NCBI RefSeq assembly: GCF_000565195.1
Contig: NZ_CP006720.1
Location: 1,054,001-1,118,000 of the forward strand
Source of the DNA: Spiroplasma mirum ATCC 29335
Lineage (GTDB): Bacteria; Bacillota_I; Bacilli_A; Mycoplasmatales; Mycoplasmataceae
Length of the DNA: 64,000 nucleotides
Reading direction: 5' to 3'
The notes below the pieces were generated by a model. The model saw only the letters and a program-made list of their open reading frames with translations. It made no database searches and was not told the origin of the DNA. Position numbers and translations under genes: made by a program. Shown here piece after piece: positions 1-64,000 of this stretch (position 1 is its first letter; every line of letters begins with the position of its first letter).

Positions 1-312
1 CAAAATTTATTTTAAAAAATTCATAATTTTCACATCAAAATAATAGTTAAATAACTATTTTAATTTTAAAATTGAATTTTTACACAAACGGTGCTTACTT
101 TTACATTCAATAAATTTTATTAAAGTACTTTTGTGTTTTTATGGCATTAATTTTTATTTTTAGTTTATTAATTTAAAATACTGTCAAAATAGTTCTATTT
201 AATCTCTGACTTTTATAAATAAAACTATTTTAATTAAAACATAAGATAAATATAAAAGCAATTAAATAAAACCTTATAATTTTTTCACATATTTGTACCA
301 AATTTGTTTCAC
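1..312. other. A+T-rich stretch without a gene
   Basis: No reading frame of credible length or composition is visible here. A weak imperfect stem (CACAAA near 82 against TTTGTG near 134, enclosing TACTTT/AAAGTA) is followed by a short T run on the plus strand. It could be a degraded terminator, but I would not rely on it. Confidence 0.4.
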
Positions 313-1709
313 TTATCTTCGCGCATAAATTAATGAGCGGGTAATTGGATCATTTGTTGTTCCTAAATAGATTAATATTAACCCTAAAGTGCCAGTTACT
401 TTAAACCCACTAATAATTATAAAAGCAAAGACATCTTGTCAAATAAACATTGAAAAAATTGAAACAATTAAGGAAAATCAAACATCATTGACGGTTCAGA
501 GTGCTTGTAAAAATTATTAAATTAACTGTATCACAAGTCGTCATTTTAAAAACAAGAATCAAAAATAAATAATACCCACAACTGTTAATTAAGATTGTTG
601 GCATATTAAAAATTTTTAATAACGGATAAGTTAAAGCTAAAATAATTAAACTGCCAACAAAAGAAACATAGGTGGTAAATTTTCAACATTGAATCCCATA
701 TTGATAAGTCCTTCTTTATCATCTTCACCAATTTTATTGGCAACTAAAACAGAACAAACTGTTGCTAATGCTTGAGTAAAAACAGTGACATACTGAATAA
801 AAGTGCTCACAGCCCGGTTAAGACTTAATAATTCATCGCCCAGTTTAGAAATTGCCATTTGGTTAATTAAATTAACAACATTTCAAATTCCCATTTCCAC
901 GGAAATGGGAACCCCTAAAAAACAGTTTGTTTAATAAATTTTAATTTAATCTTTTTAAAAAAATGATAATCATTATGATAATTAATATATTTTAAGTTAA
1001 AACCTAACATATAAAATAATTGAAAAACTCTGGCAATCACAATAGTAAATGCTGTATATAAAATATTAATTTTAAAAACAATTAACATTAAAGTAACAAT
1101 AATAATGTCAATAATATTAGAAATAATTGTCCCAATCATTACATGACGATTATGTTTACAAGCTTGTAGGCCACTAATAAAAACGTGGATAATACTCATG
1201 CCGATCATTCTTAATAATAAAAAGCGATAATATTAAATTGCAAATTGTAACTCATTAGTGTTAGTACCAGGGATATTAGTATTTTGAGCACTTAAAGCAG
1301 ATAATAAGAACGGAGTAATCATAAACATAATAAATGCTAAACAAGTACAAATTAAAAAAATTAACAGCCAAGTAGCCTGACACAATTACATCCGATAATT
1401 CATTTTCCCACTGCTGACCAATTAAATTACCACAAACAATTAAAGTTCCTGATGCAATTAAACTAGGAGTAAATTGTAAAAAGTTAAAAGCAATTGTTGC
1501 TTTTGTCACCACAGGAAAATACAAACCATCTAAATACCAAATAATAACCACGGTATTAATTTGGGTAATTAAAACATTAAAAAATAATTGCAAAAATATT
1601 GGAAATGTTAATTTCCAAATAAGTTTGGCATCTTTGATTTTTAATTTGGCAAGAAAAGATTTTTATCACTCCCTGACAATTTTGGTTCTTGTTTTTCAAA
1701 CGCATTCAC
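313..1709 (-). pseudogene. MATE family efflux transporter, broken by several frameshifts
   Basis: Three minus-strand segments (about 1593-1276, 1208-915 and 858-646) each encode hydrophobic helices typical of MATE (multidrug and toxic compound extrusion) cation-coupled exporters, for example the segment with ITQINTVVIIW and the one with GTIISNIIDI. They lie in different frames, so no continuous protein can be made. A plausible start is the GTG at 1709 (VNAFEKQEPKLSG), followed by a frameshift near 1665 before KLKIKDAKLIWKLTF. The 3' end reads TNDPITRSLIYARR and stops at 313-315. The family exports drugs or metabolites using Na+ or H+ gradients, but this copy is non-functional as read. A second MATE gene with one frameshift lies at 14949-16372. 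Family assignment is fairly sure from helix patterns; exact ends are approximate. Confidence 0.75.
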
Positions 1710-1806
1710 AATCTATAAATCCTACTCTAATAATTACTAAGAATATTTTATCTTTTTTCTAAAAAATTAATAGGAAATTACCTTAATTTTCAACAAAAAA
1801 ATAAAA

Positions 1807-2043
1807 TTAAGTAACTGATTGGATTAAATATATCAACGCGGCTAGGGCAATCGCAGCTGATAAACAAGCAAAAAATAATCACAAATTACGCTTAATTCGA
1901 TTTGCTAAGCTTAAATTACTCTCCACAACAAATCCAGCATTAATTCGCTTGTTTTTAGAATAAATATGAAAAATTGTGAAAACTACCCCAATAATTGTAA
2001 AAACAATTAAAATAATTAACGATATCAAAACTTCTAGCTTCAT
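1807..2043 (-). CDS. small two-helix membrane protein, unknown function
   Basis: The frame encodes 78 residues, with UGA read as Trp once. Residues 3-25 (EVLISLIILIVFTIIGVVF) and about 55-75 (LWLFFACLSAAIALAALIY) are clear transmembrane helices separated by a basic linker (KNKRINAGFVVESNLSLANRIKRN). The start follows GGAGCG, which overlaps the end of the upstream PH-like pseudogene, whose stop lies 4 nt away. The two were therefore probably one transcription unit. The gene looks intact while its partner is broken, so its role may be residual. I recognise no family. Confidence 0.6.
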
Positions 2044-2047
2044 CTAA

Positions 2048-2390
2048 TTACGCTCCTTGGTTTTTCCCCTCGATTGCTGCTTTAATTTTATCAGCATACA
2101 CTAATTCGTCTTTCGATTTAATATTAACACTATTATTTAATAATACAATTTTAGTTTGTTCAGTTTCTGGCATTTCATCTGTTAGGACAAAGTAAAGATA
2201 ACCACTTTAAAATAATTTTGGTTTTTGAATAATAATTTCTTTAATATCATTTATTTTAATCTTAACATACCGTTTTTTATGTAAGCCAAAAGTAACACTC
2301 CCCGAAGGTGTTAATAACAAGGGTATCATCTTCAATATTAACAAACGCTTTCCCGTATTCACTTTCAAATCATCAATGTCGCTTTTTCAT
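2048..2390 (-). pseudogene. PH-like domain protein, frameshifted and nonsense-mutated
   Basis: Starting at the ATG at 2390 (MKKRHWWFESEYGKAF), the frame is lost near 2300. It resumes as VTFGLHKKRYVKIKINDIKE, meets an in-frame TAA after KPKLF, and continues as SGYLYFVLTDE to VYADKIKAAIEGKNQGA. The pattern of short strands, with G-Y-L-x-F followed by a C-terminal helix containing A-D-x-I-K, resembles bacterial PH-like domains of the DUF4429/short-domain type. That is an inference from pattern, not a search. At least one frameshift and one nonsense codon make it non-coding as a whole. It sits directly upstream of the intact 78-residue membrane protein. Confidence 0.6.
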
Positions 2391-2414
2391 TTAAACCAGT
2401 CCTTTATTTAATAA

Positions 2415-2445
2415 AAATAGCAAGTATTTAAGATACTTGCTATTT
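2415..2445 (-). terminator. rho-independent terminator
   Basis: A perfect 13-bp stem (AAATAGCAAGTAT / ATACTTGCTATTT) closes a 5-nt loop. On the minus strand it is followed by TTTTTATT, so it ends transcripts coming from the fructose PTS pseudogene. Confidence 0.75.
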
Positions 2446-2453
2446 AATTATTG

Positions 2454-4310
2454 TTATTTATTAATACTATTTTTTTTCTTTGCTAATTCTAAAATTCGCA
2501 TAAATCCTAATAGTCAAGCATTTCAACCTAATGATTTTTCTTGTGCGGTAAATAATTTTCTTCCCAAAACAGTTGATGTTAACGCGCATCCCCTAATGGG
2601 GCGATTGGGGTCGCCGTAGCAACTGGCCGTATTAAACACCATGGTCTTGCACTATCATTGAAGTTGCTACTAACACCGCAATTTTATTGATTGGTCCTCC
2701 CATATCAAAACCAACCATTGCTCCTAAGATTAAACCAACTAAGAATCCAATGTTAGGGTGAATTCCCATTCAACTTAAACCACAATCTAAACCACCCATT
2801 ACATATCCAAAGAGCAGCTAATAAGAATGGTGTTGGAATTGCCACGATTGCAGTACAGAATAATGAAATAATAATAATAATAATAATTGGCATAATTGGT
2901 GCTAATCATTTTGGTACTTTTCATGAATTAACATATTTTACTAGATATCCACAAATTAATCCCGAATAGATGGTCCCAAATAATGTTCATGAGTTATTAG
3001 CGTTTCCTTGGAATGGTTGATGAGCATCAATAACTCCTCCATTCAAGTTTAATGCCCCGTTAAAGTCTCACCATAATCCTGATCCAGGATTAACTAACAT
3101 ATAAGTGACAATAATTGCTGGGGCAATTCCTGGTCTTCCCGCAATTGAGAAGGCAATATAACCTCCCATAATTGGAATAATTAAACCAAAACCAATATTT
3201 GCAATATTGTTAATAATCATTAACACATGCGCCATTTGTAATAAGTTAAAGTTTTTAGTTGCTCCTCAATCTGCTAAAGTAATGACATGACCATCTGCCG
3301 CGGTTTCGCCAATATTTCATGATGAACCAAAGCCAAAGCCATCACCATAAGTTACTTTCGCGATTCCTGACATAATCGCAAAACATAATCCCGCAAACAC
3401 AACAAACGGAATCATTATAAGAAACCCTACTTAATAAGTGTCTTAATATGGCTGGTTTCCCCTGTCCAGAGTTAGCAATAAAGTCAGAATTATCATTACT
3501 TTCTCCGTAAATATAACCTTTTGCTAAAGCGTCTTTAATTACTTTTTTTAGCATCTTTAACACAATGGGGGCAGTTCCACAGGGATAAACTTTTTTCCCA
3601 ATAAAACGGTCCATATCAATTCCCACATCATTTACCAAAATAACAACTTCTGCTTCATCAAGCATTTTTTTCGGAATTTCATATTCTAATTCTTTTTGTC
3701 CTTGACATTTAATGTGAATATTATATTCCATTTTTGTGCCAGCTTGTTCTAGTAGTTCTTTACACATATATGTATGAACAACCCCAGTTGTAGAAGCTGA
3801 GGTCCCAAGAATTGTTTTACCACAGTTGGGACTACTTTTTTTAGTTTGTTTAACATCACTACCGATTAATGTTAAAACTTCTTGTGGTGTTTTGGCATGT
3901 TTTAAATTATCACGAAAACTTTTATCCACTAATTTAACTGAAATTGAACTTAACACATCTAAGTAGAGTTCTGTTTGCCTTATCACCAGGAATAATAATT
4001 GCAATGGCAATTTTTGTTGGTTTACCATACATTGATTTTCAATCAAACCCATTTATCATTCGTAAGAACAAAATTGCTGGTTTTGTAACTTCCGGAATTA
4101 AAGCATGCGGAATGGCAAAACCATCTTCAAAACCAATTGATGATTCACTTTCCGGTTTTGTAAATCCAGCAACCAAAGCTTCAACACTAGTAACATAACC
4201 TAATTTAAACGCTAATTCCGCTAATTCTTGGAAAGCTTTTCGTTGACTTTTTTTGCCTTTGATTCTAAAATAATATGCGATTCATTAAATAATTTATGAT
4301 CTATTTCCAT
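2454..4310 (-). pseudogene. fruA: fructose-type PTS enzyme IIABC, at least four frameshifts
   Basis: The order IIA-IIB-IIC is visible on the minus strand. IIA begins MEIDHKLFNESHIILESKAK behind AAAGGAG, shifts frame near 4250, continues with ELAELAFKLGYVTSVEALV and SIGFEDGFAIPH, and shifts again near 3970. IIB (about 3850-3600) carries TTGVVHTYM and DMDRFIGKKVY. Its expected active-site sequence A-C-P-T-G reads A-S-T-T-G, so the phospho-acceptor Cys is lost. IIC follows after another shift near 3420 (SGVSYMIPFVVFAG, NIGFGLIIPIMGGY), is shifted again near 2820 and 2600, and is truncated after KSLGWNAWLLGFM. The intact enzyme would import and phosphorylate fructose. The damage is dispersed over the gene, so this is old decay rather than one sequencing error. 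Confidence 0.9.
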
Positions 4311-4455
4311 TCTGTATTTCTCCTTTCAAATGAATTATACGCTTTTTTCAATAATTTTTTTGATTAATTATATTAAATTGGAAAAAAATATATTATTTTT
4401 AAATTTTAATATTTATGAATTTTTTATTACTTTTAAGCAAATAAAAAAGTAAAAC

Positions 4456-5439
4456 CTATTTTAACATTGGTTTTACTTTAACTTTATCTTGCAAAACTTC
4501 ATTCGTATCTTTATGAATTAAAGGTGAAATTGCTCGGTATGTAATATAAATAATTGCCGAGTTAAAGAGAATTTTAACTGGGGCCATTGCTAAACGGGAG
4601 ATCATCGTCACTCCATAACCATCAGTTCCCGAATTCTTATTCTGGGACACGGTTAGGAATGCAATATCTCCCCAGGCAGATATTAGCGTGGTTACTCAAT
4701 ATTCATTAATAACAGCTAGCATAATAACCGCTACTAAGTCTCAATAGTGTTGTTTATTTTTATCAAAATAACGGTACACAAACATAATAATTCAAATAAT
4801 TACTAATGATGCGCCCGTTCCAATCACAATAATATAAACTAAGACATCCTTATTAGTTTTTAAACCCGCAAATAATTCAATCGTATCAACAGGTGAATAT
4901 CATGTCATTAAACTAGCAAAAGTTCCAAAAACAATAATAAAAATATTAGTTAATAAAAATAAAATTCATTTCCGTTGTCCAACCGCACGGTTTAAAGAAG
5001 AAACACAGCCAGAAATAAACCCAAACGAAGCAATTACAATAATATACGCCACATGGACATATGAAGGTACAAATAACATCACAATCATATCGGTAACTAC
5101 TCCCGATAATAATCCTACAATTGGTCCAAAAATAAAACCACTAATCTTGACCATTAATCCCTCAAAAGCAATCCTGATCGGCGGAAACACCGTAATTGGC
5201 ACGGTTACTGAAATTATAATTGTAACAGTTGCTGAAACTGCTGATAGCATTGTGATATAAGCAATATTTTTAGTTGTAAACCGAATTCCATGGTATTTCT
5301 TTGGATTAATTAAAAAATACAACCCATTATATACACAATAAACTAAAAAAAGGGCCCCGACTACTGCACTAGCAAAGTAAGCCATCTTGTTACTATATAA
5401 TATTTTTGATATGTTACTAAAACTTGCTAATAAGCCCAT
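4456..5439 (-). CDS. ECF transporter S component (vitamin uptake)
   Basis: The frame gives 327 residues with Trp at TGA codons, starting MGLLASFSNISKILYSNKMAYF behind GAGAGGCG and ending KVKPMLK. Residues about 75-150 contain the most telling segment: an alternating hydrophobic stretch with PPIRIAFEGLMVKISGFIFG and then PIVGLLSGVVTDMI, matching ECF substrate-binding S components of the folate/riboflavin type (P-x-R-x-x-x-G and F-G-P-x-x-G-x-x-x-G-x-x-x-D). S components bind a vitamin and dock to a shared EcfA-EcfA'-EcfT module, which is not in this window. The protein is longer than the usual ~200 residues, with extra helices at both ends, as in several mollicute S components. The substrate cannot be read from the sequence. 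Confidence 0.85.
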
Positions 5440-5510
5440 AGTCGCCTCTCAATCCTTTATTTTTTATCAATCGCATAATAATCCTAAATAATTCATGTAA
5501 TTATTATACC

Positions 5511-6173
5511 TTACATTTTTCAATCAATAGATTTTTTTTTGTTTTTTATTAATAGCTCATTAATTTGTTGAAAAAAATGTTGATCTTTAAATAAATGGTA
5601 ACTAAAAGGTGAAGGATGAGCTCCCTTAATAATATTATCTTTATTTTTGATATATGGGGCAAAACTTTGCGCATAATTACCCCATAAAACATAAATAATG
5701 TCATCACGAATTTCATTTAAATAAATTAATAAATTAGTACTAAATTCTAACCATCCGATATCCTTGTGACTTAGCGGTGATTTTTTAACGACCGTACAAA
5801 TTGTATTGTACAAAAAAACACCCTGTTTTACCCAACCAATTAAATTACCACTTTGAAAATGATCAATATTTAAATCTTTTTGTAATTCTTTAAAAATATT
5901 AACCAAACTAGGTGGTAATTTAACACCATCATTAACACTAAAAGATAACCCATTTGCTTGCCCTTTATTGTGATAAGGGTCTTGACCAATAATTACAACT
6001 TTAATCTTGCTCGGAGTAATTGTATTAAACAATGCTAAAATATTTTCTTGAGCTGGATAACAAGTTTTGGTTTGATATTCTTTTTGAATTGTACTAACTA
6101 ATTTAATAAAATAAGGTTTTTTGCTTTCTTGTTCAAAGAATGGTTTTCATTCTGAAAAATATTTAAGTCACAT
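5511..6173 (-). CDS. ung: uracil-DNA glycosylase
   Basis: This 220-residue enzyme excises uracil from DNA for base excision repair. The water-activating motif GQDPYH is at residues 63-68, followed by NKGQANGLSFSV. The C-terminal motif reads HPSPFS at 186-191 (usual HPSPLS). LYNTICTV and LWGNYAQ also match family 1. The start MWLKYFSEWKPFFEQ lies behind AAGGAG. A TGA (Trp) near the end extends the protein to KSIDWKM. It is a single gene between the ECF S component and the divergent YigZ remnant. Length is normal for the family, and the catalytic set appears complete. Confidence 0.95.
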
Positions 6174-6236
6174 TTTATTTCTCCTTATCTGTTTACCTTT
6201 ATTATATAATTATTATAATCAAAGAAAGTAAAAATA

Positions 6237-6814
6237 ATGAGGTTTCATATAAATATTGCTAAAACCCTAATATCTTAATATCCCAAACAATTATTAAAAA
6301 ATCAAAATTTATTTGTTTATTAAAAACTGTGGATACGGAAGCAGCCCGCAATTTTTTAGCAGCCCACCAGGATCTTAGTGCAACATATAATTGTTATGTT
6401 TATATTATTGGGGAAAATAAGAATATCATCCGCAAAGATAATGATGGTGAACCGACCAATACCGCTAGTAAACCAATGTTAGAAGTATTAAATCATCATA
6501 ACTTAACAAATATTGTATGTTTAACAATCCGTTATTTTGGGGGGATTAAATTAGGTAGGGGCCGGAGGATTAATTAGAGCTTATGCTCATAATGTTAGTG
6601 AAACTTTAAAACAAGCAACCATCGGTGAATATCACCAACAAATTTCTTTAAAAATTAATTTTTATTTTTCGAATAGTAAACTGAACTGGTAGATGAAATT
6701 TGTCGGAATTATTTAATTACTAATATTAAAAAAAGTTATCATGCTAATAACGTTGAACTAACTGGCATTGTTAACGAAAAATAGGGGCGAGTTAACAAGA
6801 ACCTTAAATCTTAG
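6237..6814 (+). pseudogene. IMPACT/YigZ family protein, frameshifted
   Basis: The ATG at 6237 starts MRFHINIAKTLIS, then the frame shifts to IIKKSKFICLLKTVDTEAA, which is the usual YigZ entrance (K-S-x-F-I). The core DNDGEPTNTASKPMLEVL and IRYFGGIKLGR match the family signature (D-G-E-P-x-x-T-A and R-Y-F-G-G-x-x-L-G). A second frameshift at 6556 leads to GGLIRAYAHNVSETL. A further shift lies near 6690 (ELVDEICRNYLITNIKKSY), and an in-frame TAG follows NEK. The final stop overlaps the end of trmB on the other strand. The family is linked to translation regulation but has no settled bacterial function. This copy cannot be functional. Confidence 0.85.
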
Positions 6815-7470
6815 CCAATTATCTTATTACTTTTCTTAGCATATAAATAATTAATATTTTTATTCATTACCACAAAACGTTTTTCATATTCAGTTGGAAT
6901 ATTATTATCTAAATACTTACTATTATATAAATCATTAGTATAATCAATAATATTTCATTGGTTCTCTTCTAAGCTACTTAATGAAAAGGCAAACAGATTA
7001 TCATTATCAGTTTTAAAATGAATTTCACCATCGTTTTGCAAAATATCTTGGTACAAAGCTAAGAATGGTTTACTTGTTAAACGCCGATTTTGATGACGTT
7101 TTTTTGGTCACGGATCAGAAAAATTTAAATATATTTTCTGAACCTCATTGTTAGCAAATATATCCTTTAATTTAATGGCATCATATGATAATAATTTTAA
7201 ATTATCTAAATTTTCAGCGACTAGTTTTTTTAAGGCTATAACTAAAACAGACGGATATTTTTCAATCCCCACATAATTTTGATCAGGGTTAGCCTTTGCT
7301 AAATTAATAATAAAATTACCCTTACCAGTTCCAATTTCAATATTTAAGGGTTTGTTATTTTTAAAAACTTCCGAAGTTCAATGTCCCTGATATTGTTCAG
7401 GGTGTGGAATGCAAAATTCAGGATGTTCATTAAGATATTCATTTGCTCATGGTTTATTTCTTAAGCGCAT
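6811..7470 (-). CDS. trmB: tRNA (guanine-N7-)-methyltransferase
   Basis: The 219-residue protein methylates G46 in tRNA using SAM. Visible signatures are the SAM motif [20 protein letters not shown], and the diagnostic [14 protein letters not shown]. The C-terminal half contains FKTDNDNLF and ends [12 protein letters not shown]. The start MRLRNKPWANEYL is typical of the family and has GGAG 6-7 nt upstream. That Shine-Dalgarno sequence lies inside the end of the upstream gene, which overlaps trmB by 17 nt, so translation is probably coupled. It shares its 3' end with the convergent YigZ remnant. Confidence 0.95.
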
Positions 7471-9475
7471 TTTTGTCTCCTTTCATAAGATTCTTTAACA
7501 ATAAATAACGGACTTCATTGTTAATTGTTGTTTGGGGTTCTTCAAAATAACCAAATAAGTTTCCTAACATATAGTTAATCCCAAATTCATTAAGTTTTTT
7601 ATAAGTTAAATAACTATTTACTTGGGGGGCAACTAAATTAATTCCTAATTTCTTTGCTAATAAAATTAAGTCTTTAATTAATTCTTGATTATGTAAGTGG
7701 ATAAAGATTTCCCGGATGACTTCCGGAGCAATTAACCCAAATTCTGGTTGATAGTAGTATAAACTAGTAACATCCGTATTATCACTTCCTAAATTTTTAA
7801 CTGCAATACTAATTCCTAACTTGCGTATTAGCGCCAGGTTTTTAGTAAATAATTTAGTATTAAAACTTGGTTCTTTTAAATCAAAAGTTAAGATTAAATT
7901 AGATGGTTTAATTTTTAATTCAATTAATTTAGTAGCAAATTTTTTTAAGTTAAACATTTCACTGGCAATAAAGTTTGCGGAATAAGATATAAAGACTTTT
8001 CGCTCTAGATAATCATCTAATTTTTTAAAATTCTTAATATTTAAAGCAGCATTAAAACGGGACAAAATATGTTGCTCAGTTTTTAAAAAAACATTTTTTA
8101 AATCATTATCATAAAATGATTCCAATTTTGACCCATTCACAAGATTGCTAGTATAGTTAAATTCAACTTGGTAGTTATCGTCAACATTAATAACAGGATA
8201 AAATAAACTAATAATTTTTTCAAGATTAGTTGATTCATTTAAAGCTAAAATATTTCTTTTTTGCGTTTTAATTTCACGAATTACAGCAATATCTGCAAAA
8301 ATTACTTGGTTTTCATATTCAATATTACTGCGGTTATCAGCGGTGGTAATATTATACTCTTTTAGTTTTTCTAAATTGTTTGATTGAATCCCATAGATTG
8401 AAGCATAACCTTGTAATTTAATACTAATTTTATAATTATGTAAAGCAAAAGTTGTGTTAACTTTTTGTAAAAGCGTTTCAAATTTTTTTAAAACATCATC
8501 AGCGGGACGTTGTTTAAACCGGTTATTTTCTAGCAAAGTATTAATTTCTACTTTTAAATTTTTATCAAAAGGTAAGAAAATTCCAAAATGGTTTAAACTA
8601 GCTTTAAAAAATAGCACATCATCATTTTGCCACTGGTTAAAAACTTGTCGCGCAACAACATCAATAATTTTATTTTTGATATTCCCACTAACAATTTTAT
8701 CTAATTTATTAATATTATTAATTTCAAAGGTAAAGTAAACTCCCCGTTGAATTTTTTGGCGATTAATTAAATCATAAATTGCCTCATGCGCTAATGCTTC
8801 ACGAATATAAGTTGTCCGGTCATATTCAATAATATTTTGTAATTTAATCGCATGTTCATAAACCATTTCAATAATTCATTCAATCCCATAGCCAAGATAA
8901 CTAAAGGCAATTCAAATTAAAACATTTAATTCTTTGACTAGACCATTGGTAAAGGAATCACTTTGATGGGTAGTTAATGTTACAATTGAGACTAGAATAA
9001 ATGAGATTAAAATAATTAATGATCACATTGTTCACTGTGTTCATTTTAAATATAATCCAATAATTGTTACAATAATGGCAATAATAAATAACACAAAATA
9101 AATTAAAATACTGGCAGTCCCCGATAATTGGACAAATTCAATATTAGTTGCTGGAATTAAAACAAAATTCCCCAGTAAGATAATGGTTAAATATAAAATA
9201 ATTGAAATTCATGAAATAAAAACACTAATAATTCACCCTAATAAAACAGGTAAATAAATGGTTGCAATATTTTTATCAATATCTTTGACAAAATAAGGAA
9301 TTAAGCCCTGGGCAAGAACAACTAAAATTCCAAACAATCCCCCAATAATTAATTTATAATATAAAGCAAACCGAGTAAAATAATTTCGAACTAACCCTCA
9401 GGTAAACATATAGATAATAGAAAAAATTCCAATAAAAAATAAGTAAACAAATATTGTATTTAGTATATTGCCCAT
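7454..9475 (-). CDS. membrane protein with degenerate GGDEF and EAL domains
   Basis: This protein has 673 residues. Residues about 5-190 form five or six transmembrane helices, several containing UGA-encoded Trp. A GGDEF-like fold follows: IYDLINR near 233 replaces the D-x-L-T-x-L-x-N-R entry, and the expected GGDEF active-site loop reads SLNHF at 293-297. From about 424 to 650 there is an EAL-like fold: NLILTFDL at 526 corresponds to the L-x-L-E-I-T-E strand, KNLGSDNTD at 560 to the DDFGTGYS loop, VAPQVNS at 615 to the AEGVE strand, and LGNLFGYFEEP at 637 to the QGYLFGKP end. The acidic metal ligands and the EAL tripeptide are missing, so c-di-GMP synthesis or hydrolysis is unlikely. Binding or a structural role remains possible. 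It starts behind GAGGTGG, and its stop overlaps trmB. Confidence 0.75.
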
Positions 9476-9550
9476 TTTATTACCACCTCAGTTATTTCTA
9501 ACATTATTATATCAAGAATCTTTTTGAAAAAGGGGCCCAAAATAAAAAAA

Positions 9551-9973
9551 TGGTGGAGATGGCGGGAATTGAACCCGCGTCCACAAACAATTTCCAATCA
9601 TCTTCTACAGTTTAGTTTTATCAGTTTTAATTCATTATAAGATAATAGGACAAAACAACTAACCTTATAACTAAATAATTATTTTTAAAGATTATAACAC
9701 TATCAATTATAATCCCGATTAGATTAATTTTCTTCTACATTAGCTCATTAATAATCTACAATTAATAACACTAACGATTAGCCAAAACTCTAACAGCGAA
9801 TATTAAGCGGCTAACATTGCCCCAGCAAATTGATTGTTCATCATAAATACTGGCATTGCAATTTTGTCTTGTTTTTCTTTTTTGTTTGCGTTTCTTCAAA
9901 CCTAGAAGCATTATAGTCTGCCAAACTACTGCCGATGAAATTCTACCATTCCTGTCGAAGCCAAGACATCCCC
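9551..9973 (-). ncRNA. ssrA: transfer-messenger RNA (tmRNA)
   Basis: The RNA reads 5' GGGGATGTCTTGGCTTCGAC and ends GTTCAATTCCCGCCATCTCC plus ACCA, giving the acceptor stem GGGGAUG/CAUCUCC with the G3-U wobble recognised by alanyl-tRNA synthetase, and a T arm. The tag frame runs from 9889 to 9803 and encodes 28 residues, beginning ANKKEKQDKI, ending QFAGAMLAA, then TAA. The first Ala codon GCA fits the resume codon. tmRNA frees stalled ribosomes and marks the product for proteolysis. A T-rich stretch follows the CCA. The tag is close to what I recall for other spiroplasmas. Confidence 0.95.
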
Positions 9974-9981
9974 ATATTTAT

Positions 9982-10010
9982 AGTATACTTAAAATTAATT
10001 AATTTTTCAA
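9982..10010 (-). promoter_or_regulatory. promoter of ssrA
   Basis: On the minus strand TTGAAA and TATACT are separated by exactly 17 nt. The -10 box ends 8 nt before the GGGG that begins the mature tmRNA, so the transcript may need little or no 5' trimming. Confidence 0.7.
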
Positions 10011-10033
10011 GATAGTGGTGAGGCTCGTAAATA

Positions 10034-10069
10034 AAAAGAATTTTTAACTTATCAGTTAAAAATTCTTTT
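10034..10069 (-). terminator. rho-independent terminator
   Basis: A 16-bp stem (AAAAGAATTTTTAACT / AGTTAAAAATTCTTTT) with a TATC loop is followed on the minus strand by TTTTTATTT. It lies 7 nt past the stop of the lipoprotein pseudogene. Confidence 0.75.
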
Positions 10070-10076
10070 CTAAATA

Positions 10077-11629
10077 TTATTTTAAGATACTATTCAAATC
10101 AATATCTAACATCACTGTTGTTGTCATATTATCATTTGTTTCGAAAGAAATTGTTGGATCATTTTTCGATATTACTTTTAATTTTAAATTTTTAATTTTA
10201 AGGTGCACATCCTTGACTGTTTCATTTAAAATAGCATCAATATTATTAGCAACCTCTCAATTTTTACCATCCTTGGTAATTTTAAAAATACTTTTTCCTG
10301 ATAAAATTGTTAAATTATTATTAGTAATTTCATCATTATTGTATCCTTGTTGTGCTAATAACTCAAGTATTAATGAATTAACTAATTTAGTTAACGGAAT
10401 CGGAACCGGAATTGTAGGAATGATGCTTCCTAAATCAATTTTTAAGGAAACATCTTTCGTAAGATCATGGTTGAGAAGTTGATCAAAAAGATCTTTTCCG
10501 ATTTTATTAATATTTTTATTTCCTAAATCAATATCACCACAATTTCATTTGATTTGATAAGTTTCTCATCCCCAGAATGGTATTTTTATCATCGCCACTA
10601 ATTTAAATGGTTCAGTAATCTTTGAACTTTCACTAGCTGCTGTTTGCCAGGGTTGTAATAAATTATGAATAATGATATCTAGATTAGTAGTTATTGGGTG
10701 TTTTACTTGGGAATTAATTTTAGTAAAACCATAATTATTAATATCAGTTGGTTTTTTAAATAAATACTGTATTAGCAATAAAATAAGATTATTATGGTTT
10801 TCAGCTTTTTGAGATAGCAAGAAATTATGGAAATGAATTAAATCAGGAGCCAAGGCGTTGATGATATCCCCAACATTTTCACTAATTTTAATTTTTACTT
10901 GCGAAGTAACTTCAAAAGTTTCATCAAAAGCAATCTTCATAATATTACCAATGGTAGAGAGTCTAGTTAATTGGTTAGTAAATTCTGTTCATTGTTTTTG
11001 GTTAGAATCCTCACTCGCAAATGAGGTGGGTATTCTTGTGGGTAATTTGCCAAAGCTAACCAAGCTGGGAATTAACCCGAGGATTATTTTTAATGGCATT
11101 TTTGCCCCATTAAAATTTAATTGAAGATCTGTTAACCGCGAAACTGAACTTGGGGTTTTTCATTAAGATCTCTTCAAAAGTTTTTAGCATCATTAATTTC
11201 TTTAGTTAAAAAATTAACTGTGAAAACTGATTGCTTTGTTTCACGGTCCGCAATTGCCGTTCCATTATGTAAAACAGATACATCAACACTAACATTATTA
11301 ACTTCCGTACCCTTCACATTAATTGGTTGGTAAGTTTCATTGTCTAAAACAACTTCATAATTTTTATCAATTAGTAACTAGCTAGTAATTATTTGTTTAA
11401 GATCTTATACTTTTAAACTTTAATAATTAGTCGAATTAAATAATAACGGACTGTCAACTGTTCATTTAGTTAATTTTTTAATAATTTTGTGATCTTTATC
11501 AATAATTGGATCAACCACCGGGTCTTCTTTGGTTTTTTTGCTTGTTGAACCGGGGTTACATGCTAAAATTGTTGAAGCATTACTAGTTGTAATAGTTAAT
11601 GCTCCTAATCAGGCTAAAAGTTTCTTCAT
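10077..11629 (-). pseudogene. lipoprotein, broken by nonsense codons and a frameshift
   Basis: The start MKKLLAWLGALTITTSNAS, with lipobox TILAC, follows GAGGAA and is a typical spiroplasma lipoprotein signal. In-frame TAA/TAG codons occur after STNY, after SLKV and after IITS. A frameshift near 11140 separates NEKPQVQFRG from LTDLQLNFNGAKMPL. The last 290 codons are then open and end MLDIDLNSILK. An intact product would be a secreted, membrane-anchored surface protein of about 510 residues. I do not recognise a family. Many TAA/TAG changes in an otherwise readable frame indicate recent loss. Confidence 0.85.
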
Positions 11630-11936
11630 TGTATTTTCCTCTTTATTAATTAAACTTTTATTTAACATAAGGAAAAATTAATTTAACATTACTTCAAATC
11701 ATCCCTTTTTATAAAGTTATTTTAATTTAAGAGGGTTATCAGCTGTAATTGGTGGTTCTTTCTTTAAACAACTTTTGTCATTAAAAAGCATTAGAACATA
11801 AATCAATAATTAGATGTCCTCACCAGTAATCTTCCATATTTGTAAAAACTGTTGATGGAGGTGTGGCTTAATAGCATTTCTCATTTTAAACGATTGACAT
11901 CAAATAAAATCTGAAAAAGAATCTGAATCCCATCTC
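11630..11936. other. no intact gene, possible remnants
   Basis: About 300 nt lie between the lipoprotein pseudogene start and the membrane-protein pseudogene. Only the Shine-Dalgarno sequence of the former and short broken frames are visible. I see no hairpin or RNA signature. Confidence 0.4.
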
Positions 11937-12434
11937 TTAAAAAATTAGCTGTATTTTTTGGCGGATAACTAAATAAATCATCCCTAAAAACATTCCATCA
12001 TGCACAAAAGAAACAGGTAATTGTAGGTCAAAATAAATTATTAATTTATAAATAAAATTGATAATAACAAATAGAATAAAACAGAATAAAAGTAAATACC
12101 GTTCCTTGTGATTTTGCACAAATTAATACACCATTGTTGTATATAAAACCGAAATCGTAAAAAATGCTTAAATATTAATTTCCAAATTAAAAATTAAAAT
12201 AGTATCATAATAGGCTAAATAATTAATAGATATAAAATCAATAAGATTATAAAATGCAATAAATGAAAAACAAAAGGACGATAGTAAAAGAAGCCTTCGC
12301 CAACTTTTGTACCATGGCGTTTTTTTTTTTTTTGAAATTGTCGAAAATAACAAACGAAAATAGACAAAAATATAAATTATTAAAATAATTTTAACTAACA
12401 ATAATAAAAATTTTTTAACAAGATTATCCTTCAT
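11937..12434 (-). pseudogene. integral membrane protein interrupted by two TAA codons
   Basis: Two open segments (12434-12168, starting MKDNLVKKFLLLLVKIILII, and 12119-11937, ending MIYLVIRQKIQLIF) are in the same frame. Only two TAA codons separate them, with AFFTISVLYTTMVY between the stops. Read through, the product would be about 165 residues with four or five transmembrane helices. The ATG overlaps the stop of an upstream coiled-coil remnant (TTATGAAGGATAA), so it was the last gene of the operon starting at 14041. The function is unknown. Confidence 0.55.
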
Positions 12435-12913
12435 AACAATAATTATTTTGTTTTAAAAGAGTAGTAATGTTATTAATTGTAATTTTAATTTCTTCAATAA
12501 ATTTTTTAATGGTATCGTTATAAAACTTGTGATATTTATTAATAAAATTTCTTAATTTTGAAATAATTAAAGCTAACTGATTTAATAAAATTTGTTTTTA
12601 ATGAAGAAATTTTATTTTTAAGGTTAGTAAAATAATTAAATATGTTTTATTCAAAGAAATATTATGATTTAGGAACTCTGGTTGTTTTCCTTGCTTGGGA
12701 ATTATTTAATAACTCTAATTTATTAATTTCAAGATCTAAATTATCAAAATTATAATTTAAATTTTTAATTAATTGTTGGTTTTTCTCTAATTTTATTTGT
12801 AATTTAAAAGAGCATTTGAAGTATCTTTAAAATAATTTTTTAAATTAAAAGCAAGATATAATTTGCCAATATTTATTCGCCAATGCTATTTTTAAGTTTC
12901 AATCTTTCGTTGC
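12424..12913 (-). pseudogene. remnant of a coiled-coil protein gene
   Basis: Only the 3' part is readable: LLNQLALIISKLRNFINKYH and then KFYNDTIKKFIEEIKITINN, ending NNYCYEG and TAA at 12424. Upstream, short lysine/asparagine-rich stretches in several frames (for example IIPKQGKQPEFLNHN) are cut by many stops. Composition and position between the 84-residue protein and the membrane pseudogene suggest a former fourth member of the same operon. Confidence 0.4.
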
Positions 12914-13168
12914 TTAAATCACTTTATAAATGTTTGATTTTGTTAATAATATTGCTAACTTATTTTTAGTACTTTTAAAAACATAATATTGCATTTTAAT
13001 TTCATCTAAATCATGCCTTAAATTAATATCAACTTTGCTATTTTTAATACTAATATTTTTATTTAAATTAATTTCTTGTGTTTTTAATTTTTGTAGTTTT
13101 AAATCTAATTCCGTCATCTTTTTATAGTGGAGAATATCCAAAATTTTTTCAACTTCCATCATATTCAC
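12914..13168 (-). CDS. small coiled-coil protein, unknown function
   Basis: The protein has 84 residues if the GTG at 13168 is used (MNMMEVEKILDILHYKKM). ATG codons at 13162 or 13159 are alternative starts. The GTG is directly adjacent to the TAG of the upstream gene, so translation is probably coupled. Heptad-like patterning (LDLKLQKLKTQEINLNKNIS) predicts a coiled coil. There is no signal peptide or membrane helix. Neighbours are a longer coiled-coil protein upstream and decaying genes downstream, so this protein may itself be a truncated survivor. I recognise no family. Confidence 0.5.
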   Translation of the reverse strand: MNMMEVEKILDILHYKKMTELDLKLQKLKTQEINLNKNISIKNSKVDINLRHDLDEIKMQYYVFKSTKNKLAILLTKSNIYKVI

Positions 13169-14041
13169 CTAGCGTGTATTATTATCAATATTATTTTTAT
13201 TTTTCTTAATTAAGTTGACTTTTTCATTAAAAATTCCAATAACTGATAATATAATTTCTTTTCTATTTTGTAAAATTTGTTTTAAAAAATCTAACTCATG
13301 ATCATCTTGTTCAGTACTCAACTTCTCATGATAGTCTTTAAATAATCTCTGAATTTCTGCTAATAAAATTTCATTATTAATATCTTTCTTTAAAATATCA
13401 AGGTCAAAGACAGGAAAAACAGTGTTTTTAAATTTTAAATAAGTTTGAATTTTATTATTAGAATATAAATATACAACATTTTTAACATCATTTAGCAAGT
13501 TAGTTATGTTACTAATACTCTTAATTTCCATTAAATCTTTTGTGAATTCTGTCAGCAAATCATTTTGAAAAACTGATTGCTTTATTGAATTAAGGGTATT
13601 AAATTTACCTTTTAAGTCTTGCAATATTTTTTTTTGAATTATCTTTCATTCAATAAAAAAAGAATTATGAGATACATGTTGTTTTCGTTGATGCTCAAAA
13701 GATTCAAAAATTAAAGAAATATCTGTAATTTCTTGGGGTGTTGCATTTGCAAGCATACTGGAAATACTTGTTTTAAATTTAAAATACTTATTTTTTTGAA
13801 TAAATACTAAATTTTCTTTTTGATTAAAAAATTGTTCTATTTCAGTCGCATTAATGGTACTAATTTGCGACAATTGTTGCAAAAGCTCCAATTTAAAATC
13901 AGCAAAAGCTTTGAAAGACTGCTGATCAAGAACTTCTAACGAAATTAATTCGTTTAAAAATAACTTAGTTTCTTCCTCTAATTTTAGTTTTATTTCTTCC
14001 AAGATAAATAAGCTGGCAGGGGCTTTGGTGTTGATACTCAT
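13169..14041 (-). CDS. coiled-coil rich cytoplasmic protein, unknown function
   Basis: The frame gives 290 residues once the TGA at codon 132 is read as Trp (SFFIEWKIIQKKILQDLKGK); a standard-code reading would split it in two. It begins MSINTKAPASLFILEEIKLK behind AAGAAAGGA with 9 nt spacing. It is largely helical and charged, with Leu/Ile heptads at about 15-60 and 230-280. There is no signal peptide, no membrane segment and no motif I can name. It heads a minus-strand operon whose later members are decaying. A terminator-like hairpin sits between its promoter and its ribosome binding site. Confidence 0.65.
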
Positions 14042-14065
14042 ATAAATGGTCCTTTCTTTAAATAA

Positions 14066-14102
14066 AAAATGCCATAAAAATCAAAGACTTTTATGGCATT
14101 TT
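14066..14102 (-). promoter_or_regulatory. terminator hairpin in the leader of the coiled-coil operon (possible attenuator)
   Basis: A perfect 14-bp stem (AAAATGCCATAAAA / TTTTATGGCATTTT) is followed on the minus strand by TTTTTTATTT and, directly after, by the Shine-Dalgarno sequence of the 290-residue gene. The most likely -10 box (TATAAT, 14137-14132) lies upstream, so any transcript must pass the hairpin. It may be an attenuator or a leftover terminator of a lost upstream gene. Confidence 0.5.
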
Positions 14103-14294
14103 AAATGCTCTATTCATCATTTATTAACTTAATTATATAAAAAAAAGAAAATTAAAAATGAAAAGCAAGCAATTATTTTAAACATTTAATTTGTTTAAAT
14201 CTTAAGTTTTAATTTATTCTTAGTTTTCTAATATTTTTAATAATTATTTTATTTAAAAGTGATATATTAATTATTAAGAAAAGGAGAAAAACTA

Positions 14295-14942
14295 ATGATA
14301 AAACAATTTACTGATAAAAACTTAAATAACCAAAACACTTATGTAATTTCTAACAATAACAATGCGATTATGATTGATACTTCTACAAGTGTTGAAGAAG
14401 CAATTCAATATATTTTGGATAATAATCTTAACCTTCATGCACTAATTATTACCCATGGCCACTGGGATCATTTAATTGGTTTGAATACTTTGTTAGCAAA
14501 ATTTCCGGATGTTAAGACCTATATTAATGAATGAGATAAAATTTGTTTAACTTCAACAGAGCACAATTTATCAAAATACCGCCAAATTAATTTTACTGTT
14601 ACTGAACCAATTAATAATTTAATCCCCATTCAGGGTTCGAAAAATATTTGTGAAATTGGTTACGAAATTCAGTTAAAACATATTCCGGGCTATACCCCTG
14701 GCAGTCAATATATTTTAATTAAAGAGTTACAAGCAATTTTTATTGGCGATACTATTTTTAAAGAGAAAATTGGTTTTCATGATATTCCATATTGTGATAT
14801 TGAATATTTTAAAAATTCATTAATCCAAATTATGATGCTAGATGATGAACTTCTGGTTTATCCTGGCCACCATGAAAGTTTTTCTTTAAAAGAAGCAATT
14901 AAAAACAATGATGAGTTAAATGAGTTTCTACAAGTTAAATAA
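14295..14942 (+). CDS. metallo-beta-lactamase fold hydrolase (glyoxalase II-like)
   Basis: This protein has 215 residues and starts MIKQFTDKNLNNQNTYVIS behind AAGGAG. The metal-binding motif THGHWDH gives His54, His56, Asp58 and His59. Further ligands are likely in GYTPGSQ, FIGDTIF (Asp) and YPGHHES (His). The arrangement matches the small hydroxyacylglutathione-hydrolase-like branch that cleaves thioesters with two metal ions. Spiroplasmas lack a known glutathione system, so the substrate is uncertain. It is one of few plus-strand genes here, and it converges on the MATE pseudogene 7 nt after its stop. Confidence 0.88.
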
Positions 14943-14948
14943 ATTATG

Positions 14949-16372
14949 CTAAGGTTGTTGGATAATAATCTCCCCATGTGGTTCATGAGAATCTCCAACA
15001 ATTTTTTTATTTCAGGGTACAATTTTATATAAAAGATAAGAAGTAATAAAATCAATAATTTTACTTAAACAAGAAATCATCATAATTCATTTGATATCAA
15101 TATGGGCTCAGCGTAATAGGGTAAAGGTTATAAAAATATCAACGATTCAGATTAAAAATAAGTCAAAGACACTAACAATTAAGGTATAACCCCCTGAATA
15201 CAAAAAGTTAAATAAATGTTGGAGCATATTAATACAGAAATAAGTAAAAGCACTAAAGGCTATAAACCAAGTTGTTAAGTATAATGCTTCAGCAGTTAAA
15301 TTAGGGAATAGTGTTTTAGGTACCCAAAATGAACAACTTACAATAATTAACGAAATAATTAGCGAGCTAATAAAACTTAATTTTAAAATTTTCGTCGCAT
15401 TTTCTTTGGCTAAATCTAATTCTCCGGCGCCCAGATTTTTCCCAACATATAAACTAACTAAGGCATTATAGCCCCGGAAGGTTGAATAAAAAATTGCGAT
15501 TGCACTACCAGTAATTTGAGCAGCTGCTACCACACTTGTATCACCATAATAAGAATATAACGAAGTTTGAACCACGATTGAAGTACCAAATAACATGTTA
15601 CTAATTCATAATGGTAAAAACGCTTTAATATATTTTTTATGCATATCACGACTAATTTTAAAAATATTTAAATTTGGCCGATAAATTGGTTTTTTAATAA
15701 TTAAATAACCTAAAAAAATAAACATTCAACTGCTCTGGCCACAATTAAACTAATTGCCATTCCAACAATTCCCAAATTAGGCGAATTATGATATGGTAAT
15801 GATAATATGCACACCAAAAAAGTATTTAAGCATAAAGATGATAAGGCCGTAAAAAATGGGACTTTCACATTACCACATGTATTCATAGTCAACGACATCA
15901 AATAACCAAACCCTAATAAGGGATAATTTCAGGCGGTTAACTGACTATAACTTGTGCCAATTTCACTCGCCTTTTGATGATGCTGATCAGTCGTTCCTAA
16001 AATTAGTCCTAAAATTTCTTTACTAAATAATTTTAAAATAATAATAAACAACACCGTAAAAATTAAAGTATAAAATAATTTAATATTTGTTGTCTCTTGA
16101 ACTTTATGATCATCTTTACTTCCTAAATATTGGGCGGTAAAAATATTGCCCGCGGCAATAATGGAAAAAAAGATGTACCATACTAAATCATAAATATTAC
16201 TAGAAGAAGCAACCCCCGTGACTGTATCAGTATCACCAAATTGGCCAACAATAAAATTATTTATTAATCCTAATAGTGTTTCAACCAATGCTTGAACACA
16301 AATTGGAATCATAAATAACCAGGCATTTTGATAAAAAACTCAAATTGATTCCGTTGATTTTTGGCTTTGCAT
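14949..16372 (-). pseudogene. MATE efflux transporter with one frameshift in a poly-A tract
   Basis: The start MQSQKSTESIWVFYQNAW is followed by helices typical of MATE exporters (LLGLINNFIVGQFGDTDTV, AGNIFTAQYLGSK). The frame is open to ARAVECLFF at 15710 and would stop there. One extra base in the A7 tract at 15712-15718 restores FLGYLIIKKPIYRPN and the rest to HGEIIIQQP, giving about 474 residues, a normal MATE length. TGA is read as Trp several times. A single homopolymer slip could be a real recent mutation, a phase-variable site or a sequencing error, so the gene may be functional in the organism. Its 3' end almost touches the convergent hydrolase gene. Confidence 0.85.
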
Positions 16373-16539
16373 TTTGTCATCCCTTCTTGATTCTTTATTC
16401 CATATAAAAAAATATTTTAATTTACATTAAGTCTCTAGATTAAAATATAATAATTATTTCTAAATTAAATAACTTTCCTAATATTTTAATACTATCATAA
16501 AATTTCCGCTTTTCTTGGTTTGAAATTTATTCATTAATA

Positions 16540-16567
16540 AAAAGCAATGGTGATCACCATTGCTTTT
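16540..16567 (-). terminator. terminator after rplL
   Basis: This is a perfect palindrome, AAAAGCAATGG TGATCA CCATTGCTTTT, 19 nt downstream of the rplL stop. It forms a 12-bp stem, though the T run on the minus strand is short. Confidence 0.75.
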
Positions 16568-16586
16568 GTTACGAGTAATAATTAAA

Positions 16587-16955
16587 TTATTTTAACTCAA
16601 CTGTCGCTCCTGCCGCAACTAATTGACCTTTAATTTCTTCTCCTTCTTCAGGTTTAACTTTTGCTTTAATAATGGCTGGCAATTTTTCAACAACTGCTTT
16701 GGCATCCATTAATCCTTTTCCTGTTAGTTGACCAACTAATTTAATAACCGCAACTTTACTTTGTCCAGCGTCAGTTAACACAACATCAACTTCAGTTAGT
16801 GCTCCCGTTGTAGCTCCTCCATCAGCAGCAGGGGCTGCCACAGCTGCCGCTGCTACTACTTCAAAGTGATCTTCGATTGCTTTTACTAATTCATTTAATT
16901 CAGCTAGTTTCATATCTTCTAGCGCTTTAATAATATCGTCTTTTGTAATTGCCAT
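16587..16955 (-). CDS. rplL: large ribosomal subunit protein bL12 (L7/L12)
   Basis: This 122-residue protein forms dimers on the ribosomal stalk that recruit translation GTPases. The N-terminal dimerisation domain (MAITKDDIIKALEDMKLAEL), the Ala-rich hinge (about 35-50) and the conserved C-terminal domain (KVAVIKLVGQLTGKGLMDAK, AVVEKLP) are all present. It follows rplJ by about 50 nt in the standard L10-L12 order. The start is preceded by AGGAGG. Codon use (frequent GCT, GGT) fits high expression. Confidence 0.98.
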   Translation of the reverse strand: MAITKDDIIKALEDMKLAELNELVKAIEDHFEVVAAAAVAAPAADGGATTGALTEVDVVLTDAGQSKVAVIKLVGQLTGKGLMDAKAVVEKLPAIIKAKVKPEEGEEIKGQLVAAGATVELK

Positions 16956-17006
16956 AATTTCTAATCCTCCTGTTAATTTGGTATTTTTTAATTTTAAACA
17001 ATTAAA

Positions 17007-17498
17007 TTATTCACTACGAGTTTTTGCAATTTCTTTAACTGCAATTGCAAACATTCGTAATGGGTATAATAAACTTGATGCAAACATTGAAAGTAATTCA
17101 TCCTTGGTTGGTAGTAATGCAATTTCAGTAATTGCTTTAGTATCCAACACTTTACCTTCATAAATCCCCGCTTTTAATTTTAACGCTGGGTGTTTTTTTG
17201 CAAATTTTGCTAAAGTTTTTGCTGCTGCCATCTCTTCACCTGTACCAAAAGCAAATGCATTGGGACCTGTTAAGAACTGATCCAATTCTCCAAATCCTGC
17301 TTCTTTAGCCGCCAAGCTTACTAAATTATTTTTATAAACTTTAATACTAACACTTTTTTCAGTTAATGTTCTTCTTAACTCTGTAAACTCTGCTACTGTT
17401 AATTTTTGATATTCAACAATAACCGCTGAATTAGCAGTTTTTAAATTATCAACAATTTCTTTAACAACAGCTGTTTTCTTTTGTAATGCTGGCTTCAT
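17007..17498 (-). CDS. rplJ: large ribosomal subunit protein uL10
   Basis: The 163-residue protein anchors L12 dimers at the stalk base on 23S rRNA. The start MKPALQKKTAVVKEIVDNLK is followed by VIVEYQKLTVAEFTELRRTL, YKNNLVSLAAKEAG and FLTGPNAFAFG, all standard L10 signatures. The C-terminal helix ends MFAIAVKEIAKTRSE and carries the L12 docking region. A strong AGGAGG precedes the ATG. It is transcribed with rplL from a consensus-like promoter through an L10-leader RNA. Confidence 0.98.
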   Translation of the reverse strand: MKPALQKKTAVVKEIVDNLKTANSAVIVEYQKLTVAEFTELRRTLTEKSVSIKVYKNNLVSLAAKEAGFGELDQFLTGPNAFAFGTGEEMAAAKTLAKFAKKHPALKLKAGIYEGKVLDTKAITEIALLPTKDELLSMFASSLLYPLRMFAIAVKEIAKTRSE

Positions 17499-17599
17499 TC
17501 TTTGCCTCCTATAACTACTAATAAAATAAAAGCAATTAAATAATAAATATTAATTGCCAGAAACATTATAAAAATAAACATATAAATAAATATTTAATT

Positions 17600-17690
17600 A
17601 CATGTCATAATGCCTCGGCAACATTATTAAGATTATAAATAATCCGTTGCTGTCTATGGTATTTTAGATGACTATTGGTATAATACCAAA
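17600..17690 (-). promoter_or_regulatory. L10 leader (autoregulatory mRNA element)
   Basis: The rplJ mRNA leader contains CATAGACAGCAACGG, then an A+T stretch, then AATGTTGCCGAGGC. This is the conserved pair of strands (AGACAGCA... and ...TGCCGAGG) of the L10 leader bound by the L10(L12)4 complex to repress its own operon. Promoter, leader and rplJ lie in the expected order. A TTGGTATTATACCAA palindrome marks the region near the transcription start. Confidence 0.85.
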
Positions 17691-17694
17691 ATAT

Positions 17695-17723
17695 ATATTA
17701 GTCTATTTGAAGGTTAATGTCAA
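17695..17723 (-). promoter_or_regulatory. promoter of rplJ-rplL
   Basis: TTGACA (consensus -35) and TAATAT are separated by 17 nt on the minus strand, just upstream of the L10 leader. This is the best-matching promoter in the window. Confidence 0.85.
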
Positions 17724-18005
17724 TGAATTTTTAAAAGTTTGAATAAATTATATTTTTATTGGTTTAAGGTTATTGAAGAAAATAAAAAAATATCGGTATT
17801 CTTACAAAAAAATAATTTATTAAAAATAATTTAATTAATCATTTTCACAAAATTAATTAAAAATATATTAAAAAATAAAAACCGCTAGTCCAGAGATTTT
17901 TATTATACTAATTTAATTTTGTATTATACTTCTAAAACTTTTTATTATTTTTAAAATAATATATAGTAGGTAAAATATTATATTTATTATTTGTATATAT
18001 TGTTT
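17724..18005. other. A+T-rich intergenic stretch
   Basis: About 280 nt contain no credible frame. It separates the ribosomal promoter from a decayed lipoprotein that is also on the minus strand. I see no hairpin with a clear T run. Confidence 0.4.
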
Positions 18006-18789
18006 TTAGCCAAATCCTATTACTACAGTAGTTGTAGTTGGAATATTATCATATAATAAACTAACATCTAAAAATACTAGCTCACTACTTTTTAATTGGG
18101 AAAGTTCTGTAATTTCAGTTCTTTGTTCTCTAATGTTAATATATTTGTAATATCTATTTTATTCTCGTCTACAATTCACCTTAAAGAAGGTGAAAAGTTA
18201 AAATATCTTTTAATTTCTTCTTTAAATTTTACAAATGTCGAAAAAGGATCAAGACTATGAAATGTTAGTCTTATTCTTTTAATATATCCAGCAATTTCTT
18301 TACTATCAAGATCCTTTAATATAAGTTTTACAGATTTTAATCTAAAATTATCTAAAGAAGCGCTTCTCCCCCGAAACTTGATGTCTAAATCTAATGTTTT
18401 ATCAGACTGTAAAAGACTCCACGAAACTTCTTGAAACTTGCTGCGAATAGAATCAACGATAACTTCATCCATGTGAATTTGCTCATAAACTTCTTTAGTA
18501 TAAGTAAATTTAGTCATATGCTCACGAATAATATGTTCTATAGTATGATAGTTAATAAGATTATGTGAATTATTACCTCCCGAAAAAATATCTGCATTAT
18601 CGCTGCTGTTAGTCTAAAAAACAAGCTCAGTAGCACCTAAAGTTTTTCAATTGAGTCGTATACATTGTCTTTATTTGAGGAATGTCCATCCTTATCAGAA
18701 TGGTTATTAGTATTTTCACAACTTATTAATGGTGCAGTACCACTACTAATTAATGCAGCACTACTTAAAATACTTAATATTTTTTTCAT
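18006..18789 (-). pseudogene. lipoprotein, frameshifted
   Basis: A typical lipoprotein signal starts at 18789 behind AAAGGACC: MKKILSILSSAALISSGTAP with lipobox LISC, then a Ser/Asn/Asp-rich linker. The frame is lost near 18640. A TAG interrupts the second segment after GATELVF. The frame is then open from about 18600 through MTKFTYTKEVYEQIHMDEVI and FHSLDPFSTF to WIVDENKIDITN. Another shift near 18130 leads to SSELVFLDVSLLYDNIP and a stop at 18006. The family is unknown. At least two frameshifts and one nonsense codon indicate a dead gene. Confidence 0.7.
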
Positions 18790-19659
18790 ATTATATTCGG
18801 TCCTTTTCTAATTTTTATATAGTTGAAATTAAACAACTAAAAATAATATCGTTAATAATATTTAACTTTAAAAAAACTATAATTAATAAAATAAATCAGT
18901 TTTGAATAGATTGATTTTTAATTTTAAATTCAATAATAAATAAAATATTAGGTTTAACAGCGACAAGTAAATTAATATTAAACTGAAGTTTTTTAAGACA
19001 TCTCACACCAATACCAAGTATTATAAAGATAAAAACTAAACTGATAGTAGATAATATTGAAGAAGTATAAATTAACACTACTCCAATTGCATTTAAATTT
19101 GCAATTAATTGCAAAAAAGGAATTTTATAAAATAATAATATATTTATTTGATAAAAATATATTTCAAAGCAAAATAATATAAAACAATAACTTCACATTA
19201 TAATAAGCAATCAATTATTCTGTAGTGTTGTTTTTACAAAACTAATATTATTTATTAAATTTTATTGAAAACTTTAATAATTTTATTAAAACGCTTAATA
19301 AGACTAAACTAATAATTCCTATATAGAATATATCAAATATTAGAATAAAATTTGGAAATAAAAATGATGGGCGTAAATAAAGGATAAGGTCATATAAAAA
19401 AATATTAGGCTAAAAAATAATAACATATAATAATTATTAATTAATTTTGCCTGTAATTTCTTAAATTTGACCTTTTTTAGTATACTAAATTACCTCATGT
19501 TTAAAATTAATAATTTTAATAATTTATTATTTATAATAAATATTATCATTTTTTTATAATTTGTAAAATCACATACATATATGATTATCTTTGCTTGTTA
19601 TTATATATATATATATATATATAAAATTGTATTGCAAAATTATGCAATACAATGGAAAT
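18790..19659 (-). other. gene-free region with membrane-protein remnants
   Basis: A 72-codon frame at 19114-18896 (MQLIANLNAIGVVLIYTSSI, then STISLVFIFIILGIGVRCLK) encodes two helices but has no clear ribosome binding site. Further upstream, LIFDIFYIGIISLVLLSVLI (about 19330) suggests part of the same lost membrane protein in another frame. No intact gene can be supported. Confidence 0.4.
19602..19623. repeat. TA dinucleotide microsatellite, 11 units
   Basis: This is an uninterrupted (TA)11 tract, 37 nt beyond the 3' end of the 325-residue coiled-coil gene. Such tracts can vary in length, but nothing suggests that it controls a gene. Confidence 0.8.
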
Positions 19660-20637
19660 TTAGCTTCTTGTTATTTGATCAGATTTTACTGATGTTTGTT
19701 TGGCCTTGTTTTCTTCTGTTTTTTCTAAATTTTTTAACTTTTTCTTAACTAATGAATCAGCTTTTTCTAAAGTCCGTGTTTTTGATAAATTAGTACTAGG
19801 TTGGGGTTCGGGTTGCGATAAGGATAATGAGGGATTAACTATTTCTCGTAACCTAGCAATCGGTTCTGACTCTCTAATTACTCTTAAATTTAAATTTACT
19901 GCTAAATCATTATATGAACAATTATCAATTATCTCAAAAATTTGACTAGCATTAAGAACTTGGAGCCCTTTAATCTCTACTAGTAATTTATTATAATAGT
20001 CAGGATCTGAAGCCCTGGTCAATTGTTTCAATAATGATTCTGAAATTGTTCTAGCTTTATACTCTACTTTTTCTAAAAAGAGATCATAAAATTTATTAAC
20101 TTTTGCAATTGATTCTAAAAATATTGGATTAATATCGTTTCTTGAAATATTATCTAACTTTTTTTCAATTTCTTTAAAATATGCAAGGGTTTCTTGTTTG
20201 TGTTTAGTAATCGCTTCATATTTAGGTTTCCCATCTTTTTCTAATAAATAGGAGTGATTACTTAAATTAATAAAATTTTTCATTAATAATTTTAAAGCAA
20301 TTACCTGCGGAAATTTTTGATTATTTTCCTGCATTAAATTTTTAGCGGTTGCCATAAGTTTTTTTACTTCTTCAATTTTTTCTCTTGTTTGTTGCTGTTG
20401 GTGTTCAAAATTAAGTGGTTCCTCATTAGAATTTTCTGGTTGCGGATTTGCCACATTATCGCTTTCTTGGGCTGATTGTTGTTCTTCATTTTCAAATTCT
20501 TGTTCATATTTTTTAAAAGTTATATTAAATAAAAAACAAAAGAATCATCGAAAATAACTTTTTTTCTTATAAAATTTTAATCTCCGCTTTTGTTTAGCAA
20601 TTTCTACTTCCGTTCTTTTTTTTCATCAATTAAACAT
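19660..20637 (-). CDS. coiled-coil protein with N-terminal hydrophobic segment, unknown function
   Basis: The protein has 325 residues if read from the ATG at 20637 (MFNWWKKRTEVEIAKQKRRL), which has GGAAGGATT upstream and needs TGA as Trp from the fourth codon. The shorter frame beginning MANPQPENSNEE is internal and starts at a GTG. Residues about 28-40 (KSYFRWFFCFLFNITF) are hydrophobic and flanked by lysines, perhaps a single membrane anchor. The rest is charged and helical, with a Gln/Glu-rich stretch (EQEFENEEQQSAQ) and a Lys-rich tail (LVKKKLKNLEKTEENK). The stop is at 19660. I recognise no family. It stands alone among decayed genes. Confidence 0.65.
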
Positions 20638-20853
20638 TCAATCCAATCCTTCCTTTAAAAATTAAAAATATATTTGCTCAAATAGCGTTCATAATTTTTA
20701 AATAAAAGTTTATGTTCAAACGTTATGTCAAATATTTTTTCTTTTTAAATTCATATTAATTTAAAAAATTAATATTGGGATTTTAATGAAAATTAAATTA
20801 ATTTCAGAAAAACGAACCATTAAATTTATGTAAAAGAATACATAAAAAATAAA

Positions 20854-20887
20854 AAAAGTACCTAAAAATTATTTTTTAGGTACTTTT
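20854..20887 (-). terminator. rho-independent terminator
   Basis: A 14-bp stem AAAAGTACCTAAAA / TTTTAGGTACTTTT is followed on the minus strand by TTTTTTTATTTTTT. It lies just downstream of a minus-strand gene remnant and upstream of the 325-residue gene. Confidence 0.75.
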
Positions 20888-21306
20888 AGTACTCAATTTA
20901 CATATAATTATTATAAATAATTTTTAAAAAAAAACAATAACTAATTTGAAGATTATCCCCTCTAATAGTTAGGAAAAAAATACAAATAATGGTTTTTATG
21001 TTAAGATAAAAATGGTTATAAAAAATTGAGAGTTAACCCTCCCATTGTAGTTTTATTTAATCCTATAAATTTCTGAGGTTAGTAGGGCTTTTTTTAATGC
21101 CTAATTAATTAGGCTTAAAACTAAAATTATGAACTGCAATGTTGTGGTTATTACCTGGAGAAAAACTAAAAGTTTCCTCACGGTAACCAGCCCCATTTTT
21201 TTCGAAGTTATGGAAGTGATTTTATTCTAACCATTATTGTAGCATAACTAGTAAAAAAACTTAATTTATTTTTTAAAAATACTAGTTAAATTAAAATTAT
21301 TAAAAT
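20888..21306 (-). other. region holding the 3' remnant of a lost gene
   Basis: On the minus strand a short frame around 21230-21110 reads HNFEKNGAGYREETFSFSPG then NNHNIAVHNFSFKPN and stops. The composition is protein-like and unlike the flanking A+T-rich sequence. I see no start or continuing frame. It is probably the tail of a deleted gene that ended at the 20854-20887 terminator. Confidence 0.35.
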
Positions 21307-21337
21307 AAAAAAACACATTTAATAAATGTGTTTTTTT
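21307..21337 (-). terminator. rho-independent terminator
   Basis: The sequence AAAAAAACACATT TAATA AATGTGTTTTTTT forms a stem with T runs on both strands, 11 nt after the stop of the large lipoprotein gene. Confidence 0.75.
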
Positions 21338-21348
21338 AACTTTAAATT

Positions 21349-23658
21349 TTAATAGTAACGTTTGCCGTTATAATATCAAGCAAAATCTGATAATTTATAA
21401 GATTGTTGGTTTAAATCACCTTTACCAGTGAAGACATTAATTAGGCGAGCTTCATCATCAAATTCAACAACATAACTATATTTAACTTGTTCACTGTTTG
21501 CTAAATAAGCATTGCCATCGCCATCATATGCTTTTCAGTCATTGCCATCTCAAGTTCCCTCATCTTGAGGAGCAATATTGTGCTTATCAACAGGTTTGGG
21601 ATTTGGATCTGGTGCTCAAGACGGAACTTTCCCGGTTGTTGGATCAGTATAGCCTAATGGAGAAGTATGATATTCTAATTTAGTTGAAGCATCTTTTGGC
21701 CCATAATAATCTAATTGGTAACGGACTCCCACAATTTGGCCATCTTTTACTACTTTTCCTAATTTGCTTCCATCAACCCCTGTTCCATTAGCACTAATAT
21801 ATCATTTACGATTTAAGAAAATATTATCAAATCAATCATTAGCCATTGCTTGATCAACATTATTCAATAATTTCCCTAAGTAACCATTTTTTAAATCTAA
21901 GGCATTAACAATAAAGTGGTGCATTGCTTCATTATCAGGGTTTGAACCATCACTACCATGTGCCCAAGTATTAATCATGTCAAATAATGAACCTTTAGTA
22001 TAAGTGTTATTACTACTATCTAAACCAAATTCTTTTAATAGCATTTGTCCATAATCACTTTTTGTATTAACACTAGTTAGATTTGCATTATAACCTTTGG
22101 TTGTTGGCCCATCATTATATACCTTTGTAATATGTTCAACATTTGTGGTATTAACTACAAAGTCTTCTTGGGTTGAGTCTCATTTGTAGAACCAATTAGC
22201 TAATCCGCCAATTCCTTGTAATAAATTAAATAAATCAAACCCAGGTTGATGACACATCTCTGTAACTGTTCGAATTAATAGCGCAGAATCAGTAGCCATG
22301 GTAACATATTTTAAAAGCCCATCTTGTAATTTTTTTATTTCTTCATAAATTGCTGTTGGCATCACTTGGTTAAACTTAGTAGTATCAAATTTTTGACCAG
22401 TCGCTGTTTCTTCTTTGGCGATTGCTTTTTTAAATCAGTCGCTTAAAATTGCATATCATTTTAAGAAGCGGTTTTTATGATTGGGGTTTGTTAAATCTAA
22501 ATATTGTTCTTCTTTTGCTCCACTAATAAAATATGACATAATTTCAGGATTAATTTTTTCAAGAATTCCTCCAAGATTTAAATCTTGGGCGGTACCTTTA
22601 TCATCCTTAAATTTTACTTTTAAATTATTTAAAGTATCTTTACTAAAGATTTGCAATAAAGGAGCCTCTTCTTTGATAGTATTATTACTCTCAAATCAAT
22701 CTGAATATGCTTGAACCGCTATGATTGCCATTGGTGCTGCTAATAAAAATCCCATTGTTTTTTCACCAAATTCATCAGTTGATGCTAATGGGAAAATTTT
22801 TGTTAATGTTTGAATTGTTGGCATTTCCATACCAGGTCCAAAATTAGCTAACGAACTAATTGCTAAGTTAAAGTATTTAGTTCCGTATAGATTAAATAAA
22901 TTAGAAGCTTGGTTAGCAATTTTGCTACCATAGTTAATTGTTTGTTTACCACTATTAGTTGTATACCCTAACTGCGAAGTTGTTGGCGAAGTTCCAATAA
23001 AATTATTATAAATAATATTAGATGCCCCTGGTTCCCCAGATTCACTTTGGTAGTATGGCCATCAACCTAAAGTTTTATTAACATAATCTAACACTGAATC
23101 AGCTTTTTGTGAAATACTATTAACCATTGCTCCGGTGTCATAAAATGCTCATGCGGTATTGGAATTAACTTCAAAGTCATTATTAGTAGGGCGACCACTT
23201 TCAACATTTCACTTGTTAAAATTATTCATTTCAACCATTGTATTCATAATGTCATATTTATTAACTTCACCATTATAACTACTATTTCTAGCTGATCTTG
23301 TATTTCATGTCATGTTATTTAATTTTTTGTATCCATCAATATAATCTTTAATTTTAACTTCTTGTCCTGATTTAGTTTTAAAGGTTCCTTTTAAATTTGT
23401 TCCCACATTATTTAAGAAATATTGTAAAGCAGGGAACGCGTAAGTATTCATATTTTCATGGCGAGCAGCAATTAGAATTTTTGCAATACTACTTGTGTAT
23501 TTAACTTGATTACGAATTGTGGGATCAACTTTGTCTAGTTCACTATCAAAATAACTATTGTCAACACCCCCACCATTTTTACCACGACAAGCGGTTAATG
23601 CTAATGTGGAAGACATTACTAAAGTTGATACTCCTAAAATTGAAATTAATTTTTTCAT
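21349..23658 (-). CDS. large lipoprotein
   Basis: The protein has 769 residues with about ten UGA-encoded Trp. The start at 23658 (MKKLISILGVSTLVMSS) is preferred over the ATG at 23667, because AGGAG directly abuts the upstream ATG but lies 8 nt from this one. The signal peptide ends in a lipobox (TLALTAC), so the protein is membrane-anchored outside the cell. The remainder is hydrophilic with repeated Asn/Trp/Tyr-rich segments and no domain I can name. The large size and signal resemble the paralogous lipoproteins (MOLPALP-type) of spiroplasmas, but this is not proven. It is the last gene of the minus-strand run from the HxlR regulator through two giant permeases, which suggests a shared surface function. 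Confidence 0.8.
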
Positions 23659-23747
23659 TATTTTCATCTCCTATCATATGTAAACTAATATTGTTATTAA
23701 TTATTAAAATAAAGTTTGATAAATTAAATCAATGAAAATAAGATAAT

Positions 23748-24590
23748 CTAGTTAATTAACACCTGGCGGTAACCATTAATAAACGTATCGGTATTTTTAA
23801 ATCAAGTGTTATATTTTAAATTATTATGCTTAATTTTAAATAGCAATGATTCTTGATCTAAAATTTCTTCGCCTTCTTTGGTTTCTTGTTTTTTATGGTA
23901 AATAAAGAAAGTTAAAATTGCAAATAATTCAATAATACTTTCTAAAAAGAAATCTTGGAGGAAATCTTTAAATTGTAAATTTTGATCACTAGTTGTAATA
24001 TAAATATTACATAATGCTAAAAAACGAATAACAAAAAACCATCACATAAATTTTTTTACTAAAGTTAACATTGCATCATTATTAACACGTAACATTAATA
24101 AAAAAATTAGTCCTGTTTCAATTAAAATTCCGCAAGTTATAGTAATTATTTTTAAAGTCATTATTGTTTTTGTAAAGTAAATAAAAAGTTTAAATAAAGT
24201 CACACTTAAAATAATCATAAAAATAATACTAAATAATTTATAAAATTCAGCCCCGATATTATGATATTTATAAGCAACAATTGCCGTTGTTAAAAAAATT
24301 AAACCTAAAATCAAATTAACTCAAAACATTAGACTAGGATGATAAATTGCTAATATATAAATTAATAATAAATTAAAGGAATAAATAATTATGGCCCCTA
24401 AGACTAGGGATAAGAAAAACTGCATTAAATTATTTTTCTTGGTTTTTTTAAAACTATAACGAATATTATAAAAAATTGTATACGAATGCATCACTAAAAT
24501 AAAAATAAAAAGGAATCAAAAAAATGATGATTTAAAAATTATATTTACCACCTCATTAATAAACACAATTTTTTCATTAAAGAAATTCAT
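23748..24590 (-). CDS. multi-pass membrane protein, unknown function
   Basis: The frame gives 280 residues from MNFFNEKIVFINEVVNIIFK, behind AGGGGA, to NTDTFINGYRQVLIN. About six transmembrane helices are visible at roughly 18-42, 58-90, 95-112, 125-150, 155-180 and 190-205. A charged C-terminal tail follows (YHKKQETKEGEEILDQESLL). UGA is read as Trp. It lies between the lipoprotein (start 90 nt downstream) and the first giant permease (stop 144 nt upstream), all on the same strand. I recognise no family; an accessory subunit of the permease system is a guess from position. Confidence 0.7.
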
Positions 24591-24734
24591 TGAATCCCCT
24601 GCTTTCTCTTTGTAATCTAATTATATACTTTTCAAAAATACTTGCAATTAGATTAAAATTGAAGTTTAAATCTGAAAATCTTTTTTTACCGAAGTAAATT
24701 AGTTTAAAAAAATCTAAATAAGATTTATTTAAAT

Positions 24735-27700
24735 TTATATTTCATTAGCATTAATTTGTTCTTGAATACTCATGTGTTTAATTTTATAATTTAAAATTCA
24801 ATAAGTCACAGCATAAATAGCAACTATAAAGAAGAATGTAATTGGAATAATTAATCATGGGAATCCTAACGGAATAATAACTGAACTTGTCATTGAGAAA
24901 CCATACATTCCTAACTTAACAATTAATCACATAATTCCAACCCCAACTCCCCAGGCAATCACCACAAATGGTGTGAAAATTCCTAACATTAAACTATTAA
25001 CTTCTCAGTTGGAGTATCCTAACGACTTCATTACCGCAATAAATTTCAAGAAACTATTAACAAATGATTCAGTCATAATATAAATAATAATAATGGCTGC
25101 CATAATGGTAATTATCACAAACAAGGTCGAAAGAATTGTTGAAATAACAGCTAATTTTTCAATAACTTGGTTTTTAATAATTAAATAATCTGTTTTTCCA
25201 ATTGCCCCTCCCATTGAACCATTCATAAAATCAATCATTGAATAAGTACTATTTGAGGATGATAAATTATATCGTCCAGTCTGGTCAACTTGATTGGGAT
25301 ACTTACTAAATTTTCCATTAAATCATGATAAGGGGTTATTTTTTTGATCTTGGGGATATAAATTAGCAGTTGTTGTGGGATAACCAAGAATTTGGTTCGC
25401 CACTTTTTGGTTAATATATGCCCTAGGAATATCATATGATTCTTGTAATCCAATAACATTATAAAATACTTGTTTTTTAGTAACTCTAATTTTTAATAAT
25501 CCCTGTTTAAATGCTTCACGATATCAATTTGTCGGAAAGCCGGTTGTTAAATCACCAAGCCCATTAATTTCACGGTCATAACGAGAGGCAAACGGATGAA
25601 TTTTAATATACCCTTTTCCATCATCTTCCACAACTTTTTGGTCGGGGTAAATTGCAGGGTCGGGGTTAGTATCTAATAAACCTGGCAATTTTTTACCCGT
25701 TGTCTCACTTACACTTGGGGTCATAAAAGCACCGGCTGGTGGTTTTGGTAATCTTAAAGTAAAATTAGCTAAATTATAGTAATCTTGTGGTGTTCCTGAC
25801 TGATCACTAAAACCAAAACGGTTAATTGAACTAGAACCAACAGTTAATTTTGTTAAATCCATTTTAAAAGGATCAGTTTGATTATTATTAAAACCACTAG
25901 GAGGCTCATAACCCCAATCTAATTGACTAACTGGAACACATGTATTAGGAGTATAACAAAATTGCAACGTATTACTTTCGACATTAGCGGGGAAAATATC
26001 ACCTGGTTTAATGCCATATTTTTTTTGGACAACTTCATTAATCACCATCGGAATTAAGGCATTCTTATTTTTATTAATATCTAACGTAGCACTTTCTGCT
26101 AGTTGACGTTTTAGACTATGGTTAGGAAACACAATAGTTTTATTATTCCCATTAATTCCATAAGTGAATAAACCAATGCTATTTTTAATTTGTGAATTAA
26201 AACCAGTATATAAATCTTCATCCTGACGATTATAAGTTGAAGTACCAAAAGTAAAATTAAACTGTTCTTTTGCTAATTCATTTTTTAACCACATATTTTT
26301 AATTTTACCAGGTAGCATTCCATCAGTAGCATGCTGCACACAATAAGTTCAACGGTCAATGACATTCGGATCAGTTGGGATAATTGGTTGTTTACCAAAT
26401 GCCATTGGTAAGGTTGTACATACTAACGTGTTAATTTGGTTTTCAATATCGCGGTTTTGTCCAGAACGTTGATATAAATCATAAAAAGCCCCAATTGATA
26501 AGCTTGCTCCCTTCCCGGCCATAAAGTTAAATACTATCATATTATTAATATCTAGCGCATATTTCCCCGGATTAGTAGCTAACACATCATTGGTTGTTAA
26601 CCAATTACCGCTTTTATAAAAGTATTTTGTAATTAATGAATTATTTTCCAATGGGTAGATTGGATATTGCGAAGCTTGCGGACCATTCCAATCATATAAC
26701 TGATAACGAGAAAACGGAATATTTCCAACAACATTATTATAACCATACTCATTTTCATAAGCTAAATTCCGATAATAATCATCGCTCACCTTATTAATTG
26801 AAGTGGGAATTAAAATCGCAAAAGTTAAGGATAAACTAGCAACAAAGAAGGTTAAAAAGAACCACCCAATTTTTTTCAAGGAAATTGCCATAATAATAAA
26901 ACGGAATTTATTATTAAAATGTTTAAAATGAACGCGGCTAGTAATTTTTTCAATTCACTTATTAGGATGAATATTCTTATTTGGATTTAATAAATCTAAC
27001 GGACTAATTGATAATTGCCGAGCAGCGGTAAATAAAATTACACTAACAGTTACAATTAAAATTAAGCCAAAACAAATTACTAATGGGATCGGATTAAAAG
27101 AAAATACACTCGGGATGACAAAATATTTATTAAAGACTACCATAATTGGATACTGTAACACAACTCCAATTAATCATCCTAATGGTACTCCGACCAGGGT
27201 AACAAAAATTGAATATACTAAATAAGAACTAGCAATATGCATTCCGGTATAACCATTGGCTTTTAAAATTCCATTTTCAACTTTTTCCTGGTTAATAATT
27301 TTTTTAATTAAAATAACTAGAGTAAAAATTAAAATTAGTAAGAAAATAACAACTAAAGTAATACTTACCGCACGATAAATTTTAATTGAAGTTCCTAATA
27401 ATGAATAACGAACATAAATTAATTTCGTATCATCACGGTTTAAAATAGGAGCATTTTTATTAGTTGGAGTATTTAATGATAAATAATCACTTGCTAAATA
27501 TGTTTTAAAGCGTTCTAAATCAGTTAATTTTTGGTTCGGACGTTGGTAAGATAAAAACGCTGTACTATCTTCTTCAATATCTAAATCGGGAGCAATATTA
27601 TTTTGTAAACGAAATACTTGTGGTGAAACATATACCACAGAATCTATTTCTAAATCAGGAAAAACATCCGTATTATAAATTGTCGGGTAAATATTAGCCA

Positions 27701-29003
27701 CATCTCCCCCAATGGCACCCACAAAAAAGCCAGTATTTTGACCAATTGTTAACTGATCTCCTAAACTTAAATTGTGATTTTTAGCATACTGAGGAGTAAT
27801 AATAACATACACTGAATTGGTTGAATCATTAATATCAAATTTACTATATTTACTAATAATTTTTAATTGATCATAATCTAATAATTGTTGTCAATTAATA
27901 ACTTTAAATTTAACATTTGAAGCTAAATCTCAATATTCATATTGCTCACGCATTTGAATTGCAAAATTTGTCGCATCTCCAACTAGTTGATAATAACTAC
28001 TTGTAAAAGCATAAGGTCCATATTCCTTCCCATTACGTAAGTTATTTTTAAAATCAGCATTCGTATTTTTTGAATTATAAAAATCATTAACAGTAAAAGT
28101 AGCATTATTAATATTATAGTTAAATCCTGGTTCTGAATTATTAGTAATTGTCGGTGAATAATACATTTTAACTGAATTTAATAATTGCGAATTATCAGTT
28201 TTGTATAACATGCTAAAATTACCATCTAAACCTTTAGTATAAATCTCATTTAAAATATCAGTTTGGTTAGGAAGATCTTTTTGTGGAGTTCCTTTACTAT
28301 AATCAATGTCTTTTAACCAAACATTTCCGGTGGTTGGGTTAATAAAATCAGCAATTTTTTGACGATTTGCACTATCATCACTAGTAATCCCCACATGGTT
28401 AGCATAGGCCACTAATAAATTAATGGTATTTTTTGAGATGTCACTCTTCACAAAATTTTCCATAAAATAAGTAATAACATCAATATTAGAAAATTGTTTT
28501 GTATTCGGATTATAAAAACTACCAATTAATGATTTACGAAAATTATCATTATCAACATTAAAATTATATAAACCGTTATTAGTAAATTTTAAAGGGTTAG
28601 TGGGATCATTAATTTCAATGCTACTAACTTGTCCCCCACTAATAATAATTTTAATATTATCAGGATTAATTTTTTTTAAAACATGATTGTCACCTAAACT
28701 TAAAAATGGCAAGGTTTTTGTTTTTCCCGCCTTATCCGTAATCATGTGATACTCATTATCAAAAGCAAACCAAGGAATAATTGTTTCAACATTATGAGTG
28801 CTTTTTTTCTTACTATTATAATTTAAAAGATAGTCATAGTTAAAAGTTCCTTGCCCCATAAAACGATAAGCATCTGTTAACCGTTCATTGACAATTCAAG
28901 AAACAGATAATAGCAATGTTGAAAGAATAACTAAAATTACAAATATTAAAATTTGAGTTTTTTCCTTCAACATATTCTTAAATGTTTGTCAAAACAATAA
29001 CAT
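24735..29003 (-). CDS. giant FtsX/MacB-like ABC transporter permease
   Basis: The frame is open for 1422 residues under code 4. The second ATG of AAAATGTATG is used (MLLFWQTFKNMLKEKTQILI), 7 nt from AAAAGGAG. There is an N-terminal helix at about 15-35 and then a very large extracellular region (about 40-380). The first FtsX-type helix bundle is at about 480-680: VTLVVIFLLILIFTLVILIK, the motif GILKANGYTG, then VPLGWLIG and ARQLSISPLDLL. A second helix and extracellular domain (about 710-1245) follows, then a C-terminal FtsX bundle with FIAVMKSLGYSN. The doubled FtsX layout and the lysine-glycine-tyrosine signature are family traits. Such permeases drive extracellular work (lipoprotein handling, peptide export) using a separate ATPase, which is absent here. 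Confidence 0.88.
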
Positions 29004-29126
29004 ACATTTTCTCCTTTTGTTTACCAATAGTTATTAGGAAAATAATTCCTACTGGGTGCGAACTTTTAAACATTCTGGCTTTGTTTAAACATTATACTAA
29101 TTAATTATATGCTATTTCTTAATAAT

Positions 29127-29678
29127 TTAAAAATAAAAATAACTAAAAATTGCATACCCTACTGTTCCTGTAAAGCTAAGACCACTAAAAGTAATGGCAA
29201 TTACTTCGTTAACCCCGGCTTTAATTCCAACAAAAGATGATAAGGTATAATTAAATTTTCAAGGATTATTATCTCCTAATGGTGCTCCTTTTAAATAAGA
29301 ACTGTACTCAAAAAGACCAGCAAAATTAACCGTAATTAAACTAAATACAATTGACATTAAAACTGTACCCCCAATGGCAATTGGTAAATATTCTATTAAT
29401 GAATCATTATTAAAGTAACTAACAATCCCATAAGTAAGATAACTAAGCAAAATTAAGAGTCCAAATAAAAATATTAATAATAAAAATAACGGTTCGGAAT
29501 GTGACCAGTTGATATGATGATTATCATCAAAATAGTTTTTAATTCACTGCGAATTATTTCAAGAAGTGTCTTTTAAAATTGCATTATTTGTTGTTGCAAA
29601 GGTAATAATACTAAAAATTAATGTTACAAACACAAAAATAATCGTAAAAGAAAAAACAGAAATTTTAAACTTATTCAT
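29127..29678 (-). CDS. membrane protein between two giant permeases, unknown function
   Basis: The protein has 183 residues and starts MNKFKISVFSFTIIFVFVTL behind AAAGGAG. Four helices are visible: about 7-30, 68-92, 100-122 and 150-175. An extracytoplasmic Trp/His/Asn-rich loop (SWNNSQWIKNYFDDNHHINW) lies between the first two. UGA encodes Trp in the loop. Gaps to the permeases on each side are 123 and 184 nt. I recognise no family. Its conserved position inside the cluster would be worth testing. Confidence 0.7.
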
Positions 29679-29862
29679 TTAAGGTCTCCTTTGTAATTTT
29701 AGTTAAGTATTTTTAACCCTTTATTATTGCTAGTTCTTTGATAGTTTTTCTTACCAATATAATAACGAAATATAGTTTTATTAACAATAGATAATAACTA
29801 AAAAAATAAAAAAATTATTTGTATTTCAAACAAAATTTTAGTGTGAAACAAATAATTTTTAA

Positions 29863-32800
29863 CTATGCAATCGTAATATTTGTTAACCGGTTATTTTTAA
29901 TTCTTCATAATCCTAAGCTTATTGTAACACCTAAAATAATTAAAATAACGGCAATGGTAATTCCTACTACGGATAAATCAAATGGTAAGCCCAAGAGCAT
30001 TCCACTTTTTTGGAACAAGACATTAATAATAATTTCTCATGCTAGTTCGGAAACAAAATAACTTAATAAATATCCAATTATAACTGCTAATAAATAAAAT
30101 CCTAACACCATAAAGACAATTTTGCGAACTTTATATCCTAAAACTTTTAAAGTTAGAATAATTCGTTTATTTTCATCTAACACCATACTAATTAGCACAG
30201 CCAGAATCAAGGCCACAATAATAACTGTTAAGATTTCCAGAACTGTTAAGACATCATTAACTGTTTCCATTCCCTTACCAAAAATTTCCCGCAAGGTATC
30301 AAATGGTCATATTTTATTGAACCCGTTAATTAATTTGGTATTTGCTCTTAATTCTGCAGCCTTCCCAATATCAATTTTAGGAGTTCCCCCACTGGTATCT
30401 CATAAAGTAAAATCATAATCATCTTTTAGCGAAAAGGCCGATAAAATTCGATATGGCTGTAATATTCCTCCGTTATTATCAATTTTTGTTGCAATTGAAT
30501 TATGATAAGGGATTGTGGGAAATGGGACACCTTTCCCCAATAAATTTATTCACTGATTCATTACAATTTGTAAAGAATTCTCATTGGTATATAAATTACC
30601 AGAACTAATATCAGCATCATCACTACCAATTACTTTAAAATTAACTGGCACATAGCCAATCATATTAGTTATACGAACATTAACAGTAATGACATCCCCG
30701 GGGTTCACATGCGAGGATTCATAAACCCGTTTTGCTAGGACAGTCGGAATTGGTTCGTTAATTGCTTTTTGGGGATTATTACCAACAGGCGTTGAAGAAA
30801 TTGTATAACCAAATACCTTATTCTGAACATCTTGTAAACTTAAATGACGAGATTCAAAATTAAAATAACTATCACGAAATTCTTGTTGAGCTGGTAATCC
30901 TACTGCAAACAAATCACTAACGGGGTTATCCGCATTCTTATCATCATAAGGCCCTCACCGCGTTGGTTTTGAAGTATAGGGCATATCAAACTGCGGATTG
31001 TAAACCATATAAGGACCAAAATATATTTTTGGGTACAATCCCCCTGTTAAACTACTTAGATTTCGAATTGTAATTAAAATTTGACTAATTTCTTTAATTT
31101 GGTCAGGAATTACTCCTTGTTGTTCTAAAATAGTTTGGATTCACGGACTTGATAATAAATTTAGTAAATAATCTCAGCCATTAACTTCGGTCCCATTTGC
31201 AATCACTTTGTAATTAACAATTGCTTTCAAAGTTTCGGAATCTAATAATGGGTACTTACCATTTTCAATACTAATTTTACTTTTTGGAGTGGGATTATTT
31301 GGATCACCAATAATATTTAAGAAGTCCCCACATACCGAAGGAGCAATCGGATAAGCAGTCGGTGTAGCTAAGGCTGGGAAACATAACAAGGGATTAGGAA
31401 AATTAAAAGTCTTCCCATTATTTAAAATTTTTGCCGGATGAAATTTTGCTGCTTCATCTTGCGTTGATAGCCACTGATAAGTTGTCCCACCTTTTGTTTC
31501 AGTAGTAACATCTTCTTGGTCATAACTTGTTATTAAATATGACTTAACATCATCTTTAAAATAACGGAAAGAATTTTTAACAACATTCTTCGCCATTACC
31601 CCCGCATCAAGTTGGAACATTAATAAAAACGAAGCAAAGGTTAAAACAACCATTACCATTATTCATTTTCCTAATGATTTTAGAGCAAAGGTAAACGATA
31701 AGTGAACGTTAAAAGATAATCCTAAATGTCAAATTTTTTTATGTTGTTTTTTAACTTTGCGAGTTTTAAAACTTAGATTATTACTTTTTAAATCATAGAT
31801 TAAATCAAGCACACCTCGGTTTAATAAAATAAAGGCGATTGTAAAAGCTAAAATAATAAATGCAACTGGGACAAAAATAATTGCGCTGGTAAAAATTAAG
31901 GGGTTAAAATAAAACATTGTTAATGGTAACCCAATTGAATAAATGTTTAAACTAGTAAAATACATTTGCATTGGAATACTTAATGCTCATCCTAACACAC
32001 AACCAATAATCATTGTAAAAACAATGTTGCAAGTGAAGATAAAAGCTAATTTATATTTCTGGTATCCTAATGCTTTTAAAACTCCAATTTGGCGTTTTTG
32101 ATTCTCGATATCTTTTTTGATAAAGAAACCAATAATAATTGCAATAATAATTGAACAAGCAATCGCAATTGAACCATCAATAATAAAACTAGCATTTGTT
32201 AGCATTACCACTTGGCCAGGAAATGAATTCGAAAAACTAGTGATTATATCATCGGCGGACACAAAATAATTATTTAAAGCATCACTCAAGAGCTTAATGC
32301 GACTCGCTCCGGTTAACCCCCTACTAATATTAATATAAGCAGTTAAAGTTTCAAAACCGTTTGGAAATACTGCTTCAATGTTTTTAAAATCATTGGCATT
32401 ACCATATAATAATGCGCCGTTTTTAAAATCAATTGAAGTGTTACTTTGAACAAGGGTTACCATATTTGCCAAAACCGGATAAATATCACTATACTTAGTT
32501 GCCCATCCTTTAACTTTGTAAATCATATTTTCACTACCCGCATTTTGGAAAGATAAGTTTAAATTACCCCCAACCGGAATTCCATTATAATCACCATATT
32601 GGCGGGAGATATAAATTGAGCCCTGGTCAATTGTTTGGATTAATTTATTTTTATCAGCATCATAAACAGTATTAAAAGGAGCTCGAAAAACATTATCACT
32701 TCGTCAACTATCCCCATCATAAAATAACTGGTCTGGATTTTTATAGACCGCAGAAATGTTATAATATTGAACATCACTGTTAATTAAACTTTTAAAAGTA

Positions 32801-33363
32801 AATAAATAATTTAAAGAATAACTAATATCTAATTGAATATGGGGATTATTAATAATTTTATCTAAACCACTATCATGGGGATGTAAAATAATATAGTTCA
32901 ATAAGGCCGCTTGTAAACTCTCATTATAGTTTTTATGCAAGCTTGTAAAAGAAGCTGTTCCAGTAGTTGGGTTTAAATATAGTGGGGGAGTTGTTCAAGT
33001 ACATAATTGATCATCATTGGTACATTGTAAATTACTTAAATCAGATTTAATTGTATTAAATGTTAACTTATTAGCATCAATTTTACTTTCATCATAAAAC
33101 TCACTCAAAAATTTTCGGTTGAGTTTATTATATTCTCCCGTTGAAAAAATATTATTATCAATAAATAACCTATCCGCTTTAACTTTATACTGATATGTAC
33201 CACTATAATGAGCTAAATCTTTCACCCCATTTTTAACTTGAAAAACAGAAGAAAATAATGCAGTAAAGGTTAACATTGCTGCAATAACAAAAAATATTAA
33301 ACCAATAAACTGGGTTATTTTTTTAAGAAACCCCCGGGTTGCTTCACAAAATAAATTCTTCAT
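29863..33363 (-). CDS. giant FtsX/MacB-like ABC transporter permease
   Basis: This is a continuous 1166-residue frame under code 4, from MKNLFCEATRGFLKKITQFI to NRLTNITIA. Helix 1 is at about 18-38. A large extracellular domain follows, with a Cys pair in NLQCTNDDQLC. The first FtsX bundle (about 375-540) has RQIGVLKALGYQKYKLAFI and then a three-helix group. A second signal-like helix (about 560-580) and extracellular domain precede the C-terminal FtsX bundle (about 1025-1150) with ILTLKVLGYKVRKIVFMVLG. The ribosome binding site is weak (GAAAGAT). A TATAAT at 33423-33418 suggests its own promoter. It is paralogous in layout to the 1422-residue permease and to the frameshifted one at 45.4 kb. 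Confidence 0.87.
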
Positions 33364-33417
33364 TTGGTAACTATCTTTCTAAATTATCCTTTATTTTCCC
33401 TAATCTTTATAAAATAT

Positions 33418-33423
33418 ATTATA
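33418..33423 (-). promoter_or_regulatory. -10 box upstream of the giant permease gene
   Basis: A perfect TATAAT on the minus strand lies 55 nt before the permease ATG. No convincing -35 box sits at the standard distance, so this is a partial match only. Confidence 0.4.
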
Positions 33424-33495
33424 CTCATTTATCTTAGCAAAATAATAAATTTTTTGCAAAAATTAAAAATAGTTGCTAGATTTTCCTCACAACTA

Positions 33496-33876
33496 TTATT
33501 TGTTTAAATAATCACAACTAAATTTTTTAATATTAAATAATAAATTAACTAATTCTGATCCCACTTGGGTAAGATTATACTCGGAATAATGAACATTATT
33601 TTTAACAACCACCAGTTTTTCAACAACATTTTGGGCGACTAAATTATTTAAAAATTTGGTCACAACCTTTTTCGTACAATCTTTTAAAATATTGTGTAAT
33701 TCATTAAAACCTGTTTGTTGCTTATTTAAAACATTAATAATTTTAATTGCTCATTTTTGCTTAATAATATTTATAAAATTATTAATGGTTGTAATATCTT
33801 CATCACAACAATTAAAATCACAATTACAAACTAGCGCACAACAAGTTTTTGTGTTAATTTCGCACCATTCTAACAT
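33496..33876 (-). CDS. HxlR-family transcriptional regulator with a cysteine-rich N-terminus
   Basis: The protein has 126 residues if started at the ATG at 33876, which lies 9 nt from TAGGG; the ATG at 33885 abuts that Shine-Dalgarno sequence. The winged helix is clear: KWAIKIINVLNKQQTGFNEL, then LVAQNVVEKLVVV, VHYSEYNLTQVGSELVNLL. This matches HxlR regulators (W-x-x-x-I-L, F-x-E-L, Y-x-L-T-x-x-G). Unusually, residues 5-24 hold seven Cys (C5, C12, C13, C17, C19, C23, C24), which suggests metal or redox sensing. UGA encodes the conserved Trp. It precedes the permease cluster on the same strand and is its likely regulator. The protein lacks other domains. Confidence 0.82.
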
Positions 33877-33935
33877 TTTTTTCATCCCTACTTTACTAGA
33901 TTGTTTACACCTTAACTATAACATAAAAGTTCTCA

Positions 33936-33966
33936 AAATAAAAAGGAATTACCCTTGTAATTCCTA
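33936..33966 (-). terminator. terminator of the sugar PTS gene
   Basis: The stem AGGAATTAC / GTAATTCCT is followed on the minus strand by TTTTTATTTT, 15 nt beyond the PTS stop. It separates the PTS unit from the HxlR gene. Confidence 0.8.
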
Positions 33967-33980
33967 ATTATAACTTCGTG

Positions 33981-35909
33981 TTATTTGCCTGAAATTGTTG
34001 ACAGTTCTTTTGAAACTGATTCAACATAAACACCCACAATAATATGAAGACCTTTATTTTTAGCAGTTAAAACAACCCCTGGAACTCCGGTTTTTTTAAT
34101 TGTATCAACATCAACTTTCGTATTATCTTCAACTGTTAAACGTAATCTTGTCATACAGTTATCCACTTTAACTAAATTATCATGACCAATTGCATCATAG
34201 ATAATTTGGGCCATTTTTGTAGCACCTTGTGGATCTTTCGCTAAGTCAATACGAGTAATTTCTCCGCTAGCATTAACTGGTGCTGTTCCGGCTGATACTG
34301 GTGTAGCTGTGCTGCTAACTGTGGCAGTTGCTATTTTAGCTTTTTGTTTTGCTAATTTTTTTTCAGCATGTGTTTTCACAACTTTACCTAATTTTTTAGC
34401 AATTTCAGCAGCTTCGTCTTCACGTCCTGGAGTAACTAAGTTTAATTTTTTAATTAAGTATTTGAAACTAAAGAAGTAAGCAGCACCTTGGATAATTCCA
34501 ATTGGAAGAATCATTAATGGGTTACCAATTACTTTGTAAGCACTGTTTTGAAGTACTCCTGAAATTGTTGACATATCTCATGATGTTTTAATTGAGATGG
34601 CTCAGTCAACAAATCCAGCACTAAATCCAAATCCGGAACGAATTCCCATTCCAACTGTTAACGCTGCGAATGCTCCTGTTAAAAAGGCGTGAATTCCTAA
34701 TAATAATGGTGCTAAGAAAATAAATGAGAATTCAATTGGTTCAGTAACCCCCGTTAAGAATGAAACCCCAGCCGCTGAACCTAAAATTCCGGCAATTTCC
34801 GCACGTTTAGTTTTATTTTCAACTGATAAAATCATTGCCGCACAGGCTGCTGGTAAACCAAACATCATCATTGGGAAGAATCCAGTTTGGAAGATACCAC
34901 TTCCTCCAGCTAATCCAAATTCAGAGTTAGCATACATTTTTCCTAAAAAGGCATTAATATCCCCATTAATAGTTGTTGTAATACCTGTATAATTTCAACC
35001 AACAATTGTTGCTAAGTGGCCATCAGGTGTTAAGGTATATTGTGCTCATTGCAATGTTCCATCCACAATTCTTCATAGGGCAACCCCATCTAAACTCATT
35101 AAGTGCCCTGAAATTGGTTGTTGGAATCATAAGTATGTATTTAAAACTTGGTGTAATCCAAATGGAATTAATAAACGGTTAAAAATTCCATAGAAGAACG
35201 CTCCCAGAGGTGGAATTGCTCCTAAACCATATCCTAAATATTGAAGAACTAATTGGAATCATGGTCAAATTGCGGCTACCACAAATGATCCCCCTAAGAA
35301 GAATAATGCTGTTACCATTGGTACAAATCTTCTTCCTGAGAAGAACCCTAAAGCAGCTGGTAATTTAACATCTTGGTAACGGTTGTAAATTAACGCTACA
35401 CAACAACCTGATAAAATACCACCAAAGACTCCCATGTCAATGTTATATTTAGCCCCATAACCACCACCAGGTAGTTTTTGACTAAAATCAAAGACATATA
35501 AAATCCGTGAGTGTTCAACTGCTCATTGTTCACCATTTCCAAAGTTCCCAATTGGAGTATTTCCTAATAATACATTGTTATAGTATCATTGGGGAATAAC
35601 ACCCATTAAGCCAGTTAATGCAAATCAACCAAATAAAGCAACTAAGGCCGCTTCACCTCGGAAGTCTTTTGACATCCCAAATCCTAAACCAACGGCGAAT
35701 AAGGGTGCTAAATTACCAACAGCGGCATTCCCAATTGCGGATAGAATTGTTCCAATGTATCATAACCCTGATAAGTTACCATTTTGGGTTAATGCTGAAT
35801 TAATACTTGAGTCAGTCATAATTCCACCAATCCGCAACATTAAAGCGGCAATCGGCAATACAACAATTGGGAATTGCAAGGCTTTTCCTAATTTTTGCAA
35901 ATATTGCAT
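33981..35909 (-). CDS. PTS sugar transporter, glucose/N-acetylglucosamine-type enzyme IICB
   Basis: The protein has 642 residues and starts MQYLQKLGKALQFPIVVLPI behind AAAGGAG. The IIC domain (about 1-450) carries FDFSQKLPGGGYG, the substrate loop FGLHQVLNTYLW, and GVTEPIEFSFIFLAP, all typical of the glucose superfamily. A Thr/Ala/Lys-rich linker (about 490-530) leads to the IIB domain (about 540-642). There the phosphorylated Cys lies in DNCMTRLRLTVED, followed by GVPGVV and HIIVGVYVESV. No IIA domain is present, so it must use another IIA. It imports and phosphorylates a hexose or amino sugar; which sugar is not certain. It is encoded with an RpiR regulator and a small membrane protein. Confidence 0.9.
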
Positions 35910-35970
35910 TTTTACTTTTCTCCTTTCATAATTTTTAACAAATAATTTCTTTAATCAAAAAAGGACTAAA

Positions 35971-36294
35971 TTAAGTGGCTAACTTAATAATAGTAACTAT
36001 TCCTACAACAAAGGCAATGGCAAATAATGATGCTAAGATTAAAAAAATATTACCCTTAATTTCATCAAGGATTTCTCATTCTCTTGCTATTTTCATGGTT
36101 TGATCACGTTGAAAGCGGATGCGATTTTTTCACCAAAAAAAGTGAAGTAATATCAAAATAACAGCAATGACAAAAGAAACCCCAATAACTCATCCCCAAA
36201 TTACCATTTGGGTGTGATGATCAAGATTATTGGATGCATTGTTATTACTGTTATTTTCAGCTAATAAAAACAAAATATTGATAAATCGTTGCAC
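35971..36294 (-). CDS. small two-helix membrane protein in the PTS unit
   Basis: The protein has 107 residues from a GTG (QRFINILFLLAENNSNNNAS); GAGGGG lies about 12 nt upstream. Residues 30-60 (MVIWGWVIGVSFVIAVILI) and 83-103 (IFLILASLFAIAFVVGIVT) are transmembrane helices. Between them lies a basic, Trp-containing cytoplasmic segment (WWKNRIRFQRDQTMKIAREW). UGA gives three of the Trp residues. It sits 61 nt upstream of the PTS gene and is probably co-transcribed. No family is recognised. The start codon is the least certain part. Confidence 0.6.
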
Positions 36295-36343
36295 TTTTGT
36301 TACTTACCCCTCATTGTAAAAAATATATTTCATTAAAGAAATC

Positions 36344-36356
36344 TACCTATATGGTA
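36344..36356. promoter_or_regulatory. possible operator palindrome upstream of the PTS unit
   Basis: TACCTATATGGTA is an inverted repeat (TACC/GGTA around TATAT) between the RpiR gene and the small membrane gene. It is a candidate regulator site by position only; short palindromes are common in A+T-rich DNA. Confidence 0.25.
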
Positions 36357-36455
36357 CAACTACTTCGGTAAAATTAAATTTCAAAATAATCGTATACAAA
36401 AAATAATTCCATATTTTTTTAGGTCTCTTTAAAAATGAATTTTAAAAAATTATTT

Positions 36456-37322
36456 TTAAGATTTCTTATCTAGTTTCCGTCAACGTTTAACCATCTCACC
36501 AGCCCTTGCGACTGCACGTTCGGCACCAGGGTATTTTTTTAATAATTGTGAATAAATAATATCAACAATTAATAATTCAGAAACTTTTGCCGACATCGTG
36601 TTAAATTTATAATCACCATCATAAGTTTTGAATTGAATAATATTATCAATAATATTTTTAAATTCACTATGCTCGTTAGCAGTAATTAAAATAACCCGTA
36701 AATGATTAGCTAAACTTACCCGGATAATTTCCCGAATTTCATTTGTTGTTCCGGATGTTGAAATTAAAATAATAAGATCCTCTCTGGTTAAAGCTGACAT
36801 ATTCGCAATATGGACATGAATATCCTGACTTAAAATTGCTGGAATGCCAATTTTATTTAAGTTTGAGGCTAATTCAAAACAAGGAATTCAAGAGGAACCA
36901 ACCCCAAATAATAAAACTTTCCGACTTTTAATAATATCATCAACAACTTTATTAATTCGCTCATGGTCAAGAGAATCAACTGTCTGGTTAATCGCATAAA
37001 TATAATAAATCCGGTTATTATTAATATCACCAGCTAATTCATTATTTAAGGATAAAGAATAATTATATTTAATAAAATTATTACGTTCATAAATATATTG
37101 TTGCAATAGTTTTAACGAATGATAACCAACTTTTTTAACAAAACGGGTAATCCCAGATACAGAGACATTTGCTTTGATAGCAATTTCATTAATTGTATGC
37201 GTTGTAAAGTAATTAGGATTTTCATTAATAAAATTAAAAATTGCGATTTCAACATTTGTTAATTTAGTTCGATCAAATTCTAAAATATTGAATTGCTTCA
37301 TCTTATTGTTATTGTTTACCAT
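36456..37322 (-). CDS. RpiR/MurR-family transcriptional regulator with SIS domain
   Basis: The protein has 288 residues and starts MVNNNNKMKQFNILEFDRTK behind AAGGAAG. The N-terminal RpiR helix-turn-helix (about 15-85) contains TINEIAIKANVSVSGITRFV. The C-terminal SIS sugar-phosphate domain (about 125-270) has VLLFGVGSSW, ISTSGTTNEI and VILITANEHS. Such regulators sense phosphosugars and usually control nearby sugar uptake genes, which fits the PTS downstream on the same strand. UGA gives Trp after GVGSS and near the end (KRWRKLDKKS). All domain parts are present. A poly-A(14) tract lies upstream. Confidence 0.92.
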
Positions 37323-37440
37323 CTTGATTCTTCCTTTTTGCTAGCTAGCTTTGTGTAAGGGCTAACTACTTATTTTATTGTAATTAAAAAAAAAAAAAAG
37401 CAATCTGCCCGCGTATTAATAGACTTAAAAACAAATTAAA

Positions 37441-37470
37441 AATCAAGTTTCCATTATTGGAAACTTGATT
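37441..37470 (-). terminator. terminator of the P-type ATPase gene
   Basis: A 12-bp stem AATCAAGTTTCC / GGAAACTTGATT with an ATTATT loop is followed on the minus strand by TTTTTAATTTG. It lies 9 nt past the ATPase stop. Confidence 0.8.
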
Positions 37471-37479
37471 AATTATTAG

Positions 37480-40137
37480 TTATCTTTTAATTAAATAACG
37501 AATTTGCCCATATAAGACAATTCCTGCTAAAGGAACACACATCATCGCTAAGGAAACTAAACTCATCTGTCATGACAAGGTTGGTGGCGTGGAATAAATC
37601 ACACCGGTCGGATCATTTAAGAAAATTTGGTTTAAACCAGGAATATAAACAATCATAAAGTTTAAAATTAAGGTTAAAAATATTGAACCTAGTAAGTAAT
37701 AATTTAATTTATGTTTTTGATGATATTTTATTTTGTAATTTGGTAAGCGAATTGCATACACATAAATCGCAGGAGCACAAGTCATTACTAACACCGCCAC
37801 TATTTTGGCATCGGCATTACTATCAAACACTTCGCGACCAATAAAGAAGGTTGCAATAACACTAGCTGCTGTAATGAAACTAATAAAGAATAATGTTAAC
37901 AACTCATGGGAGAAGAATGATTCTTTTTTATTTCGCGGTTTATCGAGCATTAAACTGCCATCATTATGATCAAGACCAATTGGAATCGCTAATAAAGTTT
38001 CAATAATTAAGTTAAACCATAGAATATTTACTGATTCAAAAGGTTTGATAGTTGTGATAATTGAAATTAATAAGAACGCCAGCACCTCGGCAATATTAGC
38101 AGAAATAACAAAAATAATTGCCCGTTTAATTTTTTGATAAACATTGCGCCCTTCTTCAACCCCTTTAATAATAGTTGAAAAGTTATCATCTTGTAAAATA
38201 ATATTGGCCGCTTCTTTTGAAACATCGGTACCGGTAATTCCCATGGTGACTCCAATATCAGCTTTATTTAAACTTGGCGCATCATTAACACCATCACCAG
38301 TCATTGAAACCACATAATTTAATTCTTGTAAACACTCGACAATTCGGGTTTTATGTTCAGGATTAACCCGGGCAAATACATTCACAGTTTTTAATTTTTC
38401 TTTTAACTGATCATTATCAATACTATCAATTTGATGACCACTCATCACATTTTCTTCGGAATCAACAATTTTTAATTGTTGCGCAATAGCAAAGGCTGTA
38501 ACTTTATGATCGCCAGTAATCATTAACACTCTAATCCCAGCATGGTGAGCTTTTTCAATTGCGACAATTGCTTCGGGACGTGGAGGGTCAATCATACCGA
38601 CCGCTCCTAAGAAAATCAAATCACTTTCCAGCGGAGAGTCATCTTGTTCTTTGAACGCAAATGCTAATACCCGTAACGCTTCATGGGATAATTTCATTGC
38701 TTTCGCATAAACTATTTTTTTAAGTTCTGTTGTTAACGGAATGATTTTTTCATCTAAATATATTTTCGTACACTGTTCTAATAGTTGGTCAATTGCCCCT
38801 TTGGTATAAACAATTTTTTTATTATTAACCTTGTTAACAGTGGTCATTAGTTTTCGATCAGAATCAAAGGGAATTTCATCCACTCTTTTGTATTTTTTTC
38901 TCCATTCGGTTTCGCGAATGATAATTGCTCGCGTAAAATCAACTAAGGCAATTTCAGTTGGATCACCAATTTTTTCCTTTTTCTCATTAATAGCATCGTT
39001 ACATAATGTTAAACAGTTAATAAAATGCTGGTGGTGAGGGCTTTCTTTATGACATTTATAAGCATTTGTTTTTAAGATATTATTATTAAAAATAACTTCT
39101 TTCACCGTCATTTTATTTTGGGTTAACGTTCCAGTTTTATCTGAACAAATAATGTTAACAGATCCTAAGGTTTCTACCGCATCTAATTTTTTAACAATAA
39201 CATTAACATTTGACATCCTTTTCGTTGACAATGACAAAATAACAGAAACAATTACCATCAACGACTCAGGAATAACTGCAACTGCGATGGTAACCGAAGT
39301 CATCATATTAACTGGTCAATCATTTTTATCAGTGAAAAAGAAGAAACCGAAGACTGCAATGGCTAAAATAACAGCAACCACTGAAACTCATTTTGTTAAT
39401 TTTGCTAACCGTAGTTGAAGTGGTGTTTTATTTTGTTTTGTTTCCGAAACACTTTTAGCAATCTTTCCAATTTCACTATCAACAGCATTAGCCACCAAAA
39501 CTCCAATTGCCCGACCATTGGTAATAAAAGTTGACATAAAAGCAATGTTATGTCGCTCAGCTAACACTAATTTATCTTTATTAATAATTTTACTATTTTT
39601 TTCAACGGGAACTGACTCTCCGGTTAAAGCTGATTCATCAATTTGTAAATTACTTGCTTCAACCAAGCGAATATCCGCTGGAATATATTTCCCCGCTTCT
39701 AAGATAACAACATCTCCAACTACTAATTCAACAGCTGGGATTTCAACAATTTCCCCATTCCGTTTCACAACCGCCATGGGAATTGTTAATTGCTTAAGTG
39801 CTTCTAAAGATTTGCGAGCCTTCATTTGTTGAATTGTTTGAATTAAAGCATTAATAATAACAATTGTCATAATTACGATAAAATCAATAAAATCAATGTG
39901 CTGATTAATAATGCGCTCGACAACAATTGAAATAACTCCGGAAATAATTAAGATCAATGATAATGGTTCAATTAACGCTAGTAAAAAAATTAAACTTCAA
40001 TGGCGATTTTTAGTCTTCACTAATTCATTTTTACCATTTTTCTTTAATTTTGCTTGGGCTTGTTCAGTTGTTAGTCCCTGTTCAATACTTGTTTCTAACT
40101 CTTGTTCTAATTCTTCTTCTGTTTTGTTAAATCACAT
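37480..40137 (-). CDS. cation-transporting P-type ATPase (calcium-type, P2)
   Basis: The protein has 885 residues. The N-terminal cation ATPase domain contains LTTEQAQAKLKKNGKNEL. The actuator domain has ALTGESVPV. The helix-4 motif reads AVIPESLMVIVSV (P-E-S-L, close to the P-E-G-L of Ca2+ pumps). The phosphorylation site is DKTGTLTQNKM, the nucleotide-binding domain contains KGAIDQLLEQC, and the hinge is MTGDGVNDAPSLNKADIGV. C-terminal helices follow, with NILWFNLIIETLLAIPIGLD. It pumps a cation across the membrane at ATP cost. Ca2+ is most likely but Na+ or Mg2+ is not excluded. The upstream gene ends 22 nt away, so the two form an operon. All catalytic motifs are intact. Confidence 0.93.
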
Positions 40138-40159
40138 TTTTTATATCGTCCCTCTCCTT

Positions 40160-41278
40160 TTAATTTACTTTTAAACTAGCAACTAAGTTTAAAATATTAC
40201 TTTCAATATCACTATTAATACTTAACAATTCACCATAAGTTTTAATAAAAGTATTATTTAAAGTTGTTAATTTTTTATTAGCATCCGTTAGTAATTCATT
40301 AATCTTTTTAAAAAGTGCACGAAATTCAGGAGAATTAATTTTTTGATAAATTTCATTTTTTAAATCATATTCTTGTTGATTGTTAATTTTTATTTTTTCA
40401 GTTTCTAAAACTAGTTTTCGTAAGAGAATAAATAATACCCTAGCTGCTTCAAAAGTACAGACAAATAATCCAGGATGGTTGTCAATTTCTTTGATATATT
40501 CACCATTATTTCTTCAGTCTGCTGGGATATTGCGGGCAATGATAGCCCCAAATTGTAAATTATGATTGTTGATATCCTGAATAAATTTGGTAATATAGTT
40601 GGAATGGAAAGTATCAACATCCTTAATTTCATAATAAATTTCTTCAAATTTATGATTATTAATTTTTACTTGGTGAATAATATCCGCCCCGTTTTTACCA
40701 GGATTAACACGCTCAATAACATCACCATATTGCTTAAATTGATTAGTTAAAAAATCTGCAAAATCTTTTTCTGATTGGTTTCCTTTATTTTTAACATTTG
40801 TTAAAATCCGGATTTGCTCATTCAGCTGATCAATTTTATTGTGATATTCTTTGGTAGCTTGTTCATAACTGTAGTCAAAATTTTTTTGAATGGAATCTGT
40901 CAAAGCATCTTTTAAGTTATTAAATGTTTGCATTAGTTCAGTATAATTTTTTCTCTCATTTGCTAAATCTGTCTGGTGAGTTTTTTGCGTTTCTTGAAAA
41001 TGAATATTAAGTTCACTTAAAACACTTAACTGTTTTTGCAATTCTTTTTCTTTTTCATTAAATTCATTTGTAATTTTTAAGCGTAAATTTTCCTCTTGTT
41101 CTTTAGCTTTAATAATTAATAAATCATTGTATTCAGCTTTTAATATTAATTGGCTAGTTTCTAACTTTTTTTTTACTTCTTGATTAATAAAAGCTTTAAT
41201 ATGTTCATCTTTTGCTAAATCCAATTTTTGTAAATCAATTGTTTTTTCGCAATAAGGACAAGTTATTTTATAATCCAC
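40160..41278 (-). CDS. DUF2130 domain protein (coiled coil plus nuclease-like domain)
   Basis: The protein has 372 residues, starts at GTG behind AAGGAG and begins DYKITCPYCEKTIDLQKL. CPYC resembles half of a zinc ribbon. Residues about 30-180 form a long coiled coil. The C-terminal part (about 185-290) contains NQSEKDFADFL, GKNGADIIHQV and YYEIKDVD, a D...E-x-K arrangement as in PD-(D/E)XK nuclease folds. This fits DUF2130 proteins, whose function is not established. Nuclease activity is an inference from the motif. It is co-transcribed with the P-type ATPase, a link I cannot explain. The real stop lies past a TGA-encoded Trp (PADWRNNGEY). Confidence 0.8.
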
Positions 41279-41345
41279 AATTTTAATTCTCCTTTCCTAA
41301 CTCCCACAGCACATCTATTATATAAATTATATCTTAATAATAAAT

Positions 41346-41377
41346 AAAAAAACAATGTTCTAAAACATTGTTTTTTT
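41346..41377 (-). terminator. terminator of the acetoin operon
   Basis: A 14-bp stem AAAAAAACAATGTT / AACATTGTTTTTTT with a CTAA loop is followed by a T run on the minus strand. It overlaps the last base pairs of the alsD stop. Confidence 0.8.
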
Positions 41378-42101
41378 ATCCTCGGTGCCGTTCAGAAACA
41401 TGAATTTCTGCTTGTAAATTTTCATTTTCTAAATTCGCGGTTAAATATTTTTCATTGGTTGGTAGTACTAAAAGTGTTGTTGTTAAATAAGAAATCTCAA
41501 CAGTGGGATTTACTAATTGAAAGTTAAAAACATGGCCACCTTTTGTTTTACTATCATCTAAAAAATGAAAATGATAGTTGTGTACTCCAATTGTGTTAGC
41601 AAATTCGGGAGTTCAAAAACCAACTAATGAACCACGTAAGTTTTCAAATTTAGCAATTCCCTGATCTTTGGTTGCATTAATCAAAGTTGGGTATGGTTTT
41701 TCTTGATAAGCCACTGTTCTTGTTGAAATTTTTTCAAAATAACCAGTAACTTTTAAAGCATAAAAGATGTTTTTACTAGGAAAATATTCAATAATAATTG
41801 CTTCTAACTCTTCCAGAGTAATTTTTTTTTCTAAGGTAAATGTTTTATCCGCTTTGAAAAAACTTAACGAAGCAAAAGGGGAAGTTCAAGCAGGTTTAAC
41901 ATTGTGGACACTACCATCGGCTTTTAATTGGTAGGCTTTACTATCTAAAACAATTAACTCCCCATCTAAATGGTCAAAAGTCCCCAGCCCAAAATTTCCA
42001 TGTTTTAATAATTCTTTAAAAGTAATTGAACCATCATAGTTCCCCGCAATTAAACTAGCAATTGTTGAATATTGATACAATTGAGAATAATTTTTTTTCA
42101 T
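41376..42101 (-). CDS. alsD: alpha-acetolactate decarboxylase
   Basis: The 241-residue enzyme decarboxylates acetolactate to acetoin in the cytoplasm. Visible signatures include YDGSITFKELLKHGNFGLGT, FDHLDGELIVLD, GSLVGFWTPEF, GVHNYHFHFLDD (zinc-binding His residues), and KGGHVFNFQL. It ends EIHVSERHRG. TGA encodes Trp at the start of WTSPFASLSF. The ATG overlaps the stop of alsS by one base (TAATG), so translation is coupled. With alsS it converts two pyruvates to acetoin, a neutral product that limits acidification. Confidence 0.93.
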
Positions 42102-43768
42102 TAGTAAATTTCCTTATCAAGCAATGTTTTAGCTAATAAAATATTATCTTTATAATCAACCGGAATATCAACAATAACTGGTTTGTTAGCAGCTAACGCT
42201 TGTTCTAACACACTTTGCAGTTCATTTGGGTGGTTAACACGTAGACCGATCGCCCCAAAACTTTCAGCATATTTAACAAAATCAACTGGTCCAAGTTCGA
42301 CAGCAGAAATACGATTGTATTTCATGTTTTGTTGGAAAGCCACCATATCAAAATAACCATCATTTCAAATTAAGTGGACTAGTGGTAAATTTAATCGCAC
42401 AGCAGTTTCTAATTCCATTGCCGAAAATAAAAATCCACCATCTCCTGACATTGATACTACTTTTTCTTCTGGGCGAACTAAACAAGCAGCAATTCCCCAT
42501 GGTAAGGCTACTCCTAATGTTTGCATCCCATTACTAAATAATAATCTTCGTGGTTCATATGAACGGAAGTGGCGAGCCATTCAAATATAAATTGAACCAA
42601 CGTCAACTGCTACTGTAACTTTATCATCAATTAAAGCGCGTAGAGTATTAATAATGTGCAAAGGATGGGTTAAGTTACCATCACTCGTGATTTTAACATT
42701 TTGACTAGCCATTAATCTAATGTGTAAATCATTTAATATTTTATCTTCCGCTGGATTTAATGTTAATCCTTCAAATTTATCAATAAATTTATTTAGAGTA
42801 GCTGGTAAATCACCAATTAACTCTAATTCTGGTTGGTAATAATTATCAATATCCGCAATTACTTCATCAATATGAATAATTTTTGATTTTTTATTATGGT
42901 TTCACACAATCGGATCATATTCAATCGGATCATAACCAACCGCAATTACTAAATCTGATTGGTCTAATAAAATATCTCCTGGTTGGTTTTTAAATAAACC
43001 AACACGACCATAAAAACAAGTTTCTAATTCTCGTGAAATCACTCCGGCTGCTTGGAAAGTTTCCACAACTGGAATTTTTGTTTTTGTCAATAACTTACGA
43101 ATTACTGTTGTCACTTCTCGACTTGAAGAACGCATTCCTAATAATAAAACTGGTAATTTTGCTTTTTTAATTTCTACTATTAACTGATCAATTTTTGATT
43201 CCTCAGCTGGTCCTAAATCATAATTATTAAAAGGCAGGATTGCTGTTTCTTTTAAATCAGTAGCATTAACAATATCTTGGGGTAAAGAAACAAATGTTGC
43301 TCCTTTTCGTGGTGAAGTTGCTTCCCGAAAGGCATTAACCAAGGCTTCTGAAATATTATCAGGGTGGACTACTTCTTTACTATATTTAGTAATTGGAACA
43401 AATAATGCCGCATTATCCATCGATTGGTGGGTTCTTTTTAAACTATCAGCTCGGGAAACATTCCCCGCAATCGCAACAATCGGGTCCCCTTCCGCATTCG
43501 CAGTAACTAAACCAGTTGCTAAATTAGAAGCACCTGGTCCACTGGTTACCAAGACAACTCCTGGATTTCCAGTAATTCTTCCAATTCCGCCAGCAATAAA
43601 AGCAGCATTTTGTTCATGACGAGTTAAGATTAATTTTGGTCCCCGGTCTAATAACACATCAAAAACTTTATCAATTTTGGCACCGGGGATACCAAAAATA
43701 TATTCAACATTTTGATTAATCAAGGTATCAACAACAATATCGGCACCGGTAATTTTTTTATTTTCCAT
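42101..43768 (-). CDS. alsS: acetolactate synthase, catabolic
   Basis: The 555-residue ThDP-dependent enzyme condenses two pyruvates to acetolactate and CO2. The N-terminal domain has [15 protein letters not shown] and the catalytic Glu in [14 protein letters not shown]. The central domain carries [10 protein letters not shown]. The C-terminal ThDP/Mg site is [16 protein letters not shown], then HLIWND. The AlsS-like motif set and the alsD partner point to the catabolic, FAD-independent form, not branched amino acid synthesis, which spiroplasmas lack. AGGAGG precedes the ATG. Several UGA codons encode Trp. Confidence 0.94.
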
Positions 43769-43874
43769 ACTATTCCTCCTTCCTCTAATTTAATTTTAAT
43801 TATAGTCTTAATTATTTTTACTTTAAACTTTGTAGTTCATAATTTTAAAATAAAAATAATTAGCGAAAAGAAAA

Positions 43875-43904
43875 CATTTTTACTAAAATAATTTTGGTAA
43901 AATG
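43875..43904 (-). terminator. terminator of fba
   Basis: The stem CATTTTTACTAAAA / TTTTGGTAAAATG, extended by an outer TAGCG/CGCTA pair, lies 20 nt after the fba stop and is followed on the minus strand by TTTTCTTTT. Confidence 0.6.
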
Positions 43905-43924
43905 CCTCCGCTAAAATTTAATCC

Positions 43925-44815
43925 CTAAGCTTTACCTTTGCAACCAAATCAACCAGTTAATTCACTAAAAGTTTCTTTAATTGCTTCATAACCTGGATGT
44001 AATAATTTACGAGGGTCAAATCCTTTACCATTTTCTGGTTTATCTTTGCCTTCTTCAATATATTTTCTTGTGGCCGCCGCAAAAGCAATTTGTAATTCAG
44101 TATTAACATTTACTTTACTAATTCCTAATGAAATTGCTTTTATCACTTGGTCTTGGGGAATTCCACTACCCCCATGTAATACCATTCCAATTTGGGATGC
44201 CGCTTGAATTTTTTCTAATGCTTCAAAATTCAATCCTTTTCATCCTTTTGGGTATGGTCCATGAATGTTTCCAATTCCAGCGGCTAAAAAACTAACTCCT
44301 AAATCAACCATTTTTTTAGCTTCGGCAGGATCACCAATTTCGCCGGCTCCAATAACCCCGTCTTCTTCACCCCCAATTGTTCCAATTTCAGCTTCCACTG
44401 AAACTTCATGAGCGTTTGCGTAGGCAATAACTTCTTGGGTATTTTTATAGTTTTCTTCAAATGGGTGATGACTTCCATCATACATTACTGATGAAAATCC
44501 CGCGTCAATCGCTGCTTTACAGCTTTCTACTGATTGTCCATGATCTAAGTGTAACGCAACAGGAACAGTTATGTTTAAAGAATCTAATAAATTAGTTACC
44601 ATTGCTTCAACAAATTTAAATCCTCCCATATATTTGTTAGCACCTTCTGATACTCCTAAAATAATTGGAGTGTTAGTTGCTTGGGCCACTTCTAATAATG
44701 CTTTTGTTCATTCTAGATTATTAATGTTAAAATGACCAACAGCATATTTATTTTGATGAGCTTTGTCAACCATTCCTTTAGCATTTACTAATCTTGTATG
44801 ATATTTTCTTGCCAT
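43925..44815 (-). CDS. fba: fructose-bisphosphate aldolase, class II
   Basis: The 296-residue zinc aldolase cleaves fructose-1,6-bisphosphate in glycolysis. The start MARKYHTRLVNAKGMVDKAH lies behind AAGGAG. Zinc ligands and the active site are in ALHLDHGQS (His, Asp), MYDGSHHPFEEN, GNIHGPYPKG (His) and VLHGGSGIP (His). It ends LTGWFGCKGKA after a TGA-encoded Trp. The gene is monocistronic between its own terminator and two small RNA candidates on the opposite strand. Length is usual for the class IIA/B mollicute enzyme. Confidence 0.96.
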
Positions 44816-44982
44816 ATTGTTTTTTCTCCTTCTATATATTTAACTTTAACATTAATATTATAAACCTTTTGCCTAATAAATATCGGAAAAAGAATAGGAA
44901 TTAATAAATTTTTAAAAAATATCACATATTTTTCAAAAATTTCCAAATAAAATTAAAAAATTATTGCTTTTTTTGGGAAAAA

Positions 44983-45011
44983 TTACACACTTTTACAAAA
45001 TATGTTATCAT
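44983..45011 (+). promoter_or_regulatory. promoter of small RNA candidate 1
   Basis: TTACAC and TATCAT are separated by 17 nt on the plus strand, 6-7 nt before the predicted RNA start. No coding gene follows on this strand. Confidence 0.5.
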
Positions 45012-45016
45012 AAAGA

Positions 45017-45112
45017 CAGGTTAAGATAAATTCTTAACCAAACAATATGTTTCCGTTCAAAATAGTTTTTCATAATTTTTTCTAAACACAGTATTACTGT
45101 GTTTTTTGTTTT
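45017..45112 (+). ncRNA. small RNA candidate 1 (about 95 nt)
   Basis: The predicted transcript has three parts: a perfect 8-bp hairpin (GGTTAAGA, loop TAAAT, TCTTAACC; 45019-45039), a linker with TTTCCGTTCAAAATAG and TTTTT (45050-45070), and a rho-independent terminator (AAACACAG / CTGTGTTT then TTTTG; 45084-45109). No start codon with a frame fits. The linker motif recurs in candidate 2, at the same distance from its terminator. The promoter, structure and lack of coding support a small stable RNA. The function is unknown. I do not recognise it as SRP RNA, RNase P RNA or 6S RNA. Confidence 0.6.
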
Positions 45113-45282
45113 TTAAATTTGTTTTGTTTTTTTAAGATTTTAAATATTTATTATCTAAAAAATTGAATAAATATAAGGTTTAAAATTTATTAAATTAATT
45201 TTTTTCATATTTATGAAATCTATTTATTTTAGAATTTACTATGCTATTTATAAAAATGCTATATGGTAACATATAGTGGATA

Positions 45283-45395
45283 GAAATTTGTTCCAGGATT
45301 TGGAAGGACCTCCTTTACCTGGTTAAATAATGAGTTTCCGTTTGTAAATAGTTTTTTCTAGACCTCAAGTTAGCGCTTGAGGTTATTTTTATTTT
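45283..45395 (+). ncRNA. small RNA candidate 2 (about 110 nt), related to candidate 1
   Basis: A nested hairpin (outer CCAGG/CCTGG at 45293-45322, inner AAGGA CC TCCTT) is followed by GTTTCCGTTTGTAAATAG and TTTTTT, nearly the same linker as in candidate 1. A strong terminator comes next (ACCTCAAG / CTTGAGGT then TATTTTTATTTTT). Upstream there is a TATAGT at 45272 as a possible -10 box, but no convincing -35. The 5' hairpins of the two candidates differ in sequence while the linker and the terminator placement agree, as in duplicated RNA genes. The 5' end is approximate. Confidence 0.55.
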
Positions 45396-45416
45396 TAGCA
45401 ATAATTAAAGATAAAT

Positions 45417-45449
45417 AAAAACCCAACTTGATCTCAAGTTGGGTTTTTT
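45417..45449. terminator. terminator after the third giant permease
   Basis: The sequence AACCCAACTTGA TC TCAAGTTGGGTT forms a perfect stem flanked by A and T runs on both sides. It can terminate the minus-strand permease (stop 5 nt away) and plus-strand transcripts from the small RNA region. Confidence 0.8.
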
Positions 45450-45453
45450 AATT

Positions 45454-48400
45454 CTATTCTTGTAAAACATCTAAGACACGAGTACGTTTTAATGAAATAT
45501 AACCACCAAGTAATGAAATAGTATAGGTTATTAATACAATCATAATAATAATTACAAATAGTCACCATGTTTTAATAATCGGTAATACAAATCAACCAAC
45601 TAAAGCTCCGATAACTGCCACATAAATGAATCAACCAGCTAAGATTCCTAGTCCTAAGCCAACGACAATAACTGGGAAGTAAATTCCTAAAATTGCTTTG
45701 GTAATTTCACAATTTCGATAACCTAACACTTTCATTGTTGAAATTAATAGTTTATTTTCTGTAATAATCATATTAGCAGTAAAGACAATAATGATAAAAC
45801 ATATTGCAATGGCAATTGCTAAGAAGAAATATAATGCAATTGTAATTAAATCAACAAAACTTTCAATAACATGTAATTGTTGTGATAATAAAGCATCAAA
45901 AGTTAATCCCGCATAACCATATTGCGGATACATTGTTTTTAAATCCGCACCGGGTCCAAATTCTTGTCCACCCCCAAGTGTTAATCTTGTATAGTCTCCC
46001 ATATTTTGATGAAGTCCAATACTACTTTGCACATCATCAAGGGCTGTGGAAGTTGTAAATTTGGCATTTCAAACCGGATATAAAGAATCAAATAAGCGAA
46101 GATGATTATAAAATTCAAGTTTTTCTGAAGTAGATCAACTATTAACAATTTTAAAATCAATTGTTTGGGTAATTGGGTCATATGCATTGTCATAAAGATA
46201 GCTATTATATAACCCTGTTGTATAATTTAATGTTGGCGCGTTTAGATTACTTAGATTAAAAATAGGAACTAAATAATCACGTAACTTATCAAAGTTTAAA
46301 ATTCTTTCGGCATATAATTTGGGACCGACTAAATCACCATTTCCATCTTTAATATTTTCTAAATTTTTAAAATGGGTTTGTTCATTTAAAGTATACATTT
46401 TGCCATTTCCATAGTCTTCATCAATGCCAACCACTTGCACTTGTTGTTCTTTGGTAACTGCACTAGTAAACACTTTATTTTCATAAATTAAATGGCCCAT
46501 TGTTGTTTGGTTTTGCGCATTATTTGAATAATATAAACGGTGGTCACCTTTATATGTTAAATCACTACCACTAGATGATTGCACACTATCCATATATGGT
46601 TGAATTGCTAAATCAAAAGTATCACTGCCAACTTTAACAGTACTTTGATTTGGCCAAAAGGCATTACGTAATTTTTGGGTCATTGAAGTACCCCCAAACC
46701 CTTTTTGAATACTTGTGTAATCTAAATCAGAGGTGTTGGTTCCATTAACATTAAATGGTTCATAATTTCTAACCCGTGTCCCATTGTAATACTGTAAAGT
46801 ATCATTATTTGGTGAAATTGTTAAAACATCACCATTTTTAATATTTAGTTTTTTGGCTAGCGCTTGATTAATTACCACGGGTAATACAGCACTAGGATTA
46901 CTTAAATCAACTTCGTAATTTTCTAAATTATTAATTAAGTTATGACCATGTTCATCATATAAATTAGTTAAATTTAAATAATGGGGATTACCATTGTTAT
47001 CAACATAATAATTATGAGAGTTAATTCCATAACCATCAATACTATCTTTATTTCCATCCACATTATTATGATTATTAATCTTTTTAATAATGGGGTTGAA
47101 ATAAATAGCTGATTGGTCAGTATTAGGATTATAAGGAATAGTTCCAAACCCAATTCCATATTGAAGGTTTAAATCCGGGCTTGATAATCTTTCACGCACA
47201 AATCATGGTGATCTTGTTAAAACTCCTTCATAACTGCATACTCCTGCTGACATTGGTTTTAAATTGACATAAGGAGGAGGAACTACTTTGTTACCATCAT
47301 GGTCGGTAATTTCTTGAGGAACTCCATTATTATCAACTACTTGATATCAAATAATTTTCCCTGGTTCGTTGGGATCGGGTTGAGCATATTTTAAAGCAAA
47401 TTCATAAGTTGACATTGTTCCCGCAATCACACTTGAATAATCGGGAAGAGCAATTGAACAAGTGATATAAGCAAATGGTGCAACACTTGGATCACTATAT
47501 AATCCAGCATTTTCAGTAGTGATCATTGATTGAATGTAGTCTTTATTATAAAGCAATCAATTCGAATTCTGTAATTGTCCAGACCCAATAACTGACATTA
47601 GCACATTATTTTTAGCTAATTGTAAATCGTTCTTAACAATATAAGGATCAATATGAACAGGTAATAAGTTGTAAGGAGCAATTTTTCCATTAATGGCATC
47701 TTGCCCTAAAAATGGATTGTCATCATGGTTTCCCACTGATAAATCATATGTTCGGTAGGTTGATAATGGTGAGTTTCAAATTGGTAATTCATAATGAGAA
47801 ACTCCTTGATAATCCTTATTTTTATAAGTTTTATCAATCATGGTTGTTAATGATTTGGGAGCAAAAATAGCAGCAGTAATTAAAGCACTCCCAATAATTA
47901 AGGCAATAAAAGTTATCATCATTTTTCCCAGCGATTTCGTAAAAATCGCAATTTGGAACCGTACGTGGAAATTACGACGCGGATTAATTTTTGTTAATGT
48001 TCGTTGGATTGTTGATACTAATCTGGTTTGTTTTTGTTCAGCATATAATTTTAAAACATCACCACTAATTGTAAATCATCCGGTAAAGAAGGTAATCAAA
48101 ACAAGTACCGCAGTAATTAAAATAACAGAAATTGCAAAAACCTCCCCGTTTCAATTGAAGTCACCAAATGGCATCGTAAAGAATTTTTGAAAAGCATTTA
48201 CCGGTAAATTTTGAATAGCTGTTCCAATAAACCACCCAATTAAACCCCCAATAATACCAATTGTTAACGGATAAGCACTATAAGCCCCAATTACCGTTAG
48301 TTTATCATAACCTAATGATTTTAATGTTGCAATTCGTTGACGTGCAAAGGCAATTTGTTTTCTAATTAGTAACACAATAATAAAGAAGGCAATAATTAAA

Positions 48401-49598
48401 ATAATAACTAACCCAATTGTTAATGCTGTTGTATATAAGGCTGTCATATCATTCATCATTGAAGTCCGGGGACTAAAACGATAATTTTGATCATAAATCC
48501 TATAAATATATTTTCCTTTATTTCCTGCAGCAAGTGTCATATAATAGTCCATTTGCTTATTTAAAACTTCCGGAGTAAGGCGCAGATCATTTATTTTAAT
48601 TGAATAATATGTTTCTTTATCTGCAATTGACGATAACGCCATCATATCATTTGTGGGATATTGTTTTCAATATTCCATTGGATAATCATTGGCCGGGTCA
48701 GCATCACTTCATACTAGCCCAAACATTTGCGGATTAACATAAATTAAGGCATCTTTTTTCGTGTCTGGTAAAACAGTAGTTGGGTCAACCATTGGATAAG
48801 TAAAATCAGGAGTATAACCAAAAGCGACAATTCTCAACGGAACAGTTGTTTTAGGATCAATTTTAGTAGGATCACAAGTTAGCTTCCCATCATCTAACTG
48901 GGGACATATATAATCTCCTAAGGCAATATTATTTTGTCTCGCAAAAATAGGGTCCACCACCACATCGTCTTCTGCTGCTCTTGTTGCCGCACCAGTACTA
49001 TCAATATTCATTCCCCCATAAAGATGGCCATCATATTGTTGACCATTCACATAGGTTCCCCTTGCGGTGATAATTAAATTATCAACTGTCGGAGTAAAAG
49101 GAATTTTCCCATTGGGAGTCAAGTTACTTTTGTTTCCATACGCAATTGTTTTAAATAAATAGTTTTCATTAGCAATTTTTTTATCAAATAAACGTGTTTC
49201 TCGGCGAATATAGTCAAAAGTATTATAAACACTTGGGTATAAACTGTTAAAAGTTTCTTGAATTTCATACATTACCCTTTGGTTATAATTTCCCTTGACA
49301 CCATAATCATTAAAAACATCGGGGCCTAATGGATTATCAGGATCCGAAGTTTTGCTAGCAAAGTCAGCTTCAAAAATGGCGCATGTAATCGTCCTTCTTT
49401 TATCGCAATATTATATTCACCTTTCATGCGGGTTTTCGTTGTTTGTAAAACAGTAAACCCCACTGCGCTAATAATAATTAAAAAAATTAAAATAATAACT
49501 TGGATTCAATTTTTAAAAACATCTTTAAAAACATTTTTAAATAATAAATTAACACCCCGCATAAAATTTGGCTGATGGCTTTTTTTATTAATCTTCAT
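45454..49598 (-). pseudogene. giant FtsX/MacB-like permease with one early frameshift
   Basis: The N-terminus MKINKKSHQPNFMRGVNLLF, with a helix (VIILIFLIIISAVGFTVLQ), runs to GRLH at 49383. The frame then breaks: only two bases separate CAT and GCC, where a codon is needed. The second frame continues AIFEADFASKTSDPDNPLGP and stays open to VLDVLQE, about 1310 further codons. The doubled FtsX layout is as in the two intact paralogues: AFARQRIATLKSLGYDKLTV in the first bundle and ENKLLISTMKVLGYRNCEIT in the last. A single-base loss near 49381 explains everything. A sequencing error is possible, and the gene could then be a complete ~1381-residue permease. Alternatively, translation could start at an internal Met such as 49272, without the first helix. 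Confidence 0.8.
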
Positions 49599-49719
49599 TT
49601 TAATATTCCCCCTAGTTTAACAATTATAATATTTTAAAAACATACTTAAAAAAGATATTTTTTACACTATAATTATATTAAAAATAAAATAATAGTAACT
49701 TATTTTAAAATAATAATTA

Positions 49720-50133
49720 TTAAATTATTAACACCAAATCATTTTCTTGGGCATTAATTAGTTTAAATTGCATAAAATTTAAAAAATTAAAATTAGTAAT
49801 TTTACGACAGTATGATTGGCTTTCTTCTTTATAATTATCCTTACTAAAGAACAAAGACCCCTCGTTAAAATTACATTTTTCAATTGTTTCGGCAATATCA
49901 TTAATCATTTCCCAAAACAGCATTACCCAATTATTTGAAAATAATAAAATAACTAAGAAATTATATAAAAAAGCTTGGTTAATAAACTCTGAAAATGTTT
50001 TCGGGCAAAACTCTGTTAATTTTAAATCAGAATTACGATTAATAATAATGATCTGTGAAAAAAGGACATTAACTCTTAATGCTGATAAAAAATAATAACC
50101 TCAAATAAATGATAATTTAAAATTACCGCCCAT
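49720..50133 (-). CDS. hypothetical protein with hydrophobic segments
   Basis: The frame gives 137 residues from MGGNFKLSFIWGYYFLSALR, behind GAAGGTAG, to INAQENDLVLII. Hydrophobic stretches at about 8-32 and 55-80 may be membrane helices. The C-terminal half is polar with Phe and Asn (FNFLNFMQFKL). TGA encodes Trp at residue 11. It lies 121 nt upstream of the third giant permease on the same strand. No family is recognised. Confidence 0.5.
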
Positions 50134-50318
50134 AAATTTCTACCTTCTTTGCATGTCCAATAAACTATGTTTGCTAGCCATTACCTTAAAGCATTAATAT
50201 CTGTTTCCTACTAAATAGTAATTGACTTGTTAAATATAATAGTTATTTTAATAAACCTCACATAAATATTACCTTAAAAAGATTAAATTTAATATTTTTT
50301 TTAATTTTATTAGTAATT

Positions 50319-51149
50319 TTATTTTAACTTTTGGCAATTACTGCAATAATATGTTCCCCGCCCATTAATAAAATCTTTAGTAATTAAAGTTTGACAAACA
50401 TAACACGGTTGGTTAGCGCGACCATGAACTTTTAAATGCTGTAAAAACTTCCCATCAACACCCGGTTCAGGATGATAGGTAGCAATGGTTGTGCCCCCTT
50501 CGTTAATTGCTGTTGTTAAAACTTTACGGGTATTATCAATAATATTTTGATAATCAGTTGTTGTTAAATTTTTTGTTTTTTCGCCTGGATGAATTCGCGA
50601 TTCAAACAAGATTTCATTCGCATAAATATTACCAATCCCCACAATCGTATCTTGTTCCAATAATGTTTTTTTAATCGGCTGTGTTTTTTTCATTCAGCGA
50701 GATTGCAAATATTCAACTGTTAAATTACGGCCAAATGGCTCCAATCCTAGTTTATTTAGTGGTGGGATAGTTAAATAAATATTTTTAGGGTACAAATGCA
50801 TTGTTCCAAATTTACGGGTATCATGGTAGCGTAATTGGTATTGATTATTTAATTCAAAAGCGACCATAATGTGTTTTCAATCACCATCACTATTTTTATC
50901 AATAAAATAATATTTCCCTTCCATTCTTAAATGACTAATTAAAACATAATCATCTAAAATAAAAAGTAAATGTTTACCTTTCCGTTCAATATTGTTAATA
51001 GTTTGTCCAATGATTTGCTGACTAAATTCGTCAACGGTGGGGTATTTAATAATTTTATTAGTAAAAATTAAACAATCAGTAATTGTCATCCCCTTAATAT
51101 TTTTTAATAAAATTCGTTTAACTGTCTCAACTTCTGGTAATTCTGGCAT
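50319..51149 (-). CDS. mutM: formamidopyrimidine-DNA glycosylase
   Basis: The 276-residue glycosylase/AP lyase removes 8-oxoguanine from DNA. The catalytic N-terminus is MPELPEVETVKRIL (Pro2, Glu3). Further signatures are IERKGKHLLFIL (Lys), ISHLRMEGKYYF and QDTIVGIGNIYANEILFES. The C-terminal zinc finger is C-x2-C-x16-C-x2-C (CYVC ... CSNC). Two TGA codons encode Trp (GDWKHIMVAFE, LQSRWMKKTQ). All key residues are present and the length is normal. It is a single gene. Confidence 0.95.
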
Positions 51150-51297
51150 AATGTAATACTCACTTTCTACTTTAATTATATTATAGTAAAAAAATATTAA
51201 ACTATCTATTTGTACAAAAAGAAAAAAAGAGAAATTATAATGTTTGAAAAATATTAAGATATAATTAATACATTAACTATAGTTAGGAAGTGAACTT

Positions 51298-52151
51298 ATG
51301 CCTGATTGAGGAATTGCATTGTTGGTAATTGTCGCATTAATTCTTTTTACAATTGCCCTATACAAACCCTTAATGACAAGAATTCGGAATCAAAAATATA
51401 AACGTCAAAGAACGCTAAACCGCAAAATAACTGTTGATAAAATAACGGATAATCATCAACATTTATTATTAGAAAAAGCAATTAACCGAGCATTTTATAA
51501 AACATATTTTGAAAAATTGCCATTAACTTACCCAGTTTAAGAGTTAAATAGTAAACTTGTTTTTAACCTTGATATTATAGAATCAGACTACCAAGATATT
51601 ATTAGCTTACTAGTTCAAAATAGTGATTAAAAATATCATGAATTATACCAATACTTACTAGATACTAATCTTAACTTACTTTTAACAACAATTTTTTCCC
51701 AAATTACAAACCAATTCATCATTCCTAATTTTGAAAAACTAAATGAAGAACGAGAAATTACCAGTGATCTTTCGGATGAATATTATGCATGCAAAATGAG
51801 TCCTAAGTTTTCGTGAACACACCATCCGTTTTATTTGTGATTATTATCTTCCAATTATTTACAAAAATTGTTTAGAATTAATTAAAACTAAGGATGTTGA
51901 AAAATATTATATAAATATTACAACAGCGATTCGCACTTGCTTCCAAGATATTATTTTTAATAGCTTAAAAAAAAGATTTTGTGCAATTATCTGATTGAAT
52001 TATTGATTTATACCCAAATATTGGTGATACCATGACTGATGATGAAGCAAAAAGTAAAATCAAAGAAATTGCCCATAAATACCGGATGGATTATGGTAAG
52101 ATTTTTGATCAACATTTAAACCAAGAAAAAATTAAAGAATTACTAAAATAA
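51298..52151 (+). pseudogene. membrane-anchored hypothetical protein, degraded
   Basis: The ATG at 51298, behind AGGAAG, starts MPDWGIALLVIVALILFTIA, a single membrane helix, followed by a basic region and then LLLEKAINRAFYKTYFEKLP. A TAA after TYPV is followed in frame by ELNSKLVFNLDIIESDYQDI and another stop after LLVQNSD. A frameshift near 51800 leads to LSFREHTIRFICDYYLPIIY, and another near 51975 to DWIIDLYPNIGDTMTDDEAK and a final stop (KIKELLK). The unbroken ancestor was about 285 residues. The function is unknown. The reading frames are otherwise well kept, so the loss is recent. Confidence 0.8.
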
Positions 52152-52180
52152 AAAGTATCTATTGAATAAATACTTTTTTT
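52150..52180. terminator. terminator between convergent pseudogenes
   Basis: The pair AAAAAGTAT / ATACTTTTTTT encloses a 12-nt loop. On the plus strand it ends in a T run just past the hypothetical pseudogene, and it overlaps the 3' end of the convergent TDT pseudogene. Confidence 0.6.
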
Positions 52181-53270
52181 AAACCTTTACTTTTGTTGCT
52201 TGTTTGTTGTTTTTAAAATAATTCATATAACCAGTGACTAATAAATAACTAAACCCTGCAATTAAATAAATAAAGACACAAGTTGCAATAATTAATTCAA
52301 TTAATACTCAGTATTTGAAGGTAATTAATAACTCGTTTTGCATCGTTGGATTTGTTACTAATTTTGCAAGTACTCACCAAAAATAATTTGGCCAATAGCT
52401 GACACAGCTAGTGGAAATTAGTATCCTGATAACCCCGTACCCCGTATTAAACCATTTGGTACGGAATGTTTTAAACATTGTAATATAAACAATTAAAGTC
52501 ATAACCAGTGAAAACGATCCTAAAATAATCATAAAACTAGGATGTTCTTGAGGAGTATCATTAAAATCAAAGAAATAAGATACTAACATTAGTGAATGCA
52601 CAGATGTTAAAATTCCCATTGATGGTAATTCACTATCATGTCCTTTAATAAATAAAGATACCAAATGATTGGGGTAGCAATAATATACATTACAAAAAAA
52701 TGTACCACAATACTTGTAAAAATAATGTGTAATGGTCACCTAATTGTTGGGCGGGAATCACATTGGCAGCGGCAAACCCCACAGGGGCACATGCCATGAG
52801 GCATCAATATCAGCTCATTTAAATGTTCAACATTTTAAAATAAATCAAAATAGAAAATATGAAATTTAAATAATTAACCCCAGGTATCACACAATTATCC
52901 CAAAGTAATATACTCCCCCTGAATGTAAGTAAGTACCCATTGCTGATTTATCTTGGTATCGTAAAATAAACGCCCCAATTGAAATAATTACCCTTGGAAA
53001 AACTGCAAAATGAGAAGAAGCAATGGCATCTTTCAACAAATGATTTCATATTTACTTTGGATCACCCAGCATTTTAATAATTCCTAGTAATACAAATAAA
53101 CATGCAAGGGTCATTGTTAATTTGGGTACTCAGTTTGCTTCAAAACTAAAACCCTCACCACCCTCCTGGTTAGCAAATAATGTTTAACAAGTTCCTAATG
53201 TAGTTAAACCTAGTGCGACACCAACAATTGCAAATGGAATCGGACTAACGATACTCTTTTTTGTTTGCAT
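52179..53270 (-). pseudogene. TDT/SLAC1-type transporter, nonsense codon and frameshifts
   Basis: The start MQTKKSIVSPIPFAIVGVAL is followed by a TAA after LTTLGTC. The frame continues NWVPKLTMTLACLFVLLGII and DASWHVP, shifts to VGFAAANVIPAQQLGD and the helix ATPIIWYLYLL near 52760, and shifts back near 52640 to LPSMGILTSVHSLMLVSYFF. It ends NNKQATKVKV. The P/S-W-x-V-P element and the helix pattern resemble tellurite-resistance/dicarboxylate (TehA, SLAC1) exporters. The product would have been about 360 residues with ten helices. It is not functional as read. Confidence 0.75.
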
Positions 53271-53295
53271 AAATCTCCTTTTTTATCTTTACAAT

Positions 53296-53350
53296 AAAAT
53301 AACAAGATTTTTCATTATTTATCTGTCATAATAATAAATCTTGTTATTTT
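53296..53350 (-). terminator. terminator overlapping the polA stop
   Basis: The 15-nt arms AAAATAACAAGATTT / AAATCTTGTTATTTT are separated by a 25-nt loop. The stem includes the polA stop codon. On the minus strand a short T run (TTTTATTG) follows. Confidence 0.55.
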
Positions 53351-55953
53351 AATTTATATCAACTATAACCAGTTTTCATATCAACTGTTAATTTAACATC
53401 TAGTTTAGTTGAATTTTCCATCAGTTCTTTAACAATAGTTTGCACTTGGGATAATTCATCTTTGACAACTTCAAAAATTAGTTCATCGTGAATTTGGGCA
53501 ATTATTTTTGATTGCAAATGTAATTCTTTAAATTTTTGGTCAATATTTTTTAAAGCAATTTTAATAATATCCGCTGCGCTTCCTTGGATTGGCATGTTCA
53601 TGGCAACACGTTTCCCAAATTCTCGTTGCATATAATTATGATCATTAATTTCTGGAACATAACGTTTCCGGTTAAAAATCGTCTTTACATAGCCATTTTT
53701 TTTACAAAATTCAACTTGCGTATCAATAAATTTTTTAATGGTTGGAAACTGACTATAATAATTAGCAATAATTTCTTTTGCCTTTGCCACCGAGATATTT
53801 AAATCATTAGCTAACCCAAAATCACTAATTCCATAGATAATCCCAAAATTAACGGCCTTGGCACTCCGACGAATATTTGGAGTAATTTGTTCTTTAGGTA
53901 AATTAAAAATTTTCATTGCCGTGTTCGTATGAATATCTTCTCCCCGGTTAAAGGCTACAATTAAATCAGCATCTTTCGACATATGAGCTAGGATTCGTAA
54001 TTCAATTTGGGAATAATCACAAGATAATAAAATATTATTATTGTTAGAAACAGTAAAAATTTTGCGGACTTCTCGTTGAACTTCATCACGAATACTAATA
54101 TTTTGCATATTGGGTTCTACAGAGGATAACCGTCCCGTGTTTGTTAATGTTTGTTTATAAATAGTATGGACTTTGCCATCTTTAAAAATGTATTTTTCCA
54201 TCCCTTTTAAATATGTCGAATACAGTTTTTGATATTTTCGATAATCTAATATTTTTGCAACAATTGGATGGGCTAATTTAATTCCTTCTAAAACTTCTTG
54301 GGCGGTGGAACCTTTTTTATAATCTGGTAAAGCCAAATCTTTAAATAATAATTCAGAAACCTGTTTTGGAGAGTTCGGATTAATTTCGCGATTACTCATT
54401 GTATTAATTTCTTGGTTTAAATTATTAACAATTTGTTCAATTCGTAAGGTTTGTCTTTGTAATTCTTCACGATCAACTTTAACCCCGTTAATTTCCATTT
54501 GAGCTAAAGCGAAAGCAGTTGGCAATTCAATATCATAATATAACTCATATTGTTCGTTTGTTTTTAATAAATTAATAATTTGATCATGCAGGGTATAAAT
54601 ATAATTAGCTTTTTTACAAATAAAATGACTTAATCGAGTTAAATCATTAGGAATTTCTTTTTTAATCCCTTTCCCATAAAATAACTCATCACTTAAAATT
54701 TGTTTATTAGAAAATAACTTAATATAAGAATCAAAGGAATTCTTAATATTAGAATTATAAACATAACCAGCGAGCATCATATCATAAGTAATATTATTAA
54801 TATTAATATTTGAACGGTGTAAACTGACAATTAAACTTTTTACATTATATGTTCATTTTTCGTATTGGGAATCGGCTAAAAATTCTAAAAACGTTTGGTC
54901 AAATTTAGCAATATTAAAATCATAGTAAAAAATACCCTGACTATTAATAATTGCAAACGCAATGATTTCTGATAAATGGTAATTTTCATCAAAAAGTTCT
55001 AAGTAAACGACATTTTGGTCAGCTTGGTACTCTTTTTTTCATTCTTCGATAATGCTAACTTTAAGATGATCGCTAATTTTTTTTTCTTTACCATTAAATA
55101 ATTTGCCCACAAACGAATTCATATTATATTTTAAATAAAAATCAATTAGTTTATCATTGCCATGATTAATGGGTGCAAAACTAAAATTAGTTAAAGCAAC
55201 ATCACAAACAATGGTTGCTACTTGTTTACATAATAAAGCATCATTTTTTGCCATAACTAAATTATTATGTAAGCTCCCCTTGATTTCATCAATATTTTGA
55301 TATAAATTTTCTAAACTTCCATATTCTTTAACTAATTTAATCGCTGTTTTTTCACCAACACCAGGAACCCCTTTTAAATTATCAGAAGGATCACCCATCA
55401 GTCCTTTTAAATCGGGAACTTGGCTCGGTGTAATTCCTCATCTTTCGTGCAAAGCTTTTTCATCAATAATTTCAATATTAGAAATTCCCTGCTTAGTTAC
55501 TAACACATTAGTTTTGGGTGAAATTAATTGGAAAAGGTCTTTATCACTTGATAAAATGTCAACATAATAATTTTCAGTTTCTGCTAATTTTGATAAACAC
55601 CCAATTAAATCATCCGCTTCATAACCATCTTGTTCTAAATAAGGAATATTATAATTATCTAGATACTCTTTAACAATTGGAAACTGAGTAATTAATTCCT
55701 GGGGGGGTTTACTTCGCCCCTCCTTATAATTCGCTAATAAATCATGGCGAAAATTCTTTTTATTTTTATCAAAGGCAACAACTACCGAATAATAATTATT
55801 TTCTTTTAAGATTTTATTTAACATATTGGCAAAAGCATAAACAGCATTGGTAGGTATGCCATCCATACTTTTCAACATTTCTCCCCCATATGCCGTTGCA
55901 TAAAAAGCCCGGAACACTAAGGAGTTCCCATCAATTAATAAAACTTTATTCAC
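53344..55953 (-). CDS. polA: DNA polymerase I
   Basis: The protein has 869 residues. The N-terminal 5'-3' exonuclease domain (about 1-290) has LLIDGNSLVFRAFYA, QDGYEADDLIGCLS, DILSSDKDLFQL, and the helix-hairpin-helix MGDPSDNLKGVPGVGEKTAI. The middle part (about 300-480) lacks the acidic residues of a working 3'-5' proofreading site, as in many Gram-positive relatives. The polymerase domain contains NTGRLSSVEPNMQNI, LSCDYSQIELRILAH, RRSAKAVNFGIIYGIS (O helix) and IHDELIFE. The enzyme fills gaps in repair and lagging-strand synthesis. TGA Trp codons link the three standard-code fragments. It follows ispE with a 55-nt gap. Confidence 0.96.
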
Positions 55954-56008
55954 TTCGCCACTCTCCTTTAAGATTAATTATAACGGATATCTTTCAAAAT
56001 AGTTGGGT

Positions 56009-56758
56009 TTATCAAACTAAAAATAACCCACCGCTACCTGCTAATAAAACATGACTATATTGTTTTGTTAAATTGTGGTGGAATTCTTTTAATTTTTGGT
56101 TAATCTTTAAAGCTGGTTTTTCTAACATGTTGAAATATTTTTCGGGAAAAAACCGATTTCTCTTTTTATAATGTGAATAATCCAAATCAAATTCAGCATA
56201 AACATCTTTCGTAATTGAAGGAATGTTACTAATAATAACCTTAGAATTTGGAAGTTGATATTTTGTAATTTGGTGTTTAGATAATAACCGAATCTGATTA
56301 CCATAACCAAAAATGCGGGCTGGTTTTTGATAATAAAAAAATAAGGCATCACATGATAAACTTTTAATTAAATTTAAAATTTTTTTACTATTAAAATCAA
56401 TTTTAAAAATCCGGCATAACAGTTTAATGGTCGCTACCTGGTTACTACTTGAATAGCCTAGCCCGGAACCAACTGGTGTTTTTTTATCTAAAAAAATATC
56501 AACCCCAATTTCTTTAAATTCAGAAAACTCTAGCAAAAAAACTTGGTAAGCTTTAACAACTGTATTTTCATTATTATTTAATTCAGAAAGATTACATTCA
56601 AACTTAAATTGCTGTGTACTATTTTTTTTAACAGTAATAGTATCAAATAGTTCTTGATAGGGAAACATAATCGAATTAATTTTATGCAAGTTTCGTTTTC
56701 GATTATTTTTATAAACTTTTAAAGTTAAATTAACTTTACCATATGATTTGATTTCCAT
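56009..56758 (-). CDS. ispE: 4-diphosphocytidyl-2-C-methyl-D-erythritol kinase
   Basis: This 249-residue GHMP kinase phosphorylates CDP-ME in the MEP isoprenoid pathway. It starts MEIKSYGKVNLTLKVYKNNR (the usual A/G-K-x-N-L-x-L entry) and has the ATP-binding glycine loop KKTPVGSGLGYSSSN at about 92-106. SLSCDALFFYYQKPARIFGY corresponds to the S-D-x-P-F region with Pro replaced, and LLAGSGGLFLV corresponds to the G-S-G end. It is somewhat shorter than usual (about 280), and its C-terminal GSG loop ends the protein within a few residues. The ATG is 3 nt after the rsmA stop. The substrate is inferred from family features. The C-terminal truncation and the changed motif could mean altered function. 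Confidence 0.8.
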
Positions 56759-56761
56759 CTA

Positions 56762-57607
56762 TTAAGACTCCTTTTCAATAATTTTATTATATAACAGATA
56801 GAAGTCATTTAAAGTTAAATTTTCAGAACGTAAATTATGGTTATAATTTAAACTAGTTAAAATAAGTTCCGCTTGGTTTTTATTTTTTAAATAATTACCT
56901 AAGTTATTTAAAATCGTTTTTCGTTTCGTGCTAAACATTAAGCGAATAAATTCTAGAAATGATGCTTCATTTTTTATATCATGGTATTTTTTATTAAAAG
57001 TAAATTTTAAAACAATACTATCAACTTTTGGTACCGGAACAAAATTATTTTTACCAACCAAAGTAACCTTCTGAATGTCACAATAAAATTGACAAACAAT
57101 GGATAAATTATTATAACTCTTTGTATTTGGTTGTGCTAAAATTCGTTCCCCCACTTCTTTTTGCATCATTAATACAAAAGATTTTACTTTTGGATTTGTT
57201 ATTTTTAATAACTTAAAAATAATTGGGGAAGTAATATAGTATGGAATGTTAGAAATAATATTAACTTCTTTAAGATTAGGAAATTCTTCATCAACCAACT
57301 GATCTAAATTTGTTTTTAAAATATCCTGGTGGATTACCTTAAAATTTTTAGCGGTTTGGTATTTATTAATTAGAAAATCAACTAAATTATTATCAATTTC
57401 AATAGCGACAGTTTTTGCTGCTTTGTGAATAATTTCGGCTGTTAAAGCACCCATCCCAGGACCAATTTCAACAATTCCCTGGTTATTGTGGTCTAGAGTA
57501 CTATCAATAATTAAATTAATAATATGTTTATTAGTTAAAAATTTTTGGCCAAATCTTTTTTTGGCATAAATATTATGTGTCATCATTTCTTTATTTTGCT
57601 GTGCCAT
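56762..57607 (-). CDS. rsmA: 16S rRNA dimethyladenosine transferase
   Basis: The 281-residue enzyme (KsgA) dimethylates two adenines near the 3' end of 16S rRNA late in 30S assembly. Signatures are YAKKRFGQKFLTNKHII, the SAM loop VEIGPGMGALTAEI, AIEIDNNLVDFL, VISNIPYYITSPIIFKLL (N-I-P-Y-Y catalytic motif), and MMQKEVGERILA. It starts MAQQNKEMMTHNIYAKKRFG. MMTHNI may be a later start. It overlaps the end of rnmV by 17 nt, and ispE follows with a 3-nt gap. This is the rnmV-rsmA-ispE order seen in many Firmicutes and mollicutes. Confidence 0.96.
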   Translation of the reverse strand: MAQQNKEMMTHNIYAKKRFGQKFLTNKHIINLIIDSTLDHNNQGIVEIGPGMGALTAEIIHKAAKTVAIEIDNNLVDFLINKYQTAKNFKVIHQDILKTNLDQLVDEEFPNLKEVNIISNIPYYITSPIIFKLLKITNPKVKSFVLMMQKEVGERILAQPNTKSYNNLSIVCQFYCDIQKVTLVGKNNFVPVPKVDSIVLKFTFNKKYHDIKNEASFLEFIRLMFSTKRKTILNNLGNYLKNKNQAELILTSLNYNHNLRSENLTLNDFYLLYNKIIEKES

Positions 57608-58136
57608 TATAAATTTGCTCCTTTAAAATCTTTTGTACTTCTGTTTTATTAATACCCATTAAATTTAATCATTTATACAAAGTTTTATTATTAACTTTTG
57701 CAACGTTTAAATTTTGACTAAGGTAATCCCGTTTTGCTTTGCTACCTACTAATATAATATAATCGTGCCAAGAAATACTTGGTTCATGGTTAGAATTAAA
57801 ATGAACAACATTTGCCAGCGCCTTTTTAATTGTTTCTTGATCTGCTTGCGCAATTCCCACCTTATTATTTCTAATTGCTAGATTTTTATCAATAAAAGCA
57901 TGAGAACACTTATTGCCTAGATAGTCACTTACTATTTGCCGAATTTTTTGTCCAGGGTAATCAGGATCAGTAAAGATTATAATTTGATGAGTTAAACTTA
58001 ACTGTTTGATACGTTGCAAGATGTGTTTATCAATTGCGCTGCCATTTGTCACAATACAAGTTAAATTTGGATAAATACTCTGAATTTTATTGGTATCTGT
58101 TTTACCTTCAACAACAATTATATTATTATCTCACAT
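57591..58136 (-). CDS. rnmV: ribonuclease M5
   Basis: The 181-residue toprim-fold nuclease matures 5S rRNA precursors. It starts MWDNNIIVVEGKTDTNKIQS, with TGA as the second codon, so the standard code misses the true start. Toprim motifs are VVEGKTDT (Glu) and IIIFTDPDYPGQKIR (D-x-D). SHAFIDK and GIAQADQETIKKAL match the M5 family. Its 3' end overlaps rsmA. GAGGGAAA precedes the ATG. The C-terminal part ends KEQIYNGTAK. Confidence 0.94.
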
Positions 58137-58196
58137 ATTTTCCCTCACTAAAACTAGTTGTAATATATTTTCTTTTTATTTATACCATTTTTATAG

Positions 58197-58202
58197 TATA
58201 AT
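58197..58202 (+). promoter_or_regulatory. -10 box of mreB copy a
   Basis: A perfect TATAAT lies 65 nt before the mreB ATG in the region where the coding strand switches from minus (rnmV operon) to plus. TTTTAT at 17 nt spacing is a weak -35. Confidence 0.45.
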
Positions 58203-58267
58203 TACATTAGACTATTATATTAAAATAAATATTTTATTTACATATAAGAGTAGGAGGCAAAGAAAAG

Positions 58268-59314
58268 ATGGCTAATTATAAATTTGGAAAAGAATATTCA
58301 TTTTTAGCGTTAGATTTAGGAACTGCAAATACTGTCGCATATGTCGCTGGCCAAGGAATCGTCTATAATGAACCATCAATAATGGCATATGATACCTTAA
58401 GTAATTCATTAGTAGCATTAGGGGAAGAAGCTTATAAAATGATCGGGAAAACTCATGATCATATTAAAATGGTAACTCCGTTAGTGGACGGAGTTATTTC
58501 GGACATGGATGCTGCACAAGACTTATTAAAACATATTTTTGGTAAATTAAAAATGACTGGTATCTGAAAAAATTCATTAGTAATCCTAGCTTGTCCTAGT
58601 GGTGTTACTGAATTAGAACGCAGTGCTTTAAAAGTAATTGCTAAAGATATGGGAGCTAGTTATGTTTTAGTTGAAGAAGAAGTTAAACTAGCCGCATTAG
58701 GAGCTGGTATTAATATTGGACTTGCCCAAGGTAATTTAGTAATAGATATTGGGGGAGGAACAACAGATATTGCCATCTTATCAGCTGGGGATATTGTTAA
58801 ATCAAAATCAGTAAAAGTGGCAGGAAAACACTTTGATCAAGAAATCCAAAAATATATTCGGGCGGAATACAATGTTTTAATTGGAATTAGAACTGCTGAA
58901 CAAATCAAAAAAGATATTGGAGCATTGGTTAAAATTGTTAATGAAAAACCAATTCGTGCTTTTGGCCGTGATATTATTACTGGTTTACCAAGAGAAGTTA
59001 TGATCAAGCCAGAAGAAATTAAAAATGTTTTATTAGCACCATTCTCAAGAATTACTGATTTATTAGTGGAAGTTTTAGAAGAAACACCACCAGAATTAGC
59101 CGGAGATGTTATTCGTAATGGAATCACGATTTGTGGAGGTGGCACATTAATTCGGGGAATTGTTAAATACTTTGAATCAATTTTCCAATTAAAAGTTAGA
59201 GCCGCTCAAGATCCCTTAATGTGTGTGATCGATGGGGCAAAAACTTATGAAAAAAATTTAGACGCAGTTATTGAAAGAATCGAATTATTAGAAGCAAAAG
59301 AATATAAAATTTAA
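58268..59314 (+). CDS. mreB: MreB-type bacterial actin, copy a
   Basis: The protein has 348 residues, starts MANYKFGKEYSFLALDLGTA behind AGGAGG and includes one UGA-encoded Trp. The actin ATP-binding motifs are present: ALDLGTANTVAYV (phosphate 1), VEEEVKLAALGAG with the expected catalytic Glu, VIDIGGGTTDIAILS (phosphate 2, Thr kept), and GITICGGGTLIRGI (adenosine). In spiroplasmas, which lack a wall, MreB paralogues with fibril protein form the internal ribbon that gives helical shape and drives kinking motility. This is the first of three copies in the locus. Which numbered paralogue it is cannot be settled by eye. Confidence 0.95.
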
Positions 59315-59323
59315 ATTAGAGTG

Positions 59324-59347
59324 AAAGGATGAGTAATCCTTTTTTTA
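59324..59347 (+). terminator. terminator of mreB copy a
   Basis: AAAGGAT / ATCCTTT with a GAGTA loop, followed by a T run on the plus strand, 10 nt after the stop. Confidence 0.75.
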
Positions 59348-59369
59348 TTTTAAGTTAATATAGCACTCT

Positions 59370-59635
59370 TTATAAATAGAAAACAGCATAGCGACACCAC
59401 TGTTGATAGCGATCTTGTAAGGCTAGTAAAAAACTATCTTCAATTTTTTCTAAATTTAGCAAGGTTTTTAAACAATCATTTAATCCCACATCTTTAAACA
59501 AAATGACATCATTTTGTTTTAATGATCGAATTGTTGTTGATCATAATGAAAACAAATATCATCTTGATAAACAAAGAAAGTTTTTTCGTTGCTATCTCAA
59601 TCATAATGGTAGTTAGTTATAATTCTTGTTTTCAT
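59370..59635 (-). pseudogene. small hypothetical protein, frameshifted
   Basis: The ATG at 59635 (MKTRIITNYHYDWDSNEKTF, one TGA Trp) reads into FVYQDDICFHYDQQQF, then the frame breaks near 59525. The resumed frame is RSLKQNDVILFKDVGLNDCL and ends LQDRYQQWCRYAVFYL. The total would be about 88 residues. No family is recognised. It is convergent with mreB copy a. Confidence 0.55.
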
Positions 59636-59742
59636 TCAAATCAACTCTTCTTTAACTATAACTCAAATTAAACTAAAAAACTTTATTTCTAATTCAAGAA
59701 AACTTCTTTTGAATTTATTATTGTGTAAAATAAAACTAAAGG

Positions 59743-60141
59743 ATGGCGATTAGAATGAAACCAACAATGAACCAGTACCAAGCAATTATTAATTTTCAAG
59801 AAAATGATGATTACTATTATGCAGTTAAAACCATAAAAATCTTTTGTCGTTTTAGTTGTAAATCAAAGGCACCAAATCTTAATAATATTTTAATTTTTAT
59901 AAAAAATGATAAGAATCTAAATAATTTTCGACCTTGTAAACGCTGTGAACCATTAAATCCACGACCCGCTACCGCTAATATAATTGATAAGTTTAAAAAC
60001 TATCTTAAAAATTGTCACACAAAAATAACTCTTGAACAATGTGCAAAAGCATTAGGCTATAATAGTAGTTATTTATCAAGAAATCTTGCCCAACACAGAA
60101 TTAAATTTAACGAGTATCTCAAAAATGAAATCAATAATTAA
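59743..60141 (+). CDS. Ada-type DNA phosphotriester repair and regulator protein
   Basis: The protein has 132 residues (MAIRMKPTMNQYQAIINFQE). The N-terminal Ada domain has the four zinc-binding Cys: Cys35 and Cys39 in IFCRFSCKSKAPNLNN, and Cys65 and Cys68 in FRPCKRCEP. One of these takes methyl groups from DNA phosphotriesters. Residues about 85-130 form an AraC-like helix-turn-helix (ITLEQCAKALGYNSSYLSRN), half the usual AraC length. The next gene supplies the O6-methylguanine methyltransferase domain and overlaps it by 17 nt. The pair is therefore Ada split in two, as AdaA/AdaB in Bacillus. It probably activates its own operon upon alkylation. Confidence 0.88.
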   Translation: MAIRMKPTMNQYQAIINFQENDDYYYAVKTIKIFCRFSCKSKAPNLNNILIFIKNDKNLNNFRPCKRCEPLNPRPATANIIDKFKNYLKNCHTKITLEQCAKALGYNSSYLSRNLAQHRIKFNEYLKNEINN

Positions 60142-60622
60142 GTATTGAAATACGGAAAAAAATAGCTTAACCCTAACAATTGGGATTATCAATGATAAAA
60201 TTTGTTATCTTGGCTTACAAAATGACGAAATTACTACATGGTTTGATAATCATAAATTTATTTTAGAACGCCAACCTAGCCAGCTACCAAGTGAAGTTAC
60301 TCAATTATTAGATGATTTTTTTGCTAAAAAACCCTTACAGCTAACTTTAAATGATTTTTATTTAACTTGTAGTGAATTTCAAAAAAAAGTTTGAAATGAA
60401 TTAATTAAAATTAAAAGTGGTGAAACAATTACTTATAGTGATCTTGCCCAAAAAATTAATCAACCAACAGCAACCCGTGCGGTTGCTAGTGCAGTTGGAA
60501 AAAACCCAATTTTATTGTTAATTCCTTGCCACCGGGTTATTGGCAAAAATAATAACCTTTATAAATTTCGTTACGGCGGAGAAATTAAAAAACAACTTCT
60601 AAGTTTTGAAAATAATAACTAA
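60125..60622 (+). CDS. ogt: methylated-DNA--protein-cysteine methyltransferase
   Basis: The 165-residue suicide enzyme transfers alkyl groups from O6-methylguanine to its own Cys. The acceptor is Cys135 in LIPCHRVIGKN. The DNA-binding helix-turn-helix is in FQKKVWNELIKIKSGETITY and then SDLAQKIN, and the Arg finger is in PTATRAVASAVGKNP. UGA encodes Trp at residues 8 and 90. The ATG lies inside the end of the Ada-domain gene, so the two are translationally coupled. The gene could also be called adaB. All catalytic parts are present. Confidence 0.93.
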
Positions 60623-60698
60623 AACTTATTTTTTTAATTTTTAAAAATTACCAAATAGAAATAAATATTTAAAAAAAAGTTTTTATTTAAAAAAGTAT

Positions 60699-60726
60699 TT
60701 GTAAAACAAATTATAATATGTATAAT
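60699..60726 (+). promoter_or_regulatory. promoter of mreB copy b
   Basis: TTGTAA and TATAAT are separated by 16 nt. A leader of about 135 nt precedes the AAAGGAG and ATG of mreB copy b. The leader shows no clear hairpin. Confidence 0.55.
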
Positions 60727-60868
60727 AAAATTACTTGGTATTGATAGTAAGAAAAAAAATTATTTGATATCTAAGGAATAAAGAGAATATGTAAGAAGTT
60801 ACAAGATATTTATATTGAAATTTTATTTTTAAAATAGAATGAGACAATATGAAAGGAGACAATCATAG

Positions 60869-61927
60869 ATGGCTATAACAGACGTATTAAAAAATACATT
60901 TAATATTTCTCCTAAACCACCTCGTAAATTTATTGCAATTGACTTAGGGACAACAAATTCAATTGCTTACATTGGAGGAAGAGGGATTATTTATAATGAA
61001 GCATCAGTGATGGCTTATGAAACAGGAACTAAAAAACTAGTTTCCTTAGGGGAAAATGCTCGTAAATTAATAGGAAAAACACATGATAAAATTGAAATTT
61101 ATACTCCCTTAAGAAACGGAGCAATTACTGATTTAAGAATTGCAGAAGAATTTATTCAACATATTGGAAACCGTGCCAAAGTTCAAGATGTTTGAAAAGA
61201 CTCAATTGTCTTAATTGCATGTCCAAAAAGTGTTACCGAATTAGAACGCCGAGCAATGGTTGAAATGTGTAAACATTTAGGGGCTGATCTTGTTCAAGTT
61301 GAAGAAGATACCCTAATGGCTGCATTAGGAGCTGGTGCCAACATTTTCGCTCCAAAAGGAACATTTATTTTAGACATTGGTGGTGGTAAAACCAGCGCAG
61401 GAATTATCTCTGCCGGAGGAATTGTTGTAAGTAAATCAATTAAAATTGCAGGAAATTATATTGACGAGGAAATTTTAAAATATATTCGTGCAAAACATAC
61501 TATCTCAATTGGAGTAATAACTGCTGAACAAATTAAAAAACAAATTGGTTCTTTATACAAAGGAAAAGAAACAAAAAAAATGGTAATCTTTGGTCGTGAT
61601 GTAGTTACTGGAATGCCAAAAGAAACTGAAATCTTAGACTCTGAAATTAGAAAATTATTAATTAGTATTTTTTCTTCAATTACTCAATTAGTTACTGATA
61701 TTTTAGAATCAACACCAGCTGAATTAGCCGGAGATGCAGTAATGAACGGGTTACTAGTTAGTGGTGGATGCGCACTAATTAGTGGATTGAAAGAATTTTT
61801 AGAAAGTTACTTCCAAATCCCAGTTAAAATTGCTAAAAATCCACAAACTGCTGTTATTGATGGGTGTATTGCTTATGAAAAAGAAATTAGAAATCGCTTA
61901 ATTGAAGAAAATAAAAAAAATAAATAA
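60869..61927 (+). CDS. mreB: MreB-type bacterial actin, copy b, altered catalytic residues
   Basis: The protein has 352 residues and starts MAITDVLKNTFNISPKPPRK behind GAAAGGAG. It keeps the actin fold: AIDLGTTNSIAYI, GENARKLIGKTHDKIEIYTP, and LLVSGGCALISGL. Two active-site positions differ from copies a and c: the third Glu of VEEE is Asp (VEED), and the phosphate-2 loop reads DIGGGKTSAG instead of DIGGGTTDIA, replacing the hydrolytic Thr with Lys. Slow or absent ATP hydrolysis is expected. The Asp/Lys pair agrees with what I recall of the Spiroplasma MreB3 class, unverified. One UGA-encoded Trp is present. Confidence 0.94.
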
Positions 61928-61948
61928 ATCACTTCATGTGATTTTTTT
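61926..61948 (+). terminator. terminator of mreB copy b
   Basis: AATCAC / GTGATT with a TTCAT loop and a T run on the plus strand, directly after the stop codon. Confidence 0.75.
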
Positions 61949-62003
61949 ATTTCACGATATAATAATTAATATAAAATAATTATCAATAAAGGATGATTAA
62001 TAA

Positions 62004-62738
62004 ATGAAAAAGATCTTAACACTCTTAACTAGTTTAACTCTCACGAGTAGCTTAGCAAGTAATGTTACTAGTTGTTTAACCTTAGATAATCGAATTAAAC
62101 AAGCTTTTACTAGTTGAACTTTTAATGCCAAAACTGATGCACCAATTTATGGTTCTGTTTTTCGAATTAATAAAGACCCCAATTGGTACTATTATTACTA
62201 TTGGTTTATTCAACAACTATTGATTGCTTCCCAATTTAATTTAATTGATAAAACAATGTACCAACTAGTTTTAAGTGGTGATTGAAAATCCTTAGATCCT
62301 GGAACAATTAGTATTCATAATATTTCTCCAACATGATATCCAAGAGTCATTGATAGTTTAGAACGTGAAACTGACCCATTAAATAAAAATGATTTTAAAT
62401 TAATTTACACTTATTTAACCATTTATAATCCGATCATTTTACAAGGTGGGTTATTAACTAATACTTATTCAAAAGAACATAGTTCAATTAAAATTGAATA
62501 TAAAATTTCAACCAATAGTGCTATTGAAGCATATAAAAGTAAAATAAAAACAGATTATGAAAATTATTATAAACAAATAATAAATTTATATCCAGTGTTA
62601 AAAACATATATTTTAGATTTATCAACAGCTAATCAAACCATTAATGCGTTAGTAGACTCTTTAATTCATGTTGAAGTGGTATTATCCCCAAATTTTAACA
62701 TTGCGTTAAATATTAACACTACTATTAATCCAATTTAA
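62004..62738 (+). CDS. lipoprotein or signal-anchored protein, unknown function
   Basis: The protein has 244 residues and starts MKKILTLLTSLTLTSSLASN behind AAAGGATG. The signal ends in NVTSC, a degenerate lipobox with Cys24 as possible lipid site. The remainder is rich in aromatic residues (DPNWYYYYYWFIQQLL) and Asn/Ile, and ends IALNINTTINPI. UGA encodes Trp at several places. It lies between two mreB genes and may act with cell envelope or shape functions, but only position suggests this. No family is recognised. Confidence 0.7.
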
Positions 62739-62905
62739 TTATTGCTAATTTTAAAGATTCATTAATTTTTTGTTCAACTATAAGAATCATCAACAACAAA
62801 AATGCTAGGAACATTTCACTTTTAAAATAATTTTTATTATAATAATTTAAATTAAAATCTTCCAGAAGTTCTCTTGCTAAGAGCATTCTTTTTTTTTAAA
62901 ATTTA
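62739..62905. other. intergenic stretch with a doubtful minus-strand frame
   Basis: A 53-codon minus-strand frame (62886-62725, MLLARELLEDFNLNYYNKNY) overlaps the lipoprotein 3' end and has no ribosome binding site. An overlapping frame reads NVPSIFVVDDSYSWTKN. Both may be scraps of an older gene. I do not call a gene. Confidence 0.3.
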
Positions 62906-63055
62906 TGTTATAATTATAAAGTGTTGTATACTCTAATATCAGTGTATTAGAGTCTTGCAATCCATTTTTTACTGACATTAATAGGGAATTTTTTTAATGT
63001 TAGATATTGTTTATGTTTATACACATTGAAAAAGAAAAAGGGAGGAATTTTTACA
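62906..63055 (+). promoter_or_regulatory. promoter and structured leader of mreB copy c
   Basis: An extended -10 box (TGTTATAAT, 62906-62914) starts a leader of about 135 nt. A perfect 9-bp hairpin (ACTCTAATA / TATTAGAGT, 62930-62953) follows. A second pair, ACATTAA / TTAATGT at about 62974-63003, encloses a T run. GGGAGGA and the ATG come last. The hairpins may stabilise the message or control translation. Confidence 0.55.
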
Positions 63056-64000
63056 ATGGCAGGATTTAATAGCGGCAAAAGTAAAAAACCAACTTTCGTT
63101 TCAATGGACTTAGGAACTGCAAACACACTAGTGTATGTTTCAGGTTCAGGAGTAATTTATAACGAACCATCAATCGTAGCTTACAGAATAAAAGAAAACA
63201 GAATTATTGCTGTAGGGATCGAAGCTTATAAAATGATCGGAAAAGGTAACAAATCAATTCGTATTGTAAGGCCAATGGTTGACGGAGTTATTACTGATAT
63301 TAGAGCAACTGAAGCTCAATTAAGATATATCTTCGGAAAATTACGTATCTCAAAACAACTAAAACACTCAATCATGCTATTAGCATGTCCAAGTGTTATT
63401 ACTGAGCTAGAAAAAGCAGCGTTGAAAAAAATCGCGATGAACTTAGGAGCAACTAAAGTTTTCGTTGAAGAAGAAGTTAAAATGGCTGCCTTAGGTGGAG
63501 GAGTAGATATCTACAAACCTGCTGGTAACTTAGTTGTTGATATGGGTGGGGGAACAACAGATATTGCTGTTATTTCCTCAGGAGATATCGTATTATCTAA
63601 ATCAGTAAAAGTTGCTGGAAACTATCTAAACGATGAAATGCAAAAATTCATTCGTTCACAATATGGATTAGAAATAGGATCAAAAACAGCTGAACAAATT
63701 AAAATTGAAATTGGTTCATTAGCAAAATACCCAGACGAAAGAAAAATGAAAGTTTATGGACGTGACGTCGTTTCAGGATTACCAAGAGAAATCGAAGTTA
63801 CTCCAGAAGAAGTTAGAGAGGTATTAAAAGTACCGGTATCAAGAATTATTGACTTAACAGTCCAAGTATTAGAAGAAACACCACCAGAATTGGCAGGAGA
63901 TATCTTCAAAAATGGAATCACAATTTGTGGAGGAGGAGCATTGATTAAGGGAATTGATCGTTACTTCACAGATACATTACAATTACCATCAAAAGTTGGT
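63056..64000 (+). CDS. mreB: MreB-type bacterial actin, copy c (cut by window end)
   Basis: The first 315 residues are visible, from MAGFNSGKSKKPTFVSMDLG behind GGGAGG. Motifs are canonical: SMDLGTANTLVYV, VEEEVKMAALGGG, VVDMGGGTTDIAVIS and GITICGGGALIKGI, so ATPase residues are kept. Codon use differs from the other two copies: more C-ending codons (TTC, ATC, AAC, TAC), as in highly expressed genes of A+T-rich bacteria. No UGA-encoded Trp occurs in the visible part. The structured leader and codon choice suggest this is the most abundant MreB of the three. The 3' end lies beyond the window. Confidence 0.96.
   Translation, partial: MAGFNSGKSKKPTFVSMDLGTANTLVYVSGSGVIYNEPSIVAYRIKENRIIAVGIEAYKMIGKGNKSIRIVRPMVDGVITDIRATEAQLRYIFGKLRISKQLKHSIMLLACPSVITELEKAALKKIAMNLGATKVFVEEEVKMAALGGGVDIYKPAGNLVVDMGGGTTDIAVISSGDIVLSKSVKVAGNYLNDEMQKFIRSQYGLEIGSKTAEQIKIEIGSLAKYPDERKMKVYGRDVVSGLPREIEVTPEEVREVLKVPVSRIIDLTVQVLEETPPELAGDIFKNGITICGGGALIKGIDRYFTDTLQLPSKVG

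Follow-up and report, generated by a model that had tools for sequence, protein, structure and literature searches.

Within the 64,000-nucleotide stretch of the Spiroplasma mirum ATCC 29335 genome analysed here (the window, with coordinates counted from its first letter), fba and an FtsX-type permease gene are separated by 638 bases. Inside this intergenic stretch lie two units on the plus strand, U1 and U2, at the place where a sequence-only reading of the DNA had seen two candidate small RNAs. That reading had described the region as downstream of fba; the units in fact lie upstream, divergent from fba, and both read away from it. The features, with the RNAs and their parts as predicted, are:

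44815..43925, minus strand: fba (Pfam F_bP_aldolase)
45001..45011, plus strand: U1 promoter, extended -10 TATG-T-TATCAT, spaced 6 nt from +1 (45018; after the consensus in PMC5138195)
45018..45108, plus strand: U1, predicted sRNA of ~91 nt, end approximate (from sequence and fold, z -4.7; also in genome G003)
45019..45039, plus strand: U1 5' hairpin (GGTTAAGA/TCTTAACC), at base +2
45049..45084, plus strand: U1 conserved single-stranded tail GTTTCCGTTCAAAATAGTTTTTCATAATTTTTTCTA
45084..45108, plus strand: U1 intrinsic terminator (terminator scan)
45240..45250, plus strand: U2 promoter, extended -10 TATG-C-TATTTA
45258..45396, plus strand: U2, predicted sRNA of about 130-139 nt, conserved genus-wide
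45258..45277, plus strand: U2 P1, 5' hairpin from +1 with a GNRA tetraloop cap (GUAA here, GCAA in other clades)
45278..45342, plus strand: U2 P2-P4, long imperfect hairpin
45334..45360, plus strand: U2 conserved tail GTTTCCGTTTGTAAATAGTTTTTTCTA
45361..45396, plus strand: U2 intrinsic terminator (terminator scan)
49272..45454, minus strand: FtsX-type permease gene

The two units are laid out alike, with an extended -10 promoter, a 5' hairpin beginning no more than one base from +1, a TTTCCGTTnnnAAATAGTTTTT tail and an intrinsic terminator. The order of hairpin, linker and terminator originally read in each unit holds for both, except that in U2 an additional long looped hairpin, P2-P4, is placed between. 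This hairpin contains a conserved A.C mismatch, an asymmetric loop and a GGA...UCC tip displaying GGACCUCC, and the 3' strand of P2 is overlapped by the 5' portion of the tail. The 17-nt promoter spacing proposed for the first unit was not recovered in our scan, in which the -35 element is weak and spacings of 16 or 18 nt turn up about as often as chance predicts (6 against 5.6 expected); convincing instead is the extended -10. In U1, this element and its 6-nt spacer agree with the consensus of the mapped S. melliferum start sites (TRTG, TAWAAT, 6 nt to +1), as given in PMC5138195. In silico, 13 of the 14 U2 genes show the same spacing from the extended -10 to the base that opens P1, which is also their predicted +1; in the window genome, whose U2 promoter is one base longer than that of its closest relative (TATG-C-TATTAT, exactly 6 nt to +1), the spacing is 7 nt and the prediction is off by one base. 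Transcription of U2 would begin with the A of ACUAUAUGG, that of U1 one base 5' of its hairpin. Terminator-like sites number five in a 680-base scan, with 0.1 expected, and those of both units are among them; an intrinsic terminator also follows the U2 tail in the sequences of relatives. The folds of both transcripts beat 200 of 200 shuffles (z -4.7 for U1, -4.0 for U2), and the predicted sizes are ~91 nt and ~139 nt, not the ~95 and ~110 nt first estimated. As a separate observation, the U2 terminator (45361-45384) and the bidirectional terminator located between U2 and the permease gene (45417-45448) have CTCAAGTT/AACTTGA in common, and thus their arms could pair mutually.

How widely are these genes distributed? 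Conservation in related spiroplasmas, on which the sequence-only reading had staked its proposal, is complete for U2: as best match per genome, a covariance model (R1) finds it in all 14 genomes of the genus, always beside fba and divergent from it, and an exact-type pattern recovers it in 10 of them. By sequence, these genomes form three clades, A (the window genome and G003), B (ten genomes) and C (G001 and G013). The clade C genomes are the most distant, and R1, built without either of them, found U2 in both beside fba (E 0.003 and 0.03). In the ten clade B genomes the U2 core is 97-99% conserved, as against 85-90% for the promoter, the flanks and the coding start of fba. Outside the genus, no U2 homolog was found in the family's other 46 searched genomes or, under strict filters, in a sample of 395 genomes of the class; viral contigs gave no match, and no such element was seen upstream of fba at 16 loci in sister genera. 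A single tail-pattern match outside the genus (L080) was judged to be chance, as it sits in apparently coding sequence. The RNA family thus appears, as far as seen, to be confined to one Spiroplasma genus. Two further observations concern variation within the genus. In the U2 tail (L004, L005, L007, L010, L022, L024), some genomes carry ATAGTTTTTTC twice and others once, regardless of clade, as if the element had been gained and lost often. Weak model matches in G005, G002 and G012 (L027, L028 and L029; E 0.1-2.6), at about position 1500 on the minus strand, hold related sequences, ATGGTAACATATGGTAAACAAAAACACAGCAG...TGCTGTG, with unrelated genes nearby; small ORFs beside the G002 match resemble plectrovirus proteins, and the matches might represent a mobile copy, or else a repeat of other origin.

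The three clades A, B and C fold alike, into two successive hairpins, a free tail and a terminator (core z -4.1, -3.5 and -9.1). In an alignment fitted to the structure of the model, the 14 sequences form standard pairs in 94% of pair cells, and ten pairs have changed on both sides, which none of 500 shuffles matches, and sliding the pair partners destroys the signal; as the ten clade B sequences are closely related, this covariation evidence amounts in effect to three clades. P1 is capped by GCAA or GUAA, both GNRA, and clade C carries a compensatory change from C-G to U-A. P2-P4 is a long imperfect hairpin with the A.C mismatch and asymmetric loop in clades A and B and a plain long hairpin in clade C, and in P2-P3 structure is better conserved than sequence. 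The wobble changes (GU/AU, UG/UA) are consistent with a plus-strand RNA. In clades A and B the UCCGUU part of the tail pairs into P2; clade C lacks the CCUCC loop, G002 has CCUUC in its place, and U1 has no such loop. The sole possible ORF in U2, a 25-residue frame in clade B, has no ribosome site, and open runs are short; since a TAA cuts it short in G010 and it spans six codons in clade A, a coding peptide was rejected and the gene is taken as non-coding. Gene anatomy, conservation, structure, the non-coding nature and the absence of Hfq discussed below were computed directly, expression and stability are what we infer, and on this sequence evidence U2 is most likely a real small RNA gene, non-coding and with a stable product. 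That small-RNA genes exist at U1 and U2 seems to us very probable.

U1 was found in the window genome and G003 only. It is devoid of the P2-P4 domain and has a different 5' hairpin from that of U2; homology is confined to the promoter, tail and terminator layout, and the tail is the sole element common to U1 and every U2 clade. The alignment of the common tail (AAACAATATGTTTCCG-TTCAAAATAGTTTTT / AAATAATGAGTTTCCGTTTGTAAATAGTTTTT) has a score that shuffled unit pairs reach in 2 of 1000 cases, and the U1-U2 similarity alone is suggestive, being only moderately significant. U2 is the main member and U1 most likely a second, shorter RNA of like design, which probably arose by a duplication after which the middle was lost or exchanged. 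The earlier notion of duplicated RNA genes with a conserved core survives in that there are two genes and the core is kept, but tandem duplication is not general, given the narrow occurrence of U1. No family in Rfam 15 matches U1 or U2 at gathering or permissive thresholds, at which chance matches driven by the terminators are all that appear (best score 25.5 bits against a cut-off of 55), bearing out the impression by eye that the units resemble neither SRP RNA, RNase P RNA, 6S RNA nor tmRNA. A search of open-access papers likewise found none describing the U2 family. U2 is, by Rfam 15 and the open-access literature, a real and previously uncatalogued small RNA family.

What can be proposed about its role? 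Hfq was found in none of the 14 genomes of the genus, with five control genomes positive, and an Hfq-dependent sRNA does not fit these hosts. Our tentatively preferred reading is an Hfq-independent, trans-acting sRNA whose 5' end is protected by a hairpin and which acts through its single-stranded, pyrimidine-rich tail. Transcription would start from the extended -10 promoter divergent from fba and, because the hairpin lies at +1, the 5' end would be sealed in P1 (GNRA-capped in U2); the transcript would end at the intrinsic terminator. P2-P4, not present in U1, would form a clade-variable domain, and the pyrimidine/U-rich tail, held largely single-stranded between hairpin and terminator, would pair over short stretches, in trans and Hfq-free, with A/G-rich translation-initiation regions of mRNAs, to which the CCUCC loop of clades A and B may possibly pair as well. 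We infer the base-pairing mode and this class of targets; trans pairing is favoured because U1 and every U2 clade share the tail, which is mostly single-stranded and rich in U and C. An anti-Shine-Dalgarno action of the CCUCC loop as sole mechanism was set aside, since the loop is kept neither in clade C nor in G002 and is absent from U1. A target search for the tail complement, allowing two mismatches, gave no excess over a reversed-pattern control beyond the gene itself; the best match (G010, one mismatch) lies inside permease coding sequence, and GAAAAAACTATG, a putative target start-site pattern, has two sites in the genome.

The lack of target excess would suit the main rival to base pairing, a structural or protein-binding RNA. 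In this view P2-P4 and the GNRA-capped P1 would be bound by a protein or ribonucleoprotein, and the U-rich tail would recruit an RNA-binding protein instead of serving as a pairing seed. The GNRA tetraloop (GCAA/GUAA) is kept across clades, P2-P3 conserves its structure better than its sequence, and the duplicated AUAGUUUUUUC element of several genomes resembles a repeated protein site. However, most of the P2-P4 architecture is missing in U1 and clade C, the common denominator being the sequence-conserved tail, and the protein partner is putative; we regard such a role as rather unlikely. Possible, if somewhat doubtful, is a genus-specific, abundant, Hfq-independent and modular RNA, with a constant tail and interchangeable hairpin domains, that would serve as a general translation regulator or as the scaffold of an unknown ribonucleoprotein. 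If this is true, the same tail would be carried with P2-P4 in U2 and without it in U1, in bacteria with very few regulators.

Could the stretch instead serve fba in cis? The stretch or its transcription would then regulate fba by promoter competition or a shared operator, with the RNA itself inert. Consistent with this, fba is the constant neighbour in 14 of 14 genomes, and the gene on the far side varies: comparing the window (45454-49272) with L013/L025, it is the FtsX permease gene in the window versus fpg (MPELPEVETVR...) in those clade B and C genomes that were read, from which we conclude that synteny is broken by a rearrangement just past the U2 terminator. A repeated ATTTACC box between both promoters in clades B and C would also fit. 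Yet the conserved block is RNA-like: it points away from fba, is bounded by a start and a terminator of its own and retains plus-strand wobble pairs. The fba-proximal flanks are also less conserved than the RNA, and we consider a cis element improbable. Regarding the box itself, AATTTACCnAAATTTACC is repeated in units ~10-11 bp apart between the divergent fba and U2 promoters of clades B and C, ~60-100 bases before the U2 +1 in L013 and other loci of these clades; it is possibly an operator, and the window shows no recognisable copy.

MCS4 RNA, a small and stable RNA encoded by two genes in the mollicute Mycoplasma capricolum, has a likeness to U6 snRNA in sequence. It may be comparable to U1 and U2 in its size and duplicated genes, and ACAGAG stands near the 5' part of clade B U2. 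The U2 family, though, went undetected in the other 46 family genomes, in the class sample of 395 and in the fba-upstream regions of sister genera; the Rfam list held no U6 match at E up to 5, a weak argument, as the MCS4-U6 likeness is one of sequence. We hold homology to MCS4 to be very improbable. Barely credible is the view that AT-rich intergenic DNA with two terminators formed accidental hairpins by chance, for which the 2 in 1000 of the U1-U2 similarity and the backing of U1 by two near-identical genomes only could be cited, but which the conservation and covariation of U2 across three clades already refute for U2.

To our knowledge, the trans-acting RNAs of Mollicutes are hardly catalogued. 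U2 is a structured RNA in every genome of the genus searched, including insect symbionts such as S. poulsonii, and is a candidate for the first studied sRNA of the Hfq-less Spiroplasma genomes; RNA-seq data exist for S. melliferum and S. poulsonii. Like the predicted units, tmRNA, SRP RNA, RNase P RNA and 6S RNA are structured and stable, of similar size or larger, but tmRNA (window 9551-9973) and SRP RNA (G000:C1:9211-9303) are separate genes, and the Rfam models do not match. Hfq-independent sRNAs of Gram-positive bacteria, such as RsaE/RoxS and the UCCC-motif sRNAs of S. aureus, target ribosome-binding sites with C/U-rich single-stranded motifs. U1 and U2 differ from these in their motif (UCCGUU...AAAUAGUUUUUUC) and in matching none of the Rfam families by sequence or covariance, but are like them in being short intergenic units with their own promoter and terminator, a 5' hairpin and a pyrimidine-rich single-stranded stretch, and in having no need of Hfq.
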